A program made the position numbers and the translations under genes. Below the pieces are notes generated by a model. The model did not search any database and was not told the DNA's origin. It saw only the letters and a list, made by a program, of their open reading frames with translations. Below, piece by piece: positions 1 to 64,000 of a stretch of 64,000 bases of DNA (positions within the stretch are counted from its first letter, which is position 1; every line of letters begins with the position of its first letter). Source of the DNA: Halomonas sp. MCCC 1A13316 (GTDB lineage Bacteria > Pseudomonadota > Gammaproteobacteria > Pseudomonadales > Halomonadaceae); assembly GCF_014931605.1 (NCBI RefSeq), contig NZ_CP053382.1, positions 62,001 to 126,000 on the forward strand, given 5' to 3'.

Positions 1-962
1 AGGGGGGCGGCATCACGGAAGGCACCCATGAAGCCGACGAACTGCACCACCTGGATCAGCGGGCCGGGCGTGGTTTCGGCCATGCCCAGGCCGTCGAGCA
101 TCTCGCCCGGTGCCAGCCAGCCGTAGCGCTGTACCGCCGCCTGGGCCACGTAGCTCAGCACCGCGTAGGCACCGCCGAAGGTCACCACCGCCATCTGGCT
201 GAAGAAGGTGGCGATCTGGCTGAAGACGTTATCCGATCCCAGGGTCAGCAGCAGCACGGCCACCGGCGTCAGCCACAAGGCCAGACAGATAACCGAAATC
301 TTCAACGACCAGACGCGATTGGGCCGCGCGTGGTCGGGCAGCCTGGCGCCCAGCAGCGAATCGCTGTCGGCAAGGCCACCAGATTCCGTTCCCTCGTGCC
401 CGCCGCCGACCCGAAACAGCGGCGAACCGGCCTTGCCGCCAACAAAGCCGATCAGCGCTGCGCCCAGGATGATCAAGGGAAAGGGAATATCGAGAAAGAA
501 GATCGCCACGAAGGCCGCCGCGGCGATGCCCAGCATGGCGCCGTTGCGCAGGGCGCGCTTGCCGATGCGCACCACCGCGTTGACGACGATGGCCAGCACC
601 GCCGCTTTGACCCCGAAGAACAGCCCTTCCACCAGGCCCACATTGCCCAGCGCGGCATACAGGTAGCTGAGCGCCAGGATGCTGATGAAACCGGGCAGCA
701 CGAACAGCGTGCCGGCCAGCAGCCCGCCCTTGGTGCGGTGCATCAGCCAGCCGATGTAGATCGCCAGCTGCTGTGCTTCCGGCCCCGGCAGCAGCATGCC
801 GTAATTGAGCGCATGCAGGAAACGGTTCTCGCCGATCCAGCGCTTCTCCTCCACCAGGATGCGATGCATCACGGCGATCTGTCCCGCCGGGCCACCGAAA
901 CTGAGTAGCGCAATGCGCAGCCAGACGTGAACGGCCTCGCGGAAGGGAACGCCATGGGGCAA
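1..962 (-). CDS. chrA: Chromate transporter ChrA (3' end outside window)
   Basis: CHR-family membrane exporter that pumps chromate (and sulfate in some members) out of the cytoplasm. The translated frame shows the N-terminal CHR half (LLSFGGPAGQIAVMHRI at about residue 17, then NYGMLLPGPEAQQLA) and the start of the second half (VVTFGGAYAVLSYVAQ, TTPGPLIQVVQFVGFMG), with many hydrophobic segments. The frame is open to the window edge, so the C-terminus is missing. The usual start context is broken. An ATG at 975 reads MPPP and then leaves frame because of a run of seven C (963-969 on the plus strand). Deleting one C would join MPPPLPHGVPFREA to the gene. As written, translation would have to start at TTG 962. 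Either a sequencing or indel slip or a phase-variable tract is possible. Confidence 0.85.
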   Translation of the reverse strand, partial: MPHGVPFREAVHVWLRIALLSFGGPAGQIAVMHRILVEEKRWIGENRFLHALNYGMLLPGPEAQQLAIYIGWLMHRTKGGLLAGTLFVLPGFISILALSYLYAALGNVGLVEGLFFGVKAAVLAIVVNAVVRIGKRALRNGAMLGIAAAAFVAIFFLDIPFPLIILGAALIGFVGGKAGSPLFRVGGGHEGTESGGLADSDSLLGARLPDHARPNRVWSLKISVICLALWLTPVAVLLLTLGSDNVFSQIATFFSQMAVVTFGGAYAVLSYVAQAAVQRYGWLAPGEMLDGLGMAETTPGPLIQVVQFVGFMGAFRDAAP

Positions 963-1059
963 GGGGGGGCGGCATGCTGTCTCCAGTCAGGACAGGGCTC
1001 GAGTCAAAGGCAAGCCTATCCTAACGGCAGAAAATGACGGAGTCGTGTGGCTACCGTAT

Positions 1060-1845
1060 TCACCGTCGCCGACACAGCGCCACGAGCCGCGCCTTGGAGG
1101 GTACGCCGAGCTTGGCGTAGGCGCGCTTGCGGTAGGTCTCGGCCGTGGAGAGCGCAATATCGAGTTCGGCAGCGGCGGTCTTGAGGGTATGGCCCCGCAG
1201 CAGGTAGAGACAGAGCTGGCGCTCGCGTTCGGAGAGCGGAGCAAGGATGGCGACTTCCTCGGCGCTGGGTCGCTGCGGTGAGTCGGGGCGGGCCTGATCG
1301 TAGTGGCGGCGGATCAGGCTCGCCAGCAGCGGGGCCAGGGCGTCGAGCCGTGCCAGATCTTGGCGCTCGAAGGGGCCGGCCGCGCTGCCGCGGTAGAGGT
1401 TGAGGTAGTAGACACTTTGCTCGCCGGGCAGAGTGAGCGCCACCTTGTCGATCAGATCGGGAAAGGCGAACAGGTGGCTGCGGTAGGCTTCCGGCATCGC
1501 CCCGGCCTGCATCGGGGTAACTTCGGCGGCTGTATCTTCGCTGTTCCTATCCATCAGCTGGCGCAAACGCTGATAGTTGGGGTCCTGGCGGAACAGGCCG
1601 CCGGTGTAGAGCTCGGCCAAGCGGCCGGCCACCTGCGGTGCTCGCTGGTTATCGGCCAGCAGGCAGTCGACCTCGTCGCGGCCATCGAAGGCGAATACCA
1701 TGCACTGCTCGATGCCCACCGCCCGACGCAGCAGGGTCAGCAGCGCCTCGTCGAAGCCCGCCTCGCCCAGCCGAGCCACGCACTCCGCCACGGCCGGCAT
1801 CAGGCTCGGCCAGTCGGCGCTCTGCTCATCGCTCACTGCGGCCAT
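1060..1845 (-). CDS. LuxR-family transcriptional regulator
   Basis: 261-residue regulator. The N-terminal 180 residues form an unassigned sensory region. The C-terminal 65 residues are a LuxR/GerE helix-turn-helix: LSERERQLCLYLLRGHTLKTAAAELDIALSTAETYRKRAYAKLGV, split here as LSERERQLCLYLLRGH then AELDIALSTAETYRKRAYAK. The start at ATG 1845 gives the usual length for this class. The frame stays open far upstream, but that extension is only the antisense of the neighbouring flavoprotein gene. It is divergently transcribed from the hydroxylase at 1951, about 105 bp apart, with a strong palindrome between them. It is therefore probably the regulator of that hydroxylase pair (inference from position). 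The inducer is unknown. Confidence 0.85.
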   Translation of the reverse strand: MAAVSDEQSADWPSLMPAVAECVARLGEAGFDEALLTLLRRAVGIEQCMVFAFDGRDEVDCLLADNQRAPQVAGRLAELYTGGLFRQDPNYQRLRQLMDRNSEDTAAEVTPMQAGAMPEAYRSHLFAFPDLIDKVALTLPGEQSVYYLNLYRGSAAGPFERQDLARLDALAPLLASLIRRHYDQARPDSPQRPSAEEVAILAPLSERERQLCLYLLRGHTLKTAAAELDIALSTAETYRKRAYAKLGVPSKARLVALCRRR

Positions 1846-1915
1846 TTCATCCTCCACCTGCAAGCGCCTTGTCCCCGCTTTTGCGGGACAGTCGGCATGT
1901 CGTCTTCGCGATAGT

Positions 1916-1941
1916 CTGTCAGTAGACAACAATACTGACAG
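1916..1941. promoter_or_regulatory. Perfect 9-bp inverted repeat, candidate operator
   Basis: CTGTCAGTA, 8-nt spacer, TACTGACAG, in the divergent gap between the LuxR-type gene and the flavin hydroxylase. Its right arm touches the hydroxylase ribosome binding site (AGGAG at 1940-1944), so it could be a protein-binding site or an mRNA hairpin masking translation. A weaker hairpin (TGTCCCCGC/GCGGGACA) lies at 1870-1890. Confidence 0.5.
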
Positions 1942-1950
1942 GAGCCGCCC

Positions 1951-3645
1951 ATGCGACCCGCCGGACGCGCCGAGACCGACTCGCTCTACTTCGATTATCC
2001 CCACTTTCCCTTCGTTCGTCCCCCCGAGCTGGGTGGCAACTCTATACGTCATCGCGTAGCCATTGTCGGCGCCGGCCCGGTGGGCGTTACCGCGGCGCTG
2101 GAGCTGGCGCGCCACGGCATCGAGAGCGTGGTACTCGACGACAAGGCCACCGTCAACGACGGCTCGCGGGCGATCTGCGTCTCCCGCCACAGTCTCGAGA
2201 TCCTGCAGCAGCTCGATGTCGACGCACCTTTCGTGGAGAAGGGCCTGGGCTGGACCCGGGGGCGCACCTACTTCCGCGACCGCGAGATCTTTCGCTTCGA
2301 GATGCCCCACTCCGAGCAGGAGCGCTTCCCGCCGATGATCAACCTGCAGCAGCAGTACATCGAGCAGTTCCTGATCGACAAGGTCGCAATGAGCGGCTTT
2401 GTCGAGAGCGGGCTTGTCGAGCTGCGCTGGCAGAGCCCGGTGACCAGCGTGAGCCAGGACGCAAGCGGCGTCACCCTCGACGTGACCACCCCCGAGGGCG
2501 ACTACCGCCTCGAATGCGACTACCTGTTGGCCGCCGACGGCGCCCGCAGCGTGGTGCGCAAGGCGCTGGGCCAGGCGCTGCACGGCGAGGCCTACGAGGG
2601 GCGCTACGTGATCGCCGACATTCGCCTGCGCTCCGATTTCCCCACCGAGCGGCGGGCCTTCTTCCACTCCCGTGCCCTTCCCGACACCACCATCCTGGTG
2701 CACAAGCAGCCCGATGACATCTGGCGCATCGACTACCAGCTGGGTCCCGATGAGGATCCTGAAGCGGCGGTAGAGGAGGCCAACATTCGCGCCAGGGTCG
2801 ACCTGATCGTGCGCGACGTGCTGGGTGAAAGCGAGGCGTGGGAACTGGAGTGGTGGAGCCTCTACAAGGCCCACACCCTGGCGCTGGACGACTATCGCCA
2901 TAGCCGGGTGCTGTTCATCGGCGACAGCGCTCACCTGGTGCCGATTTTCGGCGTGCGAGGGCTCAATAACGGCTTGGCCGACGCCGCCAACGCCGGCTGG
3001 AAGCTGGCTTGGGTACTGCAGGGCCGGGCGCCGGAGCGGCTGCTCGACAGCTACAGCCCCGAGCGGCGCGGCGCCACCCTGGACGTCTTCGCCAACGCCG
3101 GCAAGAGCACCCGCTTCATGACCCCGCCGAGCCGCGGCTACCGGCTGATGCGCGATGCCGCCCTGACGCTGGCGCTTGCCAACGACTACGCCAGCGGCTT
3201 CGCCAATCCGCGCCAGGTCACGCCCTATACCTACGCTGAGAGCCCGCTGACGCTGGCCGGTAGTGGTGACTTTGCCGACGGGCCGATCCCCGGAGCGCCG
3301 CTGTTCAATCGTCGCCTGGGCGAGGATGACTTCCTGCTCGACCACCTGGGCAGCGGCTTCACCCTGCTGCACTTCAGCGTGGATGGCCGTGTCGACGCCG
3401 AGCTGGCCGATCGCCTGGCCGCATTGCAATTCCAGGGCCAGCCCATCGAGCTGCTGCGCGTGGCCCGCGGACCGGGTGCAGAGGGAGCCTTGTTCGATCG
3501 GGATGGCAGCCTGTTCGAGGCCTATGGCGCCGAGCCGGGCTGCGCCTACCTGGTGCGTCCCGATCGCCACGTAGCGGCGCGCTGGAAACGCCTCGCTTCC
3601 GGCGACCTCGACGCCGCCCTCACAACTGCCTTGGGAGGAGAATGA
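1951..3645 (+). CDS. FAD-dependent aromatic hydroxylase, MhaA-like (copy 2)
   Basis: 564-residue class A flavoprotein monooxygenase. Visible motifs: FAD-binding GAGPVGVTAALELARHGI near residue 38, the DG-type segment LLAADGARSVVRKALG around 193, and FAD-contact GDSAHLVPIFGVRGLNNG around 325. A C-terminal thioredoxin-like extension ends in YLVRPDRHVAARW. It is a clear paralogue of the 570-residue protein at 13628-15340, and both are followed by a roughly 70-residue partner. In Pseudomonas putida the two-component MhaAB enzyme (about 63 kDa flavoprotein plus a small coupling protein) turns 3-hydroxyphenylacetate into homogentisate. Sizes and gene order match here, but this copy lies away from the homogentisate operon, so its substrate is open. 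Start ATG 1951 has AGGAG 7 nt upstream. Confidence 0.82.
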   Translation: MRPAGRAETDSLYFDYPHFPFVRPPELGGNSIRHRVAIVGAGPVGVTAALELARHGIESVVLDDKATVNDGSRAICVSRHSLEILQQLDVDAPFVEKGLGWTRGRTYFRDREIFRFEMPHSEQERFPPMINLQQQYIEQFLIDKVAMSGFVESGLVELRWQSPVTSVSQDASGVTLDVTTPEGDYRLECDYLLAADGARSVVRKALGQALHGEAYEGRYVIADIRLRSDFPTERRAFFHSRALPDTTILVHKQPDDIWRIDYQLGPDEDPEAAVEEANIRARVDLIVRDVLGESEAWELEWWSLYKAHTLALDDYRHSRVLFIGDSAHLVPIFGVRGLNNGLADAANAGWKLAWVLQGRAPERLLDSYSPERRGATLDVFANAGKSTRFMTPPSRGYRLMRDAALTLALANDYASGFANPRQVTPYTYAESPLTLAGSGDFADGPIPGAPLFNRRLGEDDFLLDHLGSGFTLLHFSVDGRVDAELADRLAALQFQGQPIELLRVARGPGAEGALFDRDGSLFEAYGAEPGCAYLVRPDRHVAARWKRLASGDLDAALTTALGGE

Positions 3646-3646
3646 G

Positions 3647-3865
3647 ATGAGCGATACGACACTGAGCGATATGACACTGCCTTTTGCTGACCTCGAGAGG
3701 GTCTACGAGCATCTGGCCGAGACCCTGGACGCGCTGCCCGAGTCGCAGGAACGGCTCTTTCTCGCCCAGCTGGCGCTGGCGCTGGCCCACCGCACAGGCG
3801 ACGTCGCACGGGTGATGGCGGCCATCGAGGAGGCACGGCGGGGTATTGCGGACGTTTCCGCTTGA
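3647..3865 (+). CDS. Small DUF2783-like partner protein, MhaB-like (copy 2)
   Basis: 72-residue acidic, helical protein starting 2 nt after the hydroxylase stop, so almost certainly cotranslated with it. It shares the pattern F.D...VYEHLAETLDALPE...FLAQLALALAHRTGD..RVMAAIEEA with the small protein at 13420-13641 ([15 protein letters not shown]...[13 protein letters not shown]...LEEALAIA). Proteins of this kind are annotated DUF2783. The size fits the coupling subunit MhaB known from 3-hydroxyphenylacetate hydroxylase. The coupling role is inferred from pairing and size. Confidence 0.75.
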   Translation: MSDTTLSDMTLPFADLERVYEHLAETLDALPESQERLFLAQLALALAHRTGDVARVMAAIEEARRGIADVSA

Positions 3866-3981
3866 TGGCCGAGAGCTTCGAGTAAGCGAGGACTTACTTC
3901 ATTGGCGAAAAATTGAGCGGGGTCAAGGCGAGATGCGGCATAGAGGCTAGGGTAAGAATTGGCTGTAAGAGGAACGCCCTG

Positions 3982-4428
3982 ATGAGTCAACCTCGACCAC
4001 CCCAAGAGTCACGCCCGCCGCCAGGTGACGAGAAACAGCTACACGCATTTCTCGAAGGTGAACGGGCACTGCTCGAGCTCAGGTGCTGTGAGCCTAAGGC
4101 ACTGAGCGTGCTCATCCATGACCTGGCGCACTCCATGAGTCCTTCGCTGGAGCAGGCAATCGCACGCAGCCTGGCCGGTCGGGAGCTGGCGGCTTTTTCC
4201 CCTGCTACCTCCCTGCTGCCCGAGATGATGCGACGCTTCGGCCTCGATCCGGCCGCCTTTAGTCGCGACCCCGCCATCCACTCTCTGCGGACCGTCTGCA
4301 GCGCCTGCCCCAGGGTCGAGAACTGCTGGCTGGCGCTACGTCACGATGCACTGTGGGAGGAGTGTCTTGAATTCTGTCCCAATGCCGAGGTGCTCGAAGA
4401 CTGGGCAATCCGGTCGCAAGACAGTTAA
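3982..4428 (+). CDS. DUF6455-like cysteine-containing protein
   Basis: 148-residue protein of unknown function. The C-terminal third carries MMRRFGLDP, then VCSACPRVENCW and EFCPNAEVLEDWA. This CxxC...C...FCPNA arrangement is typical of the DUF6455 family and may bind a metal. The N-terminal 70 residues are not recognised. ATG 3982 was chosen because AGAGGAA lies about 8 nt upstream. An upstream in-frame ATG at 3913 has no obvious ribosome binding site. It stands alone between the hydroxylase pair and a decayed MocR gene. Confidence 0.65.
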   Translation: MSQPRPPQESRPPPGDEKQLHAFLEGERALLELRCCEPKALSVLIHDLAHSMSPSLEQAIARSLAGRELAAFSPATSLLPEMMRRFGLDPAAFSRDPAIHSLRTVCSACPRVENCWLALRHDALWEECLEFCPNAEVLEDWAIRSQDS

Positions 4429-4497
4429 GCGCTTCAGGCCGATGCTTTCTGGCCGGACAGCGCCGTTACCGCCTCGCCGACTCGCCTGGCGCCGGCT

Positions 4498-5160
4498 TTA
4501 CTTCCTGTGCAGCACCTGGTCGCGGTAGCGCCCCGGCGCCGTCCAGCCGACCCGCAGCCCAGGCACCAGCGTCTTGGAGAAGGCGCTGCACAGCAGCACC
4601 CGGCCATCCCCGTCGAAGCTCTTGAGAGTGCGCGGCCTGGGCGTGTCGAAGGAGAGATCGCCATAGATGTCGTCCTCGACGATGGCCACGTCGAAACGCT
4701 GGGCCAGGGCGACCAAGGCGCGCTTGCTATAGCCGAGCGGGTTTTTGCAGGTGGGTGTGACCTGGATCGCCTTGATCGGCCACTGTTCCAGCGACAGCTC
4801 CCGCGCTTCCAAGCTGATGCCGCTGCGCGGGTCGATGGGGATCTCAAGCGCCTTGAGGATCCGCATGGTGCCGTAGAAGCTCGGCGAGTCCACCGCGACC
4901 ACGTCGCCGGGCTCGGTCAGGGTGCGCAGTGGGAGCGAGAGTGCTTCCTGGCAGCCGGTGGTGATTAATACGTCGTCGGAATGCAGCAAGCAGCCTGACT
5001 TGTCGGCCAGCCTGACGACCTGACGACATAGTTCGAGGCTGCCCTGCAGGCTGTCTTAGCTGAGCCCATGGGCTGCCACATGCCGATACAAAGTACTCAG
5101 CTGGCGGTGCAGGGGGCGCAGGCTGGCGGCATTGAGGTCGGGAATGCCGCGCGCGCCCCA
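4498..5160 (-). pseudogene. MocR-type (GntR/aminotransferase) regulator remnant
   Basis: The minus strand encodes the middle of a PLP aminotransferase-fold domain as in MocR/PdxR regulators. It runs GIPDLNAASLRPLHRQL, an in-frame TAA near 5056 (LS*DSLQG, where the family has Tyr), then LITTGCQEALSLPLRTL, VAVDSPSFYG, VTPTCKNPLGYS, VEDDIYGDLSFD and the lysine-site region SAFSKTLVPGLRVGW. The frame ends at LHRK, about 100 residues short of a normal C-terminus. A scrap resembling the very end (RRVGEAVTALSG) may follow in another frame to 4434. The winged-helix N-terminus is absent and replaced by unrelated sequence. It is truncated at both ends and carries a nonsense codon, so it is not functional. 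Confidence 0.75.
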
Positions 5161-5326
5161 GCATCAGCAGCCGTTCGTCCATCTGTCCCGCTTGATCAGG
5201 GAGCAGCAGCAGCGCCACCGGACCCGCTGCGATCTGCGCCATCTCGACGACCGTCTGCTGGCCGACATCGGGTTGGATCGGGATACTGTCAAGCGTGAGG
5301 TGAGCAAACCGTTCTGGCGTCAATAG
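5132..5326 (+). CDS. DUF1127 (YjiS-like) small protein, 5' end possibly altered
   Basis: The C-terminal 35 residues, DLRHLDDRLLADIGLDRDTV then EVSKPFWR, are a clear DUF1127 domain: a short arginine-rich helical protein, often stress-related or RNA-associated. The N-terminal residues (MRSGMPRAPQHQQP) read through the edge of the antisense MocR remnant and do not look like the family. The native start was therefore probably lost at a junction near 5158. It may be non-functional. Confidence 0.5.
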   Translation: MRSGMPRAPQHQQPFVHLSRLIREQQQRHRTRCDLRHLDDRLLADIGLDRDTVKREVSKPFWRQ

Positions 5327-5409
5327 CCGGCATGACGCGGAACCCGGGGCGGCGCGGGCAACCTAAGGGTAAGCAGACGAGTGACCCGGCAGCCAAGGAG
5401 GAGCCAGTC

Positions 5410-5805
5410 ATGATCGAGACACTACCTGCTCCCGAGTTCGTCGCGGCGTTCCGTATCTCGGGCACGCTGCACAGCGCGGACTATGACGTATTGATCCCTG
5501 CCATCGAGTCGAAGCTCGAGTACAACGAGCATATCGGCGTACTGGCCGACATGACCGACTTCGATCATATGACGGCCGGCGCCCTGCTGCGTGACCTGGC
5601 CTATGCCATGAGCAAGCTGGGCGAGTATCACCGCTTCAGGCGTGCCGCGGTGATCGCCGACAAGCGCTGGATCGAGACGACCACCAAGCTGGCCGGCAAG
5701 CTGTTTCCCAATACCGAAGCACGCCTCTTCCATGCCGGTGAGCTGGAGGAGGCCATGCGCTGGGTTGCCGGTTTCCGCAGCGACCTGATCAACGGCGGAT
5801 TATGA
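5410..5805 (+). CDS. STAS/SpoIIAA-like domain protein
   Basis: 131-residue soluble protein of the SpoIIAA-like family: ETLPAPEFVAAFRISGTLHSADYD at the start, the central GVLADMTDFDHMTAGALLRDL, and AVIADKRWIETTTKLAGKLFPN leading into the final helix FHAGELEEAMRWV. Such proteins fold like STAS domains. Their role in Proteobacteria is mostly undefined, with suggestions of lipid or nucleotide binding. ATG 5410 has AAGGAGG 8 nt upstream and is preferred over an upstream in-frame ATG at 5332. Its 3' end overlaps the convergent MFS gene by 6 bp. Confidence 0.8.
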   Translation: MIETLPAPEFVAAFRISGTLHSADYDVLIPAIESKLEYNEHIGVLADMTDFDHMTAGALLRDLAYAMSKLGEYHRFRRAAVIADKRWIETTTKLAGKLFPNTEARLFHAGELEEAMRWVAGFRSDLINGGL

Positions 5806-7008
5806 CAGTGCAGTAGCCGCCGTTTGCTCGCTGTGCCACTGGCGCAGCAGCCAGGCGAAGATCAGCCCCAGGACGAGCAGCCACAGCCCGGCGGAGATCA
5901 GCAGCCACGCGCTGCCGGCCAAGCGCAGCATCAGCCCGCCGAGGCTGACACCCACCGACTGGCCGAGGAACAGGCAGCCGGCGAACACCGCCATGGCGGT
6001 ACCGCGCATGGCGGGCGCCATCTGGGTGGCGTTGATCTGCAGCGTGCTGTGCATCATGTAGAAGCCAAGGCCGGCGCAGAAAGCGCCGGTAGTGGCCAGG
6101 GCAGGCTGCGTCGCCAGCGCCAGCCCAATGAAGCCGAGCCCCATCAGCACGCCGCCGCCCGCCGCCAGGCCCGGCTCGCCCAATCGAGCCACCAGCGTTC
6201 GCGCCAGGGCCGCGAAGATCAGTCCGCCCACGCCGAACAGCGCGACCATCAACCCGGCCTGGGTCAGCGAAACCTCCAGCCGGGTATAGAGGTGGCTGGC
6301 GACGAATGCCAGGGCACCGAAGGCGGCGATGCCTTCGAGAAACACCAGGGCCAGGATGCGCCGGGCACGGGCAATCAGAACCACTTCGCGAATGCGGGAG
6401 AAGAAGGCGATACGGCCCTGGCCGGCCTTGAGTGGCGACAGGCCCGGCTGGCGTCGCAGCGCCTCGAGCAGCAGCCCGCCCGCGGCGAGGAACAGCAGCA
6501 TCAGCAGGCCGAACGCCGTTTGCCAGCCCAACGTATCGGCAAGGAAGCCCCCCGCCACCTGGCCACTGATCAGTCCCAGCACTGCGCCTGAGAGCATGTG
6601 CGCCAGCGTTACCTGGCGCTGCTCGTAGGAGACATTGTCGCCGACCCAGGCCATGGAGAGTGGAATGATGGCGGCGGCGGTGGCGCCGCTCAGTGTGCGG
6701 AAGGCAAGCAACAGCGGTAGCGACTCGGCTAGCGCCGAGCCCAGCGCGCCCAGCGCACAGGCCAGGGTGGCCAGGCCGATCACCCGCAGGGTGCCGAAGC
6801 GATCCCCCATCGGGCCGTAGGCGAGCTGCATCAAGCCGTAGGCGATGGCGAACAGGGTGATATTCTGCGCCACTTCGGCTACCGGCCGCTCGAAGGCTTG
6901 TGACAGCGCTGGCAGCATGGCATCGGTGACGCGCATCGAGGCCATGCTGGCGAAGCCGGCAAGGGCCAGCAGCAGGATGACCAGGCGGGGAGGGGCGGTC
7001 TCGCTCAT
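5800..7008 (-). CDS. MFS transporter
   Basis: 402-residue major facilitator superfamily permease with about 12 hydrophobic segments and the loop 2-3 motif YGPMGDRFGTLRVIGLATL. The N-terminal half contains DAMLPALSQAF, as in drug/sugar exporters of the arabinose-efflux (AraJ-like) type. The start lies 2 nt past the stop of the upstream Bcr/CflA-type transporter gene, so the two form a two-gene transporter operon on the minus strand. Substrate unknown. Confidence 0.85.
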   Translation of the reverse strand: MSETAPPRLVILLLALAGFASMASMRVTDAMLPALSQAFERPVAEVAQNITLFAIAYGLMQLAYGPMGDRFGTLRVIGLATLACALGALGSALAESLPLLLAFRTLSGATAAAIIPLSMAWVGDNVSYEQRQVTLAHMLSGAVLGLISGQVAGGFLADTLGWQTAFGLLMLLFLAAGGLLLEALRRQPGLSPLKAGQGRIAFFSRIREVVLIARARRILALVFLEGIAAFGALAFVASHLYTRLEVSLTQAGLMVALFGVGGLIFAALARTLVARLGEPGLAAGGGVLMGLGFIGLALATQPALATTGAFCAGLGFYMMHSTLQINATQMAPAMRGTAMAVFAGCLFLGQSVGVSLGGLMLRLAGSAWLLISAGLWLLVLGLIFAWLLRQWHSEQTAATALS

Positions 7009-7010
7009 CG

Positions 7011-8276
7011 CTACGAGCGTGCCTGGCTGGCGGCGGCCGCCTGGCTGGCCGGACGTACCAGTAACAGGTAAGCCACCAGGGAAAGCACACCGCCGAGGCC
7101 GATGGAGATGGCCATGGTCAGCGAGGTGCCGTCATGAAACCGACCGACCAGCGCCCCGCCAAGGGCGGCGATGGTCATCTGCAGGAAGCCGAACAGCGAG
7201 GAGGCGGAGCCGGCGCACTGTGGGTTGGGCGCCAGCGCGCCGGACATGCTTTGGGGCATCACGATACCGAAGCCGACCAGGAACAGGATATGCGGACCGA
7301 TCACCGCCCACGGCGTGTAGACGCCTGCCGCCGCGAGGCCCGCCATGATCGTACCGGCCAAGGCGCAGATCGCCGTGGCCAGCAACAGCAGGCGATCGCG
7401 ACCCAGGCGGTGACTGTAGCGGCCGCTGACCAGGGTGCCGCTGAAGAAGCCGGCGACGATCAAGGTGAAGCCAATCCCGTAGCCGAAGGGCGACATGCCC
7501 ATGAATTCGATCAGCACGAAGGAGGAACCGGACAGAAACGCGAACAGGCCGGCGAAGCCGCTGGCGTTGACCAGCGTATAGCCCATGAAGGCGCTCTGGC
7601 CGAGCAGCATGCGGTAGTTGCGCAGGATGGTGGCAGGATGCACCGACTGGCGATTCTCCCGCGCCAGCGGCTCCGGCATGAGAAAGGCAAGCACCAGTAA
7701 CATTGCCGCGGCATACACTGTCAGCAGCAGGAAGATCGATTCCCAGCCGAAGAAGAGCAGCAGGCCGGCCCCGACGATGGGAGCAAGCGCCGGGGCAAGC
7801 GCCATGGTGCTCGCCATGTAAGAGAGCACGCGTCCGGCTTCGATGGGGCCATGAATGTCACGTACCGCGGCACGCCCCAGCACCGGGCCGGCGGCACCGC
7901 CCAGAGCCTGCAGGAAGCGACCGGCCAGCAACCACTCGATGCTGGGGGCGAAGGCGCACAGCAGGCTCGCCAGTAGGAACAGGCCGAAGCCGGCGACCAT
8001 GACCGGCTTGCGGCCGAAACGGTCGGAAATCGGGCCGCAGAACAGCTGTGCCACGGCGAAGCCGGCCATGTACAGGCTTAGCGTCAACTGGATCTGGTCG
8101 GGACCGGTATCGAGCGCCTCGGCCATCGCCGGCATGGCGGGCAGATACATGTCGGTCGCCAGTGGGCCCAGTGCGGTCAGCGCCGCAAGGGTGATCACCG
8201 TAGCGGGGGACTTCAGCCTCAGCACATCGATGTCTCCAGGAGAAAGGCGTTCAATGACCGTCAGGCGATTTACCAT
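7011..8276 (-). CDS. Bcr/CflA family multidrug efflux MFS transporter
   Basis: 421-residue drug:H+ antiporter with 12 predicted membrane segments. Recognisable Bcr/CflA signature: LATDMYLPAMPAMAEAL after the first helix, GPISDRFGRKPVMVAGF in loop 2-3, and FLQALGGAAGPVLGRAAVRD in helix 4. Chloramphenicol, bicyclomycin or sulfonamide-type compounds are the usual family substrates. First gene of a pair with the MFS gene at 5800-7008. No regulator is adjacent, and about 240 bp of non-coding sequence separates it from the repeat protein at 8521. Confidence 0.9.
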   Translation of the reverse strand: MVNRLTVIERLSPGDIDVLRLKSPATVITLAALTALGPLATDMYLPAMPAMAEALDTGPDQIQLTLSLYMAGFAVAQLFCGPISDRFGRKPVMVAGFGLFLLASLLCAFAPSIEWLLAGRFLQALGGAAGPVLGRAAVRDIHGPIEAGRVLSYMASTMALAPALAPIVGAGLLLFFGWESIFLLLTVYAAAMLLVLAFLMPEPLARENRQSVHPATILRNYRMLLGQSAFMGYTLVNASGFAGLFAFLSGSSFVLIEFMGMSPFGYGIGFTLIVAGFFSGTLVSGRYSHRLGRDRLLLLATAICALAGTIMAGLAAAGVYTPWAVIGPHILFLVGFGIVMPQSMSGALAPNPQCAGSASSLFGFLQMTIAALGGALVGRFHDGTSLTMAISIGLGGVLSLVAYLLLVRPASQAAAASQARS

Positions 8277-8471
8277 CCTTCACGGGCGGATGTGGCGCCA
8301 GTCATTAGCCTGCTTATTGTAGCCGAAATGATTTGCGGGTGCTCTGCTCACTCCCAAAGTGATTTCAAATGAAACCATAACACAGGTCGTGCACGGCTCA
8401 TGATGGGAAACGGCAGGGAGGAAAAAATTGCACCATGACGAGATCAGGTATGCCGCAATGGGAGGCGCAGG

Positions 8472-8503
8472 TGCCGAGAGGAGCGAACCCGCTCCCCTCG
8501 GCA
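8472..8503 (-). terminator. Hairpin after the repeat-protein gene
   Basis: TGCCGAGAGGAGC / GCTCCCCTCGGCA, a 13-bp stem with one mismatch and a 6-nt loop, 18 bp beyond the stop of the minus-strand gene at 8521. It has no clear U-tract, so it may be a terminator or an mRNA-stabilising hairpin. Confidence 0.45.
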
Positions 8504-8520
8504 TTCCTTCGTCTTTACCG

Positions 8521-9276
8521 TTAGTTCGATTCGCTATCAGTCGTGTCCTCATCCTCCTGGTTGTCGAGTGCCGAGCGATTCGAGTCGGTGTTTCCCGTGC
8601 TTCCGGTATCTTCGGAATCGGTCGCGTCACGACTATTCCTCAGCGTGCTGGCCGGGTCCTGCGAGTTGAGCTCTTGGCTCCGATTCGGGGAGTCCTGACG
8701 GCTGCCACCCGAGAAGCCACCCTGGCTGCCGCTCTGCTCGTTCCGGCCCTCTTGAAGCCCTTCTACGAAGCCTTGGCGATAGCCTCTCATGGCGCCTTCC
8801 TGCAGGCCTTCCATCTTGCCTTCCATATAGCCCTGCATGAAGAGGCGGTGAGCTTGCTGGCCATGATCGTCGGCGCCACGTTGCTGCCGGTCATCCCAGG
8901 GTTGGCTCTGCCGGTCGCGCTCATCTCCGAAACGTTCGCCTTGGTACTGCTGGCGGTTGCGGTCGTCCCAGTGGCCACCCTGATCGCGACCGTAATCGCT
9001 ATCGTTGCGGTAGTTCTGGCGTTCCCGATCATCCCGCATCCGACTATCGATCCGGTACTCCTGACGCTCGCGGTCGTCCCAAGTCGAGCCTCGCTGTCTG
9101 TCGTAACCGGGATCATTCCTGCCTTGATGGCCCCTGTCGTCCCACTGCTGGCTGCTCTGGTAAGTCTGCCGGTCATCATAGCCATAGCCGCCTCGGCTCT
9201 CCATTGGCTGTGCCCAGCTCAAGCTTGAAGCGAGAGCTGTGGAGACTGCAGCGGTAATAAGCATTTTTTTAAACAT
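8521..9276 (-). CDS. Secreted Asp/Arg/Gln-rich WDDR-repeat protein
   Basis: 251 residues. Signal peptide MFKKMLITAAVSTALASSLSWA with likely cleavage after SWA. The mature chain is extremely hydrophilic with scattered WDDRxRQ units (about residues 40-135). A short amphipathic region follows (QAHRLFMQGYMEGKMEGLQE, RGYRQGFVEGLQEG), then a Ser/Asp/Asn-rich tail ending DTTDSESN. No enzymatic domain is recognised and the chain is probably disordered outside the YxxG helices. Its signal peptide is nearly identical to that of the next gene (9367-10005), so the two are tandem paralogues. Function unknown. Confidence 0.75.
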   Translation of the reverse strand: MFKKMLITAAVSTALASSLSWAQPMESRGGYGYDDRQTYQSSQQWDDRGHQGRNDPGYDRQRGSTWDDRERQEYRIDSRMRDDRERQNYRNDSDYGRDQGGHWDDRNRQQYQGERFGDERDRQSQPWDDRQQRGADDHGQQAHRLFMQGYMEGKMEGLQEGAMRGYRQGFVEGLQEGRNEQSGSQGGFSGGSRQDSPNRSQELNSQDPASTLRNSRDATDSEDTGSTGNTDSNRSALDNQEDEDTTDSESN

Positions 9277-9366
9277 GTTTCCTCCGATGAATTCTTATAT
9301 GCAAAGATCGCCATATGGCAGCGCAGCTTGAGATAAAAGGCTGTGCTACACGTTTAACTGCCGATT

Positions 9367-10005
9367 TCAATCGGAGCGATAGCGATCCTGGCCGCTCCAG
9401 CGATTGTCCTGCCGGCCCTGGTTGAATTGGCCCTGGTTGCGATCGTCCCAGCGGCCCTGGTCGTAGCGATTGCGATCGTCCCAGCGGTCGCGGTCATCCC
9501 AGCGGTTGTCCTGGCGCTGGCGGCCCTGGTCGTAGCGATTGCGATCGTCCCAGCGGTCGCGGTCGTCCCAGCGGTCATCCTGGCGGCCCTGGTCGTAGCG
9601 ATTGCGATCGTCCCAGCGGTCGCGGTCATCCCAGCGGTCGTCCTGGCGGCCCTGGTCGTAGCGATTGCGATCGTCCCAGCGGTTGCGGTCGTCCCAGCGG
9701 TCATCCTGGCGGCCCTGGTCGTAGCGATTGCGATCGTCCCAGCGGTCGCGGTCATCCCAACGGTCGTCTTGGCGGCCCTGGTTGTAGCGATTACGATCGT
9801 CCCAGCGGTCGCGGTCATCCCAGCGGTGATCCTGGCGGCCCTGGCCGTAGCGATTGCTGTCATCCCAGCGATTGTGTTGACCCTGCTGCTGGTAGCGCTG
9901 GGTTTCATTCCACTGATTGCCTTGGTTCGATTGCTGAGCGAAGGCAACGCCACTCGTCGCCAGCGCAGCCGATACGGCAGTAGTAATTAGCAGCTTTTTA
10001 AACAT
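9367..10005 (-). CDS. Secreted WDDR tandem-repeat protein
   Basis: 212 residues. Signal peptide MFKKLLITTAVSAALATSGV with cleavage near AFA. Residues 57-184 are six copies of a 21-residue unit with core RWDDRDRWDDRNRY followed by DQG; the sixth copy carries two extra residues (RQ). Charge alternates Asp/Arg with regularly spaced Trp, so the chain is near neutral, strongly polyampholytic and probably extended or disordered. Paralogue of the gene 90 bp downstream. Possible roles (periplasmic hydration, cation or surface binding in a halophile) are speculation. Confidence 0.75.
   Translation of the reverse strand: MFKKLLITTAVSAALATSGVAFAQQSNQGNQWNETQRYQQQGQHNRWDDSNRYGQGRQDHRWDDRDRWDDRNRYNQGRQDDRWDDRDRWDDRNRYDQGRQDDRWDDRNRWDDRNRYDQGRQDDRWDDRDRWDDRNRYDQGRQDDRWDDRDRWDDRNRYDQGRQRQDNRWDDRDRWDDRNRYDQGRWDDRNQGQFNQGRQDNRWSGQDRYRSD
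9454..9837 (-). repeat. 63-bp in-frame tandem repeat, six copies
   Basis: Six near-identical 63-bp units (the sixth is 69 bp) within the gene at 9367-10005, each coding 21 residues. Unit length is a multiple of three and the reading frame is kept throughout. Copies differ by a few substitutions (DHRW, DDRW, DNRW). Copy number is likely to vary between strains. Confidence 0.9.
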
Positions 10006-10249
10006 TTCTAACTCCTTTAGAAGTTGTTTAATTAAAGCGCGTTAATTCTCTGGGTATGCCAAGTCGAGTTGGATAAACAAGGCATGCATCAGTCAAGCTA
10101 GCTGTCATTTTCGTAAGGGAGAAAAAAGGAAAAGTATTTATTTGTGGACTTTTGTTTGGGTTTGATGGGGAGCAAGGGCGCTGCGCCACATAAGTGCGAT
10201 ATTTTTAATTAACTTAATATTAAAAATTTGCTACTCAGCCTAAAAAGCA
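10006..10249. other. AT-rich non-coding stretch upstream of the repeat-protein gene
   Basis: About 240 bp of markedly AT-rich sequence (ATTTTTAATTAACTTAATAT around 10200) between the WDDR protein and the maiA terminator. No convincing ORF is seen. It should contain the promoter of the minus-strand repeat gene. AGGAG (rc of CTCCT, 10012-10016) sits 7 nt before its ATG. Confidence 0.5.
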
Positions 10250-10287
10250 AACCGCCCCCAACCATTTCCGAGCGGTTGGGGGCGGTT
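10250..10287 (-). terminator. Rho-independent terminator of the homogentisate operon
   Basis: Perfect 14-bp stem AACCGCCCCCAACC / GGTTGGGGGCGGTT with a 10-nt loop. On the minus strand it is followed by TTTGCTTTTT. It lies 28 bp after the maiA stop, so it ends the minus-strand catabolic operon. Confidence 0.9.
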
Positions 10288-10314
10288 CGTCATAGCATGC
10301 GAGATAGCGCTGGG

Positions 10315-10959
10315 CTAGCCCGCGTCCGGCTGCTCCCCTGGGGCGGCCTTGGCGAAGGCTTCCAGCTTGCGGCAGTTTTCGGTGATGCGTTGCAGGGTTG
10401 GGTAGGCCGTGAGATCGCATTCGAAGCGCTCGGCATTGAATATCTGGGGCACCAGGCAGATGTCGGCCAGGGTCGGGCTGTCGCCGTGACAGAACGTACC
10501 GGTCCGGGGCTCATTTGCCAGCCGCGCCTCCAGTGCGCTGAAGCCCTCGGCGACCCAGTGGCGATACCAGGCCAGCTTGGCTTCCTCGTTCACCTTCAGC
10601 TCATGGACCAGGTACTTGAGCACCTTGAGGTTGTTGAGCGGGTGGATCTCGCAGGCGACGAGCTGTGCCAGCGAGCGTACCCGCGCGCGGCCTTCGGCGT
10701 CGGCCGGCAGCAGCGGCGGTTCGGGGTGGCGTTCGTCGAGGTACTCGCAGATCGCCAGCGACTGGGTCAACTGCGTGCCGTCGTCGGTCTCGAGCACCGG
10801 CACCAGCCCCTGGGGGTTGCGGGCGAGGTTGTCCTCGCCGCGCTGCTCACCCTTGACCAGGTTGACCGGCGCCTGGTCGTACGCCAGGCCCTTGAGGTTG
10901 AGCGCGATACGCACCCGATAGGCCGCCGAGGAGCGGAAATAGCCGTAAAGCGTGGTCAT
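10315..10959 (-). CDS. maiA: Maleylacetoacetate isomerase (zeta-class GST)
   Basis: 214 residues, the normal length. Isomerises 4-maleylacetoacetate to 4-fumarylacetoacetate in the cytoplasm, using glutathione as cofactor. The N-terminal thioredoxin-like domain carries the zeta-GST signature YFRSSAAYRVRIALNLKGL with the catalytic SSxxxRVR. The segment LTQSLAICEYLDERHP is the glutathione-binding region, and the C-terminal all-helical domain includes HPLNNLKVLKYL and GDSPTLADICLVPQ. Last gene of the operon, 32 bp after the fumarylacetoacetase gene and just before a strong terminator. Confidence 0.95.
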   Translation of the reverse strand: MTTLYGYFRSSAAYRVRIALNLKGLAYDQAPVNLVKGEQRGEDNLARNPQGLVPVLETDDGTQLTQSLAICEYLDERHPEPPLLPADAEGRARVRSLAQLVACEIHPLNNLKVLKYLVHELKVNEEAKLAWYRHWVAEGFSALEARLANEPRTGTFCHGDSPTLADICLVPQIFNAERFECDLTAYPTLQRITENCRKLEAFAKAAPGEQPDAG

Positions 10960-10991
10960 ATATGCCTCTCTGGCCGTTTACTTGGGCTGGC

Positions 10992-12011
10992 TTACTTTGG
11001 CTGGTAGGCCACTACCTGCTGGTCGATGGCGCCGAAGATGCTGTTGCCCTGGCGGTCGAACATCTCGATGCGCACCCGGTCGCCGAAGCGCATGAAGGGT
11101 GTCTTGGCCGCGCCGTGCAGGATCTGCTCCACCATGCGCACCTCGGCCAGGCAGCTGTAGCCCACGCCGCCGTCGGCGACAGGCTTTCCGGGGCCACCAT
11201 CGGGATCGGGATTGGAGACGGTGCCCGAACCGACCACGGCACCGGCGCCCAGGTAGCGAGTGCGCGCAGCATGGGCGACCAGCTGCGGGAAGCTGAAGAT
11301 CATGTCCGGCCCGGCTTCCGGCTCGCCGAATTTCTCGCCGTTGAGGTGCACCGTTAGCGGCAGGTGAACCTTGCCCTCCTGCCAGGCGTCGCCCAGTTCG
11401 TCGGGAGTGACGCAGATCGGCGAGAAGGCGGAGGCCGGCTTGGCCTGGAAGAAACCGAAGCCCTTGGCCAGCTCGCCGGGGATCAAGCCGCGCAGGCTGA
11501 CGTCATTGACCAGCATGATCAGTTTGATGTGGTCGGCGGCCTGCTCGGGCGTCACCGCCATGGGCACATCGTCGGTGATCACCGCGATCTCGCCTTCGAA
11601 GTCGATGCCGTGCTCTTCGCTGACCGCCTCGATGTCCTCGGTGGGGGCCAAGAACTTGTCGCCACCGCCCTGGTACATCAGCGGGTCGGTCCAGAAGGTC
11701 TCGGGCATCTCGGCGTTGCGCGCCTGGCGCACCAGCTTGACGTGGTTGAGGTAGGCGGAGCCGTCGGCCCAGTGGTAGCTGCGCGGCAGCGGCGAGTGCA
11801 GCTGGTTCTGGTCGAGCGTGAAGGCGCCCGCGACGCTGCCGTCGTTGAGCTCGGCGTAGCGCGCCTCGAGCTTCGGGCTCACGGCGTCCCAGTTCTCGAT
11901 CGCCTGCTGCAGGGTGACAGCGATGTCGGCGGCGGAGACGGCTTGGCTCAGGTCGCGCGAGACCACCAGCAGTTCGCCGTCGCGGCCGTTCTTGAGGGTA
12001 GCGAGTTTCAT
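10992..12011 (-). CDS. Fumarylacetoacetase (FAH family)
   Basis: 339 residues. Hydrolyses 4-fumarylacetoacetate to fumarate and acetoacetate, the final step of homogentisate breakdown. FAH-fold landmarks: the metal-ligand stretch GIDFEGEIAVITDDVP, LVNDVSLRGLIPGEL, KPASAFSPICVTPDELG, and the glycine-rich GSGTVSNPDPDGGPGKPVADGG near the end. ATG 12011 (MKLATLKNGRDG) gives the standard start for this bacterial subfamily; a longer frame upstream looks untranslated. It follows hmgA by about 85 bp. This short FAH type is used in place of the 430-residue eukaryote-like HmgB. Confidence 0.93.
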   Translation of the reverse strand: MKLATLKNGRDGELLVVSRDLSQAVSAADIAVTLQQAIENWDAVSPKLEARYAELNDGSVAGAFTLDQNQLHSPLPRSYHWADGSAYLNHVKLVRQARNAEMPETFWTDPLMYQGGGDKFLAPTEDIEAVSEEHGIDFEGEIAVITDDVPMAVTPEQAADHIKLIMLVNDVSLRGLIPGELAKGFGFFQAKPASAFSPICVTPDELGDAWQEGKVHLPLTVHLNGEKFGEPEAGPDMIFSFPQLVAHAARTRYLGAGAVVGSGTVSNPDPDGGPGKPVADGGVGYSCLAEVRMVEQILHGAAKTPFMRFGDRVRIEMFDRQGNSIFGAIDQQVVAYQPK

Positions 12012-12095
12012 CTTCGTCGAATCCTTTTCGTCAGGGGCGGGGCTCGGCGGCCCCATCCGGATGGTTCGGGCTGGCTCAGGGCTGCGTTGTGGTGC

Positions 12096-13403
12096 TCAAG
12101 GCCGATTGGGATCGAAGTGCGAGCGCAGCGTCGACCACACGTCGACGTAGTCGCGCTGGCGAATGTCCGCGTTCAGCGCTGCCTCGGTGGGATGGTAGAC
12201 GTAGCGGCTCTCGAACATGAAGGCCAGAGTCGCATCCAGGCGCTGCGGTGTCAGTTCAGCGTTCGAGGCTTTCTCGAAGGTGTCGGCGTCGGGGCCATGG
12301 GGCGACATGCAGTTGTGCAGGCTGGCGCCGCCGGGCAGAAAGCCCTCGGCCTTGGCGTCGTACTCGCCGTGGATCAGGCCCATGAATTCGCTCATCAGGT
12401 TGCGATGGAAGTAGGGCGGGCGGAAGGTATTCTCGGCCACCATCCAGCGCGGCGGGAAGATCACGAAATCGATGTTGGCCATGCCCAGCGTATCGGAGGC
12501 CGAGGTCAGCACGGTGAAGATTGACGGATCGGGATGATCGAAACTCACCGTATTGATGGTGTTGAAATTGGCCAGGTCGTACTTGTAGGGCGCGTAGTTG
12601 CCGTGCCAGGCCACTACGTCGAGCGGCGAGTGGCCGAGCCTGGTGGCCCAGAAGCGGCCGGAGAACTTGGCCACCAGCTCGAAGTCGCCTTCGAGATCCT
12701 CGTAAGCGGCCACCGGGCTGAGGAAGTCGCGTGGGTTGGCCAGGCCATTGGCACCGATGGGGCCGAGGCCGGGCAGTTCCAGTGGGCTGCCGTAGTTCTC
12801 GCAAATGTAGCCGCGGGCGGCATCGCTGCCTTGCGCCAGACGCACCTGGAATTTCATGCCCCGGGGGATGACGCCGATCTCACCGCCTTTGACCTCGAGC
12901 TCGCCGAGCTCGGTGCGCAGGCGCAGGCTGCCCTGCTGCGGCACGATCAGCAGTTCGCCGTCGGCGTTGTAGAAGAAGCGCTCGGTCATGTCGCGATTGA
13001 ACGCATAGACGTGCACGCCGCAGCCGGCTTGGGTGCCGGCGTCGCCGTTGACCGCGATGGTCAGCAGGCCGTCGACGAAGTCGGTGGGCTCGGCGGGCAT
13101 CGGCAGCGGGTCCCAGCGCATCTGGTTGGGGTCGGCGGCAGGCTTGGCCAGCGGTGCGGTAGCCACGCGATTCTCGCCCAGCGGGCGGTACTCGCTTTGT
13201 ACCACCGAAGGCCGGATGCGATAGAGCCAGCTGCGCAGGTTTGCGTGACGCGGCGCGGTGAAAGCCGAGCCGGTGAGCTGTTCGGCATAGAGGCCATAGG
13301 CGCACTTCTGGGGCGAGTTCTGCCCTACCGGCAGCGCGCCGGGCAGCGCCTCGCTGGCGAAGTGGTTGCGAAAACCGCTCTGGTACTCGAGTTCGGTCGT
13401 CAT
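12096..13403 (-). CDS. hmgA: Homogentisate 1,2-dioxygenase
   Basis: 435 residues, full length. Fe(II) ring-cleaving enzyme that converts homogentisate to 4-maleylacetoacetate. Typical start [19 protein letters not shown], cupin segment [20 protein letters not shown], and the iron-ligand regions [19 protein letters not shown] (His and Glu) and [18 protein letters not shown] (His). It is the central enzyme of the operon and defines the pathway, with the two hydroxylase subunits upstream and the two following enzymes downstream on the same strand. Confidence 0.97.
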
Positions 13404-13419
13404 GGGAGGGTCCCTCTCG

Positions 13420-13641
13420 TTATTCGTCTATTTGCCTGTCAATCGATCCGGCGGCCCGGCCGGCGATGGCCAGTGCCTCTTCGAGAACCTGCTGGTCGCC
13501 GATATGGTTGGCCAGCAGCAGGATCAGCCGGGCATTGATGCGTTCGCTCTCTTCTTCGCTGCACTCGCGATGCAGGTCGGTCAGCGCGGCGTAGAAGGCA
13601 TCCGGGTCGGTGAAGTTGGGGTTGAGCTCAAGCCGTGGCAT
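13420..13641 (-). CDS. Small DUF2783-like partner protein, MhaB-like (copy 1)
   Basis: 73-residue acidic helical protein whose start overlaps the end of the flavoprotein gene by 14 bp, so the two are translationally coupled. Sequence landmarks: [40 protein letters not shown]. It resembles the small protein at 3647-3865. By size and place it matches MhaB, the coupling subunit of two-component 3-hydroxyphenylacetate 6-hydroxylase. Its position directly before hmgA supports a role in making homogentisate. Start ATG 13641 was chosen over an in-frame upstream ATG because it begins the conserved part. Confidence 0.78.
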
Positions 13642-15340
13642 GACGGACCTCCTCGACATCAAGTTGGCGGCCCAGGGCACGTTCGAGCGCCTCATCGACG
13701 GCGCCGGCCGTTACCTCGCTCCAGCGGGCGGTGACGTGCTGGTCGGGGCGGATGAGGTAGCCAGCGCCGCCGGTCAGACCGTAGCGCTCGCCGACCAGCG
13801 CCTCGGCGTCCTCGATCAGCGTGCTGCGCGGCAACTCGGCCAGCGCGTGGGGCGCCGGCCCGACGATCAGCGCCTCGAGATCGGCATGGCGTTCGAGCAG
13901 CGGCTCGAGCTCTGCCTTGAGTGCCTCGGCCCGGTCGCTGTCGACGCGGCCGTCGAGCAGCAGCACGAAACGATCGCCCAGTTGGTTGAGCAGCCAGGCC
14001 GGCCGGCCCGCCAGCCGCACCGGGGCATCCTTGGCCGGGCTGCCGGGGCGTAGCTCAAGCGGCAGTCCCTCGGTCTCGTGGGCATTGAGCGGCGAGCCGT
14101 CGTAGCGGCACGGCATCGACAGCCGGCCGCTGTTGACCAGGCGGCGGGCAAAGGGGTAGTGCTCGGCCAGTTCCAAGGTGGTGTCGCGAAACAGCCGGCT
14201 GACGCGGCTCTTGGGTGTGATGAAATCGGTGGCGCGGGTCGAGTTGAGAATGTTCTCGGCGGCACCGTGCTGACGCTCGTCGTTGTAGGTGGCGAGCAGC
14301 GCCGCGGGCGCCTGGCCCTTGAGCACCCGGGCCAGCTTCCAGGCCAGGTTTTCGGTGCTCTGAAGCGCGCCGTTGGCGCCGCGAGCGCCGAACGGCGAGA
14401 CCTGATGGGCGGCATCACCCATGAAGAACACCTGCTGGTGGATATAGTCGTCCATCTTGCGGCAGCGGAAGGTGTAGACACTGGCCCACTCGAGCTCGAA
14501 CTCGACGTCCTCGCCGAGCATCGCCTGCACCCGCGGGCGGATGTTCTCCTCCTTCTTCTCCTCCTCCGGGTCGGCACCCCAGCCCAGTTGGAAGTCGATG
14601 CGCCAGACGTTGTCCGGCTGGCGATGCAGCAGCACCGACTGGTTGGGGTGGAAGGGCGGGTCGAACCAGAACCAGCGCTCGGTGGGGAAATCCGCCTTCA
14701 TGATCACGTCGGCGATCAGGAAGTGGTCCTGGAATATCTGGCCCTTGCTCTCCAGGCCCAGCATGTCGCGGATCTTGCTGTTGGCACCGTCGGCCACCAG
14801 CAGGTAGTCGCAGGTCAGGCGGTAGTCGCCATCCTCGGTGGTGACCCGCACGGCACTCTGCTCGGGGCGGCTGTCGACCTCGACCACCTTGTGTTTCCAG
14901 CGCAGGTCGATCAGGTCGCTGAGGGCATATGCGCGGTCGACCAGATACTCCTCGAAGTAGTATTGCTGCAGATTGATGAAGGCCGGCATGCGGTGGCCCT
15001 CCTCCGGCAGCAGGTCGAAGTCGTAGACCTCACGCTCCTGGAAGAACACGCGGCCGCGCTGCCAGGTCACGCCTTTGTCGACCATCGGCTGGGCACAGCC
15101 CAGGCGGTCAAGGATCTCCAGCGTGCGCTTGGCGAAGCAGATCGCCCGCGAGCCGACGCTGACGGTATTATTGTCGTCAAGCACCACGCTCTCGATGCCC
15201 TGCTGGGCCAGGTCGATGGCCATGGCCAGGCCGGTAGGGCCGGCGCCGACGATCACCACCGGGCAGTGGCGCACCTCGCTGCTGTCGAGCTCCGGCGGGC
15301 GTCGATACGGGTAGACGGGATTGTTATAAGTGGTTGGCAT
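13628..15340 (-). CDS. FAD-dependent aromatic hydroxylase, MhaA-like (copy 1)
   Basis: 570 residues, about the size of P. putida MhaA (about 63 kDa). Motifs: GAGPTGLAMAIDLAQQGIE (FAD dinucleotide fold, about residue 32), DNNTVSVGSRAICFAKRTLE, LLVADGANSKIRDMLG near 190, and GDAAHQVSPFGARGANGALQ near 320. The C-terminal domain ends YLIRPDQHVTARW as in its paralogue at 1951. Proposed reaction: NAD(P)H- and O2-dependent hydroxylation of 3-hydroxyphenylacetate to homogentisate together with the coupled small protein. Evidence is the immediate neighbourhood of hmgA. Another meta-hydroxy aromatic acid remains possible. Confidence 0.85.
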   Translation of the reverse strand: MPTTYNNPVYPYRRPPELDSSEVRHCPVVIVGAGPTGLAMAIDLAQQGIESVVLDDNNTVSVGSRAICFAKRTLEILDRLGCAQPMVDKGVTWQRGRVFFQEREVYDFDLLPEEGHRMPAFINLQQYYFEEYLVDRAYALSDLIDLRWKHKVVEVDSRPEQSAVRVTTEDGDYRLTCDYLLVADGANSKIRDMLGLESKGQIFQDHFLIADVIMKADFPTERWFWFDPPFHPNQSVLLHRQPDNVWRIDFQLGWGADPEEEKKEENIRPRVQAMLGEDVEFELEWASVYTFRCRKMDDYIHQQVFFMGDAAHQVSPFGARGANGALQSTENLAWKLARVLKGQAPAALLATYNDERQHGAAENILNSTRATDFITPKSRVSRLFRDTTLELAEHYPFARRLVNSGRLSMPCRYDGSPLNAHETEGLPLELRPGSPAKDAPVRLAGRPAWLLNQLGDRFVLLLDGRVDSDRAEALKAELEPLLERHADLEALIVGPAPHALAELPRSTLIEDAEALVGERYGLTGGAGYLIRPDQHVTARWSEVTAGAVDEALERALGRQLDVEEVRHATA

Positions 15341-15362
15341 GCTTCCTCCGACCGCGGCCGCT

Positions 15363-15385
15363 CCGGGGGCAGGGCCTGCCCCCGG
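15363..15385. promoter_or_regulatory. Strong intercistronic hairpin
   Basis: Perfect 10-bp stem CCGGGGGCAG / CTGCCCCCGG with a 3-nt loop, between the MBL-fold gene and the MhaA-like gene. No U-tract follows, so processing or partial attenuation of the operon mRNA is more likely than full termination. Confidence 0.5.
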
Positions 15386-15433
15386 CGCCGCTCGCCAGGT
15401 AATGGCTTCGGCAAGGTGAGTAGTGGCGATGTG

Positions 15434-16402
15434 TTACTGGTTTTCGACGGCTTCCTGCAGCGAGTGCCACATCTCGGTGTCGCGCTCGGCGGTCCAGATA
15501 CGCGGATCGGGATATTCGCCGCCGGCCTCGTCGTAGCAGCGGGTAATGTCGAACGGCAGGCAGTGGTCGAAGATCACCCAGTGGCCGTACTTGGGCTTGA
15601 GCTTGGCGTAGGTCTCGGAGTAGCACTCGGAGAGCGACTTGCCGGCGGCCTTGCCCGCCTTGACGCTCTCGTACATATCGGCGAGGAAGTCGCGGGTGCC
15701 CTGGATCGCTTCCTGGCACTGCTCGGGGGTCTGCAGTGCCTCGCCGCGGCCCGGTACCAGCTTCTGTGGCTGCATCGCCTGCAAGCGATCGAGGGTGGCG
15801 GGCCAGTATTCGTGATAGGCGTCACCGGTGTAGGGGGTGGCGCCGTACTCGACCAGGTCGCCGGAGAACATCACTTTCTCCTCGGGCAGCCAGACGATGG
15901 TGTCGCCCTTGGTGTGGCCGCGGCCGAGGTGGATGATGCGCACTTCGCGCTTGCCCATGTACACCGTCAATTCCTGCTGGAACACGATGTTGGGCCAGGT
16001 CAGGCCGGGCACCGAGTCGACGCCCTGGAACAGGCGCGGAAAGCGGCCGACCTCGGATTCGTAATCCTGCTGACCGCGCTCGACGATGAGGTCGTAGGTA
16101 TGCTGGCTGGCGTAGATGTTCTCGGCATCGTAGGCCGAGGCGCCGAGCACGCGCACGGCATGGTAGTGGGTCAGCACGACGTGCTTGATCGGCAGGTCGG
16201 TCACCTCGCGGATGCGGCGGATCACGTCCTGGGCCATGATCGGTGTGGCCTGGGTGTCGATCACCATCACACTGTCGTCGCCGATGACGATACCGGTATT
16301 GGGATCGCCCTCGGCCGTGTAGGCGTAAAGACCTTCCGCCAGCTTGGTGAAGCTGATCTGCTTCTCTTCGGTATCGGCGTGGGAAGCGAATTTCTTGCTC
16401 AT
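15434..16402 (-). CDS. MBL-fold metallo-hydrolase
   Basis: 322 residues. The metallo-beta-lactamase fold is shown by VLTHYHAVRVLGAS (variant of the HxHxDH motif: HYHAVR, so the Asp-His pair is replaced), HLGRGHTKGDTIVWLPEEKV and MFSGDLVEYGATPYTG. The altered motif suggests changed metal binding. ATG 16402 (MSKKFASHADTEEKQ) has GGAGGAAC just upstream. It is the first gene of the homogentisate operon. It may hydrolyse a thioester, lactone or ester that feeds the pathway, but the substrate cannot be read from sequence. Confidence 0.82.
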   Translation of the reverse strand: MSKKFASHADTEEKQISFTKLAEGLYAYTAEGDPNTGIVIGDDSVMVIDTQATPIMAQDVIRRIREVTDLPIKHVVLTHYHAVRVLGASAYDAENIYASQHTYDLIVERGQQDYESEVGRFPRLFQGVDSVPGLTWPNIVFQQELTVYMGKREVRIIHLGRGHTKGDTIVWLPEEKVMFSGDLVEYGATPYTGDAYHEYWPATLDRLQAMQPQKLVPGRGEALQTPEQCQEAIQGTRDFLADMYESVKAGKAAGKSLSECYSETYAKLKPKYGHWVIFDHCLPFDITRCYDEAGGEYPDPRIWTAERDTEMWHSLQEAVENQ

Positions 16403-16487
16403 GGTTCCTCCGGGTTCGTCAGGGCGCGTCACACTGAGGACGCACTGGCCAGATTACGGTCCGTGGTAGCTCGGGAATGGCTGCAGC

Positions 16488-16507
16488 ATAGTTGTAATTG
16501 AAACTAT
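16488..16507. promoter_or_regulatory. Candidate MarR-type operator
   Basis: ATAGTT, 8-nt spacer containing central AATT, AACTAT: perfect 6-bp arms in the divergent gap between the MBL-fold gene (start 16402) and dctP (start 16803). AT-rich dyads of about 20 bp are the usual targets of MarR regulators, and a MarR gene closes the neighbouring operon. Confidence 0.45.
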
Positions 16508-16554
16508 AAGTCCAGCAAGCCACGGACCAATCGGTAAAACAAAGGCGGATGAAT

Positions 16555-16570
16555 TGGCAAAAATTTGCCA
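16555..16570. promoter_or_regulatory. Second palindrome in the divergent promoter region
   Basis: TGGCAAA-AA-TTTGCCA, perfect 7-bp arms. Together with the dyad at 16488 it accounts for the only symmetric structure noticed in the 400-bp gap 16403-16802, which otherwise contains no convincing gene and should carry both operon promoters. Confidence 0.4.
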
Positions 16571-16802
16571 GAGATCATGGGTTTTTTGAAGAATTCATAC
16601 CTAAGTCTAATGCCGGTTATCGCCAAATTAGTTGCAGGGGAGATTAACTGGCGGCATGGTGACAGCGTGAAACGACAGGCTGTCGCACTCTTGCTTCCTC
16701 TGCCGGTGAGCGCTCAGCCGCGATACAGCCTCAGTCGCAATACAACAATGCAGGTTCACAACGTGGCGCGAGCACGCCTCCCGTGACGACCAGGAGCACG
16801 CA

Positions 16803-17858
16803 ATGAAGAATACCAATCGCCTCATGATCGGCGCCGTGGCAGCGCTAAGCCTTGGCTTCGGCACGTCGGCCATGGCCGAGACCACTCTCAACGTCAGCAG
16901 CTGGGGCGGGCCCAACCATGGCATCAACACCATTGTCTGGCCCACCTGGAAGGCATGGATCGAGGAAGCCACCGAAGGTCGGGTGACGCTGCAGGTCACC
17001 GAGGATCTGGGCCCGCCCTCCGCGCAGATGGCGCTGGTGGCCGACGGGGTCGCGGATGCCAGCTGGATCTTCCACGGCCACATGCCGGGCCGCTTCGAGC
17101 TGACCAAGCTGCCGGAGTTTCCCACCTTCGAAGAATTCTCGTCCGAAGCCGCCTCGTCCGCCTACTGGACCACTTTCGAAGAGCATCTCGCCCAGGGCAA
17201 CGAGCACCGCGGCCTCGAGGTCATGGCCGTCGGTGTGCACGGGCCGGGTCAGATCTTCTCTGCCGAACAGGTGGACACCTTCGACCAGCTCGAGGGCAAG
17301 CGACTGCGCACCGGCGGCGGCCTGATGAGCGACCTGGCCGATGCCATCGGCGTGACCGGCGTGGCGCTGCCGCCCACCGGTGTCTACGAGGCCGCCTCCC
17401 AGGGCGTCATCGACGGTGCCATGCTGACCCTCGAGGGACTGCGCAGTTTCCGCGTCGCCGAGGTATTGCCGAACACCCTGACGGTGGACGGTGGTTTCTA
17501 TCGCGGCAGCTTCGCCATCATCATGAACCCGATGGTGTGGGATCGCGTGTCGGCAGAAGACCGCGAGGCCATCGAGAGCGTATCGGGCGAGCAACTCTCA
17601 CGCCTGTTCGGTTACATGATGGATGTCTCCGATGAGCGCGGCGTCGAATTCGCCAAGGAGCTGGGTAACACCTTCACCCAGGCTTCCGAGGAAGATATCG
17701 CCATGCTCAAGGACGTCACCGACGAGTTGATCGAGGAGTGGGCCGACAAGGTCAGCCGCGGCGAGGTCGACGCCCGCGAGGCACTGAGCTTCTTCCGCGA
17801 ACGACTCGACGTGGCAGCCGAGGAAGAGAGCATCGCTTCGCGTGTGGTGCAGCAGTAA
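16803..17858 (+). CDS. TRAP transporter substrate-binding protein DctP
   Basis: 351 residues. Periplasmic receptor of a tripartite ATP-independent transporter. Signal peptide MKNTNRLMIGAVAALSLGFG ending near AMA, then LNVSSWGGPNHGINTIVWPT. The DctP-fold body includes LEGKRLRTGGGLMSDLADAI and the substrate-arginine region GVYEAASQGVIDGAML. CAGGAG precedes the start by about 7 nt. First gene of dctPQM-marR, divergent from the homogentisate operon, so the ligand is probably the aromatic acid that operon degrades. Confidence 0.9.
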   Translation: MKNTNRLMIGAVAALSLGFGTSAMAETTLNVSSWGGPNHGINTIVWPTWKAWIEEATEGRVTLQVTEDLGPPSAQMALVADGVADASWIFHGHMPGRFELTKLPEFPTFEEFSSEAASSAYWTTFEEHLAQGNEHRGLEVMAVGVHGPGQIFSAEQVDTFDQLEGKRLRTGGGLMSDLADAIGVTGVALPPTGVYEAASQGVIDGAMLTLEGLRSFRVAEVLPNTLTVDGGFYRGSFAIIMNPMVWDRVSAEDREAIESVSGEQLSRLFGYMMDVSDERGVEFAKELGNTFTQASEEDIAMLKDVTDELIEEWADKVSRGEVDAREALSFFRERLDVAAEEESIASRVVQQ

Positions 17859-17876
17859 CCCTATCAGGAGCCAATC

Positions 17877-18428
17877 ATGACCAGCCTGTCGACCCGTTGG
17901 CAGCGTGTCGGTCGGGTCATGCAGCTGGGGCTGGAGGGGGTGGCGGGTGCCACCCTCTTTGCCATGATGCTGCTGACCACGGCGGACGTTGCCGGCCGTT
18001 TCTTCTTCAATTCTCCGATTCTCGGCACCGTCGAGCTGACCCAACTGATGCTGGCGGCGGTGGTGTTTCTGTCGCTGCCGGTGGTGTGCTGGCGCGAGGA
18101 GCACGTCAGCGTCGACCTGCTCGACACGATCTTTCCCGCGCGGCTGATCTGGATTCGCCAGCTGCTGGTCAATCTGATCGTCACCGCCGCGCTGTGGGTC
18201 ATGGCAAGCCGCGTCTGGGCGCTGGGTGCGCGAGCCTTCCAGTGGGGTGACGTGACCGAGTTCCTGCGCATTCCGGTGGGCTACCTGATTTATCTGATTG
18301 CAGCCATGCTGGCCGTTTCCGCTCTGCTGACGCTGCTGCGTGCGGTGCGCTATTTGCTCGAAGGCTTCGGCATGGTCGAGCGGGGCGGCCCACTCAGCCC
18401 GGAGAAAAACCCGGGAGGTGATACGTGA
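17877..18428 (+). CDS. TRAP transporter small permease DctQ
   Basis: 183 residues with four predicted membrane helices. Family features: TLFAMMLLTTADVAGRFFFN in helix 1, LGTVELTQLMLAAVVFLSLP in helix 2, and WREEHVSVDLL between helices. Partners DctM in the inner membrane. Its 3' end overlaps dctM by 4 bp (GTGA), which points to coupled translation. Preceded by CAGGAG. Confidence 0.9.
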   Translation: MTSLSTRWQRVGRVMQLGLEGVAGATLFAMMLLTTADVAGRFFFNSPILGTVELTQLMLAAVVFLSLPVVCWREEHVSVDLLDTIFPARLIWIRQLLVNLIVTAALWVMASRVWALGARAFQWGDVTEFLRIPVGYLIYLIAAMLAVSALLTLLRAVRYLLEGFGMVERGGPLSPEKNPGGDT

Positions 18429-19720
18429 TAGAAGCACTCTACGGGTTCGCCGCCCTGCTGATCCTGGCGTTTCTGCGCGTGCCACTGGCCTTCGCCATGG
18501 GCATCGTCGGCTTCGTCGGCTTCTACTATCTCACCGGCAACTGGAGCGCCGCCGAATCGATGGCCGCGAGGCGGGTGATTGATACCGCCATGGACTACGG
18601 ACTGTCAGTAATCCCGCTGTTCATCTTGATGGGCAACCTGGTGTCGCATGCCGGCCTGTCAGACGCCCTGTTCCGTGCCTCCAACGGCTTCCTCGGCCAC
18701 CGCAAGGGCGGCCAGGCCATGGCCACCATCGTCGCTTGCGGCGGCTTCAGCGCCATTTGCGGCTCGAGCCTCGCCACCTGCGCCACCATGGGCCGAGTCG
18801 CCATGCCGCAGATGCGCAAGTACGGCTACAAGGACACCCTGGCCTCGGCTTCCATCGCCGCCGGCGGCACGCTGGGCATCCTGATCCCGCCCAGCGTCAT
18901 GCTGGTGATCTACGGCATTCTCACCGAAACCAGCATCCGTGAGCTGTTTGCCGCCGGTTTCATTCCCGGCATCCTGGGTATCGTGCTCTACCTGGGCTCG
19001 GTGCAGTGGGTACTGTGGCGCGACCCCGACGCCGGCCCCGCCGGCGAGAAGGTCGCGTGGCCCGAACGCCTCAAGGCGCTGAAGAGCGTGGGCGACACTC
19101 TGGCGCTGTTCGTGCTGGTAATCGGCGGCATCTACCTCGGCGTATTCACCCCCACCGAAGCCGCCGGCATCGGCGCCATGGGCGCCTTCATCATCGCCCT
19201 GCTGCGTCGCGCACTGACCGTTCAGGTGCTGATGAACGTGCTGATGGACACCGTGCGCACCACCGCCATGCTGTTTGCCGTAGTGCTCACCGCGCTGATC
19301 TTCGCCAACTTCATCAACCGGGCGGGGCTGCCCAACGAGCTGCTGGCGTTCGTCAGTGGGCTCGACATCGCCCCGTTCATGGTGATCCTGGTGATACTCG
19401 CCATCTACGTGCTGCTCGGCTGCGTGTTCGAGAGCATGTCGATGCTGCTGCTTACCGTGCCGGTATTCTTCCCGGTGGTGGCGGGGCTCGGCTTCGACCT
19501 GGTGTGGTTCGGCATCCTGGTGGTGATCGTGATCGAGATCAGCCTGATCACACCGCCGGTGGGGATGAACGTGTTCGTGCTGCGGGCGGTACTGCCGGAC
19601 GTCTCTACGGGCACGATCTTCCGCGGGGTGACGCCGTTCTGGGTAGCCGGAATGGTGCGCGCGTTGCTGGTACTGGTGTTCCCGGGTATCGTGCTGTTCC
19701 TGCCGCAACTGCTGTATTGA
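18425..19720 (+). CDS. TRAP transporter large permease DctM
   Basis: 431 residues, about 12 membrane segments. It forms the Na+-driven translocation channel with DctQ. DctM signatures: RVIDTAMDYGLSVIPLFILM, ACGGFSAICGSSLATCATMG, GTLGILIPPSVMLVIYG and ISLITPPVGMNVFVLRAV. GTG start at 18425 inside the dctQ stop. It is followed after 34 bp by the marR gene in the same operon. Confidence 0.92.
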   Translation: MIEALYGFAALLILAFLRVPLAFAMGIVGFVGFYYLTGNWSAAESMAARRVIDTAMDYGLSVIPLFILMGNLVSHAGLSDALFRASNGFLGHRKGGQAMATIVACGGFSAICGSSLATCATMGRVAMPQMRKYGYKDTLASASIAAGGTLGILIPPSVMLVIYGILTETSIRELFAAGFIPGILGIVLYLGSVQWVLWRDPDAGPAGEKVAWPERLKALKSVGDTLALFVLVIGGIYLGVFTPTEAAGIGAMGAFIIALLRRALTVQVLMNVLMDTVRTTAMLFAVVLTALIFANFINRAGLPNELLAFVSGLDIAPFMVILVILAIYVLLGCVFESMSMLLLTVPVFFPVVAGLGFDLVWFGILVVIVIEISLITPPVGMNVFVLRAVLPDVSTGTIFRGVTPFWVAGMVRALLVLVFPGIVLFLPQLLY

Positions 19721-19754
19721 AACGCTGCCCAGCGTAGGGTGAGGAGTCCCAGAG

Positions 19755-20264
19755 ATGAACACGGAAGAGCGCCAGGCCGGCCTCACCAAGGAGGGTGACG
19801 AGCGTCTGGCCGAACCATCGACAAAGCCGGAGCTGGACCTCAATCAGTTCCTGCCCTACCGGCTCAACAGCCTGGCCGATCGCATCAGCCAGGCGCTGGC
19901 CGAACTCTACGAGGAGCGCTACCAGCTCAACATCGCGCAGTGGCGGGTGCTTGCCTGGCTCAGCCACTGCGACGAGCTGACGGCGAAGAAGGTCTGCACT
20001 TATACCAATATGGACAAGGCCCGTGTATCGAGGGCCATCCAGGCACTGGAGGAGCGCGGCCTGATCAGTCGCACGCCCGCCCCCGAGGACCAGCGACAGC
20101 AGGACCTTCACCTCACTGCCGCCGGCCAGGCGCTGTTGGCCAAGCTGATCCCCGAGGCTCAAGGCTGGGAGGCGGAGCTGGTGGCGACCCTCACCGCCGG
20201 CGAGTATCGCGACCTGCTCAACGTGATGCGCAAGCTCGAGCGACAGCTGGAGCGGATAGGCTGA
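19755..20264 (+). CDS. MarR-family transcriptional regulator
   Basis: 169 residues with an acidic N-terminal extension. The winged helix-turn-helix occupies about residues 60-125: NIAQWRVLAWLSHC, KKVCTYTNMDKARVSRAIQA, LEERGLISRTPAPEDQRQQD (wing). It resembles aromatic-acid-responsive MarR proteins. The last gene of the TRAP operon, it probably senses the imported aromatic acid or its CoA/hydroxylated product and controls both divergent operons through the 16488 or 16555 dyads (inference). Confidence 0.88.
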   Translation: MNTEERQAGLTKEGDERLAEPSTKPELDLNQFLPYRLNSLADRISQALAELYEERYQLNIAQWRVLAWLSHCDELTAKKVCTYTNMDKARVSRAIQALEERGLISRTPAPEDQRQQDLHLTAAGQALLAKLIPEAQGWEAELVATLTAGEYRDLLNVMRKLERQLERIG

Positions 20265-20299
20265 CCTCTCGAGGGCGGCGGTAGGCAGTCGATTCTTGT

Positions 20300-20803
20300 T
20301 CAGCGAGCGAGGCAGGCGGGAGAAGCTGCGCTGGCGTCCATGACCGGGCGCACAAGAAACTGACCGGCCATGTTGCAGCGGGTTCGGCCCTGGCCGCCGA
20401 AATCGACGAAGCAGTCCTGCTGCGAATGACCGCCGGCGCTGACCTGATTCCAGTACCAGCCGGAGGGCGTATCGGGAAACGCCCTGCCGTCGATCGCCAT
20501 GCCCTCTGCGTCGCTTGCCTGCATCAGGCTGCGCAGTTCGAAAAAGCGCGGCAATCGCCAAGGACAGTCGGCCGTGGAAAAGGCGTCGACATGCGCCTCG
20601 GCACCGCTCAGTGGCAGGCGTTCCGCTTCGCCTTGGCAGCGGCCGTCGCGAAAGGCCTGGCCCAGGCTGCAGCGCATCCACACCAGCCCCTTCGTAGTAT
20701 CCGCGACCCGGTCTTCGACGGGAAAACGAAAGCGTTCGCTGGCGTGCCCTTGGCCGAGTGTGCCGAGGGTCACCATCAGCACGGCAAGAGCGGCTCGCTT
20801 CAC
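20300..20803 (-). CDS. Secreted DUF1566-like protein
   Basis: 167 residues. Signal peptide MKRAALAVLMVTLGTLGQGH with cleavage near HAS. The mature part fits the DUF1566 (Lcl C-terminal) pattern: VADTTKGLVWMRCSLGQAF, a central CPWRLPRFFELRSLMQ, FPDTPSGWYWNQVS and a closing NMAGQFLVRPV. Function unknown; the domain is common in exported or lipoprotein-like proteins. Its ATG overlaps the stop of the IclR gene by 4 bp. Confidence 0.78.
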   Translation of the reverse strand: MKRAALAVLMVTLGTLGQGHASERFRFPVEDRVADTTKGLVWMRCSLGQAFRDGRCQGEAERLPLSGAEAHVDAFSTADCPWRLPRFFELRSLMQASDAEGMAIDGRAFPDTPSGWYWNQVSAGGHSQQDCFVDFGGQGRTRCNMAGQFLVRPVMDASAASPACLAR

Positions 20804-21645
20804 GCTTCCGCAGCCTGCTGTTGAGCGCTGGGCACACGGCCGCCAAGGCGGGCGGTGATCTCGGCGGCGGTTTCCCGTACCAGCTCACCCAGTTCCAGTA
20901 GTCGCGCTTCGGGAATACGCGCTACCGGCCCCGACACCGAGATTGCCGCCAACGGTGTGCCATGCTGGTCATGCACGCAGGCAGCGACGCAGTGCAGCCC
21001 GATGGCATGCTCCTCGCGGTCGCAGGCGAAGCCTTGTCGACGCACCTCGGCAAGGTTGGCCCGCAGCGTCTCCGGTGTGTGCAGGGTATTTTCGGTGACC
21101 CGCTCGAGACCGCGTTCGGACAGCACCCATTCGAACTCGTCGTCGGGCAGCCAGGCCATCAGTGCCTTGCCCACTCCCGAGGCGTGCAGCGGTGCGCGCG
21201 AGCCGAGCCGGGTGATCATGCGCATCATCTGGGGCGATTCGCTCTGGGCCAGGAACACGGCCCTGGCACCGTCGCGAATGCCCAGGTTGGCGGTCTCACC
21301 GGTCTGGGCGGTCAGGCGACGCAGGAAGGGCCGGCTGGTGGCGACGAAGTCGCGCGCCTCAAGGAAGCTGTTGCCGATGCGGAAGGTCTTGACGTCGATC
21401 TTCCACACGCCGAGTTCGCCGTCCTGGGTGACGAAGCCCTGGCCCTGCAGCGCCTGCAGCAGGCGGTGAGTGGTAGAGGGCGCCAGATCGACCATCTCGG
21501 CCAGTTCGGACAGTGCCAGACCGCCCGGCGTGGCCGCTAGCCGCTCGAGCAGGGTGAGCCCGCGCACCAGCGACTGGCTGTGGCCGCTGGCGCTCTTGCC
21601 GGGGCCGGGAGGGCGCCCCGCCGTTCTACGTTTGACTTCACTCAC
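20800..21645 (-). CDS. IclR-family transcriptional regulator
   Basis: 281 residues. Winged helix at about residues 22-85 (SLVRGLTLLERLAATPGGLA, MVDLAPSTTHRLLQALQGQG). The ligand-binding GAF-like domain carries RLGSRAPLHASGVGKALMAW and the IclR hallmark EEHAIGLHCVAACVHDQHG. The start is set at GTG 21645 because AGAGGAAA lies upstream and the conserved part begins there. A longer frame reaches into the enoyl-CoA hydratase gene but lacks family similarity. Likely controls the adjacent hydratase or deaminase genes. Confidence 0.88.
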   Translation of the reverse strand: MSEVKRRTAGRPPGPGKSASGHSQSLVRGLTLLERLAATPGGLALSELAEMVDLAPSTTHRLLQALQGQGFVTQDGELGVWKIDVKTFRIGNSFLEARDFVATSRPFLRRLTAQTGETANLGIRDGARAVFLAQSESPQMMRMITRLGSRAPLHASGVGKALMAWLPDDEFEWVLSERGLERVTENTLHTPETLRANLAEVRRQGFACDREEHAIGLHCVAACVHDQHGTPLAAISVSGPVARIPEARLLELGELVRETAAEITARLGGRVPSAQQQAAEA

Positions 21646-21796
21646 CTGCGTATTTCCTCTACTAATGGCCTGGCGAACCTTTCTGCGAAGGTCAGCGACA
21701 GGATACCGCCTCGCTGCCGGCTTGTCTCGATTGCGGAAATGCCTTCCACAGTTCTTGTGCCGCGACTTTTCTACACGGTGTCCTGCCACAACCTCA

Positions 21797-22588
21797 TCAA
21801 CTATGGCGCCACCGGGGTTCGCGCTTGCCGACAAAGGCATCGATGCCTTCGGCCACGTCCTCGGCCAGCATGTTGCAGGCCATGGTTTCGCCGGCGAAGG
21901 CGTAGGCTTCATTCAGCGGCATCTGCAATTGGCGCTGGAACAATGCCTTGCCGGTACGCAGCGCCACGCGGCTCTTGGCGCAGAGGCTGGCAGTGAGTTC
22001 GGCGAGCGCCTCGTCCAGCGTCGCGTCGTCGGCCACGCGATTGATCAACCCCCATTCGAGTGCCTGGTCGGCGTCGATGAACTCGCCGGTGAACAGCATT
22101 TCCATGGCGCGTTTGCGGCCGATGCTTCGCGACAGCGCCACGGCGGGCGTCGAGCAGAACAGCCCGACGTTGATGCCCGACACCGCGAAGCGAGCCGACC
22201 TGGCTGCGACCGCCAGGTCGCAGCTGGCCACCAGTTGGCAGCCGGCGGCGGTGGCCAGCCCCTGGACCCGGGCGATCACCGGCACCGGCAGGTGAACGAT
22301 GCGCTGCATGACCTCTCCGCAGCGAGCGAACAGCTCCTGGTAATAGGCCTTGTCGGGGTTGGCGCGCATCTCCTTGAGGTCGTGCCCGGCGCAGAAGGCG
22401 CGCCCCTCGGCGGCGATGACCACGCAGTGTACCGAGTCATCGTTGGCCAGGCGGGCGAGCTCGTCGCCCAGTGCCTTGAGCATCTCTTCCGACAGCGCGT
22501 TGAACTGGCGCGGACGATTCAGCGTGAGGGTGGCGACGCCGCGTTGATCGCGACGAATTACCGGACGTTCGTCGACGGTTGTGGTCAT
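21797..22588 (-). CDS. Enoyl-CoA hydratase/isomerase family protein
   Basis: 263-residue crotonase-fold enzyme. Oxyanion-hole motifs AFCAGHDLKEMRANP and AAGCQLVASCDLAVAARSARF, plus SIGRKRAMEMLFTGEFIDA and ALEWGLINRVADD. Sequence style resembles the ECHDC3-like branch. It hydrates or isomerises an acyl-CoA; the specific substrate is unknown. Start ATG 22588 (MTTTVDERPVIRRD). Divergent from the deaminase gene at 22709 and followed by the IclR regulator on the same strand. Confidence 0.88.
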   Translation of the reverse strand: MTTTVDERPVIRRDQRGVATLTLNRPRQFNALSEEMLKALGDELARLANDDSVHCVVIAAEGRAFCAGHDLKEMRANPDKAYYQELFARCGEVMQRIVHLPVPVIARVQGLATAAGCQLVASCDLAVAARSARFAVSGINVGLFCSTPAVALSRSIGRKRAMEMLFTGEFIDADQALEWGLINRVADDATLDEALAELTASLCAKSRVALRTGKALFQRQLQMPLNEAYAFAGETMACNMLAEDVAEGIDAFVGKREPRWRHS

Positions 22589-22708
22589 TGTCGTATCCTG
22601 TAGAAACGTGCCCGCCACCAGCCTAGCCTGTCGAGCACGTTTTTCGTCAGCCCTGCGACCAAAGACGGTGTGGCCCGCTGCCCGGAGCCCACCCAGCGAG
22701 AGCGAAGC

Positions 22709-23947
22709 ATGAGCGATTCGATCCCTGACCATGAAGATCTGCACAAGGGTATGCCGCAGTCGGGCAACCGGCTGCTGGCCGACGTCAGCCTGCCTGCCGC
22801 GGTGATCCACGAGCCGGCGCTGGCCCATAACCTGGCCTGGATGCAGCGATTCTGCGAAGCCCATGGAGCGCGCCTGGCGCCTCACGGCAAGACCACCATG
22901 TGCCCCGAACTGTTCCAGCGCCAGCTCGCCGCGGGTGCCTGGGGCATCACCCTGGCTACCGCCCCTCAGTGCCGCGCGGCCTTCCGCCATGGCGTCCAGC
23001 GTCTATTGATGGCCAACCAGCTCGTCGGCGAGGCCAACATGGCGATTGCCGCCGAGCTGATTGAAGCCGGTGCCGATTTCTACTGTGTGGTCGACAGCAT
23101 CGCCAACGTCGAGCAACTGGCACACTATTTCTCCGCCCGCGGCCTGCGCCTCAAGGTATTGGTAGAGCTCGGGATGCCCGGAGGACGTTGCGGCTGTCGC
23201 GATACCGACGAGGTGATGGCGCTGGCCGAGCGCATCGACAGCGAGCAGGCATTGGTGCTGTCCGGGCTGGAGGGTTACGAAGGCGTGGTGCACGGCAACG
23301 AGCCCGAGCGAGCCGTGCGCGCCTATGCCTGGCAACTGGTCGAGGCGGCTCAAGGGCTGGAGCGCGACGCCCTGATCGAGACGCCGCAGCCGCTCATCAC
23401 GGCGTCCGGCTCGGCCTGGTACGACCTGATCGCCGGCGTATTCCATGAAGCACGGCTGGGCGCCCGGTTCGTGCCGGTGCTGCGTCCTGGCTGCTACGTG
23501 GTGCACGATCACGGTATCTACCGCCAGGCCCAGCGCGAGCTTCTGGGACGGCAGCCGCAGATCGAGCGCGGGCTGAAGCCGGCACTCGAGATATTCGCCC
23601 AGGTGTTGTCTCTACCCGAGCCGGGGCTTGCCATCATCGGCATGGGCAAGCGTGACATCGGTCACGACCAGTTGCCCGAGCCGCTGCGGCGCTACCGCGA
23701 GGGCGACGAGCGAGGCCGTTTGCTGCCTGTGGAGGGTTGGCGCTTGACCAAGCTGATGGACCAGCACGCCTTCGTCCAACTGCCCGCGGACGAGGATGAG
23801 CCCGGCGCCGGTAACGGCAGGGTGCGGGTGGGAGACATCGTTGCCTTCGGCGTTTCCCACCCCTGCCTGACCTTCGACAAATGGCGACGGATCTGCCGCG
23901 TCGACGAGCGGCTCGAGGTGGTAGAGGTGATGCAGACCTGTTTCTAG
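22709..23947 (+). CDS. D-threonine aldolase/amino acid deaminase-like PLP enzyme
   Basis: 412 residues of the alanine-racemase-N plus D-serine-dehydratase-like family. The PLP lysine lies in RLAPHGKTTMCPELFQRQL near residue 54, VELGMPGGRCGCRD is central, and the C-terminal metal site carries the HxC pattern FGVSHPCLTFDKWR. Members split or deaminate D-amino acids (D-threonine, D-serine) to glycine plus an aldehyde or to a keto acid. ATG 22709 was chosen as the first start with family similarity. The stop lies in the edge of a palindromic element. Confidence 0.85.
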   Translation: MSDSIPDHEDLHKGMPQSGNRLLADVSLPAAVIHEPALAHNLAWMQRFCEAHGARLAPHGKTTMCPELFQRQLAAGAWGITLATAPQCRAAFRHGVQRLLMANQLVGEANMAIAAELIEAGADFYCVVDSIANVEQLAHYFSARGLRLKVLVELGMPGGRCGCRDTDEVMALAERIDSEQALVLSGLEGYEGVVHGNEPERAVRAYAWQLVEAAQGLERDALIETPQPLITASGSAWYDLIAGVFHEARLGARFVPVLRPGCYVVHDHGIYRQAQRELLGRQPQIERGLKPALEIFAQVLSLPEPGLAIIGMGKRDIGHDQLPEPLRRYREGDERGRLLPVEGWRLTKLMDQHAFVQLPADEDEPGAGNGRVRVGDIVAFGVSHPCLTFDKWRRICRVDERLEVVEVMQTCF

Positions 23948-24159
23948 GCTATGCCTGAAAACTGTCTTCGCTTGGCCATACGGCGTTAAAAATCAGCGCA
24001 AAGTACTCATTTACAGCACGTAAACTCCGTCTTTGGACTCGCGTCATCCCTGTCGCTCGCTCTTCGAGCAGCGGAGCTGCCAAAATCGGCTTTCCTGCCG
24101 ATTTGTCGCTGATTTTTGCCTTGTCTGGCCTTCGCTCGCCGACTTTTCAAGCAAAGCCT
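23946..24159. repeat. MITE-like 214-bp palindromic element
   Basis: The ends are imperfect inverted repeats: left AGGCTATGCCTGAAAACTG... and right, read in reverse complement, AGGCTTTGCTTGAAAAGTC... Each is followed inward by GGCCAxAC and AAAAATCAGCG. An inner hairpin AAATCGGC/GCCGATTT lies at the centre. No transposase is present. The element fills the gap between two converging genes and includes the stop codon of the upstream one, so it may also act as a two-way terminator. Confidence 0.65.
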
Positions 24160-24172
24160 AAGCCAGATGGAT

Positions 24173-25081
24173 TCATCGCTCCAGTTCGGCCGTTCGCTCG
24201 CGGGCGGCCTTGAGCCGCGCCAGCCTGTCGCCGAACAGGTAAGCACCGAGCGCCACCAGGATCAGCGCCGCACCGACCAGCATCGAGGAAGAGGGCTGCT
24301 CCTGGTTGAGCGTCATGCCGAGACCCAGCGCCAGTATCGGGGTGATCAACGTGACCAGTGCCAAAGTGGCGGCGGTAAGCCGCGAAAGGATCAGGAAATA
24401 GCAGAGGAAGCCGAGCAGCGACCCGAACAGCGCCAGGTAGAGGACCGCCCACAGCCCGCGTACACTGAGCGGCACCGCCAAGGGTTCGCCGCTGGCCAGC
24501 CATAGGAGGAAGAAGCACGGCAGGCTCAAGCCCAGCGCCCCCAGGGTCTGCTCCAGCGGGCCGAGGCCTGCAGCCACGCGCTGCACGGTAATGCCGCTGC
24601 CGCTGAACAAGGTCACGGCCAGGAGCATCATCAGCAGGGCTGGCAGTTGGTCACTGCCCAACACCAGGCTGTCGACGAATACCACGGCCAGGCCCGCCAC
24701 GCCGAGAATGCAACCGAACCAGTGCCAGCGGCGCAGCTTCACGGCGCCGGGCATGAGTTGCAGGATCAGTCCTGAGATCAGAGGCGCCATGCCGAAGATC
24801 ACCGACATCATGCCGGAAGGCAGCGACATCGAGGCGTGATAGCTAAGCGCCATGGCACCGAACACCCCGGGTACCGCGGCTGCGTAGCTTTTCATGGCAC
24901 GAAGGTCCCTGCGCAGGCTTCGACGCATCAGCAGCAGAATCGCCAGCCCCACCAAAAAGGCGATCAGCATGCGCAGCATCACGCTGCCGACCGGTGCGCC
25001 CGCCTCGGCGCTCCACTTGATGCCCAGTGGCGTGGTGGCCCAAACCAGCACTACGATCAGGTAGGCGGCGGCAGTTGGCAT
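24173..25081 (-). CDS. EamA/DMT-family transporter
   Basis: 302 residues with ten predicted membrane helices in two EamA halves. The first begins AAYLIVVLVWATTPLGIKWS. The second contains VQRVAAGLGPLEQTLGALGLS and ends with SRLTAATLALVTLITPILAL and GAALILVALGAYLF. Drug/metabolite exporters of this type often export amino acids or related compounds; the substrate is not evident. ATG 25081 (MPTAAAYLIV) is preferred over an in-frame ATG 81 bp upstream because it directly precedes helix 1. Confidence 0.87.
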   Translation of the reverse strand: MPTAAAYLIVVLVWATTPLGIKWSAEAGAPVGSVMLRMLIAFLVGLAILLLMRRSLRRDLRAMKSYAAAVPGVFGAMALSYHASMSLPSGMMSVIFGMAPLISGLILQLMPGAVKLRRWHWFGCILGVAGLAVVFVDSLVLGSDQLPALLMMLLAVTLFSGSGITVQRVAAGLGPLEQTLGALGLSLPCFFLLWLASGEPLAVPLSVRGLWAVLYLALFGSLLGFLCYFLILSRLTAATLALVTLITPILALGLGMTLNQEQPSSSMLVGAALILVALGAYLFGDRLARLKAARERTAELER

Positions 25082-25232
25082 GCGGGTCTTCCCTGAGATC
25101 GATGCGGGATGCTTCGGAAAGTAATCATTAGCATAACAAGAACTACCGCGTCGAATCGGCAAGCCTGGCGCAGGCCCGGCTACGATAACTCAGCCATACA
25201 AGCCATGAGGCATTGACCACGAAGAGGTACCG

Positions 25233-25970
25233 ATGCAAAACGCACAATGTCTGGGTATCCTGCTGCCTGAGGATGGTCCCCCCGACTATGAATGGTACGG
25301 ACTGAGCGAGCGTCCCGGCCCCGGCGAGGCGCTGCCCGCCATCGAGGTGGGAAAGATACTCAGCGACGGCCACCATGAGCACACTGCCCTGATGGCCCTC
25401 GGGGCTACCGATCGCCTGGCTGCGGCAGGTGAGGCGCTGGTCAGGGACAAGGGCGCCCAGGCCGTGGTGTGGGCCTGTACCAGCGGCAGTTTCATTGGCG
25501 GGCTGGAGTGGTCTCTCGCCCAGTCCCGTGAGCTTTCGCAGTGGCTGGGGGTACCCACCACCAGCACCGCGCTGGCGTTTCGAGATGCCCTGGCAGCTCT
25601 CGGCCAGCGTCGGGTCGACCTGCTCAGTCCCTATCCGGCGGAAGTCACCGAACAGTTGGTTCAATTTCTGTGCGACAGCGACGTGACAGTGGAAAACGTT
25701 CGTGTGCTGGATTGTCCCTATGCGGCGGATTCTCACCGGCTCGATATCGTCGCGACCGTACGTGATTATGCCCAGGGGCACGAATCGAACAACCCGATCC
25801 TGGTTCCCGATACGGCGATCAATACCCTCGAGCTGGTAGAAACGATGAACCGGGAGGCCGGACGCCCGGTGCTCACGGCCAATCAGGTGAGTCTATGGGC
25901 GGGGCTGAGACTGTTGCAGCGCAGTGGTGGCCCGGTTCGCTATCTCCAGGTATTGCGCGAAGCGGCATAA
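25233..25970 (+). CDS. Asp/Glu racemase or maleate isomerase-like protein
   Basis: 245 residues. The fold is indicated by ECLGILLP-type start (AQCLGILLPEDGPPDYEWYG), the first active-site cysteine in VVWACTSGSFIGGLEW at about residue 81, and the closing NREAGRPVLTANQVSLWAGLRLL. Where maleate isomerases and racemases have the second cysteine (SCTxxR), this protein reads VPDTAINTLE, so the Cys is missing. That points to a decarboxylase-like or otherwise one-cysteine mechanism, or to changed function. Monocistronic, divergent from the DMT gene. Confidence 0.8.
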   Translation: MQNAQCLGILLPEDGPPDYEWYGLSERPGPGEALPAIEVGKILSDGHHEHTALMALGATDRLAAAGEALVRDKGAQAVVWACTSGSFIGGLEWSLAQSRELSQWLGVPTTSTALAFRDALAALGQRRVDLLSPYPAEVTEQLVQFLCDSDVTVENVRVLDCPYAADSHRLDIVATVRDYAQGHESNNPILVPDTAINTLELVETMNREAGRPVLTANQVSLWAGLRLLQRSGGPVRYLQVLREAA

Positions 25971-26045
25971 CCTGGGTTAAGCAATATAAACGAGGAGTTT
26001 TGCTATGTTCCGAACGGAGTGGAAAATTTTGTCACTGGAGGACGA

Positions 26046-26384
26046 ATGAGCGACGAACTGAGTGAGTTCGAGCAGAGCGTCAGGCGTGAGATCGATGCCT
26101 TTCTGAAACCCGGGCACGAGCCCTCGCCAAGACCCGATCTGCCCGGTGACAAGAGCCTTGGGAAGAAGCGTACGAAGCCGGTCGACCATCAATCCGCCCA
26201 GTCTTACAAGACCGGACACTTGGTCCGGCTCGCGGTGAGAACGCGCAAACTGGAAACCGACACCGTCTTTGAACACCGCTCCACCAGCATCTCCAAGCTG
26301 GAAGCCCAGTTGGAGGCCGAAAAGGCCGCGAAGAAAGCCGGCTATCCGATCATCGGCTATGTGATCGACATTAAGCCTCTGTAG
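26046..26384 (+). CDS. Small hypothetical protein
   Basis: 112-residue charged protein with no recognised domain: acidic N-terminus (SDELSEFEQSVRREIDAF), a basic middle (SLGKKRTKPVDHQSAQSYK) and a C-terminal strand GYPIIGYVIDIKPL. It is neither exported nor membrane-bound. ATG 26046 has GGAGG 6 nt upstream and is preferred to ATG 26019. It stands alone between the racemase-like gene and the EGG-repeat gene. Confidence 0.6.
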   Translation: MSDELSEFEQSVRREIDAFLKPGHEPSPRPDLPGDKSLGKKRTKPVDHQSAQSYKTGHLVRLAVRTRKLETDTVFEHRSTSISKLEAQLEAEKAAKKAGYPIIGYVIDIKPL

Positions 26385-26538
26385 CCGCTTCGAACGGCAC
26401 CTCCCAGCATCGCGACGACTCCCGCACAGCGTAGGCGTCATGCCATCTCATGACATGCCACTCAAGTCAGTCGCAAGCGCTCGCTGCTCGAAGGGAAGCC
26501 AGGAGGAGCCTTTGGCCCCTCCCTATTGGCAGATGAGC

Positions 26539-27687
26539 TCAGTACTGGCCAAGCTCTGCTTCGAGCTTGAACAGGCTGGCCGAGAGCTCGCCGGGCGTCA
26601 TGGCCGGTGTCTCCGGTGCCACGGCCGAGGGCCAGGCTGTCAGCGTCTCCGTATAGGCTGCCTGGAGTTCGTCCAAGCTTTCGCTGTCGTACAGGTCGGA
26701 GTGGCTTTCGAGCAGCGACTTGGCCACCTGCACGAACCCGCGGCTATCCTGGTATTCGACGACATTGACGAATTGGCCGTCCTTGATGGCTTCCTCGTAC
26801 TCGTGCATTGCCTGACGCAGCAGAGCCAGCTGGACGCGGCTCTGGAAGGCCACGTCGCTACGCAGCGCCTCGTCTACGTCCTGCATGGCAGAGTCGATGG
26901 CCTCCATCGCCGCTGCGTAGGCCTCGGCGTTGTCGTCCCACTCCTCTCCCTCGCGAGCTTCCTCGACCAGCGCCTCCAGCGTGCTCTTGAAGTCTTCGAC
27001 ACCACGCTCCTCGAAAGCCAGCTCCAAGGGCTCGTAGTGTTCCTCGATGGGGTGGCCGAAGTGCGGCTGGGCTGCCGTCTTCTCGCCCTCCTGAAAGAGA
27101 TCGCGTGCGACGAACAGGTGCCCCTTCATCATGGCCAGGTTGGTGTAGTAGACGCCGGGGTTGCTGGCATCGACATTGCCGCCTTCGCCGCCTTCGCCGC
27201 CTTCGCCGCCTTCGCCGCCTTCGCCGCCTTCGCCGCCTTCGCCGCCTTCGCCGCCTTCGCCGCCTTCGCCGCCTTCGCCGCCTTCGGAGCTGGAATGGGC
27301 TTGGCCGCCTTCACCGCCTTCGCCACCTTCGCCACCTTCGGAGCTGGAATGGGCTTGGCCGCCTTCACCGCCTTCACCGCCTTCACCACCTTCACCAGCG
27401 GCGGACTCATTCAGGTAGTCAAAGACTGCGTAGGGGTCGGATGCGCCGCCGCCTTCTCCGCCTTCACCACCTTCACCACCTTCGCCACCCTGGGCGTGGC
27501 CGGCTTCGCCACCTTCGCCGCCCTCACCACCTTCACCGCCATGGTCGGCGCTGGCCAGCAGAAGCGTATCGGGGGCTTGGGTATAATCGGTAGGGCTTTC
27601 GAATTCGGCCCAGCTCGCCGAGCTGGTGCCGAGTAGAACACTGGTGCCTACGCCAACCCAGAGCTTGGTGCGGGTATTATTGGTCAT
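26539..27687 (-). CDS. Secreted EGG-repeat protein with conserved C-terminal helical domain
   Basis: 382 residues. A signal peptide lies in residues 1-27 (WVGVGTSVLLGTSSASWA). Then about 120 residues consist almost only of Glu-Gly-Gly triplets, broken by linkers AHAQ, ASDPYAVFDYLNESAA and two copies of QAHSSS. The last 210 residues form a helical, acidic domain: VYYTNLAMMKGHLFVARDLF, HFGHPIEEHYEPL, then AYAAAMEAIDSAMQDVDEAL. The conserved His (GHL, HFGHP, EEHY) suggest metal binding. It is convergent with no gene but starts 149 bp from a PiuC-type dioxygenase on the opposite strand. Function unknown. Confidence 0.75.
   Translation of the reverse strand: MTNNTRTKLWVGVGTSVLLGTSSASWAEFESPTDYTQAPDTLLLASADHGGEGGEGGEGGEAGHAQGGEGGEGGEGGEGGGASDPYAVFDYLNESAAGEGGEGGEGGEGGQAHSSSEGGEGGEGGEGGQAHSSSEGGEGGEGGEGGEGGEGGEGGEGGEGGEGGEGGEGGNVDASNPGVYYTNLAMMKGHLFVARDLFQEGEKTAAQPHFGHPIEEHYEPLELAFEERGVEDFKSTLEALVEEAREGEEWDDNAEAYAAAMEAIDSAMQDVDEALRSDVAFQSRVQLALLRQAMHEYEEAIKDGQFVNVVEYQDSRGFVQVAKSLLESHSDLYDSESLDELQAAYTETLTAWPSAVAPETPAMTPGELSASLFKLEAELGQY
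27178..27285 (-). repeat. Twelve perfect 9-bp repeats (Glu-Gly-Gly)
   Basis: Plus-strand unit GCCGCCTTC is repeated twelve times without a mismatch, coding (EGG)12 on the minus strand. Shorter runs of the same unit follow at about 27310-27395 and 27451-27540. Perfect identity at third positions implies recent expansion by slippage. Confidence 0.9.
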
Positions 27688-27836
27688 GTCGACTCCTAGT
27701 CGATTGCGTTTATCAGGGGGCTCGGCCACGGGGCCGTCGCCAGGCCATTATAGGCTGCCGACTTGTAAAGCCTAACGCAAACGATTTGCGATTCGTTATA
27801 CTCAACGCTGATTTCTCGTCCGACTGGAGCGCCTCC

Positions 27837-28511
27837 ATGATCCTCTGCATCGACCAGGCTGTCTCACCAGAGTTGTTGTCCCGCGTCAGAACCATCCTGG
27901 CCGACACGGACTTCCGCGATGGTCGGGAGACTGCCGGCTGGCATGCTCGCACGGTCAAGCAGAACGAGCAGGCCGATGGGCGATTGCCCGAAATTGGCGA
28001 GTTACGCCAGGAACTCACCAAGACGCTCCAGGCCCACCCGCTCTTCCAGATGGCGGCGCGTCCACGGCGCATGAAACCGCTCATGTTCAGCCGTTATCAG
28101 GAGGGCATGACCTACGGCAACCATGTCGACGATGCCGTCATGGCCACGCCCCAGGGCGCCATGCGAACCGACTTGTCTTTCACCCTTTTTCTCAGTGAGC
28201 CGGAAAGCTATGACGGCGGCGAACTGCTAATCGACTCGACGGCGGGTGAGCAGACCTACAAGCTGCCAGCCGGTGGCCTGATCCTCTATCCTTCATCGAC
28301 GCTCCACCGGGTCGAACCGGTGGTCCGAGGCGAGCGTCTCGCCGCCGTGGGTTGGGCCCAGAGCCAGGTTCGCGACCCGCAACAGCGTGAGATTCTCTTC
28401 GACCTGGATACCACTCGCCGACAGGAGTTCGAAGCCAACGGCAAGACGCAGACCTTCGATATGCTGTCCAAGAGCCTGGCGAATCTGCTGCGGATGTGGG
28501 CGGAAATCTGA
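27837..28511 (+). CDS. PKHD-type Fe(II)/2-oxoglutarate dioxygenase, PiuC/YbiX-like
   Basis: 224 residues, the standard length. Iron ligands HxD in YGNHVDDAVM (about residue 98) and distal His in STLHRVEPVVRGERLAAVGW, with the 2-oxoglutarate Arg following. MKPLMFSRYQEGM and DLSFTLFLSEPESYDGGELL are typical. PiuC proteins often accompany TonB siderophore receptors, but none is adjacent here. Start ATG 27837 gives MILCIDQ as in relatives. Confidence 0.9.
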   Translation: MILCIDQAVSPELLSRVRTILADTDFRDGRETAGWHARTVKQNEQADGRLPEIGELRQELTKTLQAHPLFQMAARPRRMKPLMFSRYQEGMTYGNHVDDAVMATPQGAMRTDLSFTLFLSEPESYDGGELLIDSTAGEQTYKLPAGGLILYPSSTLHRVEPVVRGERLAAVGWAQSQVRDPQQREILFDLDTTRRQEFEANGKTQTFDMLSKSLANLLRMWAEI

Positions 28512-28525
28512 GCCGGACAAAAGAA

Positions 28526-28545
28526 CGCCGCGCTTGAGCGCGGCG
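28526..28545 (-). terminator. Terminator of serA
   Basis: CGCCGCGC-TTGA-GCGCGGCG, perfect 8-bp stem. In the minus direction it is followed by TTCTTTTG. It lies 26 bp beyond the serA stop and may also stop the converging dioxygenase transcript. Confidence 0.8.
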
Positions 28546-28571
28546 ATCCGGGAGCATGGCGACGTTGGCCG

Positions 28572-29822
28572 TCAATCCTCGAAATTGGTCTCGGAGTAGA
28601 GCACCCTTACGCGCAGGGTGTGTTCGACCTTGCGCAGCGCCTCGAGTGCCTGCTCACCGTAGGCCTTGTCCACGTCGATGACCACGTAACCGACTTTCTC
28701 GTTGGTTTGCAGGTACTGGCCGGAGATGTTGATGCCGCTTTCGGAGAGCACCCGGTTGATCTCGGAGAGCACACCCGGCACGTTGTCGTGAATGTGCAGG
28801 ACGCGGTGCTTGTCCGGGTGAGCCGGCAGTGCCACCTCGGGGAAGTTGACCGCGGTGACGGTGGTGCCGTTGTCCGAGTAGGTGATCATCTTCTCGGAGA
28901 CCTCGATGCCGATGTTCTCCTGGGCCTCGAGAGTGGAACCGCCGATGTGCGGCGTGAGGATCACGTTGGGCAGGCCACGCAGCGGGCTGACGAACTCTTC
29001 GTCGTTGCCCTTGGGCTCCACCGGGAAGACGTCGATGGCGGCACCGTAGAGGCGACCGGCCGCGAGTGCCTCGGCCAGGTCCTCGATCACCACCACGCTA
29101 CCGCGGGAGGCGTTGATCAGGATGCCGCTGGGCTTCATCAGCGCCAGTTGATCCTTGGCGATCATCCACTTGGTGGAGGGCAGTTCGGGCACGTGCAGGC
29201 TGACCACATCGGCCCGGGCCAGGAGTTCCTCGAGGCTTGCCACCTGGTTGGCATTGCCCATGCCGAGTTTGGTCACCACGTCATAGAAAATGACGTTGAA
29301 GCCGAGCGACTCGGCCAGCACGGAGAGCTGGGCGCCGATGTTGCCGTAGCCGACGATGCCCAGCGTCTTGCCGCGGGCCTCGTGGGAGGCCTTGGCGCTC
29401 TTGAGCCAGCCGCCCTGGTGGGCGCGGGCGTTCTTCTCGGGAATGCCGCGAAGCAGCATGATGGCCTCGGCCAGCACTAGCTCCGCCACCGAGCGAGTGT
29501 TGGAGTAGGGGGCGTTGAACACCGGGATGCCGCGCGTAAGCGCCGCATTGAGGTCGACCTGGTTGGTACCGATGCAGAAGCAACCCACGGCGCTGAGCTT
29601 CTCGGCGGCGGCGAAGACCCGCTCGTTGAGCTGGGTGCGCGAGCGAATGCCGAGGAAGTGCACGTCACGAATCTTGTCGACCAGCGAGGCCTCGTCGAGC
29701 GAGGTGGTCAGGTGCTCGATATTGGTGTAACCGGCATTCAGGAAATTGTCCACCGCGCTTTGGTGGACGCCCTCGAGCAGCAGGATCTTGATCTTGCTCT
29801 TGTCCAGGGACGTTTTGGCCAT
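28572..29822 (-). CDS. serA: D-3-phosphoglycerate dehydrogenase
   Basis: 416 residues, E. coli-like length with one ACT domain. Oxidises 3-phosphoglycerate to 3-phosphohydroxypyruvate, the first step of serine synthesis. NAD-binding GIVGYGNIGAQLSVLAESLG, catalytic-region LINASRGSVVVIEDLAEAL, LTPHIGGSTLEAQENIG with the active-site His, and a C-terminal serine-binding ACT domain (VLHIHDNVPGVLSEINRVLS, GYVVIDVDK). Single gene with its own terminator. Confidence 0.97.
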   Translation of the reverse strand: MAKTSLDKSKIKILLLEGVHQSAVDNFLNAGYTNIEHLTTSLDEASLVDKIRDVHFLGIRSRTQLNERVFAAAEKLSAVGCFCIGTNQVDLNAALTRGIPVFNAPYSNTRSVAELVLAEAIMLLRGIPEKNARAHQGGWLKSAKASHEARGKTLGIVGYGNIGAQLSVLAESLGFNVIFYDVVTKLGMGNANQVASLEELLARADVVSLHVPELPSTKWMIAKDQLALMKPSGILINASRGSVVVIEDLAEALAAGRLYGAAIDVFPVEPKGNDEEFVSPLRGLPNVILTPHIGGSTLEAQENIGIEVSEKMITYSDNGTTVTAVNFPEVALPAHPDKHRVLHIHDNVPGVLSEINRVLSESGINISGQYLQTNEKVGYVVIDVDKAYGEQALEALRKVEHTLRVRVLYSETNFED

Positions 29823-29976
29823 GGTCGAATCAACCCCTTCTTGGTGCGCCGCGTGCTGGAAACAGGGCGCTCATGTTAACACAATCGCTACCAACTAAGA
29901 TGAAAATGCTGCGTCGCGAAGATGAGGGCGCTGCACGTTGCGCGGCGCAGGCAGACGACCCCCGGGGCAGTGCGTG

Positions 29977-29982
29977 TATACT
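29977..29982 (+). promoter_or_regulatory. Candidate -10 element of the xseB operon
   Basis: TATACT within GCGTGTATACTGTGG, 39 bp before the xseB ATG. No clear -35 hexamer at 17 bp was seen, so this is a weak call. Confidence 0.35.
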
Positions 29983-30020
29983 GTGGCTCCTGAAAACAGC
30001 GGCGACGAGTTAGAGGTGTC

Positions 30021-30317
30021 ATGGCCGAACGTGACAAGCAAGCGGCGGGCGAGATGGCGGTGAGCGAGGACGCCGAAGTCGATTTCGCGGCGACCGTGGA
30101 GAGACTGGAACGGCTGGTAGAACAGCTGGAGTCCGGCGAGCTGTCGCTGGAGGGTTCGCTTGCCGCCTTCGAGCAGGGCGTGCGCCTGACCCGCGATGCC
30201 CAGCGTCGCCTGGACGAGGCCGAGTTGCGGGTGCGTACCCTGATCGAGCGTCCCGACGGCAGCATTGACTTCGCCCCCTTCGATGCCCCGGCTGCGGAGG
30301 ATGATAGTGAACGCTGA
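30021..30317 (+). CDS. xseB: Exodeoxyribonuclease VII small subunit
   Basis: 98 residues with the conserved core DFAATVERLERLVEQLESGE then LSLEGSLAAFEQGVRL. The N-terminal 20 residues and the acidic C-terminus are longer than in E. coli. Forms exonuclease VII with XseA, which is not in the window. First gene of xseB-ispA-dxs, a common proteobacterial order. It overlaps ispA. Confidence 0.94.
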   Translation: MAERDKQAAGEMAVSEDAEVDFAATVERLERLVEQLESGELSLEGSLAAFEQGVRLTRDAQRRLDEAELRVRTLIERPDGSIDFAPFDAPAAEDDSER

Positions 30318-31191
30318 CTCGCTCGCGGTTCTCCTGGCCGCCGACCGGGCGCGCGTCGATGCCTTCCTGGCCCGGGCTTTTGAGCGCCGTCAACCTGCGG
30401 CACCGCGCTTGGAGGAGGCCATGCGCCATGGTCTGCTGGTGGGCGGAAAGCGCCTGCGTCCGCTACTGGTCTACCTGGCCGGGCGAGCACTGGGCGCCTC
30501 CGATGAGGCGCTCGATGCGCCGGCTGCCGCGGTCGAGCTGATCCATTCCTACTCGCTGGTGCACGACGACTTGCCGGCCATGGACGACGACGACCTGCGC
30601 CGCGGCCAGCCCACGGTCCACCGCGCCTTCGACGAGGCCACGGCGATACTCGCCGGCGACGCCTTGCAGACGCTGGCCTTCGAGGTACTCGCCGGTGCCG
30701 CTCATCCGCGCCTGCCCGCGCTGATCCTCACCCTGGCCACGGCCGCCGGCCGCGACGGCATGGTCGGCGGCCAGGCACTGGACCTGGCCGCCGTTGGCGG
30801 CCACCCTGACGTCGAGGCCCTGGCCACCATGCATGCCCACAAGACCGGTGCGCTGATTCGCGCCGCGGTACGTATGGGCGCGCTGACGGCGGTGGATGAA
30901 CATGACCCCCGTGTCGCGGCGCTGGAACGATACGCCGAGGCGCTCGGCCTGGCCTTTCAGATTCACGACGACGTCCTCGACGTCACCGGCGATACCCAGA
31001 CCCTGGGCAAGGCGTCGGGTGCCGATGCAGCACGGGAAAAGCCCACTTATCCCGCCCTGCTGGGGCTGGAAGGCGCCCGCCGCAGGGCCGGCGAGTTGAC
31101 CGAGGAGGCGCTGGTGGCGTTGGCGCCGCTGGGTGAAGCGGGCGACCCGCTTGCGCAGCTGGCCCGCTACATGATCGAGCGCGACCACTAG
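30301..31191 (+). CDS. ispA: Farnesyl diphosphate synthase
   Basis: 296 residues. Condenses isopentenyl diphosphate with dimethylallyl and geranyl diphosphate. First Asp-rich motif LVHDDLPAMDDDDLRRGQP, second FQIHDDVLDVTGDTQTLGK, plus GGKRLRPLLVYLAG and DALQTLAFEVL. The start could be ATG 30301 or GTG 30307; either overlaps the xseB end and implies coupling. Confidence 0.95.
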   Translation: MIVNADSLAVLLAADRARVDAFLARAFERRQPAAPRLEEAMRHGLLVGGKRLRPLLVYLAGRALGASDEALDAPAAAVELIHSYSLVHDDLPAMDDDDLRRGQPTVHRAFDEATAILAGDALQTLAFEVLAGAAHPRLPALILTLATAAGRDGMVGGQALDLAAVGGHPDVEALATMHAHKTGALIRAAVRMGALTAVDEHDPRVAALERYAEALGLAFQIHDDVLDVTGDTQTLGKASGADAAREKPTYPALLGLEGARRRAGELTEEALVALAPLGEAGDPLAQLARYMIERDH

Positions 31192-31227
31192 CCATATGGC
31201 ATGACAGCCAGGACGACCGAATCGCAC

Positions 31228-33135
31228 ATGAAGCTCTACGACGTAATACCAGTCGAGCGCCCGGTGACCCCGCTGCTCGATTCGCTGGACACGCCGGCAT
31301 CACTGCGGGCCATGACCGGTGCCCAACTGCTGCAGGTAGCCGACGAACTTCGCGCGTACCTGCTCTACAGCGTGGGACGCAGCGGCGGCCATTTCGGCGC
31401 CGGCCTGGGCGTGGTGGAACTCACCGTGGCGCTGCACCACGCTCTGGAGACGCCGCATGACCGCCTGGTGTGGGACGTTGGCCACCAGGCCTACCCGCAC
31501 AAAATCCTCACCGGCCGCCGTGAGGCGATGCCCAGCATTCGCCAGTATGGCGGGCTGGCCGCCTTCCCGCGCCGCGCCGAATCGCCTTTCGACACCTTCG
31601 GCGTGGGCCACTCCAGCACCTCGATCTCGGCAGCGCTGGGCATGGCGCTGGCAAGCGCCACCCGCGGCGACAGGCGCCGGGTGTGTGCGGTGATCGGCGA
31701 TGGCGCCTTGACCGCCGGCATGGCTTTCGAAGCGTTGGCGCACGCCGGCCACCTGGACGCCAACTTGCTGGTGGTACTCAATGACAACGAGATGTCGATC
31801 TCCGAGAACGTCGGTGGCATCGCCAGCTACTTGGCGGGCATCCTCTCCAGCAAGCCCTACCTGACCTTCCGCGAGGAGGGCAAGCGCGTTCTCTCTCGCC
31901 TCCCCGGCGCGCTGGAACTCGCCCGACGCACCGAGGAGCACATGAAGGGCATGGTCAGCCCGGCCACGCTGTTCGAGGAGATGGGCTTCAACTACATCGG
32001 CCCGCTCGACGGCCACGACCTGCCCACCCTGATCCAGACCCTGCGCAACATACGCGACCTGGACGGGCCGCAGTTCCTGCACGTGAAGACCCGCAAGGGG
32101 CGCGGCTTCCTGCCCGCCGAAGCCGACCCCATCGGCTACCACGCCATCACCAAGCTGGAAAAGAATGGCGAGGCGCCAATCAGCAAGCCCGCCGTACCGG
32201 TCAAGAAGAAATTGAAGTACTGCAATGTCTTCGGCGAATGGCTGTGCGACATGGCGGCGGCCGACGAGCGGCTGATCGGTATCACCCCGGCGATGCGCGA
32301 AGGTTCCGACCTGATCCGCTTTTCCAAGGAGTATCCCGAGCGCTACTACGACGTGGCCATCGCCGAGCAGCATGCGGTAACGCTGGCCGCCGGCATGGCC
32401 TGCGAGGCGATGAAGCCGGTGGTGGCGATATACTCCACCTTCCTGCAGCGCGGCTACGATCAGCTGATTCACGACGTGGCGGTGCAGGGGCTCGACGTCA
32501 CTTTCGCCATCGATCGCGCCGGCCTGGTGGGCGAGGATGGCCCCACCCACCACGGCAGCATGGACCTCTCCTTCCTGCGTTGCATTCCCGGCATGGTAGT
32601 GCTGGCACCGGCCGACGAGGCCGAGTGCCGCGCCATGCTCAGTGCCGCCTATCACTATCCTGGGCCGGCCGCAGTGCGCTACCCGCGCGGCACGGGGCCG
32701 GGCGTGGAGATCCCCACGCACCTCGAGCCGCTGGAGATCGGCAAGGCCGAACGGCGGCGCGAGAGCGGCGCCAAGGCGGGCAAGCGCATTGCCCTGCTCG
32801 CGTTCGGCAGCCTCAATGGCCCGGCGGCCGAAGTTGCTGAGGCTCTCGATGCCTCCCACGTCAACATGCGCTCGGTCAAGCCGCTCGACCGCGAATCGAT
32901 CCTTGCAGCCGCGGCCGAGCACGACCTGCTGGTCACCCTCGAGGAGAACGTTGTGTCAGGCGGGGCCGGCAGCGGTGTCAATGAGCTGCTCGCCGCCGAA
33001 GGCATGAAGGTTGCCATGCTCAACCTGGGCTTGCCCGATGCCTTCGTCGAGCACGGCAAGCCCGCCGAGCTGTTGGCCGAATGTGGCCTGGACGCTGCCG
33101 GTATCGAAGCGGCGATAAGGGCGCGTTTGAGCTAA
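31228..33135 (+). CDS. dxs: 1-deoxy-D-xylulose-5-phosphate synthase
   Basis: 635 residues. Thiamine-diphosphate enzyme making DXP from pyruvate and glyceraldehyde 3-phosphate, the entry to the MEP isoprenoid pathway. ThDP-binding [18 protein letters not shown], the transketolase segment [15 protein letters not shown] and pyrimidine-domain [20 protein letters not shown] are present. ATG 31228 ([12 protein letters not shown]) fits the family; an in-frame ATG at 31201 would add nine residues. Ends in a strong terminator. Confidence 0.95.
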
Positions 33136-33160
33136 ATCTTCAACTCCGTTCTCTCTATGC

Positions 33161-33187
33161 AGCCGGTCTCATAGGCCGGTTTTTTTG
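33161..33187 (+). terminator. Rho-independent terminator after dxs
   Basis: AGCCGGTC-TCATA-GGCCGGTT stem (with G-T wobbles) followed by a run of seven T. It ends the xseB-ispA-dxs operon. Base composition drops sharply to AT-rich immediately after it; 33188-33413 holds no gene. Confidence 0.9.
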
Positions 33188-34070
33188 CGAATTGAATTAA
33201 CGTTGAATACTACTTTCGTCAGAAAAGCCTTGGATGCTTATAAATTAAGGTTTCTTTGTGTATCTTGTTAGTTGCGAGGTAATACTTAGGCAAGGCAGCT
33301 ATCGACCCAAAGCGGCCATGCCGGAAAGGCGGCAGGCACGTTCATAGACCGTGCGGTCTAATACCTGTGATACCACCAATCAGCACAAAATTACTAATCC
33401 AGAGGTATTTTAAGTGGCTGGGAAAAAACCGGAATTAAAAACCAAGAAATTTTATTACCGCAGGGCAAGGTGGGATAGCCAAGGGAAGGCAACCATTCAA
33501 AAGCTCTTGGAAGATGCTCATAAAGAGCTTGATACCGTAGGGAAAAGGACTTTCGAGGTAGGCTCAGGTGCCGAGATCAGGGGGGCTAACTTCAAAAATG
33601 ATAATGGATTATTTCTGCAGATAGCCTCATATGTTCCCGGCGAAGCGACCTCTACAATAGATAAAGATAAAGCTGCAAAAATTTCAAATGTTACTGCTCA
33701 GAATGCTCCTGCAGGAAAAGATTATCTGGATGGTGATGTTTTTGTCTATGTGAATGGAAATCATGTGATACTTTGTCCATCTGGAGCCCGAGAGAAAGTT
33801 GTCGAAACATACATATGGCATGTTCTTCGTGCATGTGATAGCAAAGAGATAGCCAAGACATTCGAGCTAGATAAAGTGGCAAAAGCAAGCAAGCTTAAAA
33901 TGATTCGAGATGAGGGTGTTAAGGAAGTAGATATTGACGCATCGCTCTATGAGGCAAGCTTGATTCATCTTGATAAAACAAAGCCAAAGGTGTCAGGGAT
34001 TAAAAGGCTTGTTGCCGATCAACTGACTGCGATATTCGGCAATGATAAAGAATTAAAAGATATAAAGGAA

Positions 34071-35168
34071 GGCGGTCTCAAGTTCCAAGCGCAACACTAT
34101 TGAAGGGTGCCCGGTCCAGCGACCGATTTCTTGAGCACCTCGGAATAGACTTCCAGAGGCGTTCGCCAGTCCAATGTCTTGCGCGGTCGTGTGTTCAAGG
34201 AATCCGCAATGGCATCGAGCTCTTCCTGGCTATAGACCGACAGGTCCGTGCCCTTCGGCAGGTACTGCCGCAACAAACCGTTGGTATTTTCGTTAGAGCC
34301 TCGTTGCCACGGGCTATGGGGATCGGCGAAATAGATGGCCGTCCCGGTCCGTTGTGTGATCTCGGCATGCTGCATCATCTCCCTGCCCTGGTCGTAGGTC
34401 ATGGAGAGCCGCAAGGCGCGTGGGACCTCGTTCAGCTTGTCGCTGAACCCGATGGCAGCGGCGGTGGCCGTCGTGCCGTCCAGTTTGGCCAGTATCACCA
34501 GGCGCGTGGTGCGCTCCACCAGCGTGCCGACAGCGGATCGGTTGTTGGCTCCCATGATCAGGTCACCTTCCCAGTGGCCGGGCATCAGGCGGTCTTCGAT
34601 CTCGGGCGGCCGCATATGAATGCTAACCAGGTCCGGGATCTGGCCACGCCGGTCTTTACCCCGGCTGCGCGGCCGACGCTTGCCGTTGCCCTGCCGCAAG
34701 CAGGCGATGAGCTCTTTCTTGAGAGAGCCTCGGGGCATCACATAGAGCGCGTTGTAGATGGTCTCGTGGGAGACCTGGCGGCGATTATCATCAGGAAACA
34801 TGAGTGACAGTGTGCTGGCGATCTGCTGCGGTGACCAGTACTGGCGCAGCAGATAGGCGACTAAATCGAATAGCTCGCTGCCGGGATGCAGCTTTGGTTG
34901 CTGACGTGGCCGGTGACGCGCCAACCGAGCTCTATAGCCTGCCAGGCTGGCATCGTAGCCTCTGCTGGCATCGACCGTATGGCGAGCAAGCTCCCGTGAC
35001 ACGGTACTTGGCGCGCGCCCCAAGTGAGCGGCGATGGCCCGGATCGAGTGGGTGGTTCGCATCATCATGATGGCGGCTCGGTCTTCAGCAGTGAGGTGGC
35101 GATAGCAATGAGGCATGGCAACACGATACCTGATGGGTCAGGTGTTGCACTTCGTCATTGAGACCGCC
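34071..35168 (-). mobile_element. IS30-family insertion sequence, copy 1
   Basis: 1098 bp. Terminal inverted repeats begin GGCGGTCTCAA at both ends, with a second conserved block GCAACAC 20-27 bp inward. The flanking 3-bp target duplication is GAA (34068-34070 and 35169-35171). Its sequence appears identical to the copy at 44393-45490. One transposase gene on the minus strand. Confidence 0.95.
34097..35116 (-). CDS. IS30-family transposase (copy 1)
   Basis: 339 residues, complete. N-terminal helix-turn-helix region HYRHLT-like start (CYRHLTAEDRAAIMMMRTTH, HLGRAPSTVSRELARH) and a DDE catalytic core: Asp in GHWEGDLIMGANNRS, Asp in SMTYDQGREMMQHAEI, Glu in RGSNENTNGLLRQYLPKG. Ends inside the IS with the stop 26 bp from the left inverted-repeat end. 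Presumably active, since the copies are identical and target duplications intact. Confidence 0.96.
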   Translation of the reverse strand: MPHCYRHLTAEDRAAIMMMRTTHSIRAIAAHLGRAPSTVSRELARHTVDASRGYDASLAGYRARLARHRPRQQPKLHPGSELFDLVAYLLRQYWSPQQIASTLSLMFPDDNRRQVSHETIYNALYVMPRGSLKKELIACLRQGNGKRRPRSRGKDRRGQIPDLVSIHMRPPEIEDRLMPGHWEGDLIMGANNRSAVGTLVERTTRLVILAKLDGTTATAAAIGFSDKLNEVPRALRLSMTYDQGREMMQHAEITQRTGTAIYFADPHSPWQRGSNENTNGLLRQYLPKGTDLSVYSQEELDAIADSLNTRPRKTLDWRTPLEVYSEVLKKSVAGPGTLQ

Positions 35169-35491
35169 GAAAAGGAGAATCTTAATATAAAGGTTTCAAT
35201 TAAATTTGATGGAATGGAGGCAAGAAGACACTTAAAAGAGCCTAAGTTTGGCGAAGTCGGAAGGAGGCGATTAGAGAGAACGGCGGAACAAGTTATTTCA
35301 GAATTTGAAAAAGATGATGATAACGGGTTTGTAATTATAACCGGAGCAAATAACCGTATAACGTCTGAGGAAATCAGAGTTTCAGATTCTTTCCGAGTGA
35401 AGACTCTAGGCAAGTCTCTTAGCAAGGAATCAGCTTGGACAAAGCTGAAAGAATATTATGAGCGCTTGAATGCTGATGGTGTGTTCAAGCA

Positions 35492-35983
35492 ATGAATGCT
35501 CAGCTTGACAAGGAAAAAGTCAAGTATGGAGTTTGCATTGTTTTGTGGAGTTTCTTGGCTTCATATTTTGGTCAGCCTTTGATTCATGGGAATCAGGATG
35601 CAATTAATGTAATAGTGACAGTTTTCTCTATTCTCGCTGGTTTTCTCGTAGCAGTAATTACACTGATAGGTGATCCAAAGTCTCTGCCTTCAGGTGGATG
35701 GCAGATGGCGAGATTGGGTAGTGACCTTACTTATAATAGGTTGGTCAGGCATAAATGGTTGTTTAAGGGGTATCTGATAACTTTGTTTCTTATTTTTTCA
35801 TCCATTGTGGTTAAAGGGAGATTTCCAACCACCCAAGTGATTCTAGAATACATATATATGTTCATTGCTTCAATTTCTTGCTTTATTTCATTCAAACTTC
35901 CATCAGCTTTAATGGAGCTCCAAAAGGAAAGAATAGAACATGAAATACAAGAAAGGCGAAAGCAGGAAGGCATTGATGAGTAA
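35492..35983 (+). CDS. Four-helix membrane protein, RexB-like
   Basis: 163 residues with four hydrophobic segments at about 11-28 (GVCIVLWSFLASYFG), 38-60 (VIVTVFSILAGFLVAVITLI), 92-108 (GYLITLFLIFSSIVVKG) and 117-137 (YIYMFIASISCFISF), then a charged cytoplasmic-looking tail rich in Glu, Arg and Lys. The start overlaps the stop of the preceding gene (ATGA), so the two are one unit. Lambda RexB is likewise a small four-helix inner-membrane protein paired with RexA. Low GC unlike its surroundings suggests horizontal origin. Intact, but its partner is broken. Confidence 0.55.
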   Translation: MNAQLDKEKVKYGVCIVLWSFLASYFGQPLIHGNQDAINVIVTVFSILAGFLVAVITLIGDPKSLPSGGWQMARLGSDLTYNRLVRHKWLFKGYLITLFLIFSSIVVKGRFPTTQVILEYIYMFIASISCFISFKLPSALMELQKERIEHEIQERRKQEGIDE

Positions 35984-36043
35984 AGTTCCGTATAACAATC
36001 AGCTATAGCGGATCAATTTCCGCTTCGCTTAAATTGCCTGTAC

Positions 36044-37255
36044 AGTGATGGTATTCACCTGACACATGCCCCCATGGGCTCCCTATAGTTAAGCAGTGTT
36101 TTCTGCCGTTTTCCTGGGTTCCTTCTTCGTCTCTTTGGGGAGCCCTTTCTTGAACACGGCATAGGGCGTCGCCCCCTTCATGTTGCGGCCTTGATGCGGC
36201 CGTTTCGTGTTGTAGGTGGCCAGATAGTCGTCCAGGTCCTGCTGCATTTCTTCCAGGGCTTCGTACCACTTGGTGCGCCCCTGGATGCGAAAGTGCTCGT
36301 CCAGCAGGGTGCGGTGCAACCGCTCGACGAAGCCGTTGCTCTGCGGTCGGCGAACCTTGGTGGTGCGGTGCTCGATTTCTTCGAGCTGAAGGAACAGCTC
36401 ATACGGATGCTGATCCTTACGGCCGCAGAACTCGCGGCCGTTGTCGCTGAGTACCGTGCTGACTTTGGCGTTGTGAGCCTCGAAGAAGGGCAGCACGTCA
36501 TTATTGAGCACATGCACGGCCGTGATGGGCAGTTTGCTGGTGTAGAGGCGGCCCCAGGCGTAGCGGCTGAAGCAGTCGATGACGGACTGGAGATAGACCT
36601 TGCCAACCCCCTTGAGCGTACCGACGAAGAAGGTGTCGACAGCGACCAGCTCGCCGGTGTGATGGACTTCGATATGCCGTTCACGAAACTCAGGGCTGAA
36701 CCGCTCCAGGTGGCGGACTTGATCTTCGGTCAGCTCGATCTTCTGCTCGCGTGTGGCCCTCTCGAGCCGCAGAAGGCGTTCATGACGGGTCAGCAAGTCA
36801 TGGCGTCCCCAGACGCCTCTGACGCCCGTAGAGCTGACCTGAATGCCACGTAGCGCCAGTTCTTGCGCGACACGAACCGGACCGTGAGTGGGGAAGGCCA
36901 GGCTGTGCTCGAGGATAGCCGTTTCGATCTCTTCGCTGACGCGATTGGGGTGTGGTCCCCGTGGCCCGGGGAGCTTGTCGATCAGCCCTTCAGAGCCGAA
37001 GGTTTGATAGTTGCGACGGATCTCATAGAACTGCTGCCGGGAGTAGCCCATGACCTTGCAGGCCTTGCTGACGTTCTGCAGATCCTTGGCCAGTTCTAGG
37101 AGACTGAGCTTGCGACGTGCTACCTTTTCTTCGGTGGTCATAGTCGTTTCCTCATGGTGTTACAGCCGAGCGTCAGACACTCGTTCTATAACCCACGGGG
37201 AGCACTATGGCCACTCTGCTTTTCAGCGGCCGACTGTCAGGTAAATACCGTCACA
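36044..37255 (-). mobile_element. IS481-family insertion sequence
   Basis: About 1.2 kb. Ends are imperfect inverted repeats: left GTGATGGTATTCACCTGACA and right, in reverse complement, GTGACGGTATTTACCTGACA. Exact outer ends are uncertain by a few bases. AAATTGCC occurs just outside both ends (36031 and 37260) and might be a target duplication, though it does not abut the repeats. Confidence 0.8.
36089..37141 (-). CDS. IS481-family transposase
   Basis: 350 residues, complete. Helix-turn-helix region VSKACKVMGYSRQQFYEIRR, then a winged segment. The DDE core has Asp in GELVAVDTFFVGTLKG, Asp in VLSDNGREFCGRKD and Glu in NGFVERLHRTLLDEHF. YNTKRPHQGRNMKGATPYAV is the usual C-terminal block. It lies in accessory DNA downstream of the RexB-like gene. 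Confidence 0.95.
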   Translation of the reverse strand: MTTEEKVARRKLSLLELAKDLQNVSKACKVMGYSRQQFYEIRRNYQTFGSEGLIDKLPGPRGPHPNRVSEEIETAILEHSLAFPTHGPVRVAQELALRGIQVSSTGVRGVWGRHDLLTRHERLLRLERATREQKIELTEDQVRHLERFSPEFRERHIEVHHTGELVAVDTFFVGTLKGVGKVYLQSVIDCFSRYAWGRLYTSKLPITAVHVLNNDVLPFFEAHNAKVSTVLSDNGREFCGRKDQHPYELFLQLEEIEHRTTKVRRPQSNGFVERLHRTLLDEHFRIQGRTKWYEALEEMQQDLDDYLATYNTKRPHQGRNMKGATPYAVFKKGLPKETKKEPRKTAENTA

Positions 37256-37388
37256 CTTCAAATTGCCCGCTGAGCTGGGCCTTGCATCAGTATTTCCTAA
37301 ATGTCCGCTTCTGGCCGTAAGTTGAATTTTAGCCTATGCTGATCAACCATTCTGAACAGTTAGCGGCTGTCTGCCGGAGGCAGTATGA

Positions 37389-37525
37389 TCAGTTGCACGG
37401 CTTCCAGTTCTGAGGCAGAAGTTCGTGGAGCTGGCTGGCCTTCTGCGTCGGCAGCCGTTTGAGCACGTCCTTCATCTAGACGTAGAGCTCATAGCCGTTC
37501 AGCTTGGCGCACTGAGTCAGACTCA
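37389..37525 (-). pseudogene. IS66-family transposase C-terminal scrap
   Basis: The minus strand reads TQCAKLNGYELYV, a stop codon, then MKDVLKRLPTQKASQLHELL and PQNWKP: the last 40 residues typical of IS66 TnpC (LNG.EPYA.LKDVL.RLPT). No other part of the element is present. It marks an old insertion or deletion at the end of the decayed garR gene. Confidence 0.7.
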
Positions 37526-37529
37526 TTCA

Positions 37530-38387
37530 CTAGACCATTTCATGATCGGCCAGCTTCTCCAAGGGCCCGTAGGAAGCCGGCATGGTCCCAGTCGGCGCCG
37601 CCGTGGGCGGCACAGGTCTGGAATAGCTTCTGGGCGTTGGCAGTGCCAGGTTGAGGCTGCGTGCCCCGTCCAGGGCCAGGTTGAGGCCCTTCTGGTGCAG
37701 GCGGACCTTAAAGCCCGGGTCGAAGGAACGGCTGATCATCCGCTCGCCATGGACATCTAGGACCTTCGACTGGGCCAGGCCGCCGAGCAGCGACTCGCGC
37801 ACCTTGGCCACATCGGCCCCCCGCCTTGGAGGTGAACAGCAGGCCCTCGGCTACCGCCTCGATGGTCAGTGCCACCACGATCTGGTTGGCCACCTTGCAG
37901 GTCTGGCCGGCACCGTGGCTGCCGATGTTGGAGATGGTCTTGCCCATCACCTCGAGGATCGGCATGGCGCGCTCGAAGCCCTCCTGGGTGGCGCCCACCA
38001 TGATCGTCAGCGCCGCGTTGATGGCGCCTCCCTCTCCGCCGGAGACCGGGGCATCGACTTACTCACCGCCGGCCTCGTGGATGCAGCGGGCGAAGTTCTG
38101 GGTGTCCAGCGGGGCGGTGGAGCTCATGTCGATCACCAGGGTGCCGAGCCTGAGGCCCTCGCCGAACAGCACCTCCTCGACGTCGGGGGTGTCGGGCACC
38201 ATGGTGATGATCACCTCGGCCTCGGCGGCCACCGCCGCGGGGGTCTCCACCTCGCTCATGCCCTTGTCGGCGAGGGTGGCATCGAAGGGGCCGCGCTTGA
38301 CTGTCACCAGCTCACGGCCGGCGTCCAGCAGATGGCGCGCCATGGGCGGCCCATGATGCCCAGGCCAATGAAACCGATCTTGCGCAT
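37530..38387 (-). pseudogene. 2-hydroxy-3-oxopropionate reductase (GarR/GlxR-like), decayed
   Basis: Starts MRKIGFIGLGIMGRP at 38387, then loses frame near 38345 (one base missing in CCCATGG). It continues as MARHLLDAGRELVTV, DATLADKGMSEVETPAAVAA and SSTAPLDTQNFARCIHEAGG, meets TAA near 38058 where relatives have a Tyr codon (VDAPVSGGEGGAINAA follows), shifts again in a G-run near 37820, and twice more before the end (ADWDHAGFLRALE, KLADHEMV). At least five lesions. The intact enzyme reduces tartronate semialdehyde to D-glycerate, which fits the adjacent glycerate/tartrate operon. Confidence 0.88.
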
Positions 38388-38408
38388 GTTTTCCTTCCGT
38401 TGGTCTCG

Positions 38409-41224
<2,816 letters not shown>

Positions 41225-41257
41225 TCAGCCTCAACCCCATTTCTAAATATGTGCACG

Positions 41258-43420
41258 TCACGCGGGGGCCTTGAGCTTGCATTTCATCGATGTGATCTGC
41301 CACGTAAACACCAGTACACCGATGCCAACGCCGAGCAGGTCAGTCATCCATCCCCCTGCAATCATCAATAGCGCCGCTGCAAGCAACATGGCGCGCTGCG
41401 CCGGGTTGACGCGACCATTTAGGAACCAGCCCTGGACGGCGGCCGCCAGCAGGTAGATGCCAACCCCTGCGGTAATCGCCACACGCAGAATCTCAAGCCC
41501 AGTGCCATCCATCAGCAATGCCGGGCTATAGAAGAACATGAACGGCACGATGAAGGCAGAAAGACCGAACTTGAAGGAAGTAACGGCGGTTTTCAGTGGG
41601 TCGGTGCCGGAGATTGCCGCTGCGGCGTAACCAGCGAGTGCCACAGGAGGGGTGATTGCTGAGAGCACTGCGTAATAGAACACGAAGAAGTGGGACACCA
41701 ACGGCGAGATCCCGATTTCCTGCAGACCAGGCGCCACAACCGAAGCGGCCACTGCATAAGCTGCCGTGGTGGGCATGCCCATCCCCAACAGGATCGAGAT
41801 GCACATGGCGAAGAACAGCGCCAAAAGGTGGCTGGCATCGGCGATGCCCAGCAACATGGAGGCGAAACGTGCCCCAATGCCAGTCAAGGAGATGACCCCC
41901 ACGATGATGCCAGCACAGGCGCAAACAGCAATCAGCGGGATGGCCATCCGCGCACCGAGCGAAAGCGCATTAAGTAGTGCCTTAGGCCCCATCCAGTGAG
42001 GAGTGAACCAAGACACTACTGCAGCACTTAGCATTGCCAAGGTTCCAGCCCGAATCACCGAATACCCCATGAAAAGGGTGGTGATCAGGATGATGATGGG
42101 AAGGAACAGATATACCTGCTTGATTAACTTTCCGAAGACCGGAAGTTGCTCCCTAGGCAAACCCTGCATGCCGTCTCGACGAGCTTCCAGGTCTACCATC
42201 AGAAAAATGGAGAGGAAGTAGAGCGCAGCAGGAATCAGGGCAGCGATGGCGATGTCGGTATAGGGAATCCCGGTTACCTCAGCCATGATAAAGGCGCCGG
42301 CGCCCATGATCGGTGGGACGATCTGCCCCCCGGTGGAGGCGGCCGCTTCAATTCCGCCGGCACTGCGCGGGTGATACCCCACTTTCTTCATCAGCGGGAT
42401 GGTCATAGAGCCCGTAGCCACGACGTTGCCGGCGGAGGTGCCGTTAATCATCCCCATCAATCCAGAGGCAAAGACCGCTACCTTGGCTGGCCCCCCGCGA
42501 GCACGCCCTGCTACGGCGAAGGCAAAGTTGACGAAGTAATCACCAACACGCGATGCCTGCAAGAAGGCCGCGAAGGTGATGAACAGGATAATGTAAGTGG
42601 ACGAGACGGCGGTCGTCGGACCTAGCACCCCGTTATCCGTGTAGAGATAAGTGAAGAAGCGCGATGCCGAGTAGCCGCGATGCTCAAGCATCCCCGGCAG
42701 GAAGGGCCCTGCGAAGGAGTAGACCAGGAAAACGGACGTGATGATGATAAGTGCCAGGCCTGCCACGCGACGGGTCAGCTCCATGATCAGCGCCACCCCC
42801 ACAGCGGCAACCATCATGTCAGCTTGGTTGGCCATGGGCATGCCCGCCGACATACGCCAACGCCCGAGAACCAGCATTAGATAGGCAGCGACAAGCGTCG
42901 AGACGACAATCAATATGAGGTCTGCCCAGTTTATCGAGCGGCTAGAGCTCCGCCATACCCAACTGCCAACAAGTGCGATCGCCGCCGCGGCTGACAACGA
43001 CCAGCTGAAATGCACCATAATCCAGCTGGCAGGAGCCGCACCATGTGCCTCGCGCAGGAACCAGGCGTAGAGCATGCAGAAAGTGGCATAACCGAGGGCC
43101 AGCATAGCGGGTATTAGTGCCAGCCACTCTCGGCGGGTGACTTTCGACGCTCCATCACTACGATCCAGACTCATGGCAGCGGTTATGGCAAATCCGATCG
43201 CCAGGCCACCCGCCACGTGAATGATACGAAACGTCCATGTCTCTATGGGTGCGATGTTGAGCGCATAAAGATGCAAGACGGTAAAAAACACGCAAGCAAG
43301 AAACACTGTCTTGCCAAGCATGCCTGAGAGCACACGCTCATTGTGAGAAAGCGGTATGTCAGCGACACCTTCATTACCGATCTTTCCTGTTGCATCTTCA
43401 GTTAGGGTAACTTGGGTCAT
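41258..43420 (-). CDS. TRAP transporter fused permease (DctQ-DctM, TAXI type)
   Basis: 720 residues, about 17-18 membrane segments. The N-terminal part (about 200 residues) carries the small-subunit-like helices and the rest is a DctM-like domain: FASGLMGMINGTSAGNVVAT, EAAASTGGQIVPPIMGAGAF, CISILLGMGMPTTAAYAVAA, YYAVLSAITPPVALAGYAAA. Fused permeases of this type work with TAXI receptors, and the receptor gene lies 86 bp upstream on the same strand but is broken by an IS. Uptake of tartrate, glycerate or a related acid is inferred from the operon. Confidence 0.93.
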   Translation of the reverse strand: MTQVTLTEDATGKIGNEGVADIPLSHNERVLSGMLGKTVFLACVFFTVLHLYALNIAPIETWTFRIIHVAGGLAIGFAITAAMSLDRSDGASKVTRREWLALIPAMLALGYATFCMLYAWFLREAHGAAPASWIMVHFSWSLSAAAAIALVGSWVWRSSSRSINWADLILIVVSTLVAAYLMLVLGRWRMSAGMPMANQADMMVAAVGVALIMELTRRVAGLALIIITSVFLVYSFAGPFLPGMLEHRGYSASRFFTYLYTDNGVLGPTTAVSSTYIILFITFAAFLQASRVGDYFVNFAFAVAGRARGGPAKVAVFASGLMGMINGTSAGNVVATGSMTIPLMKKVGYHPRSAGGIEAAASTGGQIVPPIMGAGAFIMAEVTGIPYTDIAIAALIPAALYFLSIFLMVDLEARRDGMQGLPREQLPVFGKLIKQVYLFLPIIILITTLFMGYSVIRAGTLAMLSAAVVSWFTPHWMGPKALLNALSLGARMAIPLIAVCACAGIIVGVISLTGIGARFASMLLGIADASHLLALFFAMCISILLGMGMPTTAAYAVAASVVAPGLQEIGISPLVSHFFVFYYAVLSAITPPVALAGYAAAAISGTDPLKTAVTSFKFGLSAFIVPFMFFYSPALLMDGTGLEILRVAITAGVGIYLLAAAVQGWFLNGRVNPAQRAMLLAAALLMIAGGWMTDLLGVGIGVLVFTWQITSMKCKLKAPA

Positions 43421-44392
43421 GCCAGATCACCTTTGTGGTTACGGTTGCCCAGTTGAATCACGTTGCAAGGCGCCGGCCTTCCGACCGGCGCACATGTCTC
43501 AGGTGATCAGCCACGCAGGTCTTCCGGAATGTCGTAGCCGTTCTCTTCGAACCAGCGAACTGCGCCCGGATGCCAGGGAATGAGCGTGTTGTGCACGAAG
43601 TTTTCTGGCAACGTCTCACGTGCCGATCCATGCACCTGCTTCATTCGTTTCTGATTTTCCATAACCGTCTTGGTCACTTCATAGACCAGTGACTCGGACA
43701 TGTCCTTGTTCGTGATGGCAAAATTCCACAGCGAAATGGCCGGTACGTCTTCATCCAGGCTGCTGTATGCCGATGCTGGGATCGCTGATTGGCTGAGTTC
43801 TGGATAGTCACCCAGCACTTGGGCCATTTCCTCTTCCGAGAAGGAGAAGATATTGACATCGGCCTGTGCTTCGAGTTGGCTGAAGGCAGATACGGGGATA
43901 CCCGAAGCGAAGGCAAAAGCATCGATCAATCCATCCTGAACTTGTCCAGCTTGATCCGCAGCTCCACCGTTCTGAGCTTCAACAGTGATGCCCAGCTTGT
44001 CGAACAACTGGGGGAAGTACATATCACCGGTACCCCCCGCCGGACCGATCCCGACTGTTTTGCCATCCAAGTCAGAAATCGAGTCGATACCTGACCCCTC
44101 TAGGGCTATGACCTGCAAGGCAGTTTGATACATCGGGAAGACGGCACGAATATCGGTATGCTCGACACCGGGAGCCAATTCGCTGTTGCCTTTCCATGCT
44201 TGATAAGCAGGGCCTGTCGTGACCATGCCGAAATCACTCTCTCCCATCTGGACGAGGGTCACGTTCTGCACCGGGCCACCGGTGACCTCAGCCCCGAATG
44301 TCGAGCCGGTTTCTTCGCCGACCAGGTTTCCCCACCCCGAACCATAAATGTAGTAGGTAGCGCCCTGGCTGCCGGTCGCAATGGACAGACTG

Positions 44393-45490
44393 GGCGGTCT
44401 CAAGTTCCAAGCGCAACACTATTGAAGGGTGCCCGGTCCAGCGACCGATTTCTTGAGCACCTCGGAATAGACTTCCAGAGGCGTTCGCCAGTCCAATGTC
44501 TTGCGCGGTCGTGTGTTCAAGGAATCCGCAATGGCATCGAGCTCTTCCTGGCTATAGACCGACAGGTCCGTGCCCTTCGGCAGGTACTGCCGCAACAAAC
44601 CGTTGGTATTTTCGTTAGAGCCTCGTTGCCACGGGCTATGGGGATCGGCGAAATAGATGGCCGTCCCGGTCCGTTGTGTGATCTCGGCATGCTGCATCAT
44701 CTCCCTGCCCTGGTCGTAGGTCATGGAGAGCCGCAAGGCGCGTGGGACCTCGTTCAGCTTGTCGCTGAACCCGATGGCAGCGGCGGTGGCCGTCGTGCCG
44801 TCCAGTTTGGCCAGTATCACCAGGCGCGTGGTGCGCTCCACCAGCGTGCCGACAGCGGATCGGTTGTTGGCTCCCATGATCAGGTCACCTTCCCAGTGGC
44901 CGGGCATCAGGCGGTCTTCGATCTCGGGCGGCCGCATATGAATGCTAACCAGGTCCGGGATCTGGCCACGCCGGTCTTTACCCCGGCTGCGCGGCCGACG
45001 CTTGCCGTTGCCCTGCCGCAAGCAGGCGATGAGCTCTTTCTTGAGAGAGCCTCGGGGCATCACATAGAGCGCGTTGTAGATGGTCTCGTGGGAGACCTGG
45101 CGGCGATTATCATCAGGAAACATGAGTGACAGTGTGCTGGCGATCTGCTGCGGTGACCAGTACTGGCGCAGCAGATAGGCGACTAAATCGAATAGCTCGC
45201 TGCCGGGATGCAGCTTTGGTTGCTGACGTGGCCGGTGACGCGCCAACCGAGCTCTATAGCCTGCCAGGCTGGCATCGTAGCCTCTGCTGGCATCGACCGT
45301 ATGGCGAGCAAGCTCCCGTGACACGGTACTTGGCGCGCGCCCCAAGTGAGCGGCGATGGCCCGGATCGAGTGGGTGGTTCGCATCATCATGATGGCGGCT
45401 CGGTCTTCAGCAGTGAGGTGGCGATAGCAATGAGGCATGGCAACACGATACCTGATGGGTCAGGTGTTGCACTTCGTCATTGAGACCGCC
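44393..45490 (-). mobile_element. IS30-family insertion sequence, copy 2
   Basis: 1098 bp, apparently identical to copy 1 and in the same orientation. Terminal repeats GGCGGTCTCAA..., flanked by target duplication CTG (44390-44392 and 45491-45493). With copy 1 it brackets about 9.2 kb carrying the RexB-like gene, IS481, garR remnant, pyk, eno and the TRAP permease. Confidence 0.96.
44419..45438 (-). CDS. IS30-family transposase (copy 2)
   Basis: 339 residues, same protein as the gene at 34097-35116, with the full DDE core (EGDLIMG, TYDQGREMM, SNENTNGLLRQY). Complete and presumably functional. Confidence 0.96.
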   Translation of the reverse strand: MPHCYRHLTAEDRAAIMMMRTTHSIRAIAAHLGRAPSTVSRELARHTVDASRGYDASLAGYRARLARHRPRQQPKLHPGSELFDLVAYLLRQYWSPQQIASTLSLMFPDDNRRQVSHETIYNALYVMPRGSLKKELIACLRQGNGKRRPRSRGKDRRGQIPDLVSIHMRPPEIEDRLMPGHWEGDLIMGANNRSAVGTLVERTTRLVILAKLDGTTATAAAIGFSDKLNEVPRALRLSMTYDQGREMMQHAEITQRTGTAIYFADPHSPWQRGSNENTNGLLRQYLPKGTDLSVYSQEELDAIADSLNTRPRKTLDWRTPLEVYSEVLKKSVAGPGTLQ

Positions 45491-45663
45491 CTGTTTGGCC
45501 AGTCATGTTTCTCTACTTCAGCGAAGGTTCCACCGGCGACGCTTGCACACAGGGCTGCGGCTGCAATTTTATAGAATCTCATGGCGCATACTCCATATAT
45601 CTTGTGTTTGTTAAAAATAAGTAACTATTTGTTTAATAAATAACAACCACCTCCCAATATAAA

Positions 45664-46791
45664 TTAGAAAGAGTACAACCTTGCGACGGCCTCACACCGA
45701 TCGGCCAACAGCAAAGAAGAGTTATTGACGGCCTCTTGAAGGCTCATTGGGCCATCAGTCAACGAAAACGCCGCTGTCACTCCATGTTGATAGCTAGCGC
45801 GCCATCCATCACCTAGCTGACCGGCAATAACCACTACAGGAATCCCTTTTTTACTGGCCACCCGGGAGATACCCAAAGGGGTCTTTCCTGCCAGGCTCTG
45901 ACCATCCAACCGGCCCTCCCCGGTGATCACCAGATCAGTGCCATCGAGTGCTCGTTCAAAACCAACTTGCTCCATGACAACCTGAATCCCGGGTTTGAGT
46001 GTCGCCTTGAACAGAGCCTTGGCGGCATACCCCATTCCTCCGGCTGCGCCTGCGCCAGGATAATCCTTGTAATCAGCCCCGGCTGCGGAGGCAACTTTGG
46101 CAGCAAAGGTTTCCAATGCGTCGTCCAGATACTTCACGTCCATGGCAGTGGCTCCCTTCTGAGGGCCATAAATCGAACTCGCTCCATTCGGTCCGAGCAA
46201 CGGATTATCGACATCGACAGCAGCCATGACATCCAAGTCTTCTAGACGTGGATCTAAGCCAGAAAGATCGACCCTATCGACCTTGGTCAGATTGCCGGCC
46301 CCGAGTGGTAACTCAAGACCGTTTCGATCAAGCAGGCGGCCACCCAAAGCGACCATCATTCCTGCACCGGCATCGTTCGTTGCACTACCGCCAAGCGTCA
46401 GGACAAGCGATCTCGCCCCTGCATCAAGGGTCTCTCTGACAAGCTGCCCGACGCCATAGGTGGTACTGTCCAGAATCGAGTGTTTTGAGATGTCCAAGCA
46501 CTGCAATCCGCAGGCTTCAGCCAGCTCCAGATAAGCAGTCAGAGTTCCAGGGTTCCATCCCCAGGCGGCACGCCTGAGTTCTCCATAGGCATCGAGAACT
46601 TCTGCGTAACGCACCTCAGCCCCCGTGCACGTCACGAGAGCCGAGAGCGTCCCTTCGCCACCATCTCCCATCGGGCACTGCACTACCTCGGCATCAGGCA
46701 AAGCCCGCAAGACTCCTTCCGCCATGGTGGCGGCAGCCAACCGCGCCGACACGGATCCCTTGTAGCTATCAGGAGCGATGACGATCTTCAT
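45664..46791 (-). CDS. garK: Glycerate 2-kinase (GarK/GlxK type)
   Basis: 375 residues. Phosphorylates D-glycerate to 2-phosphoglycerate. Signatures: MKIVIAPDSYKGSVSARLAA, VQCPMGDGGEGTLSALV, LTLGGSATNDAGAGMMVALG, and VITGEGRLDGQSLAGKTPLG. Lies between the tartrate dehydrogenase gene and the TAXI receptor on the same strand. Its product 2-phosphoglycerate is the substrate of the enolase three genes on, so the operon encodes a complete lower route to pyruvate. Confidence 0.94.
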   Translation of the reverse strand: MKIVIAPDSYKGSVSARLAAATMAEGVLRALPDAEVVQCPMGDGGEGTLSALVTCTGAEVRYAEVLDAYGELRRAAWGWNPGTLTAYLELAEACGLQCLDISKHSILDSTTYGVGQLVRETLDAGARSLVLTLGGSATNDAGAGMMVALGGRLLDRNGLELPLGAGNLTKVDRVDLSGLDPRLEDLDVMAAVDVDNPLLGPNGASSIYGPQKGATAMDVKYLDDALETFAAKVASAAGADYKDYPGAGAAGGMGYAAKALFKATLKPGIQVVMEQVGFERALDGTDLVITGEGRLDGQSLAGKTPLGISRVASKKGIPVVVIAGQLGDGWRASYQHGVTAAFSLTDGPMSLQEAVNNSSLLLADRCEAVARLYSF

Positions 46792-46952
46792 GTAATTAAG
46801 TCCCTGTCGAGGAGTTCAGAACATATCGTTCCCGGTTTGGCCGGCTCGTGTCAGTGCACGGTACTGTTTGACAGGATGTACCCAAGCAGACCGGCCAACC
46901 TGAAGCGGGGGCTATCACCAAACGCCACTCTTGTAACCCCTGGCACACACGA

Positions 46953-48014
46953 CTACTGCTGTTCGATATCGGAACAGATCGCCTGGGTGACATCGCGCGT
47001 GGTCGCCGAACCACCCAGATCCTTCGTCTGCAGGCCGGAGGCAGTCAGCCGCTCGATCGCGGCCATTAGCCTTTCGGAGGCCGTGGTTTCTCCGAGGTGG
47101 TCGAGCAACATGGCCGCGGTCCAGAAGGATCCCACTGGGTTAGCGATGCCCTTCCCGGCGATATCGAAGGCCGACCCATGGATGGGCTCGAACATGGACG
47201 GAAAGGTCTTCTCCGGATTCAGGTTGGCGGTCGGTGCAATACCCAGGCTGCCCGAGAGGGCGGCGGCGAGGTCAGACAGGATGTCTGCATGCAGGTTGGT
47301 GGCTACGATGACATCCATCGTCTCGGGCTTCAGCACCATCCGGGTGGTCACCGCATCGACCAGCTCACGATCAATGTCCACATCCGGAAATTCCTTGGCG
47401 ACCTCGAAAAAGACCTCATCCCAAAGCACCATGCCATGGCGCTGAGCATTGGACTTGGTGACCAGGGTGAGCTTCTTGCAAGGACGACTCTGGGCGAGTT
47501 CAAATGCAAAACGGTGAATACGCTCGATGCCCTTGCGAGTAAAAACGGACACCTCGGTACCGACCTCCTCGGCATGCCCTTGGTGCACCCGCCCCCCGTT
47601 GCCGGAGTATTCCCCCTCACTGTTTTCCCTGACGATGACCCAGTCGATTTCTTCGGCCCCCTTCAGCCGGCTATTGACGCCTGGAAGCACCCGGGCGGGA
47701 CGCACGTTCGCATACTGATCGAAGCCTTGACAGATCGCGAGCCGCAACTCCCAGAGCGAAACATGATCGGGAACATCCTGGCTGCCAACAGCACCAAAAT
47801 AAATCGCGTCGAACTTTGCCAGCTTCTCCAGTCCACCTTCGGGAATATATTCGCCTTTCTCAAGATAACGCTGAGAGCTCCAGTCAAAATCTTCGAACTG
47901 GAATGTAAAATCACCACTCTTTTGCGCCAGTGCCTCCAGCACTTTCTTTCCTGCCTCGATCACCTCAAGGCCAATCCCGTCTCCCGGAATGACGGCTACA
48001 CGATGACTACGCAT
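46953..48014 (-). CDS. Tartrate dehydrogenase/decarboxylase (TtuC/D-malate dehydrogenase type)
   Basis: 353 residues, beta-decarboxylating dehydrogenase family. RVAVIPGDGIGLEVIEAGKK, LRLAICQGFDQYANVRPARV, VTKSNAQRHGMVLWDEVF, ATNLHADILSDLAAALSGSL and MFEPIHGSAFDIAGKGIANP cover the NAD, metal and substrate regions. Such enzymes act on tartrate (giving oxaloglycolate or D-glycerate) and D-malate. The adjacent glycerate kinase favours tartrate to glycerate. ATG 48014 has AGGAG upstream; the longer frame is not used. Divergent from a LysR gene. Confidence 0.88.
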   Translation of the reverse strand: MRSHRVAVIPGDGIGLEVIEAGKKVLEALAQKSGDFTFQFEDFDWSSQRYLEKGEYIPEGGLEKLAKFDAIYFGAVGSQDVPDHVSLWELRLAICQGFDQYANVRPARVLPGVNSRLKGAEEIDWVIVRENSEGEYSGNGGRVHQGHAEEVGTEVSVFTRKGIERIHRFAFELAQSRPCKKLTLVTKSNAQRHGMVLWDEVFFEVAKEFPDVDIDRELVDAVTTRMVLKPETMDVIVATNLHADILSDLAAALSGSLGIAPTANLNPEKTFPSMFEPIHGSAFDIAGKGIANPVGSFWTAAMLLDHLGETTASERLMAAIERLTASGLQTKDLGGSATTRDVTQAICSDIEQQ

Positions 48015-48160
48015 ACTGACAGCTCCTACTTGATGTTTATCAACTCTGTATTTTCTCTTGCCTGGAAACATCCCGTCTGCCCTCCCGACACTAGGTGACA
48101 CGCATACCGGCATGCAATATACTGTGAGTTAATTCAGAAACAACCCTGGGGTTAACACTC

Positions 48161-49060
48161 ATGTCGAGCACAGACTTCGAGTTCTTTATATTTCTTTGCC
48201 AGGCAGGAAGTATTTCTAAGGCGGCAAGGGAGCTGGACATTACCCCTGCGGCTGCCAGCAAGCGGCTCGCCAACATTGAGAAAAATATCGGGTGCCAACT
48301 TGTTACGCGATCAACCCGCGCCATGAGCCTGACACCCAACGGCAATATTTATCTGGAATATGCAAAAAAAGTCACATCTACGATCGAAGAGATGAATTAT
48401 ATTTTGAAGCAGGAAAGTGACGAAGCAGAGGGGCTGATTCGCATCAATGCACCTTTCGGGTTTGGTAGAAAGTACGTCTCGAGATTCGTAGCTGATTTTA
48501 TTGAAGAATATCCAAAAGTGGAGTGCCAGCTCCACCTTTCAGACCAGCCACTGAACCTTATAGCCAACTCATTTGATGTTGGCATTCGGTTTGGCTCACT
48601 CCCTGACTCTGGTTTACATGCCAAGAAGATAGCATCTCATCAACGTTTTGTTTGTGCTTCACCCCTTTATCTGAATAGACACATAGAACCTAAGCACCCT
48701 CGAGAACTATCTGATCATAACTGCATTATTCTCAGGCAAAACGAGGACACATATGGCAACTGGAGCTTCAGCAAACATGATGAAGTGCACCATGTGCGCG
48801 TAAGGGGAACATTAAGTTCGAATGATGGGGAAAGCGTATTGAGCTGGACATTGCGAGGTCATGGCATAGCCATCCGTGCCGAATGGGATATTTATCATCA
48901 CTTAAAAGAAGGACAGCTAATAAGACTACTTAGTGAATACCAGCTACCAAATGCTGATATTTATGCAGTTTACCCTTATAGCCAAAATCTCCCAGCCCGG
49001 ATACGACTATTCATCGACCACCTAGCTAAAAAAATGAAAATAGTTCCATTTCAAAAATAA
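48161..49060 (+). CDS. LysR-family transcriptional regulator
   Basis: 299 residues. N-terminal helix-turn-helix FLCQAGSISKAARELDITPA then ASKRLANIEKNIGCQLVTRS. Effector domain LIRINAPFGFGRKYVSRFVA, FDVGIRFGSLPDSGLHAKKI. Divergently transcribed from the tartrate dehydrogenase with 146 bp between starts, the classic arrangement for a LysR activator. The tartrate loci of Agrobacterium also have one (TtuA). Codon use is more AT-rich than in the neighbouring operon. Confidence 0.92.
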   Translation: MSSTDFEFFIFLCQAGSISKAARELDITPAAASKRLANIEKNIGCQLVTRSTRAMSLTPNGNIYLEYAKKVTSTIEEMNYILKQESDEAEGLIRINAPFGFGRKYVSRFVADFIEEYPKVECQLHLSDQPLNLIANSFDVGIRFGSLPDSGLHAKKIASHQRFVCASPLYLNRHIEPKHPRELSDHNCIILRQNEDTYGNWSFSKHDEVHHVRVRGTLSSNDGESVLSWTLRGHGIAIRAEWDIYHHLKEGQLIRLLSEYQLPNADIYAVYPYSQNLPARIRLFIDHLAKKMKIVPFQK

Positions 49061-49631
49061 GCACTCTAAACTATCGACTGCTGAATGCTTTCAACATTTG
49101 AATTCAAACTAGCGACTCAGTGCTCAAGGTCAACAAGCTCGACACCCTGTATCGATAGCCGGCCGTGACCTTGCGCCTTGCGGCCACCCTGCCAATTCAT
49201 CATGATGGCCTGTAACATCAGCAGGCTAAACGCATTCATCGCCGGAAGAAGTTATAGCGCTGGGCGCTTTTCAAAGAAATTAGGAAAGTAGATGATTGAA
49301 GAAAGTGCAAATATTTTCTGAGATTATGCAAACCGATACGCGCTGAAAAAGAAAGATTCATTCCCTCCAATCACTTGGCAAAAAAATATTGCGAGTGAAG
49401 TTATATCGCAGCAACTTAACAAATCACGTCCGCTGGCGCGTAACGCGTAAAAGAGTACCGCTGCCTTCAATGTTAATCAGAATCACCTGTAAGGCCGCTT
49501 CTGGCCGAATAAGGAATGTTAGTATATGCTGATGAAGATAGTGCAACAGCTGGCGCTGCAGTGTGGATATGACGCCACGACTGAAACTGCATTCTTCGCC
49601 ATTCGCCACTAGATAGAAAAGGTGAGAATGA
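49061..49631. other. Non-coding stretch with no recognised gene
   Basis: 570 bp. A short minus-strand frame (MNAFSLLMLQAIMMNWQGGR, about 49119-49240) might be a gene remnant but has no supporting start or family. No transposase, tRNA or clear terminator was found. Composition is mixed and lower in GC than the core. Confidence 0.4.
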
Positions 49632-49844
49632 ATGCCACGTTACTACGCGAATACGAATACAGACAAGAATGGAAATCACGAAATCCATACGACTGGATGT
49701 CCGCATCCCCCAGCCGACCACAACCGTCTGCCTTTGGGTATCCATGCTTCCTGCGGCCCGGCGACAGCGGCTGCACGAACGAAGTTTGGCGGAAGAGTTG
49801 ATGGATGCAAATGTTGCTGCCCAGCATGTCATCGAGGCCGTTGA
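49632..49844 (+). CDS. Small Cys/His-rich conserved protein
   Basis: 70 residues: PRYYANTNTDKNGNHEIHTT, GCPHPPADHNRLPLGIH, then VDGCKCCCPACH. The arrangement YYxNxxxxxNGxHExHxxxC...NRxxLG...C...A...GCxxC...CH is one I recall from small conserved bacterial proteins without assigned function. The Cys and His pairs suggest a zinc-binding site. AAGGTGAG lies about 10 nt before the ATG. It stands alone. Function unknown. Confidence 0.55.
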   Translation: MPRYYANTNTDKNGNHEIHTTGCPHPPADHNRLPLGIHASCGPATAAARTKFGGRVDGCKCCCPACHRGR

Positions 49845-49999
49845 TCACACGCACAAGAACACTGATCGTCCGCTCTTGGCCGTTAGCAGTCTTTGTTGTG
49901 ATATCGCATTATTGGCTAGATAAGGCTTGCCGTTTGATTAAGCGTAACTAGAACCACAAATGCTTAAGAGCATGGCTTTGCGCTCAGCCGGTGGAGCGG

Positions 50000-50135
50000 A
50001 AACGAAAGGCCCGGCCTTGCGGCCGGGCTGGATCTTCGCTTCCTTACATCCTCCTCGGGCATCCTTCCGACCCGAGCGTCCTTGGATTGAGTCGTCCTGA
50101 CTCGTCGTCCCTGGCTGAGCCTCCGTGCTCAGTAC
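50000..50135 (-). ncRNA. CsrB/RsmZ-like regulatory RNA, copy 1
   Basis: The minus-strand transcript would be about 136 nt with nine GGA motifs. Stem-loops present GGA in the loop: CTGAGC-ACGGAG-GCTCAG, GAGTC-AGGAC-GACTC, and CTCGGG-TCGGAAGGATG-CCCGAG. Unpaired linkers carry AGGGA, AAGGA, GGAGGA and AAGGA. It ends in terminator GCCCGGCC-GCAA-GGCCGGGC plus CTTTCGTTT. This is the layout of RNAs that sequester the translational regulator CsrA/RsmA. About 90 bp upstream is a perfect GacA box. A close copy lies at 51611-51745. Confidence 0.85.
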
Positions 50136-50476
50136 GCCTCTAGTGTGCCAACTAGGGCAGCCTTGTGACGTTAACCTGGCGCAAGCGGCGTGTAAGATAT
50201 TGCCGATAAATTTTGTAAGACATGGCTTACAAGATGTTCGATTCGGCCTCCCGTCGGTCGGGCCCGGTGCGGCCCAGTGCTTCCCTGTCGTCATCGGACG
50301 GGCACGCAGCAGCTTGCCAGTGGCCGCGGGGCGGCCAGGCTCACAGGGGTATCGGTGGTGTCGAGTGTCGTGCGTAAGATTCGTGATGATTGACGGCTTG
50401 CCGCGCGAGCTGCCTCCCGCGCTCTCAAGCCGTCAATGAGGGGAGGGCGCAGCTGCTGTTGAGGCAAGCAGAGCAG
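50136..50476. other. sRNA promoter region and hairpin after the hydrolase gene
   Basis: 340 bp without a gene. It holds the upstream region of sRNA copy 1: a block GTTGGCACACTAGAGGC at about 50136-50151 shared with copy 2, GGTTAACGTCA shared with copy 2, and the GacA box at 50214-50231. It also holds a long hairpin TTGACGGCTTG/CAAGCCGTCAA (50390-50436) 41 bp beyond the hydrolase stop, probably its terminator although no U-tract follows. Confidence 0.6.
50214..50231 (-). promoter_or_regulatory. GacA/UvrY binding site upstream of sRNA copy 1
   Basis: TGTAAG-ACATGG-CTTACA, an exact match to the TGTAAGN6CTTACA element known upstream of rsm/csr small RNA genes. It is centred about 87 bp before the likely 5' end of the sRNA. 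Confidence 0.85.
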
Positions 50477-51337
50477 TTATTGATTGAGGGTACTGTCCAG
50501 CAATAGCAGCGCAGCCTGCCAGGAGGAGGCGTCGGCGGCGGCATTGTAGCCAATCGGCAAGCCATGTTCTTCGCTCAGCGCGTCGGCGCCGGGGTTGGTG
50601 AAGCCATGGAGGGCCTGGGGATAGGTAATGACATCGACATCGGCGCCCTGTGCCTTGAGCGCAAGCGCCATGGCTGCCAGGGTTTCACGCTTGACGAGCG
50701 AGTCCGCGCCGCCAGTATGGATCTGTACTGCACCGCTGAATTCCCCGGGAGTAGGGACAGCCGGCGTGGGATCGCCGTGAAAGCTGATAACGGCCTCGAG
50801 CGGCATGCCGGACAATGCCATGTTCATGACGACGCTGCCGCCGAAGCAGTAACCAATGGCCGCCATGCCGGTATCAGCCACGGCCGGGTGTTGGCTTAGC
50901 TGGGTCATGGCCGCTTCGAACCTGGCACGAGCGGCTGGCCAATCCTGCAAAACTTCCGAGGAGAATTCGCCCGCTTGGTCGGGATGCGTGGCGACCTGAC
51001 CACCGCCGTACATATCCACCGCCAATGCCACGAAGCCGAGAGCGGCGAGCTGGTCGGCGCGTGTGCGAGCATAATCGTCGAGCCCCCACCACTCGTGCAC
51101 CACCAGTACGGCCGGCCGTGGTTTCTCATCATTGACGTTGCGTGCCAGGTAGCCCTGGTAGGTCTCGCCTCCGGTCGTATATTCGAACACCTCGCTTTCG
51201 ACGCGCGGTCCCCAGGCCGTGAGCAATTCCGACTCGGGGTCGGTTTCGGATGCTGCCGGAGGGTTGACCTCCTGGGCGATTGCCGAGCCTGTCAGCAACC
51301 AAGCTATCAGGCACAAGAACGTGAAAAGTGTGCGCAT
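50477..51337 (-). CDS. Exported dienelactone hydrolase family protein
   Basis: 286 residues. Signal peptide MRTLFTFLCLIAWLLTGSAI with cleavage near AQA/AQE. Alpha/beta hydrolase of the DLH type: VLVVHEWWGLDDYARTRADQ, FVALAVDMYGGG, nucleophile-elbow cysteine in AAIGYCFGGSVVMNMAL, Asp in QIHTGGADSLV and His in ALHGFTNPGAD. The Cys-Asp-His triad is therefore present. Periplasmic location is unusual for DLH, but exported homologues are known. Substrate unknown. The gene lies between the two CsrB-like RNAs on the same strand; AAGGAGAG precedes ATG 51337. Confidence 0.85.
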   Translation of the reverse strand: MRTLFTFLCLIAWLLTGSAIAQEVNPPAASETDPESELLTAWGPRVESEVFEYTTGGETYQGYLARNVNDEKPRPAVLVVHEWWGLDDYARTRADQLAALGFVALAVDMYGGGQVATHPDQAGEFSSEVLQDWPAARARFEAAMTQLSQHPAVADTGMAAIGYCFGGSVVMNMALSGMPLEAVISFHGDPTPAVPTPGEFSGAVQIHTGGADSLVKRETLAAMALALKAQGADVDVITYPQALHGFTNPGADALSEEHGLPIGYNAAADASSWQAALLLLDSTLNQ

Positions 51338-51610
51338 ATGAAGCTCTCCTTGCTTATTCTTTGTCGGGTCTCGGCGGCAGGGAACGCCAGTCCCACCTTT
51401 TACTAACATAGCTGCCCTCGTAGGCCCGCGTACACCGCTACTGCCTGAGGCCCTTCAGATGGAAGGGCTCCGAGAGGTCGAAATCGCCGTCGGCTGGGGA
51501 TGGGCACGCGGCACACGACAGCCAGCATCGGCGGCAAGCGAAGAGCTACTGTAAGAGGAATGGCTTGCGCTATGGCGTGCCTATGCTGATTGGCTGGCTA
51601 CGAGAGCCCA

Positions 51611-51745
51611 AACAAAAGCCCGGCCTTGCGGCCGGGCTGGATCTTCGCTTCCTTACCTCTGCCTCGGGCATCCTTCCGACCCGAGCGTCCCTGGATATGA
51701 GTCGTCCTGACTCGTCGTCCCTGGCTGAGCCTCCGTGCTCAGTAC
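51611..51745 (-). ncRNA. CsrB/RsmZ-like regulatory RNA, copy 2
   Basis: About 135 nt, close in sequence and fold to copy 1: the same three GGA-loop hairpins (ACGGAG, AGGAC, TCGGAAGGATG loops), seven GGA motifs, and the same terminator stem followed by TTTTGTT. Differences cluster in linkers (CATATCCAGGGAC, GCAGAGGTAAGGA). It shares the upstream block TTGGCACAGTAAAGGC and TTAACGTCAGAG-like region with copy 1. A degenerate GacA-like site lies further upstream. The two RNAs flank the hydrolase gene. Confidence 0.83.
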
Positions 51746-51818
51746 GCCTTTACTGTGCCAACCCTCGACCGTCTCTGACGTTAACCTGGATCAAATTCGC
51801 ATGAAAAAGTGTTGGTTC

Positions 51819-51838
51819 TTTTTAGAAATGGCTTCAAG
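51819..51838 (-). promoter_or_regulatory. Degenerate GacA-like site upstream of sRNA copy 2
   Basis: TTTTTAGAAATGGCTTCAAG aligns with TTTTGTAAGACATGGCTTACAAG of copy 1 but has lost bases in both half-sites. Its position relative to the sRNA is equivalent. It may be weak or inactive. Confidence 0.4.
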
Positions 51839-51891
51839 GAAGGTGACTTGCGCTCGCAGCGGCTTCGGCAGTAACGGTGGATTACGCCGGC

Positions 51892-52563
51892 TCAGCTCCC
51901 TGACGGCAGCACCGCGGCATAGACCGCGAAGTAGTGGAAGGTGCTGCCGCCCAGCACGAACAGATGCCAGATGGCGTGGTTGAAGGGAATCGCGCTGACG
52001 GCGAAGAAGATCACGCCCAGGGTATAGGTGATGCCGCCGGCAGCGAGCAGGGCGATGCCGGCCGTGGGCAGGCTGGCGCTCAGCTCGTCGCCGGCGAAGA
52101 CGATCAGCCAGCCCATGACCAGGTAGATCGCCACCCGCAGCACGCTGAAGCGGTGAGGCCAGGCCAGCTTGCAGGCGATGCCGGCCAGCGCCAGGCTCCA
52201 GACGATGGCGAACAGCGTCCAGCCGGTGGTACTGCGCATGTTGACCAGCAGAAAGGGCGTATAGGTGCCGGCGATCAGCAGGTAGATGGCACAGTGGTCC
52301 AGCTGTTGGAAAGCACGCTTGAGTCGTGGATGGCGAACGCCGTGGTAGAGCGTCGAGGCGGTGTAGAGCAGTACCAGGGTCACGCCGTAGAGGCTGATGC
52401 CGACGATCTTCCACGGATCCACGTGGGCAGCCATGCTGGCCAGTACCAGCAGCACGATCACGCCGGCCAGGCTCAGCGCCGCGCCGATGCCGTGGCTGAT
52501 GCTGTTGAGCAGCTCCTCGACCAGGTGGTGGCGATGGCCGCCGGGGCTTCCCGTCTGTGGCAT
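51892..52563 (-). CDS. Hemolysin III family (TrhA/YqfA-like) membrane protein
   Basis: 223 residues, seven predicted membrane helices. Family signature HHLVEELLNSISHGIGAALS with the conserved His and Ser, STLYHGVRHPRLKRAFQQLD HC-region, and AIPFNHAIWHLFVLGGSTFH near the end, which supply the metal-site His residues of the PAQR-like fold. Members affect membrane fluidity or lipid balance. Separate from ribA by 36 bp on the same strand, so probably cotranscribed. Confidence 0.9.
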   Translation of the reverse strand: MPQTGSPGGHRHHLVEELLNSISHGIGAALSLAGVIVLLVLASMAAHVDPWKIVGISLYGVTLVLLYTASTLYHGVRHPRLKRAFQQLDHCAIYLLIAGTYTPFLLVNMRSTTGWTLFAIVWSLALAGIACKLAWPHRFSVLRVAIYLVMGWLIVFAGDELSASLPTAGIALLAAGGITYTLGVIFFAVSAIPFNHAIWHLFVLGGSTFHYFAVYAAVLPSGS

Positions 52564-52599
52564 GGCGTCTCCGTCTGGGCGCCCCGATGCCGTGTCGGC

Positions 52600-53235
52600 T
52601 CAGGGCTTGCGTTCGATATCCACGTCGCTGGCCTGAGTGAAGTCGCCGAGCACCATCATGTGGCCCAGCTTGCCGGCCTTGGTGGAGAGATATTGCTCGT
52701 TGTGGGGATTTAGACCCGTGGTCAGCGGCACGCGTTCCGCGATAGTGACGCCGGCCTGGGTCAGGGCGTCGACCTTGCGCGGATTGTTGGTCATCAGCCG
52801 CAGGCTCGAAATGCCCAGATGTCCCAGCATCGGTACGCAGAGATCGTAGCGGCGCATGTCGGCGCCGAAGCCGAGCTGCTCGTTGGCTTCCACGGTATCG
52901 GCACCCTGGTCCTGCAGGTGGTAGGCGCGGATCTTGTTGAGCAGGCCGATGCCGCGGCCCTCCTGGCGCAGGTAGAGCAGCACGCCGCGGCCTTCATCGG
53001 CAATCCGCTTGAGTGCTTCCTGCAACTGGTAACCACAGTCGCAGCGCATGGAGAACAGCGCGTCGCCGGTCAGGCACTCCGAGTGCACCCGGCCGAGCAC
53101 CGGCTCGCCGTCGGCCACGTCGCCCAGCGTCAGGGCGATGTGATCCTTGCCGGTGGCCTCGTCCTCGAAACCGTGCATGGTGAAGGTGGCCCAGGGGGTG
53201 GGCAGCCGGGAGGCGGCGATGAATCGAATGGTCAC
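52600..53235 (-). CDS. ribA: GTP cyclohydrolase II
   Basis: 211 residues. First step of riboflavin synthesis: GTP to 2,5-diamino-6-ribosylamino-pyrimidinone phosphate plus formate. Zinc ligands in [20 protein letters not shown], the GTP-binding [20 protein letters not shown], and [20 protein letters not shown]. Complete and of standard length. Divergent from hemE. Confidence 0.96.
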
Positions 53236-53402
53236 GGGGTACCTCGGTCAGACCACGGCGATGCCGGAAGTGAATCTCGCATTCTAACAGGAACGGGGGC
53301 GGGGCTCACGAATGTGCGCCGACATCGATCTTGGCCCGGGTCAAGCCGCGCGAAAAATGATGCGCTACAATGGGCCGACATTTCCTGTGGATGACTGCCT
53401 GC

Positions 53403-54477
<1,075 letters not shown>

Positions 54478-54485
<8 letters not shown>

Positions 54486-54870
54486 ACCCGGCTGGCTGCG
54501 GCGGCTGGCCTGGGGGGAGGATAGAAAGCGACACCGCCTGTGGGCGGTGTCGGCCGTTGTGGCTGCCGTGGTCATTGCCCTCGGCAGCCTGACACCGGGC
54601 AACGAAATGCCCGACAGCCTGCCGTGGGACAAGCTCAACCACTTCGTCGGCTATGCCGGATTGGCGGGGTTGGCCGGTCTGGCGGGGCTGCCGCTGGTGC
54701 GCACCTTCATCGCCGTGGCGCTCTACGGCATCTGCATCGAATACCTGCAGGTCCCGGTGCCGGGGCGCAGTGGCGGCGACTGGGCCGATATCCTGGCCAA
54801 TAGCCTGGGGGCGGCCGGGGCCGTACTGGTGCTGTATGTTCGCCGCCGCTTTCTGATCAAGCGCGACTGA
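54478..54870 (+). CDS. VanZ-like membrane protein
   Basis: 130 residues with about three to four hydrophobic segments. [20 protein letters not shown] is the VanZ-like entry motif, and [20 protein letters not shown] then [17 protein letters not shown] the second. Function in Gram-negatives is unknown. Start ATG 54478 inside the hemE stop region, so translation is coupled. Followed by a strong terminator. Confidence 0.82.
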
Positions 54871-54906
54871 CCTAAAAAGCCGGCGGCAACGCGGCGAATC
54901 TGACAT

Positions 54907-54942
54907 AGGCGCCTCTCTACCTTCGGGTGGCGAGGCGCCTTT
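54907..54942 (+). terminator. Terminator of the hemE operon
   Basis: Stem AGGCGCCTC/GAGGCGCCT extended by CTACC/GGTGG and closed by a TTCG tetraloop, with TTT after it. It lies 37 bp after the VanZ-like stop. Confidence 0.85.
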
Positions 54943-55135
54943 GCGATGGGCTTCTGTACTCACGCGGTAGCGGGATTGGATCGTTCTCGTTTGTTCACGC
55001 CAGGTCATGTTCACTTAATTTCATATTGATAGTCTTAAGTGGAATATATCGGCACTGGCATGTCCCGATTGGCAACTGGCGTATCTCTCTAGATTTGAAT
55101 AGCCCCGCCAGTCGGTGACTCAACGGGAGAAGTTC

Positions 55136-57028
55136 ATGCGACATCGAATGGCGGCAGGGATCGTGCATATCCTCTTGTTGGTCGTGCTGTCGAGCCTCAG
55201 CTTGGCGAGCGAGGCATTGGCGCAAGGCTTGTTCGGCCAGCAAGATGACTTCCTGCCGCCCGACCAAGCTTTCCAGCCAACCCTGAACCAGGACGGTGAG
55301 GCGTTGACCATCGATTGGCAGATCGAGCCCGGATATTACCTCTACCGTCACCGCCTCGCCGTGGAAGCCGACGGGCGCGAACTACCGCTCGACCTGCCCG
55401 CAGGCGAGACGATCGAAGATGAATATTTCGGTCGCTCAGAGGTCTATCGCAACACACTGACAATGCAGGCCACACTCGAAGGTGAAGATTCGATCACCTT
55501 GAGTTGGCAAGGGTGCGCCGATGCTGGCCTGTGCTATCCGCCGCAGCAACGAACCTTCGAGCTCGAAACTGCCGAAGCCAGCAGTGCGGGCGACATGAGT
55601 ACTTCCGATACCGGCACGGCCCGTCCGGTTGCGTCCAGTGCGAGTGACTCACCGGATCTCGCAGCAGCGAACGGTCAGGCTGAGGATCAGCGCCTGGCCG
55701 CTCGGCTTGCCGACGGCAATGCAGTCTGGACGCTGGCTCTCTTCTTCGGCATGGGGCTGCTGCTGACTTTCACCCCTTGCGTGCTGCCGATGATACCCAT
55801 CCTCTCGAGCCTGATCATTGGTCAACGCGAGCAGGGCACTCCCAGGCGTGCGGCCGGGCTCATGCTCTCTCTCGCCTATGTGCTGCCCATGGCAGTCACC
55901 TACGCTGCCTTGGGCGTCGCCGCCGCGCTGGCCGGCGCCAACTTGCAGATTCTGTTCCAGAATGTCTGGTTCATCGGCATGTTTTCGGCACTGTTCGTCG
56001 TGCTGGCGCTGGCAATGTTCGGTTTGTTTGAACTGGAACTGCCCGGCGCGATACGCCAGCGCCTTGATGCGGGCCTCTCTCGCCAGCGTGGCGGGCGACT
56101 GAAAGGTGTCGCTGCCATGGGCGTGCTTTCCGCACTGCTCGTCGGACCCTGCATGACCGCGCCGCTGGCCGGCGCGCTACTGTTTATCGCGGAAAGCGGT
56201 AATCCTTGGCTCGGCGGTACGGCATTGCTGGCACTCGGCCTGGGCATGGGGGCGCCGTTGATTCTCATCGGCACCGTGGGCAATCGGCTTTTGCCCAAGC
56301 CTGGTGCCTGGATGGGACGCGTGCGCGGCGCCTTCGGCTTCGTCCTGCTGGGCATGGCGATCTGGTTCGTTGAGCGCATCTTACCCGAGCCCATCGTGTT
56401 GGGGCTGTGGGGCGCGTTGGGGCTCTGTTTTGCCGTGGCGATGCGAGCGCTGGCACGCAATGCCAGCGCGGGTCCGTTGCCTCAGGCCGGCAACGCCAGC
56501 GCGGCGGTCATTGGTTTGTGGAGTGCACTGATCCTGATCGGGGCCGCTGGTGGAGCGGACGATCCCTGGCGTCCGCTGGATGTCTATTCCCCGATTGGCG
56601 ACGGCACGGCTGTCGCATCGGAAGCGAGCGAGCCGCTTGAATTCGATGAAGTCGCCGATCTGGCATCACTCGAAGAACGCGTGGCGATGGCCTCGAATGT
56701 AGGGCAGATGACGCTCGTCGAGTTTACCGCCGACTGGTGCGTTTCCTGCGAAGTGATCGAGCAGGAAGTCTTTGGCGACTCCACAGTCCAGACCGAACTG
56801 CAGGACGTGCAGCGGTTGAGGGTCGATGTCACCGCTTACGATGCTGAAGATAAGGCCATCATGCAGAACTTTGGCGTCGTCGGCCCACCGACATTGATGT
56901 GGTTCGGTCAAGACGGACAGGAGCGTCGCGGCGAACGCATCATCGGTGAACTGGACGCTGAAACTTTCCTCGAGCGCTACGACCGCGCCAGGAAGGGGAC
57001 TCGGCGCAACGATGGGAGCGATGCATGA
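55136..57028 (+). CDS. dsbD: Protein-disulfide reductase DsbD
   Basis: 630 residues. Carries electrons from cytoplasmic thioredoxin to periplasmic DsbC/DsbG and CcmG. Signal peptide (residues 1-30), N-terminal domain with its redox pair in GCADAGLCYPPQQ (about residue 130), a membrane domain of eight helices with Cys in FTPCVLPMIPIL and GPCMTAPLAGALLF, and a C-terminal thioredoxin domain with ADWCVSCEVIEQEV. All three Cys pairs are present. ATG 55136 is used; an upstream GTG at 55115 lacks a binding site. Forms an operon with dsbG. Confidence 0.95.
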   Translation: MRHRMAAGIVHILLLVVLSSLSLASEALAQGLFGQQDDFLPPDQAFQPTLNQDGEALTIDWQIEPGYYLYRHRLAVEADGRELPLDLPAGETIEDEYFGRSEVYRNTLTMQATLEGEDSITLSWQGCADAGLCYPPQQRTFELETAEASSAGDMSTSDTGTARPVASSASDSPDLAAANGQAEDQRLAARLADGNAVWTLALFFGMGLLLTFTPCVLPMIPILSSLIIGQREQGTPRRAAGLMLSLAYVLPMAVTYAALGVAAALAGANLQILFQNVWFIGMFSALFVVLALAMFGLFELELPGAIRQRLDAGLSRQRGGRLKGVAAMGVLSALLVGPCMTAPLAGALLFIAESGNPWLGGTALLALGLGMGAPLILIGTVGNRLLPKPGAWMGRVRGAFGFVLLGMAIWFVERILPEPIVLGLWGALGLCFAVAMRALARNASAGPLPQAGNASAAVIGLWSALILIGAAGGADDPWRPLDVYSPIGDGTAVASEASEPLEFDEVADLASLEERVAMASNVGQMTLVEFTADWCVSCEVIEQEVFGDSTVQTELQDVQRLRVDVTAYDAEDKAIMQNFGVVGPPTLMWFGQDGQERRGERIIGELDAETFLERYDRARKGTRRNDGSDA

Positions 57029-57120
57029 AGCCTTGGCAGCGTTTGGGGCTTTCCCCGCCATACCCCAGCGCCTCCGCGACACAGGTAATCACCTCTTATC
57101 ACTGGATGGAGAAAAGAAAC

Positions 57121-57909
57121 GTGCAAGACTACAAACAGCATGGCATTTCGCATCGACTCGTGTTGGGCATCGGTACCGGCCTTGCGCTGGCCATGAGTGG
57201 ATCGGCCTTCGCTACCGACTGGCCCGCGCCCATCGAGCAACTCGAGCAGCAGGGGCTTACGATCCAGGGCGAATTCGACGCCCCGGGTGGGCTCAAGGGT
57301 TATGCCGGCAGTGCGCGTGGTCAGGCCATTGCGGCCTACCTGACTCCCGATGGCGAGCATGCGCTGGTAGGAACGTTGATCGACGCCCAGGGCCGTGATG
57401 TGTCGGCAGAAGCACTGGAGCAGATCGTCAACGGATCTCAAAACGCCGAGCTCTGGGAAAAGATGGCCGATCATCATTGGATCCGCGATGGCGATCCTGA
57501 CGCCCCGCGAGTGATCTACACCTTCAGCGATCCCAACTGTCCTTATTGTCGCAAGTTCTGGGAGGACGCCCAGCCCTGGATCGAAAGCGGCAAGGTTCAG
57601 GTCCGCCACGTGATGGTGGGAATTCTCATGGCGGACAGTCCCGAGAAGGCTGCCGCCCTGCTCAGCGCTGAGGACCCCGGTGCAGCGGTTGCCGAGCACT
57701 ATCGGACGGGAGCGATGCCGGACGGCGACATTACCGACGAGAGCAAGCAATGGGTCACTGAAAATAATCGACTCATGCGTGACGCGCAGCTCTTCGCCAC
57801 GCCGGTCACGTTTTATCGGGACGGGGAGAACATTCGTCGTGTCAGGGGAGCACCCTCAGCTGAAAAGCTTCAGGAAATGATGGGTGAACTTGTCGAGACA
57901 TCGCAGTAA
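57121..57909 (+). CDS. dsbG: Periplasmic thiol:disulfide isomerase/chaperone DsbG
   Basis: 262 residues. Signal peptide LVLGIGTGLALAMSGSAFA, a DsbC/G-type dimerisation domain (LEQQGLTIQGEFDAPGGLKG), and a thioredoxin fold with active site FSDPNCPYCRKFW and cis-Pro region ATPVTFYRDG. The CPYC centre and sequence fit DsbG, which protects single cysteines from sulfenylation. GTG 57121 has GGAG 9 nt upstream. The frame is also open to ATG 57025, which overlaps the dsbD stop by 4 bp, so the exact start is uncertain. Confidence 0.88.
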   Translation: MQDYKQHGISHRLVLGIGTGLALAMSGSAFATDWPAPIEQLEQQGLTIQGEFDAPGGLKGYAGSARGQAIAAYLTPDGEHALVGTLIDAQGRDVSAEALEQIVNGSQNAELWEKMADHHWIRDGDPDAPRVIYTFSDPNCPYCRKFWEDAQPWIESGKVQVRHVMVGILMADSPEKAAALLSAEDPGAAVAEHYRTGAMPDGDITDESKQWVTENNRLMRDAQLFATPVTFYRDGENIRRVRGAPSAEKLQEMMGELVETSQ

Positions 57910-57934
57910 CGCACTGAAGGGTTAAACAACCGGC

Positions 57935-57966
57935 AGCGCCCTGCCATCTCCGGATGGCGGGGCGCT
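57935..57966. terminator. Shared terminator hairpin between dsbG and ppiA
   Basis: 14-bp stem AGCGCCCTGCCATC/GATGGCGGGGCGCT with loop TCCG, between two converging genes. T-tails are short on both sides. Confidence 0.75.
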
Positions 57967-57991
57967 ATTGCCTTCGCGGGTAGCTAGGTGA

Positions 57992-58561
57992 TCACTGCAG
58001 CTCGGCGCGCTCGATGATTACGGGCTCGCGCGGCACGTCTTGAAACGGGCCGCGGCTGCCGGTGGGCACCCGCTTGATGGCGTCGACCACGTCCATGCCC
58101 TCCACCACACGGCCGAACACCGCGTAGCCCCAGGCCTGGCCGGAGTGGGTGCCCTGGTGGTCGAGGAAGCCGTTGTCGTTGACGTTGATGAAGAACTGCG
58201 CGGTAGCCGAGTGCGGGTCGCCGGTGCGTGCCATGGCCAGGGTGCCGCGCTCGTTGCGCAGGCCATTGTCGGCCTCGTTGGTGATCGGTGAGCGGGTCGG
58301 CTTCTGCTGGAAGTCCTTGTCGAAGCCACCGCCCTGGATCATGAAGCCGTCAATGACGCGATGGAACTGGGTACCGTCGTAGTGGCCTTCCTCCACGTAG
58401 GTGAGGAAGTTCTCGACGCTCTTGGGCGCCTGCTCCTCGAACAGTTCGATGGCGATGGGGCCGTGATTGGTTTGCAGCACCACGTCGGCCGCGTTGGCAT
58501 GAGCGACAACCAGCGGCAGGCTGGCGGCGGCGAGCAGAGAAAGCAGGGTTCGCTTCAGCAC
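57992..58561 (-). CDS. ppiA: Periplasmic peptidyl-prolyl cis-trans isomerase (cyclophilin)
   Basis: 189 residues. Signal peptide [20 protein letters not shown] then cleavage near ANA. Cyclophilin fold: [19 protein letters not shown] (catalytic Arg), [18 protein letters not shown] and [23 protein letters not shown] 58561 is chosen because AGGAGCTCCTCT precedes it and a normal signal peptide begins there. Works on exported proteins; located next to dsb and ccm genes of the same compartment. Confidence 0.9.
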
Positions 58562-58902
58562 AGAGGAGCTCCTGAATGTTCGGCGATGAATGTTCGGTAA
58601 TGAATGGCGTGGTGAAAAGGGTGTGCCTAGCTTACGTTCAGTTGCGCTCGCTGTCAGGCTTTCGCCGTGCGATCCCGGGCGTGACATCCGGCCACACCCG
58701 ATTGTTTGACGTGGATCACAACCCGCCTGGGAAAAGAAGTACTGGGTATGGTTTTTTTAAAGCGATAGCCGGACCATGCCTGCATACCGGCCGAGGCAGT
58801 ACCGAATCACCCCACCCAGCTCCGCTTGCCTCGGTCATGAATATTCTTCAGTGACCGGCAGTTCGCCCAGGCGCGGTGCCGGAATGCGGGAGGTGCCGGC
58901 CC
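58562..58902. other. Divergent promoter region ppiA/ccmF
   Basis: About 340 bp without a gene. It contains an FNR/DNR-type site (58706-58719) and a run of T (GGTTTTTTTAAAG near 58748). GGGAGGTG just before ccmF serves as its ribosome binding site. Confidence 0.5.
58706..58719. promoter_or_regulatory. FNR/DNR-like box upstream of ccmF
   Basis: TTGAC-GTGG-ATCAC matches the TTGATN4ATCAA consensus at 8 of 10 positions. It lies 184 bp before the ccmF start and 145 bp before the ppiA start, so it could serve either. Confidence 0.4.
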
Positions 58903-60903
58903 ATGGTGGCGGAACTCGGAAACTTTGCGCTTGTGTTGGCGCTATGCCTGGCGCTGGCCCAGAGCGTCTTGCCGCTGGTGGGTGCCCAGCTAGGCGATGC
59001 CCGCCTGATGCGCACCGCTCGCTTCCTGGCCAGCGGCCAGTTCGTCTTCCTGGCGCTATCGTTTGCCGTGCTGATCTGGGCCTTCGTGGTCAGCGACTTC
59101 ACGGTGCGCTACGTGGCCGGCCACTCGAGCCTGGGCCAGCCGCTGAGCTATCGCATCACCGCCGTGTGGGGCGGCCATGAGGGCTCGCTGCTGCTGTGGG
59201 TGTTCCTGCTGGGAGCGTGGGGTGTTGCCGTGGCGTTGTTCAGCCGGTCGCTGCCTCGCGAGATGCTGGCCCGGGTGCTGGCGGTGCTGGGCATGGTCGG
59301 CGTGGGCTTCATCGCCTTCACTCTATTCACTTCCAACCCCTTCGAGCGGGTCATTCCGGGGCCTGTGGACGGGCGCGGCATGAACCCGCTGCTGCAGGAT
59401 CCGGGCATGATCCTGCACCCGCCGCTGCTCTACATGGGCTACGTGGGGACCGCGGTGATCTTCGCCTTCGCCATCGGCGCGCTGCTCGGGGGCCGGCTCG
59501 ATAGCGCCTGGGCGCGCTGGTCACGGCCCTGGACCACGGTGGCCTGGGTCTTTCTCACCCTGGGCATCGCCGTAGGCGCCTGGTGGGCCTACTACGAGCT
59601 GGGCTGGGGCGGCTGGTGGTTCTGGGACCCGGTGGAGAACGCCTCCTTCCTGCCCTGGCTCACCGCAACGGCGCTGATCCATTCTCTGGCGGTGACCGAG
59701 AAGCGCGGCGGCTTCAAGGTCTGGACCCTGATGCTTGCCATCGTCACCTTTGCGCTGACCGTACTCGGTGCCTTCATCGTCCGCTCCGGCGTTATCACGT
59801 CGGTGCACGCCTTCGCCACCGACCCCGAGCGCGGTGTGTTCCTGCTCGGCATGCTGAGCCTGACCCTGCTCGGTGCGCTGTCGGTCTACGCCTGGCGGGC
59901 ACCGAAGGTAGGGCTCGGCGGTGCCTTCGCCGGGTATTCGCGCGAGTCGCTGCTGCTGGCCAACAATGTGCTGCTGACGGTGGCCTGTGCGGCGGTGTTT
60001 ATCGGCACCCTCTATCCGCTGGCGCTGGATGCCTTCGGCCTGGGCAAGATCTCGGTGGGCCCGCCCTACTTCGATAGCGTCTTCGCCCCGTTGATGCTGC
60101 CGCTGTTGCTGCTTGTCGGCCTCGGCCCGGCGGTAGCCTGGAAGCAGGCGAATCCCAGGGAGACCTTCCGCCAGCTGCGCTGGGCACTCCTGGTCAGTGT
60201 GGTGGCCGGCGGGCTGTGGCCACTCGCGCTCGGTGCCTGGTACCCCATGACCGCGCTTTCACTGATGCTGGCCGTCTGGATCGTGCTGACGGCGCTGCTC
60301 GACGTGCGCAAGCGGTTGGGTTCCGCGCGGCAGCCTTGGCCGACCCGGCTCAGGCGGGTCCTGCGCCCGAGCTTTCTCGGTATGCACCTGGCCCACGTGG
60401 GGCTGGCGCTGGTGGTGGTGGCGATCGCCATGGTCAACACCTACGAGGTCGAGCGAGACGTGCGCCTGGCCCCGGGCGAGAGCGCCTCAGTGGCAGGTTT
60501 CGACTTCACCCTGCAGCGCATGGCGAGCGTGCGTGGTGGCAACTGGGAGGCCGACCAGGCCACCGTCGAGGTGACTCGCGAGGGTCGCCCGGTCGCCCTG
60601 CTGCAGCCACAGCGGCGCTACTACGACACCCACGCTCAGACGCCCATGAACCAAGCCTCGCTGCATCGCGCCGTTACTCGCGACGTCTACGTCTCGCTGG
60701 GTGAGCGGCTGGAGGGCGACGCCTGGAGTTTCCGGCTCTACTACAAGCCCTACATGGTTTGGATGTGGTTCGGCGCCATCCTGCTTGCCCTGGGTGGCCT
60801 GCTGACGGCCGTCGACAAGCGCTATCGCCTGGCCGCCAATCGCTCGTCCCGCATGCAGCGGCAGCCTGCGGCCAGCCACCCCTTGGAGATCGCAAGCCAA
60901 TGA
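58903..60903 (+). CDS. ccmF: Heme lyase CcmF
   Basis: 666 residues, about 15 membrane helices. Attaches heme to apocytochrome c with CcmH. Tryptophan-rich WWD motif in GWGGWWFWDPVENASFLPWL, ITAVWGGHEGSLLLWVFLLG near residue 85, MILHPPLLYMGYVGTAVIFA, and LTVLGAFIVRSGVITSVHAF with conserved His. ATG 58903 follows GGGAGGTG. First gene of ccmFGHI; ccmABCDE are not next to it and must lie elsewhere. Confidence 0.96.
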   Translation: MVAELGNFALVLALCLALAQSVLPLVGAQLGDARLMRTARFLASGQFVFLALSFAVLIWAFVVSDFTVRYVAGHSSLGQPLSYRITAVWGGHEGSLLLWVFLLGAWGVAVALFSRSLPREMLARVLAVLGMVGVGFIAFTLFTSNPFERVIPGPVDGRGMNPLLQDPGMILHPPLLYMGYVGTAVIFAFAIGALLGGRLDSAWARWSRPWTTVAWVFLTLGIAVGAWWAYYELGWGGWWFWDPVENASFLPWLTATALIHSLAVTEKRGGFKVWTLMLAIVTFALTVLGAFIVRSGVITSVHAFATDPERGVFLLGMLSLTLLGALSVYAWRAPKVGLGGAFAGYSRESLLLANNVLLTVACAAVFIGTLYPLALDAFGLGKISVGPPYFDSVFAPLMLPLLLLVGLGPAVAWKQANPRETFRQLRWALLVSVVAGGLWPLALGAWYPMTALSLMLAVWIVLTALLDVRKRLGSARQPWPTRLRRVLRPSFLGMHLAHVGLALVVVAIAMVNTYEVERDVRLAPGESASVAGFDFTLQRMASVRGGNWEADQATVEVTREGRPVALLQPQRRYYDTHAQTPMNQASLHRAVTRDVYVSLGERLEGDAWSFRLYYKPYMVWMWFGAILLALGGLLTAVDKRYRLAANRSSRMQRQPAASHPLEIASQ

Positions 60904-61463
60904 AACTGCGCATGCTGATTACGCTGGCGGCCTCGAGCGCCCTTCTCGGGCTGCTGTTCGTTGGCCTGGGCCTGAACAGCCGCGACCTGCCCTCGCCGCT
61001 GGTGGGCAAGCCGGCACCGCCGTTCACGCTGGAGTCGCTGGAGGATGCCGAGCGTCTTCTTACCGAGCAGGACTTCATCGGCGAGGTAACGCTGGTCAAT
61101 GTCTGGGCCACGTGGTGCAGCACCTGCCGTGCCGAGAAGCCGCTACTGATGGAGCTCGCGCGCGGTGGCATACCGATCCATGCCTTCAACTACCGTGACG
61201 AGCGCGACGCGGCGCTACGCTACCTCAGCGTCAGCGACAATCCCTATCGCACCATCGCCTACGACCCCAAGGGAGACGCCGGCATCGACTGGGGCGTCTA
61301 TGCCACGCCGGAAACCTACGTGCTCGATGCCGAGGGGGTGATCCGCTACAAGCGCATCGGGCCATTGACGCGCCAGTTGCTGCTCGACGAGGTGCTGCCG
61401 CTGGTCGAGACCCTGCGCGCCGAGCAGCGGGCCAGCGAAGTCAGGAGGGTGGCGCAATCATGA
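60900..61463 (+). CDS. ccmG: Thiol:disulfide interchange protein CcmG (DsbE)
   Basis: 187 residues. Membrane-anchored periplasmic thioredoxin (anchor at residues 5-25) that reduces the CXXCH of apocytochrome c or CcmH. Active site LVNVWATWCSTCRAEKPLLM, GVYATPETYVLDAEGVIRYK with the cis-Pro. Start overlaps the ccmF stop (ATGA). The active site CSTC differs from the common CPTC. Confidence 0.94.
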   Translation: MKLRMLITLAASSALLGLLFVGLGLNSRDLPSPLVGKPAPPFTLESLEDAERLLTEQDFIGEVTLVNVWATWCSTCRAEKPLLMELARGGIPIHAFNYRDERDAALRYLSVSDNPYRTIAYDPKGDAGIDWGVYATPETYVLDAEGVIRYKRIGPLTRQLLLDEVLPLVETLRAEQRASEVRRVAQS

Positions 61464-61945
61464 TCCAACGCATGATTTGGTTGTTGCTCGTCTGGCTGCT
61501 GCCCGCAGGGCTTGCCATGGCACTGGCCATCGGCCAGCCACTGGAGTTCGGCAGCGCGGCCCAGCAGCGCCAATACGACACCCTGGTGCGCGAGCTGCGC
61601 TGTACGGTGTGCCAGAGCGAGACCATCCATGAATCCAACGCCGAGCTCGCCGCCGACATGCGTCGCCGGGTCTACGACATGACCCTGGCCGGGCACGACG
61701 CCGAGGCGATCGTCGAATTTCTGGTACAGCGCTACGGCGACTACGTGCGCTATCGGCCGGCGCTGCAGGCCAATACCGCGCTGCTGTGGGCCAGTCCCTT
61801 CCTGTTGCTGCTGGGCGGCGGTCTGATCTGGTGGCGTATCGTCGCGGGTCGTCGGCGCATGGCGCAGTGTCCCGAGTTCAGCGCACGGGAGCGGGCCATG
61901 CTCGATCGACTTCGCCATGGCGATGACGCCGGGAGGCTACGATGA
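61460..61945 (+). CDS. ccmH: Cytochrome c maturation protein CcmH
   Basis: 161 residues. Signal peptide (MIWLLLVWLLPAGLAMALA), redox motif LRCTVCQSETIHESNAELAA, typical RRRVYDMTLAGHDAEAIVEF and FLVQRYGDYVRYRPALQ, then a C-terminal membrane anchor (LLWASPFLLLLGGGLIWWR). Binds apocytochrome c for heme ligation. Overlaps both neighbours by 4 bp. Confidence 0.95.
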   Translation: MIQRMIWLLLVWLLPAGLAMALAIGQPLEFGSAAQQRQYDTLVRELRCTVCQSETIHESNAELAADMRRRVYDMTLAGHDAEAIVEFLVQRYGDYVRYRPALQANTALLWASPFLLLLGGGLIWWRIVAGRRRMAQCPEFSARERAMLDRLRHGDDAGRLR

Positions 61946-62865
61946 ACGGAACATTCCTGCTGCTGGCCTTGGGCCTGTGTCTGGTAGCGCTGGGCTTCGT
62001 GGTCACCCCTCTGCTGCGCGCACCACGCGCGGAGAACCCGTCGCGACGTGCGACCAATCTGGTCGTTCACCGCGACCGCGTGCGCGAACTCGAACAGGAC
62101 ATGACGGCGGGCTTGTTGACCCGTGCCCAGTACGACAACGCCCTGGCCGATCTCGAGCGCGAGCTGCTCGATAGCGGCGCCGTCGACAGCGATGAACCTC
62201 AGGGCAATCAGGGGATTGGCTCGGCGCGCGTGCCGTTGGTGGCCGCCTGGGTCAGTATCGCACTGCTGCCGTTCATGGCCATCGGTCTCTACCTGACGGT
62301 GGGGCATGCGGAAGAAGTCTTCGCCACCCAACTGCCGGCGGGGACTTCGGCATCCGTCCCCGAGACCGAACCGCCCTCCGAAGCCGCCCTGCAGCGTGAG
62401 TTCCAGCACTTGGCGCAGCAGCTGCAGGGGCGCCTGGCGCAGGACCCAACCCACCTTGGGAGCTGGGTACTGCTGGGCCGCACCTTGGTGTTCCTCGACG
62501 ACCTGCCGGCGGCGGAGCGCGCCTTTCGCGAGGCGATGCGCCACGGTGGCGACCAGGACCCCGACCTGCTGACACGCTATGCCGACGTCCTGGCCGAGCG
62601 ACACGGCGGCCTGGCCGGTGAGCCCGAAGGCCTGATCGAGCGCGCCCTGGCGCTCGATCCCGATCACATCCAGGCGCTGTGGCTGGCCGGCACCCTGGCG
62701 CTGCAGCAGAACTCGCCGGACGAAGCGCGAAACCATTGGCAGCGGCTGCTGGTACTGCTGCCGCCGGAATCCCCCGGAGTCGAGGTGATCCGCGGCAATC
62801 TCGGCCAGCTTGACCAGGCCGACGACAGCCTCCCCGGCGGGGCGTCGGCAAGGAGCGAGACATGA
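61942..62865 (+). CDS. ccmI: Cytochrome c maturation protein CcmI
   Basis: 307 residues. Two N-terminal membrane helices (about 3-20 and 95-112) flank a loop with NLVVHRDRVRELEQDMTAGL. A periplasmic TPR domain (about residues 150-290) has LVFLDDLPAAERAFREAMRH and ALDPDHIQALWLAGTLALQQ. Chaperones apocytochrome c to CcmH. Overlaps the following Crp/Fnr gene. Confidence 0.92.
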   Translation: MNGTFLLLALGLCLVALGFVVTPLLRAPRAENPSRRATNLVVHRDRVRELEQDMTAGLLTRAQYDNALADLERELLDSGAVDSDEPQGNQGIGSARVPLVAAWVSIALLPFMAIGLYLTVGHAEEVFATQLPAGTSASVPETEPPSEAALQREFQHLAQQLQGRLAQDPTHLGSWVLLGRTLVFLDDLPAAERAFREAMRHGGDQDPDLLTRYADVLAERHGGLAGEPEGLIERALALDPDHIQALWLAGTLALQQNSPDEARNHWQRLLVLLPPESPGVEVIRGNLGQLDQADDSLPGGASARSET

Positions 62866-63626
62866 TGAAGACATTGAGCCGTGAGGCGCTGCAAGCCGTG
62901 CGCCAGGTACCTCTGTTCGTCGGGCTCGAGGACGAGACCCTGGCGTTGCTCACCGACGGCGCCGTGGAGCGCAGCTACCGTCGCGGCGCGCTGTTGTTCA
63001 GCAAGGGCGAACCGGCGGATCGCTTCTATGTGGTGCTAGGCGGCTGGATCAAGCTGTTCCGCGAGAGCCCCGACGGCAACGAATGCATGGTGGGGCTGTT
63101 CACCCGCGGGGAATCCTTTGCCGAGGCGGCGATGTTCGACCGCCTGGGATTTCCGGTCAACGCCGCGGTGGCCGAGGATGCCCGGCTGCTGGTGTTTCCT
63201 GCCGACCACTTCCTCACCACCCTGGAGCGCAACCACGGCCTGGCGCTCAATATGCTCGCCAACCTCTCCGGCATGCTGCGCTCCTTGGTGCGCCAGCTCG
63301 ACCAGCTCACGCTGCAGCCCACCTACCAGCGCCTGGCGGCCTTCATCGTCTCGCTGTGCCCCGTGGGTGTCGACCAGGCCACCGTCTGCCTGCCCTGCGA
63401 CAAGCTGCTGATCGCCGGCCGGCTGGGCATGAAGCCGGAAAGCTTTTCGCGGGCCATGGCGCGGCTACGCGACGTCGGCGTCAGCTGCGAGCGCAACTGC
63501 GTGCACGTGGAGGACATCGCCGCACTGCGGCGCTTCGCCAACGCCGCCGAGGAAACGTTACTCACTCCTTTGCCAAGCGCGGCGCTGGGTTCGCCGTGTG
63601 CCGCCGCGCCGCGCCCGTGTCGCTAA
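62862..63626 (+). CDS. Crp/Fnr-family regulator, Dnr-like
   Basis: 254 residues. Cyclic-nucleotide-binding-like sensor domain (VPLFVGLEDETLALL, LFSKGEPADRFYVVLGGWIK) and a C-terminal helix-turn-helix AGRLGMKPESFSRAMARLRD, whose E-S-SR arrangement matches FNR/DNR proteins that read TTGAT. There are no N-terminal iron-sulfur cysteines, so it is of the Dnr (nitric-oxide, heme) type rather than Fnr. Start overlaps the ccmI stop, so it is expressed with ccmFGHI. Just downstream is a nirS-like gene with matching boxes. Confidence 0.88.
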   Translation: MMKTLSREALQAVRQVPLFVGLEDETLALLTDGAVERSYRRGALLFSKGEPADRFYVVLGGWIKLFRESPDGNECMVGLFTRGESFAEAAMFDRLGFPVNAAVAEDARLLVFPADHFLTTLERNHGLALNMLANLSGMLRSLVRQLDQLTLQPTYQRLAAFIVSLCPVGVDQATVCLPCDKLLIAGRLGMKPESFSRAMARLRDVGVSCERNCVHVEDIAALRRFANAAEETLLTPLPSAALGSPCAAAPRPCR

Positions 63627-63704
63627 GTCCCGCCCACTAACCGCCCCCTTTGTTCCCCTCTCGATCCGGTCCGCCCAGCGGGCCGTGATTTCTTTTCCTC
63701 TCCT

Positions 63705-63718
63705 CTGACATAAGTCAA
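63705..63718. promoter_or_regulatory. FNR/DNR-like box, distal
   Basis: CTGAC-ATAA-GTCAA, centred 30 bp upstream of the second box. The spacing equals about three helical turns, so both dimers would lie on the same face of DNA. Confidence 0.55.
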
Positions 63719-63734
63719 CTCCTGGATGCATCAA

Positions 63735-63748
63735 TTGACAGTGGTCAA
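63735..63748 (+). promoter_or_regulatory. FNR/DNR box of the nirS-like promoter
   Basis: TTGAC-AGTG-GTCAA, a symmetrical variant of TTGATN4ATCAA. A TACTAA -10 element at 63771-63776 would put the transcription start near 63783, so the box is centred at about -41.5, the class II activator position. Confidence 0.7.
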
Positions 63749-63889
63749 GTGAGGCGGAAAGCAAAATTGCTACTAATGGCGGCAGGTGGGGGGTAGCTCA
63801 AGCTCATGGTCGCTAGCACGCAGAAGAACAGGTCATGCCGGGCACCCGCCAGCCACTACCCGAAGGGGAAACCAAGCGAGGCACGTGTT

Positions 63890-64000
63890 ATGCACAAGAG
63901 AGCTTTGAGCAAGGGGATCTTCGCCCTCAGCTTCCCGCTGGCGGCCATGGTGGGAACCGCCCAGGCCGCGGCACCGGAGCTGTCCGCTGAAGAAATGGAT
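63890..64000 (+). CDS. nirS: Start of cytochrome cd1 nitrite reductase-like gene (cut by window end)
   Basis: Only 37 codons are visible: a signal peptide MHKRALSKGIFALSFPLAAM ending near AQA, then AAPELSAEEMD, which matches the mature N-terminus of NirS just before its cytochrome c domain. The call rests on this short match plus context (Dnr-like regulator, FNR-type boxes, cytochrome c maturation genes). Another exported c-type cytochrome is possible. Confidence 0.6.
   Translation, partial: MHKRALSKGIFALSFPLAAMVGTAQAAAPELSAEEMD

Follow-up and report, generated by a model that had tools for sequence, protein, structure and literature searches.

A multicopy family of predicted CsrA-sequestering RNA genes in Halomonas sp. 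MCCC 1A13316

In the 64,000-nucleotide stretch of the Halomonas sp. MCCC 1A13316 genome analyzed for the current report (the window), a dienelactone hydrolase family gene lies between two very similar, GGA-rich elements on the minus strand, and the question raised by this arrangement is whether the two elements are genes for small RNAs that sequester CsrA. A sequence-only reading of the window had proposed that they are, on the grounds that each element carries three hairpins with GGA in their loops, nine or seven GGA triplets in total and a terminator. Our examination of the minus strand between 49800 and 52100 agrees with that description in both sequence and coordinates: the elements, of ~131 nucleotides, are 95% identical over 146 query bases, their bodies contain nine (copy 1) and seven (copy 2) GGA triplets, and the predicted fold of each consists of three GGA-loop hairpins and a terminator hairpin built on GCCCGGCC (Table 1). 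The folding energies of the two copies correspond to z values of -2.4 to -2.95 relative to dinucleotide shuffles, and we infer transcript starts near 50139 for copy 1 and near 51749 for copy 2. Antisense matches over members of the family (49911-50034 of the window, plus strand; 2930-3024 of locus L060, minus strand) were rejected as artefacts of hairpin symmetry.

Table 1. Features of the two RNA elements and the intervening gene (window coordinates)
Feature	Positions	Strand	Evidence
Copy 1, body, hairpin 1 to terminator	50003..50133	-	R2 116.5 bits, E 5.7e-27
Copy 1, hairpin 1, CTGAGC-ACGGAG-GCTCAG	50115..50132	-	predicted fold, 6-copy alignment, 58-member pairs
Copy 1, hairpin 2, GAGTC-AGGAC-GACTC	50089..50103	-	predicted fold; 6-, 40- and 58-row alignments
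Copy 1, hairpin 3, CTCGGG-(loop with AAGGAT)-CCCGAG	50054..50076	-	predicted fold; 6-, 40- and 58-row alignments
Copy 1, terminator hairpin GCCCGGCC-GCAA-GGCCGGGC, then T-rich stretch	50009..50028	-	predicted fold, 40-row alignment
Copy 1, TTGGCA, -10-like position	50146..50151	-	alignment
Copy 1, GGTTAAC, -35-like position	50170..50176	-	alignment
Copy 1, second GacA half-site, TCTTACA	50191..50197	-	motif scan, alignment
Copy 1, exact palindromic GacA box TGTAAGN6CTTACA, upstream	50214..50231	-	window motif scan
Dienelactone hydrolase family gene, between the copies	50477..51409	-	PF01738, E 3.3e-42
Copy 2, body	51612..51743	-	R2 120.3 bits, E 6.2e-28
Copy 2, terminator hairpin	51618..51637	-	predicted fold
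Copy 2, TTGGCA, -10-like position	51756..51761	-	alignment
Copy 2, GGTTAAC	51780..51786	-	alignment
Copy 2, decayed GacA box, 8/12 letters	51819..51836	-	alignment

The hydrolase gene between the copies has an in-frame ATG at 51337 behind a good ribosome site. An HlyIII-type gene and a GTP cyclohydrolase II gene lie upstream of it on the same strand, with a divergent uroporphyrinogen decarboxylase gene. A dienelactone hydrolase gene is also found near window-type RNAs in several relatives; since RNAs of the proposed kind act in trans, we read no functional link into this proximity. The ribosome site of the hydrolase gene, AAGGAG, is enclosed in the loop of a short, 3-bp stem (AGC/GCT; 51341-51355, minus strand), which makes it a possible, weak candidate for a CsrA target. 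We do not claim the hydrolase start as a CsrA site, as ribosome sites often look similar and the stem is broken in one of six loci (the window included).

The assignment of the elements to a catalogued RNA family met with a negative result. None of the Rfam models, including those for CsrB, CsrC, RsmX, RsmY and RsmZ, gives a match at its cut-off in the window, an outcome that the sequence-only reading had itself named as one that would count against it; the best match at relaxed thresholds, to RsmY and over copy 1 only, scores 16.3 bits against a cut-off of 57, and 20 loci with members of the family likewise gave no Csr/Rsm match at the cut-off. For this reason we built covariance models of our own, R1 from the six copies found by a DNA search of the source genome (4,490,931 bases, one contig) and R2 from 58 members drawn from the source genome and eight other genomes, the latter set being what remained of 64 matches when six were dropped (L085 with 3 GGA, L080 with 4 GGA, L036 truncated by a contig end, L075 2010 at 27 bits, and two antisense rows). 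R1 detects 11 copies in the source genome at E <= 1.2e-9, and R2 detects the same 11 at 120.3 to 69.0 bits, scores that are favoured by the partial training of R2 on these very copies; the next R2 match, at 32.6 bits, is antisense to one of them. The copies begin at 112003 and 113612 (the window pair), 1141818, 1410751, 1411580, 1412221, 1413088, 1413358, 1538333, 2445405 and 4408705 in genome coordinates, so that nine are additional to the pair described in the earlier reading; together the 11 contain 82 GGA triplets. Weaker matches in the genome, at 1413809 (23.7 bits), 2884832 (29.3 bits, E 1.9e-4), 2305336 and elsewhere, were left uncounted, and querying plasmid sequences with copy 1 gave no match. 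With R2 at E <= 1e-4, matches occur in at least 140 of the 275 genomes from the bacterial family, at least 24 of them in the genus of the source genome. Because our own models recover 11 copies in one genome and members in so many others, we take the Rfam result to mean an unlisted family and not a wrong idea: judged by its sequences, the family is outside the current Rfam models although class-like in appearance.

Five of the 11 copies form an array within 2.7 kb (1410751-1413491). The interval that separates the third copy from the fourth contains a stretch of ~200 nucleotides with GGA hairpins and a terminator of its own (about 1412480-1412700; L056:8480-8700), which has no R2 match and no GacA box that we could see by eye; it is conserved in genomes G030, G032 and G012, with weaker conservation in G008, and likely encodes a twelfth CsrA-sequestering ("sponge") RNA. 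Beyond the array, the uncounted match at 1413809-1413907 (L056:9810-9908) is GGA-poor and has GGTTAAT upstream; it is perhaps a decaying copy. Also situated between two sponge RNAs of the array are a guanidine-II riboswitch (L056:7084-7134; also present in L062 and L069) and, just downstream of it, a gene for a small multidrug resistance family transporter (7155-7466). Elsewhere in the genome, the copy at 1141818-1141947 (L059:3319-3448) lies a few hundred bases upstream of what by eye is a phasin-like gene (PHA granule).

Comparison of the members allowed us to ask which features of these RNAs are maintained as their sequences diverge. In the alignment of 58 rows, 96.3% of the cells at paired positions are paired and two-sided changes occur in 18 of 23 pairs, against a shuffled mean of 10.1 (none of 500 shuffles reaches 18) and against 27-45% paired when partners are slid by 1-3 columns, although these pairing figures are favoured by the fitting of the alignment to the model. 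A MAFFT alignment of 40 rows (nine from the source genome), made from sequence only, has two-sided changes in 12 of 22 pairs. From these 40 rows RNAalifold recovers hairpins 2 and 3 and the terminator; hairpin 1 is missing from this fold and is recovered when the 6-copy alignment is used. In the 40-row fold a CC is the partner of the GG in the first linker GGA, an arrangement that is invariant in 40/40 rows and hence decides nothing. All 40 rows agree at four complete GGA triplets, and in loops 1 and 2 each position of the GGA is either invariant or conserved to at least 90%. Among the 58 members, GGA-bearing hairpin loops average 2.4 per member as compared with 0.57 in dinucleotide shuffles, and GGA triplets 7.5 as compared with 5.4. 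Single-sequence folds of the source genome's copies contain between none (1413088) and four GGA loops, with three in each member of the window pair, and an intrinsic terminator of their own accompanies family members in the folds and the 40-row alignment. One might suppose that such RNAs act mainly by base-pairing with mRNAs and bind CsrA secondarily, since conservation in the linkers and loops extends in part beyond the GGA; the fully invariant columns of the 40 rows are, however, mainly the GGA triplets and the terminator, and we consider this alternative highly improbable.

The sequences upstream of the bodies bear on how these RNAs might be controlled. The sequence-only reading had noted an exact TGTAAGN6CTTACA motif, published as the GacA/UvrY box (PMC3171408, PMC11837529), before copy 1 and a decayed version at the same relative place before copy 2. 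The former is the single mismatch-free occurrence in the window; at up to three mismatches there are 10 matches where 7.6 are expected, so that only the exact box counts. The remnant at copy 2 shares the alignment columns of the copy 1 box, at about the same relative place, with eight of the 12 letters retained. To these we can add the TCTTACA half-site of copy 1 and the GGTTAAC sequences of both copies. Across the family, TCTTACA (at most one mismatch) is found at -66 to -60 from the body in 42 of 58 members, compared with a mean of 0.5 and a maximum of 3 after letter shuffling, and 31 of the 58 have a full box (at least 10/12 letters) in the upstream stretch, compared with a mean of 0.3 and a maximum of 3 in the shuffles. 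These full boxes are concentrated around -98 and -73, which implies that some members have two GacA sites. Nearer to the body are a GGTTAAC-like sequence at about -42 (37/58 members have GTTAAC there with no more than one mismatch) and, at about -18, an element of the GCTGTCAT/GCTGCCAT type; this -10-like column reads TTGGCA(C) in copies 1 and 2, a poor sigma-70 -10, and TGTCAT, TGCCAT or TACCTT in other members.

It is this last column that had suggested a sigma-54 promoter. The sequence TTGGCAC-N6-GGC is indeed present in both window copies, and its GG-N10-GC spacing is appropriate for initiation of sigma-54-dependent RNAs. The promoter reading itself fails because only 7 of the 58 members retain the spacing and, within the window-type clade, 5 of 9 rows do; in addition, the same column is occupied by a -10-like element in other members, and the implied start would cut into hairpin 1. 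We therefore regard sigma-54-dependent initiation here as extremely improbable.

GacA sites are unevenly distributed among the source genome's own copies. A box of at least 10/12 letters precedes six of the 11, whereas at three (copy 2, 1412221 and 1413358) both that box and the half-site are lacking. The clade that includes 1413358 (support 100/99, five genomes) has no member with more than eight of the 12 box letters, although in its G009 member six of the seven half-site letters are found at -45, which is not the usual position. By eye, the members of this clade (L056:9359-9492 and relatives in G030, G032, G012 and G009) have a common upstream motif, CATGAAnTTT...CATT, followed by TAGGCT; the motif is possibly the site of a different regulator.

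The partners that a Gac-Csr cascade would demand are encoded in the same genome at their usual loci: csrA, a single-copy gene for a protein of 66 aa, is located beside lysC, and gacA, for a protein of 218 aa that is 60% identical to a Pseudomonas-type GacA query, beside uvrC. The absence of either would have told against the earlier proposal, and both are present. Over 57 residues CsrA is nearly identical to its closest matches among solved structures, CsrA/RsmA chains such as 1vpz and 7yr6, which we take to be Pseudomonas proteins. A single CsrA is encoded by 28 of the 32 genomes tested, including 23 of 23 in the genus of the source genome (itself counted); G165 and G170 have three each, and G175 and G211 two each. 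In three genomes of genus g35, at loci L152 (G175), L153 (G165) and L154 (G170), an extra csrA adjoins a divergent sponge RNA of the family, and these neighbours are predicted from the sequences to be regulator-antagonist pairs.

The counts that describe the distribution of the family, including the zeros, are lower bounds, because only part of the first-look candidates was scored (per genome, 150 in the source genome with R1 and R2, 131 in 26 chosen genomes, 12 in the 275 of the bacterial family and 9 in a 369-genome sample of the class). In the class sample, at least 15 genomes match R2 at E <= 1e-4, namely the source genome, one other of its bacterial family and 13 of other families; none of the 13 exceeds 41.4 bits, as against 69.0 for the weakest of the source genome's copies. 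In the 26 chosen genomes (E <= 1e-5), no match was found in seven, and there were at least 11 in G012, 14 in G175 and 15 in G170; G165 has 20, of which 12 are listed one by one and the others may include antisense artefacts. Exact 28-base matches extend to Billgrantia desiderata, B. kenyensis, B. ethanolica, B. lactosivorans, B. antri, B. montanilacus, B. bachuensis, Halomonas alkalisoli and a Halomonas MAG, which makes Billgrantia the most likely affiliation of the window. Genomes without the RNA family need not lack the cascade, since a GacA-like protein (E <= 1e-60) is encoded by 252 of the 275 genomes. A search for GacA boxes in 11 genomes without the family gave 31 places and a reversed control pattern gave 29, so that as a set these boxes do not rise above chance. 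Among 19 of the 31 places that were inspected are two, L126 in G085 and L122 in G007 (same broad genus, no family member), at which a different and longer GGA-rich, CsrB-like RNA lies about 200 nucleotides beyond the box-like site; the two RNAs are alike by eye.

The age of the expansion can be judged from a tree of the 58 members, built on each body together with the 110 bases upstream of it. Overall, the labels of the genomes are unclustered on this tree (39 changes against a shuffled mean of 40.1), as are the source genome's copies (10 against 10.3), with the exception of G009 (4 changes against 5.8, with as few in 6 of 500 shuffles), in which some younger duplication is indicated. On starred branches of the tree, several orthologous types are each represented in more than one species. 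As the source genome's copies for the most part branch among those of other species, the expansion is old: on this evidence it predates these species and has been maintained since. Such a history is difficult to reconcile with a dispersed, non-functional repeat (transposon-derived or REP-like) whose hairpins are incidental. The scattering of many copies through one genome is what a repeat would produce, but the divergent copies retain GGA and covarying stems while other bases change, most have promoter elements at a fixed distance as well as a terminator, and the paralogue types are common to several species instead of arising in within-species bursts. We find the repeat explanation hardly credible at all.

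Taken with the covarying hairpins, the largely invariant GGA, the GacA sites at fixed distances, the terminators and the presence of csrA and gacA, the original proposal of CsrA-sequestering RNAs is well supported, and that the family consists of such RNAs, most of them GacA-activated, is very probably correct and the best explanation that we have. Counted against it are the lack of an Rfam match at the cut-off, the failure of the 40-row fold to recover hairpin 1, the copy at 1413088 without a GGA loop in its fold, the lack of a usable GacA box at copy 2 and the poor sigma-70 -10 of both window copies. Transcription, GacA dependence, CsrA binding and the effect on mRNAs are what we infer from known Csr/Rsm biology. 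Both window elements would be genes for ~135-nucleotide regulatory RNAs of the CsrB/RsmZ functional class, in which several GGA-loop hairpins per RNA would hold CsrA dimers and thereby free CsrA-repressed mRNAs. Copy 1 would be switched on by GacS/GacA through its exact box and second half-site; copy 2 would have lost most of its GacA input, and its transcription would probably depend on the basal GGTTAAC/-10-like promoter or on another regulator. The two would be part of a pool of 11 model-recognised copies, plus the longer diverged member of the array, facing a single CsrA.

A broader proposition is that in Billgrantia and some related Halomonadaceae one CsrA is tuned by about a dozen ancient, separately inherited and differently wired sponge RNAs, with a GacA-driven majority (often with two sites), box-less copies and an array-borne clade with a different upstream motif. 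We put it forward tentatively, our judgement of it falling just short of even. If it is true, the sponge pool would be a multi-input integrator and not a set of redundant copies of one output. Redundant dosage and separate inputs can now be tested against each other, because orthologous types with and without GacA boxes are available for comparison.

The mechanism itself is already known, and what is new here is a family that Rfam does not list, the large number of its copies relative to one CsrA, their array and the conservation of a type without a GacA box. In the open-access literature on Csr/Rsm RNAs in Halomonas or Billgrantia we found no report of the family. For Halomonas anticariensis, which shares with the source genome both the bacterial family and the GacS/GacA cascade, the RNA partners were given as unknown in a 2020 review (PMC7366521), and the CsrA of Halomonas hydrothermalis has been modelled in a paper in whose available text the word CsrB is absent (PMC12889724). 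The RNAs described here are thus candidate partners for the Gac-Csr cascade of the Halomonadaceae.

Among characterized systems, the GacA-activated RsmX, RsmY and RsmZ of Pseudomonas (110-124 nucleotides) are similar in length, GGA hairpin loops, GacA box and tandem duplicates, as for example the tandem rsmX-1 and rsmX-2 of P. brassicacearum (PMC7911923); unlike them, the present family has no match at the Rfam cut-offs. The csrB1 and csrB2 genes of Shewanella oneidensis, each with a GacA/UvrY box, also flank a single gene, but that gene is a transposase, the RNAs are about 420 nucleotides each and there are only two copies (PMC3171408). In general, one to seven functional copies of such RNAs have been reported (PMC7366521). 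In P. syringae the number of Rsm RNAs reaches seven and that of RsmX five, three to five RsmA homologues are predicted, and RNA number is reportedly correlated with protein number (PMC7911923), in keeping with the suggestion of Moll et al. (cited in PMC7911923) that the number of sponges follows the number of CsrA-type proteins. About a dozen sponge genes with a single CsrA (11 copies and one likely) is an unusually large set, and such extreme multiplicity does not fit that suggestion. The closest parallel in size is the multigene set of Azotobacter vinelandii under GacA and with RsmA, listed as RsmZ1-7 and RsmY1-2 in Table 1 of PMC7366521 and as RsmZ1-7 and RsmY in PMC4824345: nine names there, as compared with the 11 copies plus one described here, which include an orthologous type without a GacA box and an array of five copies plus one.
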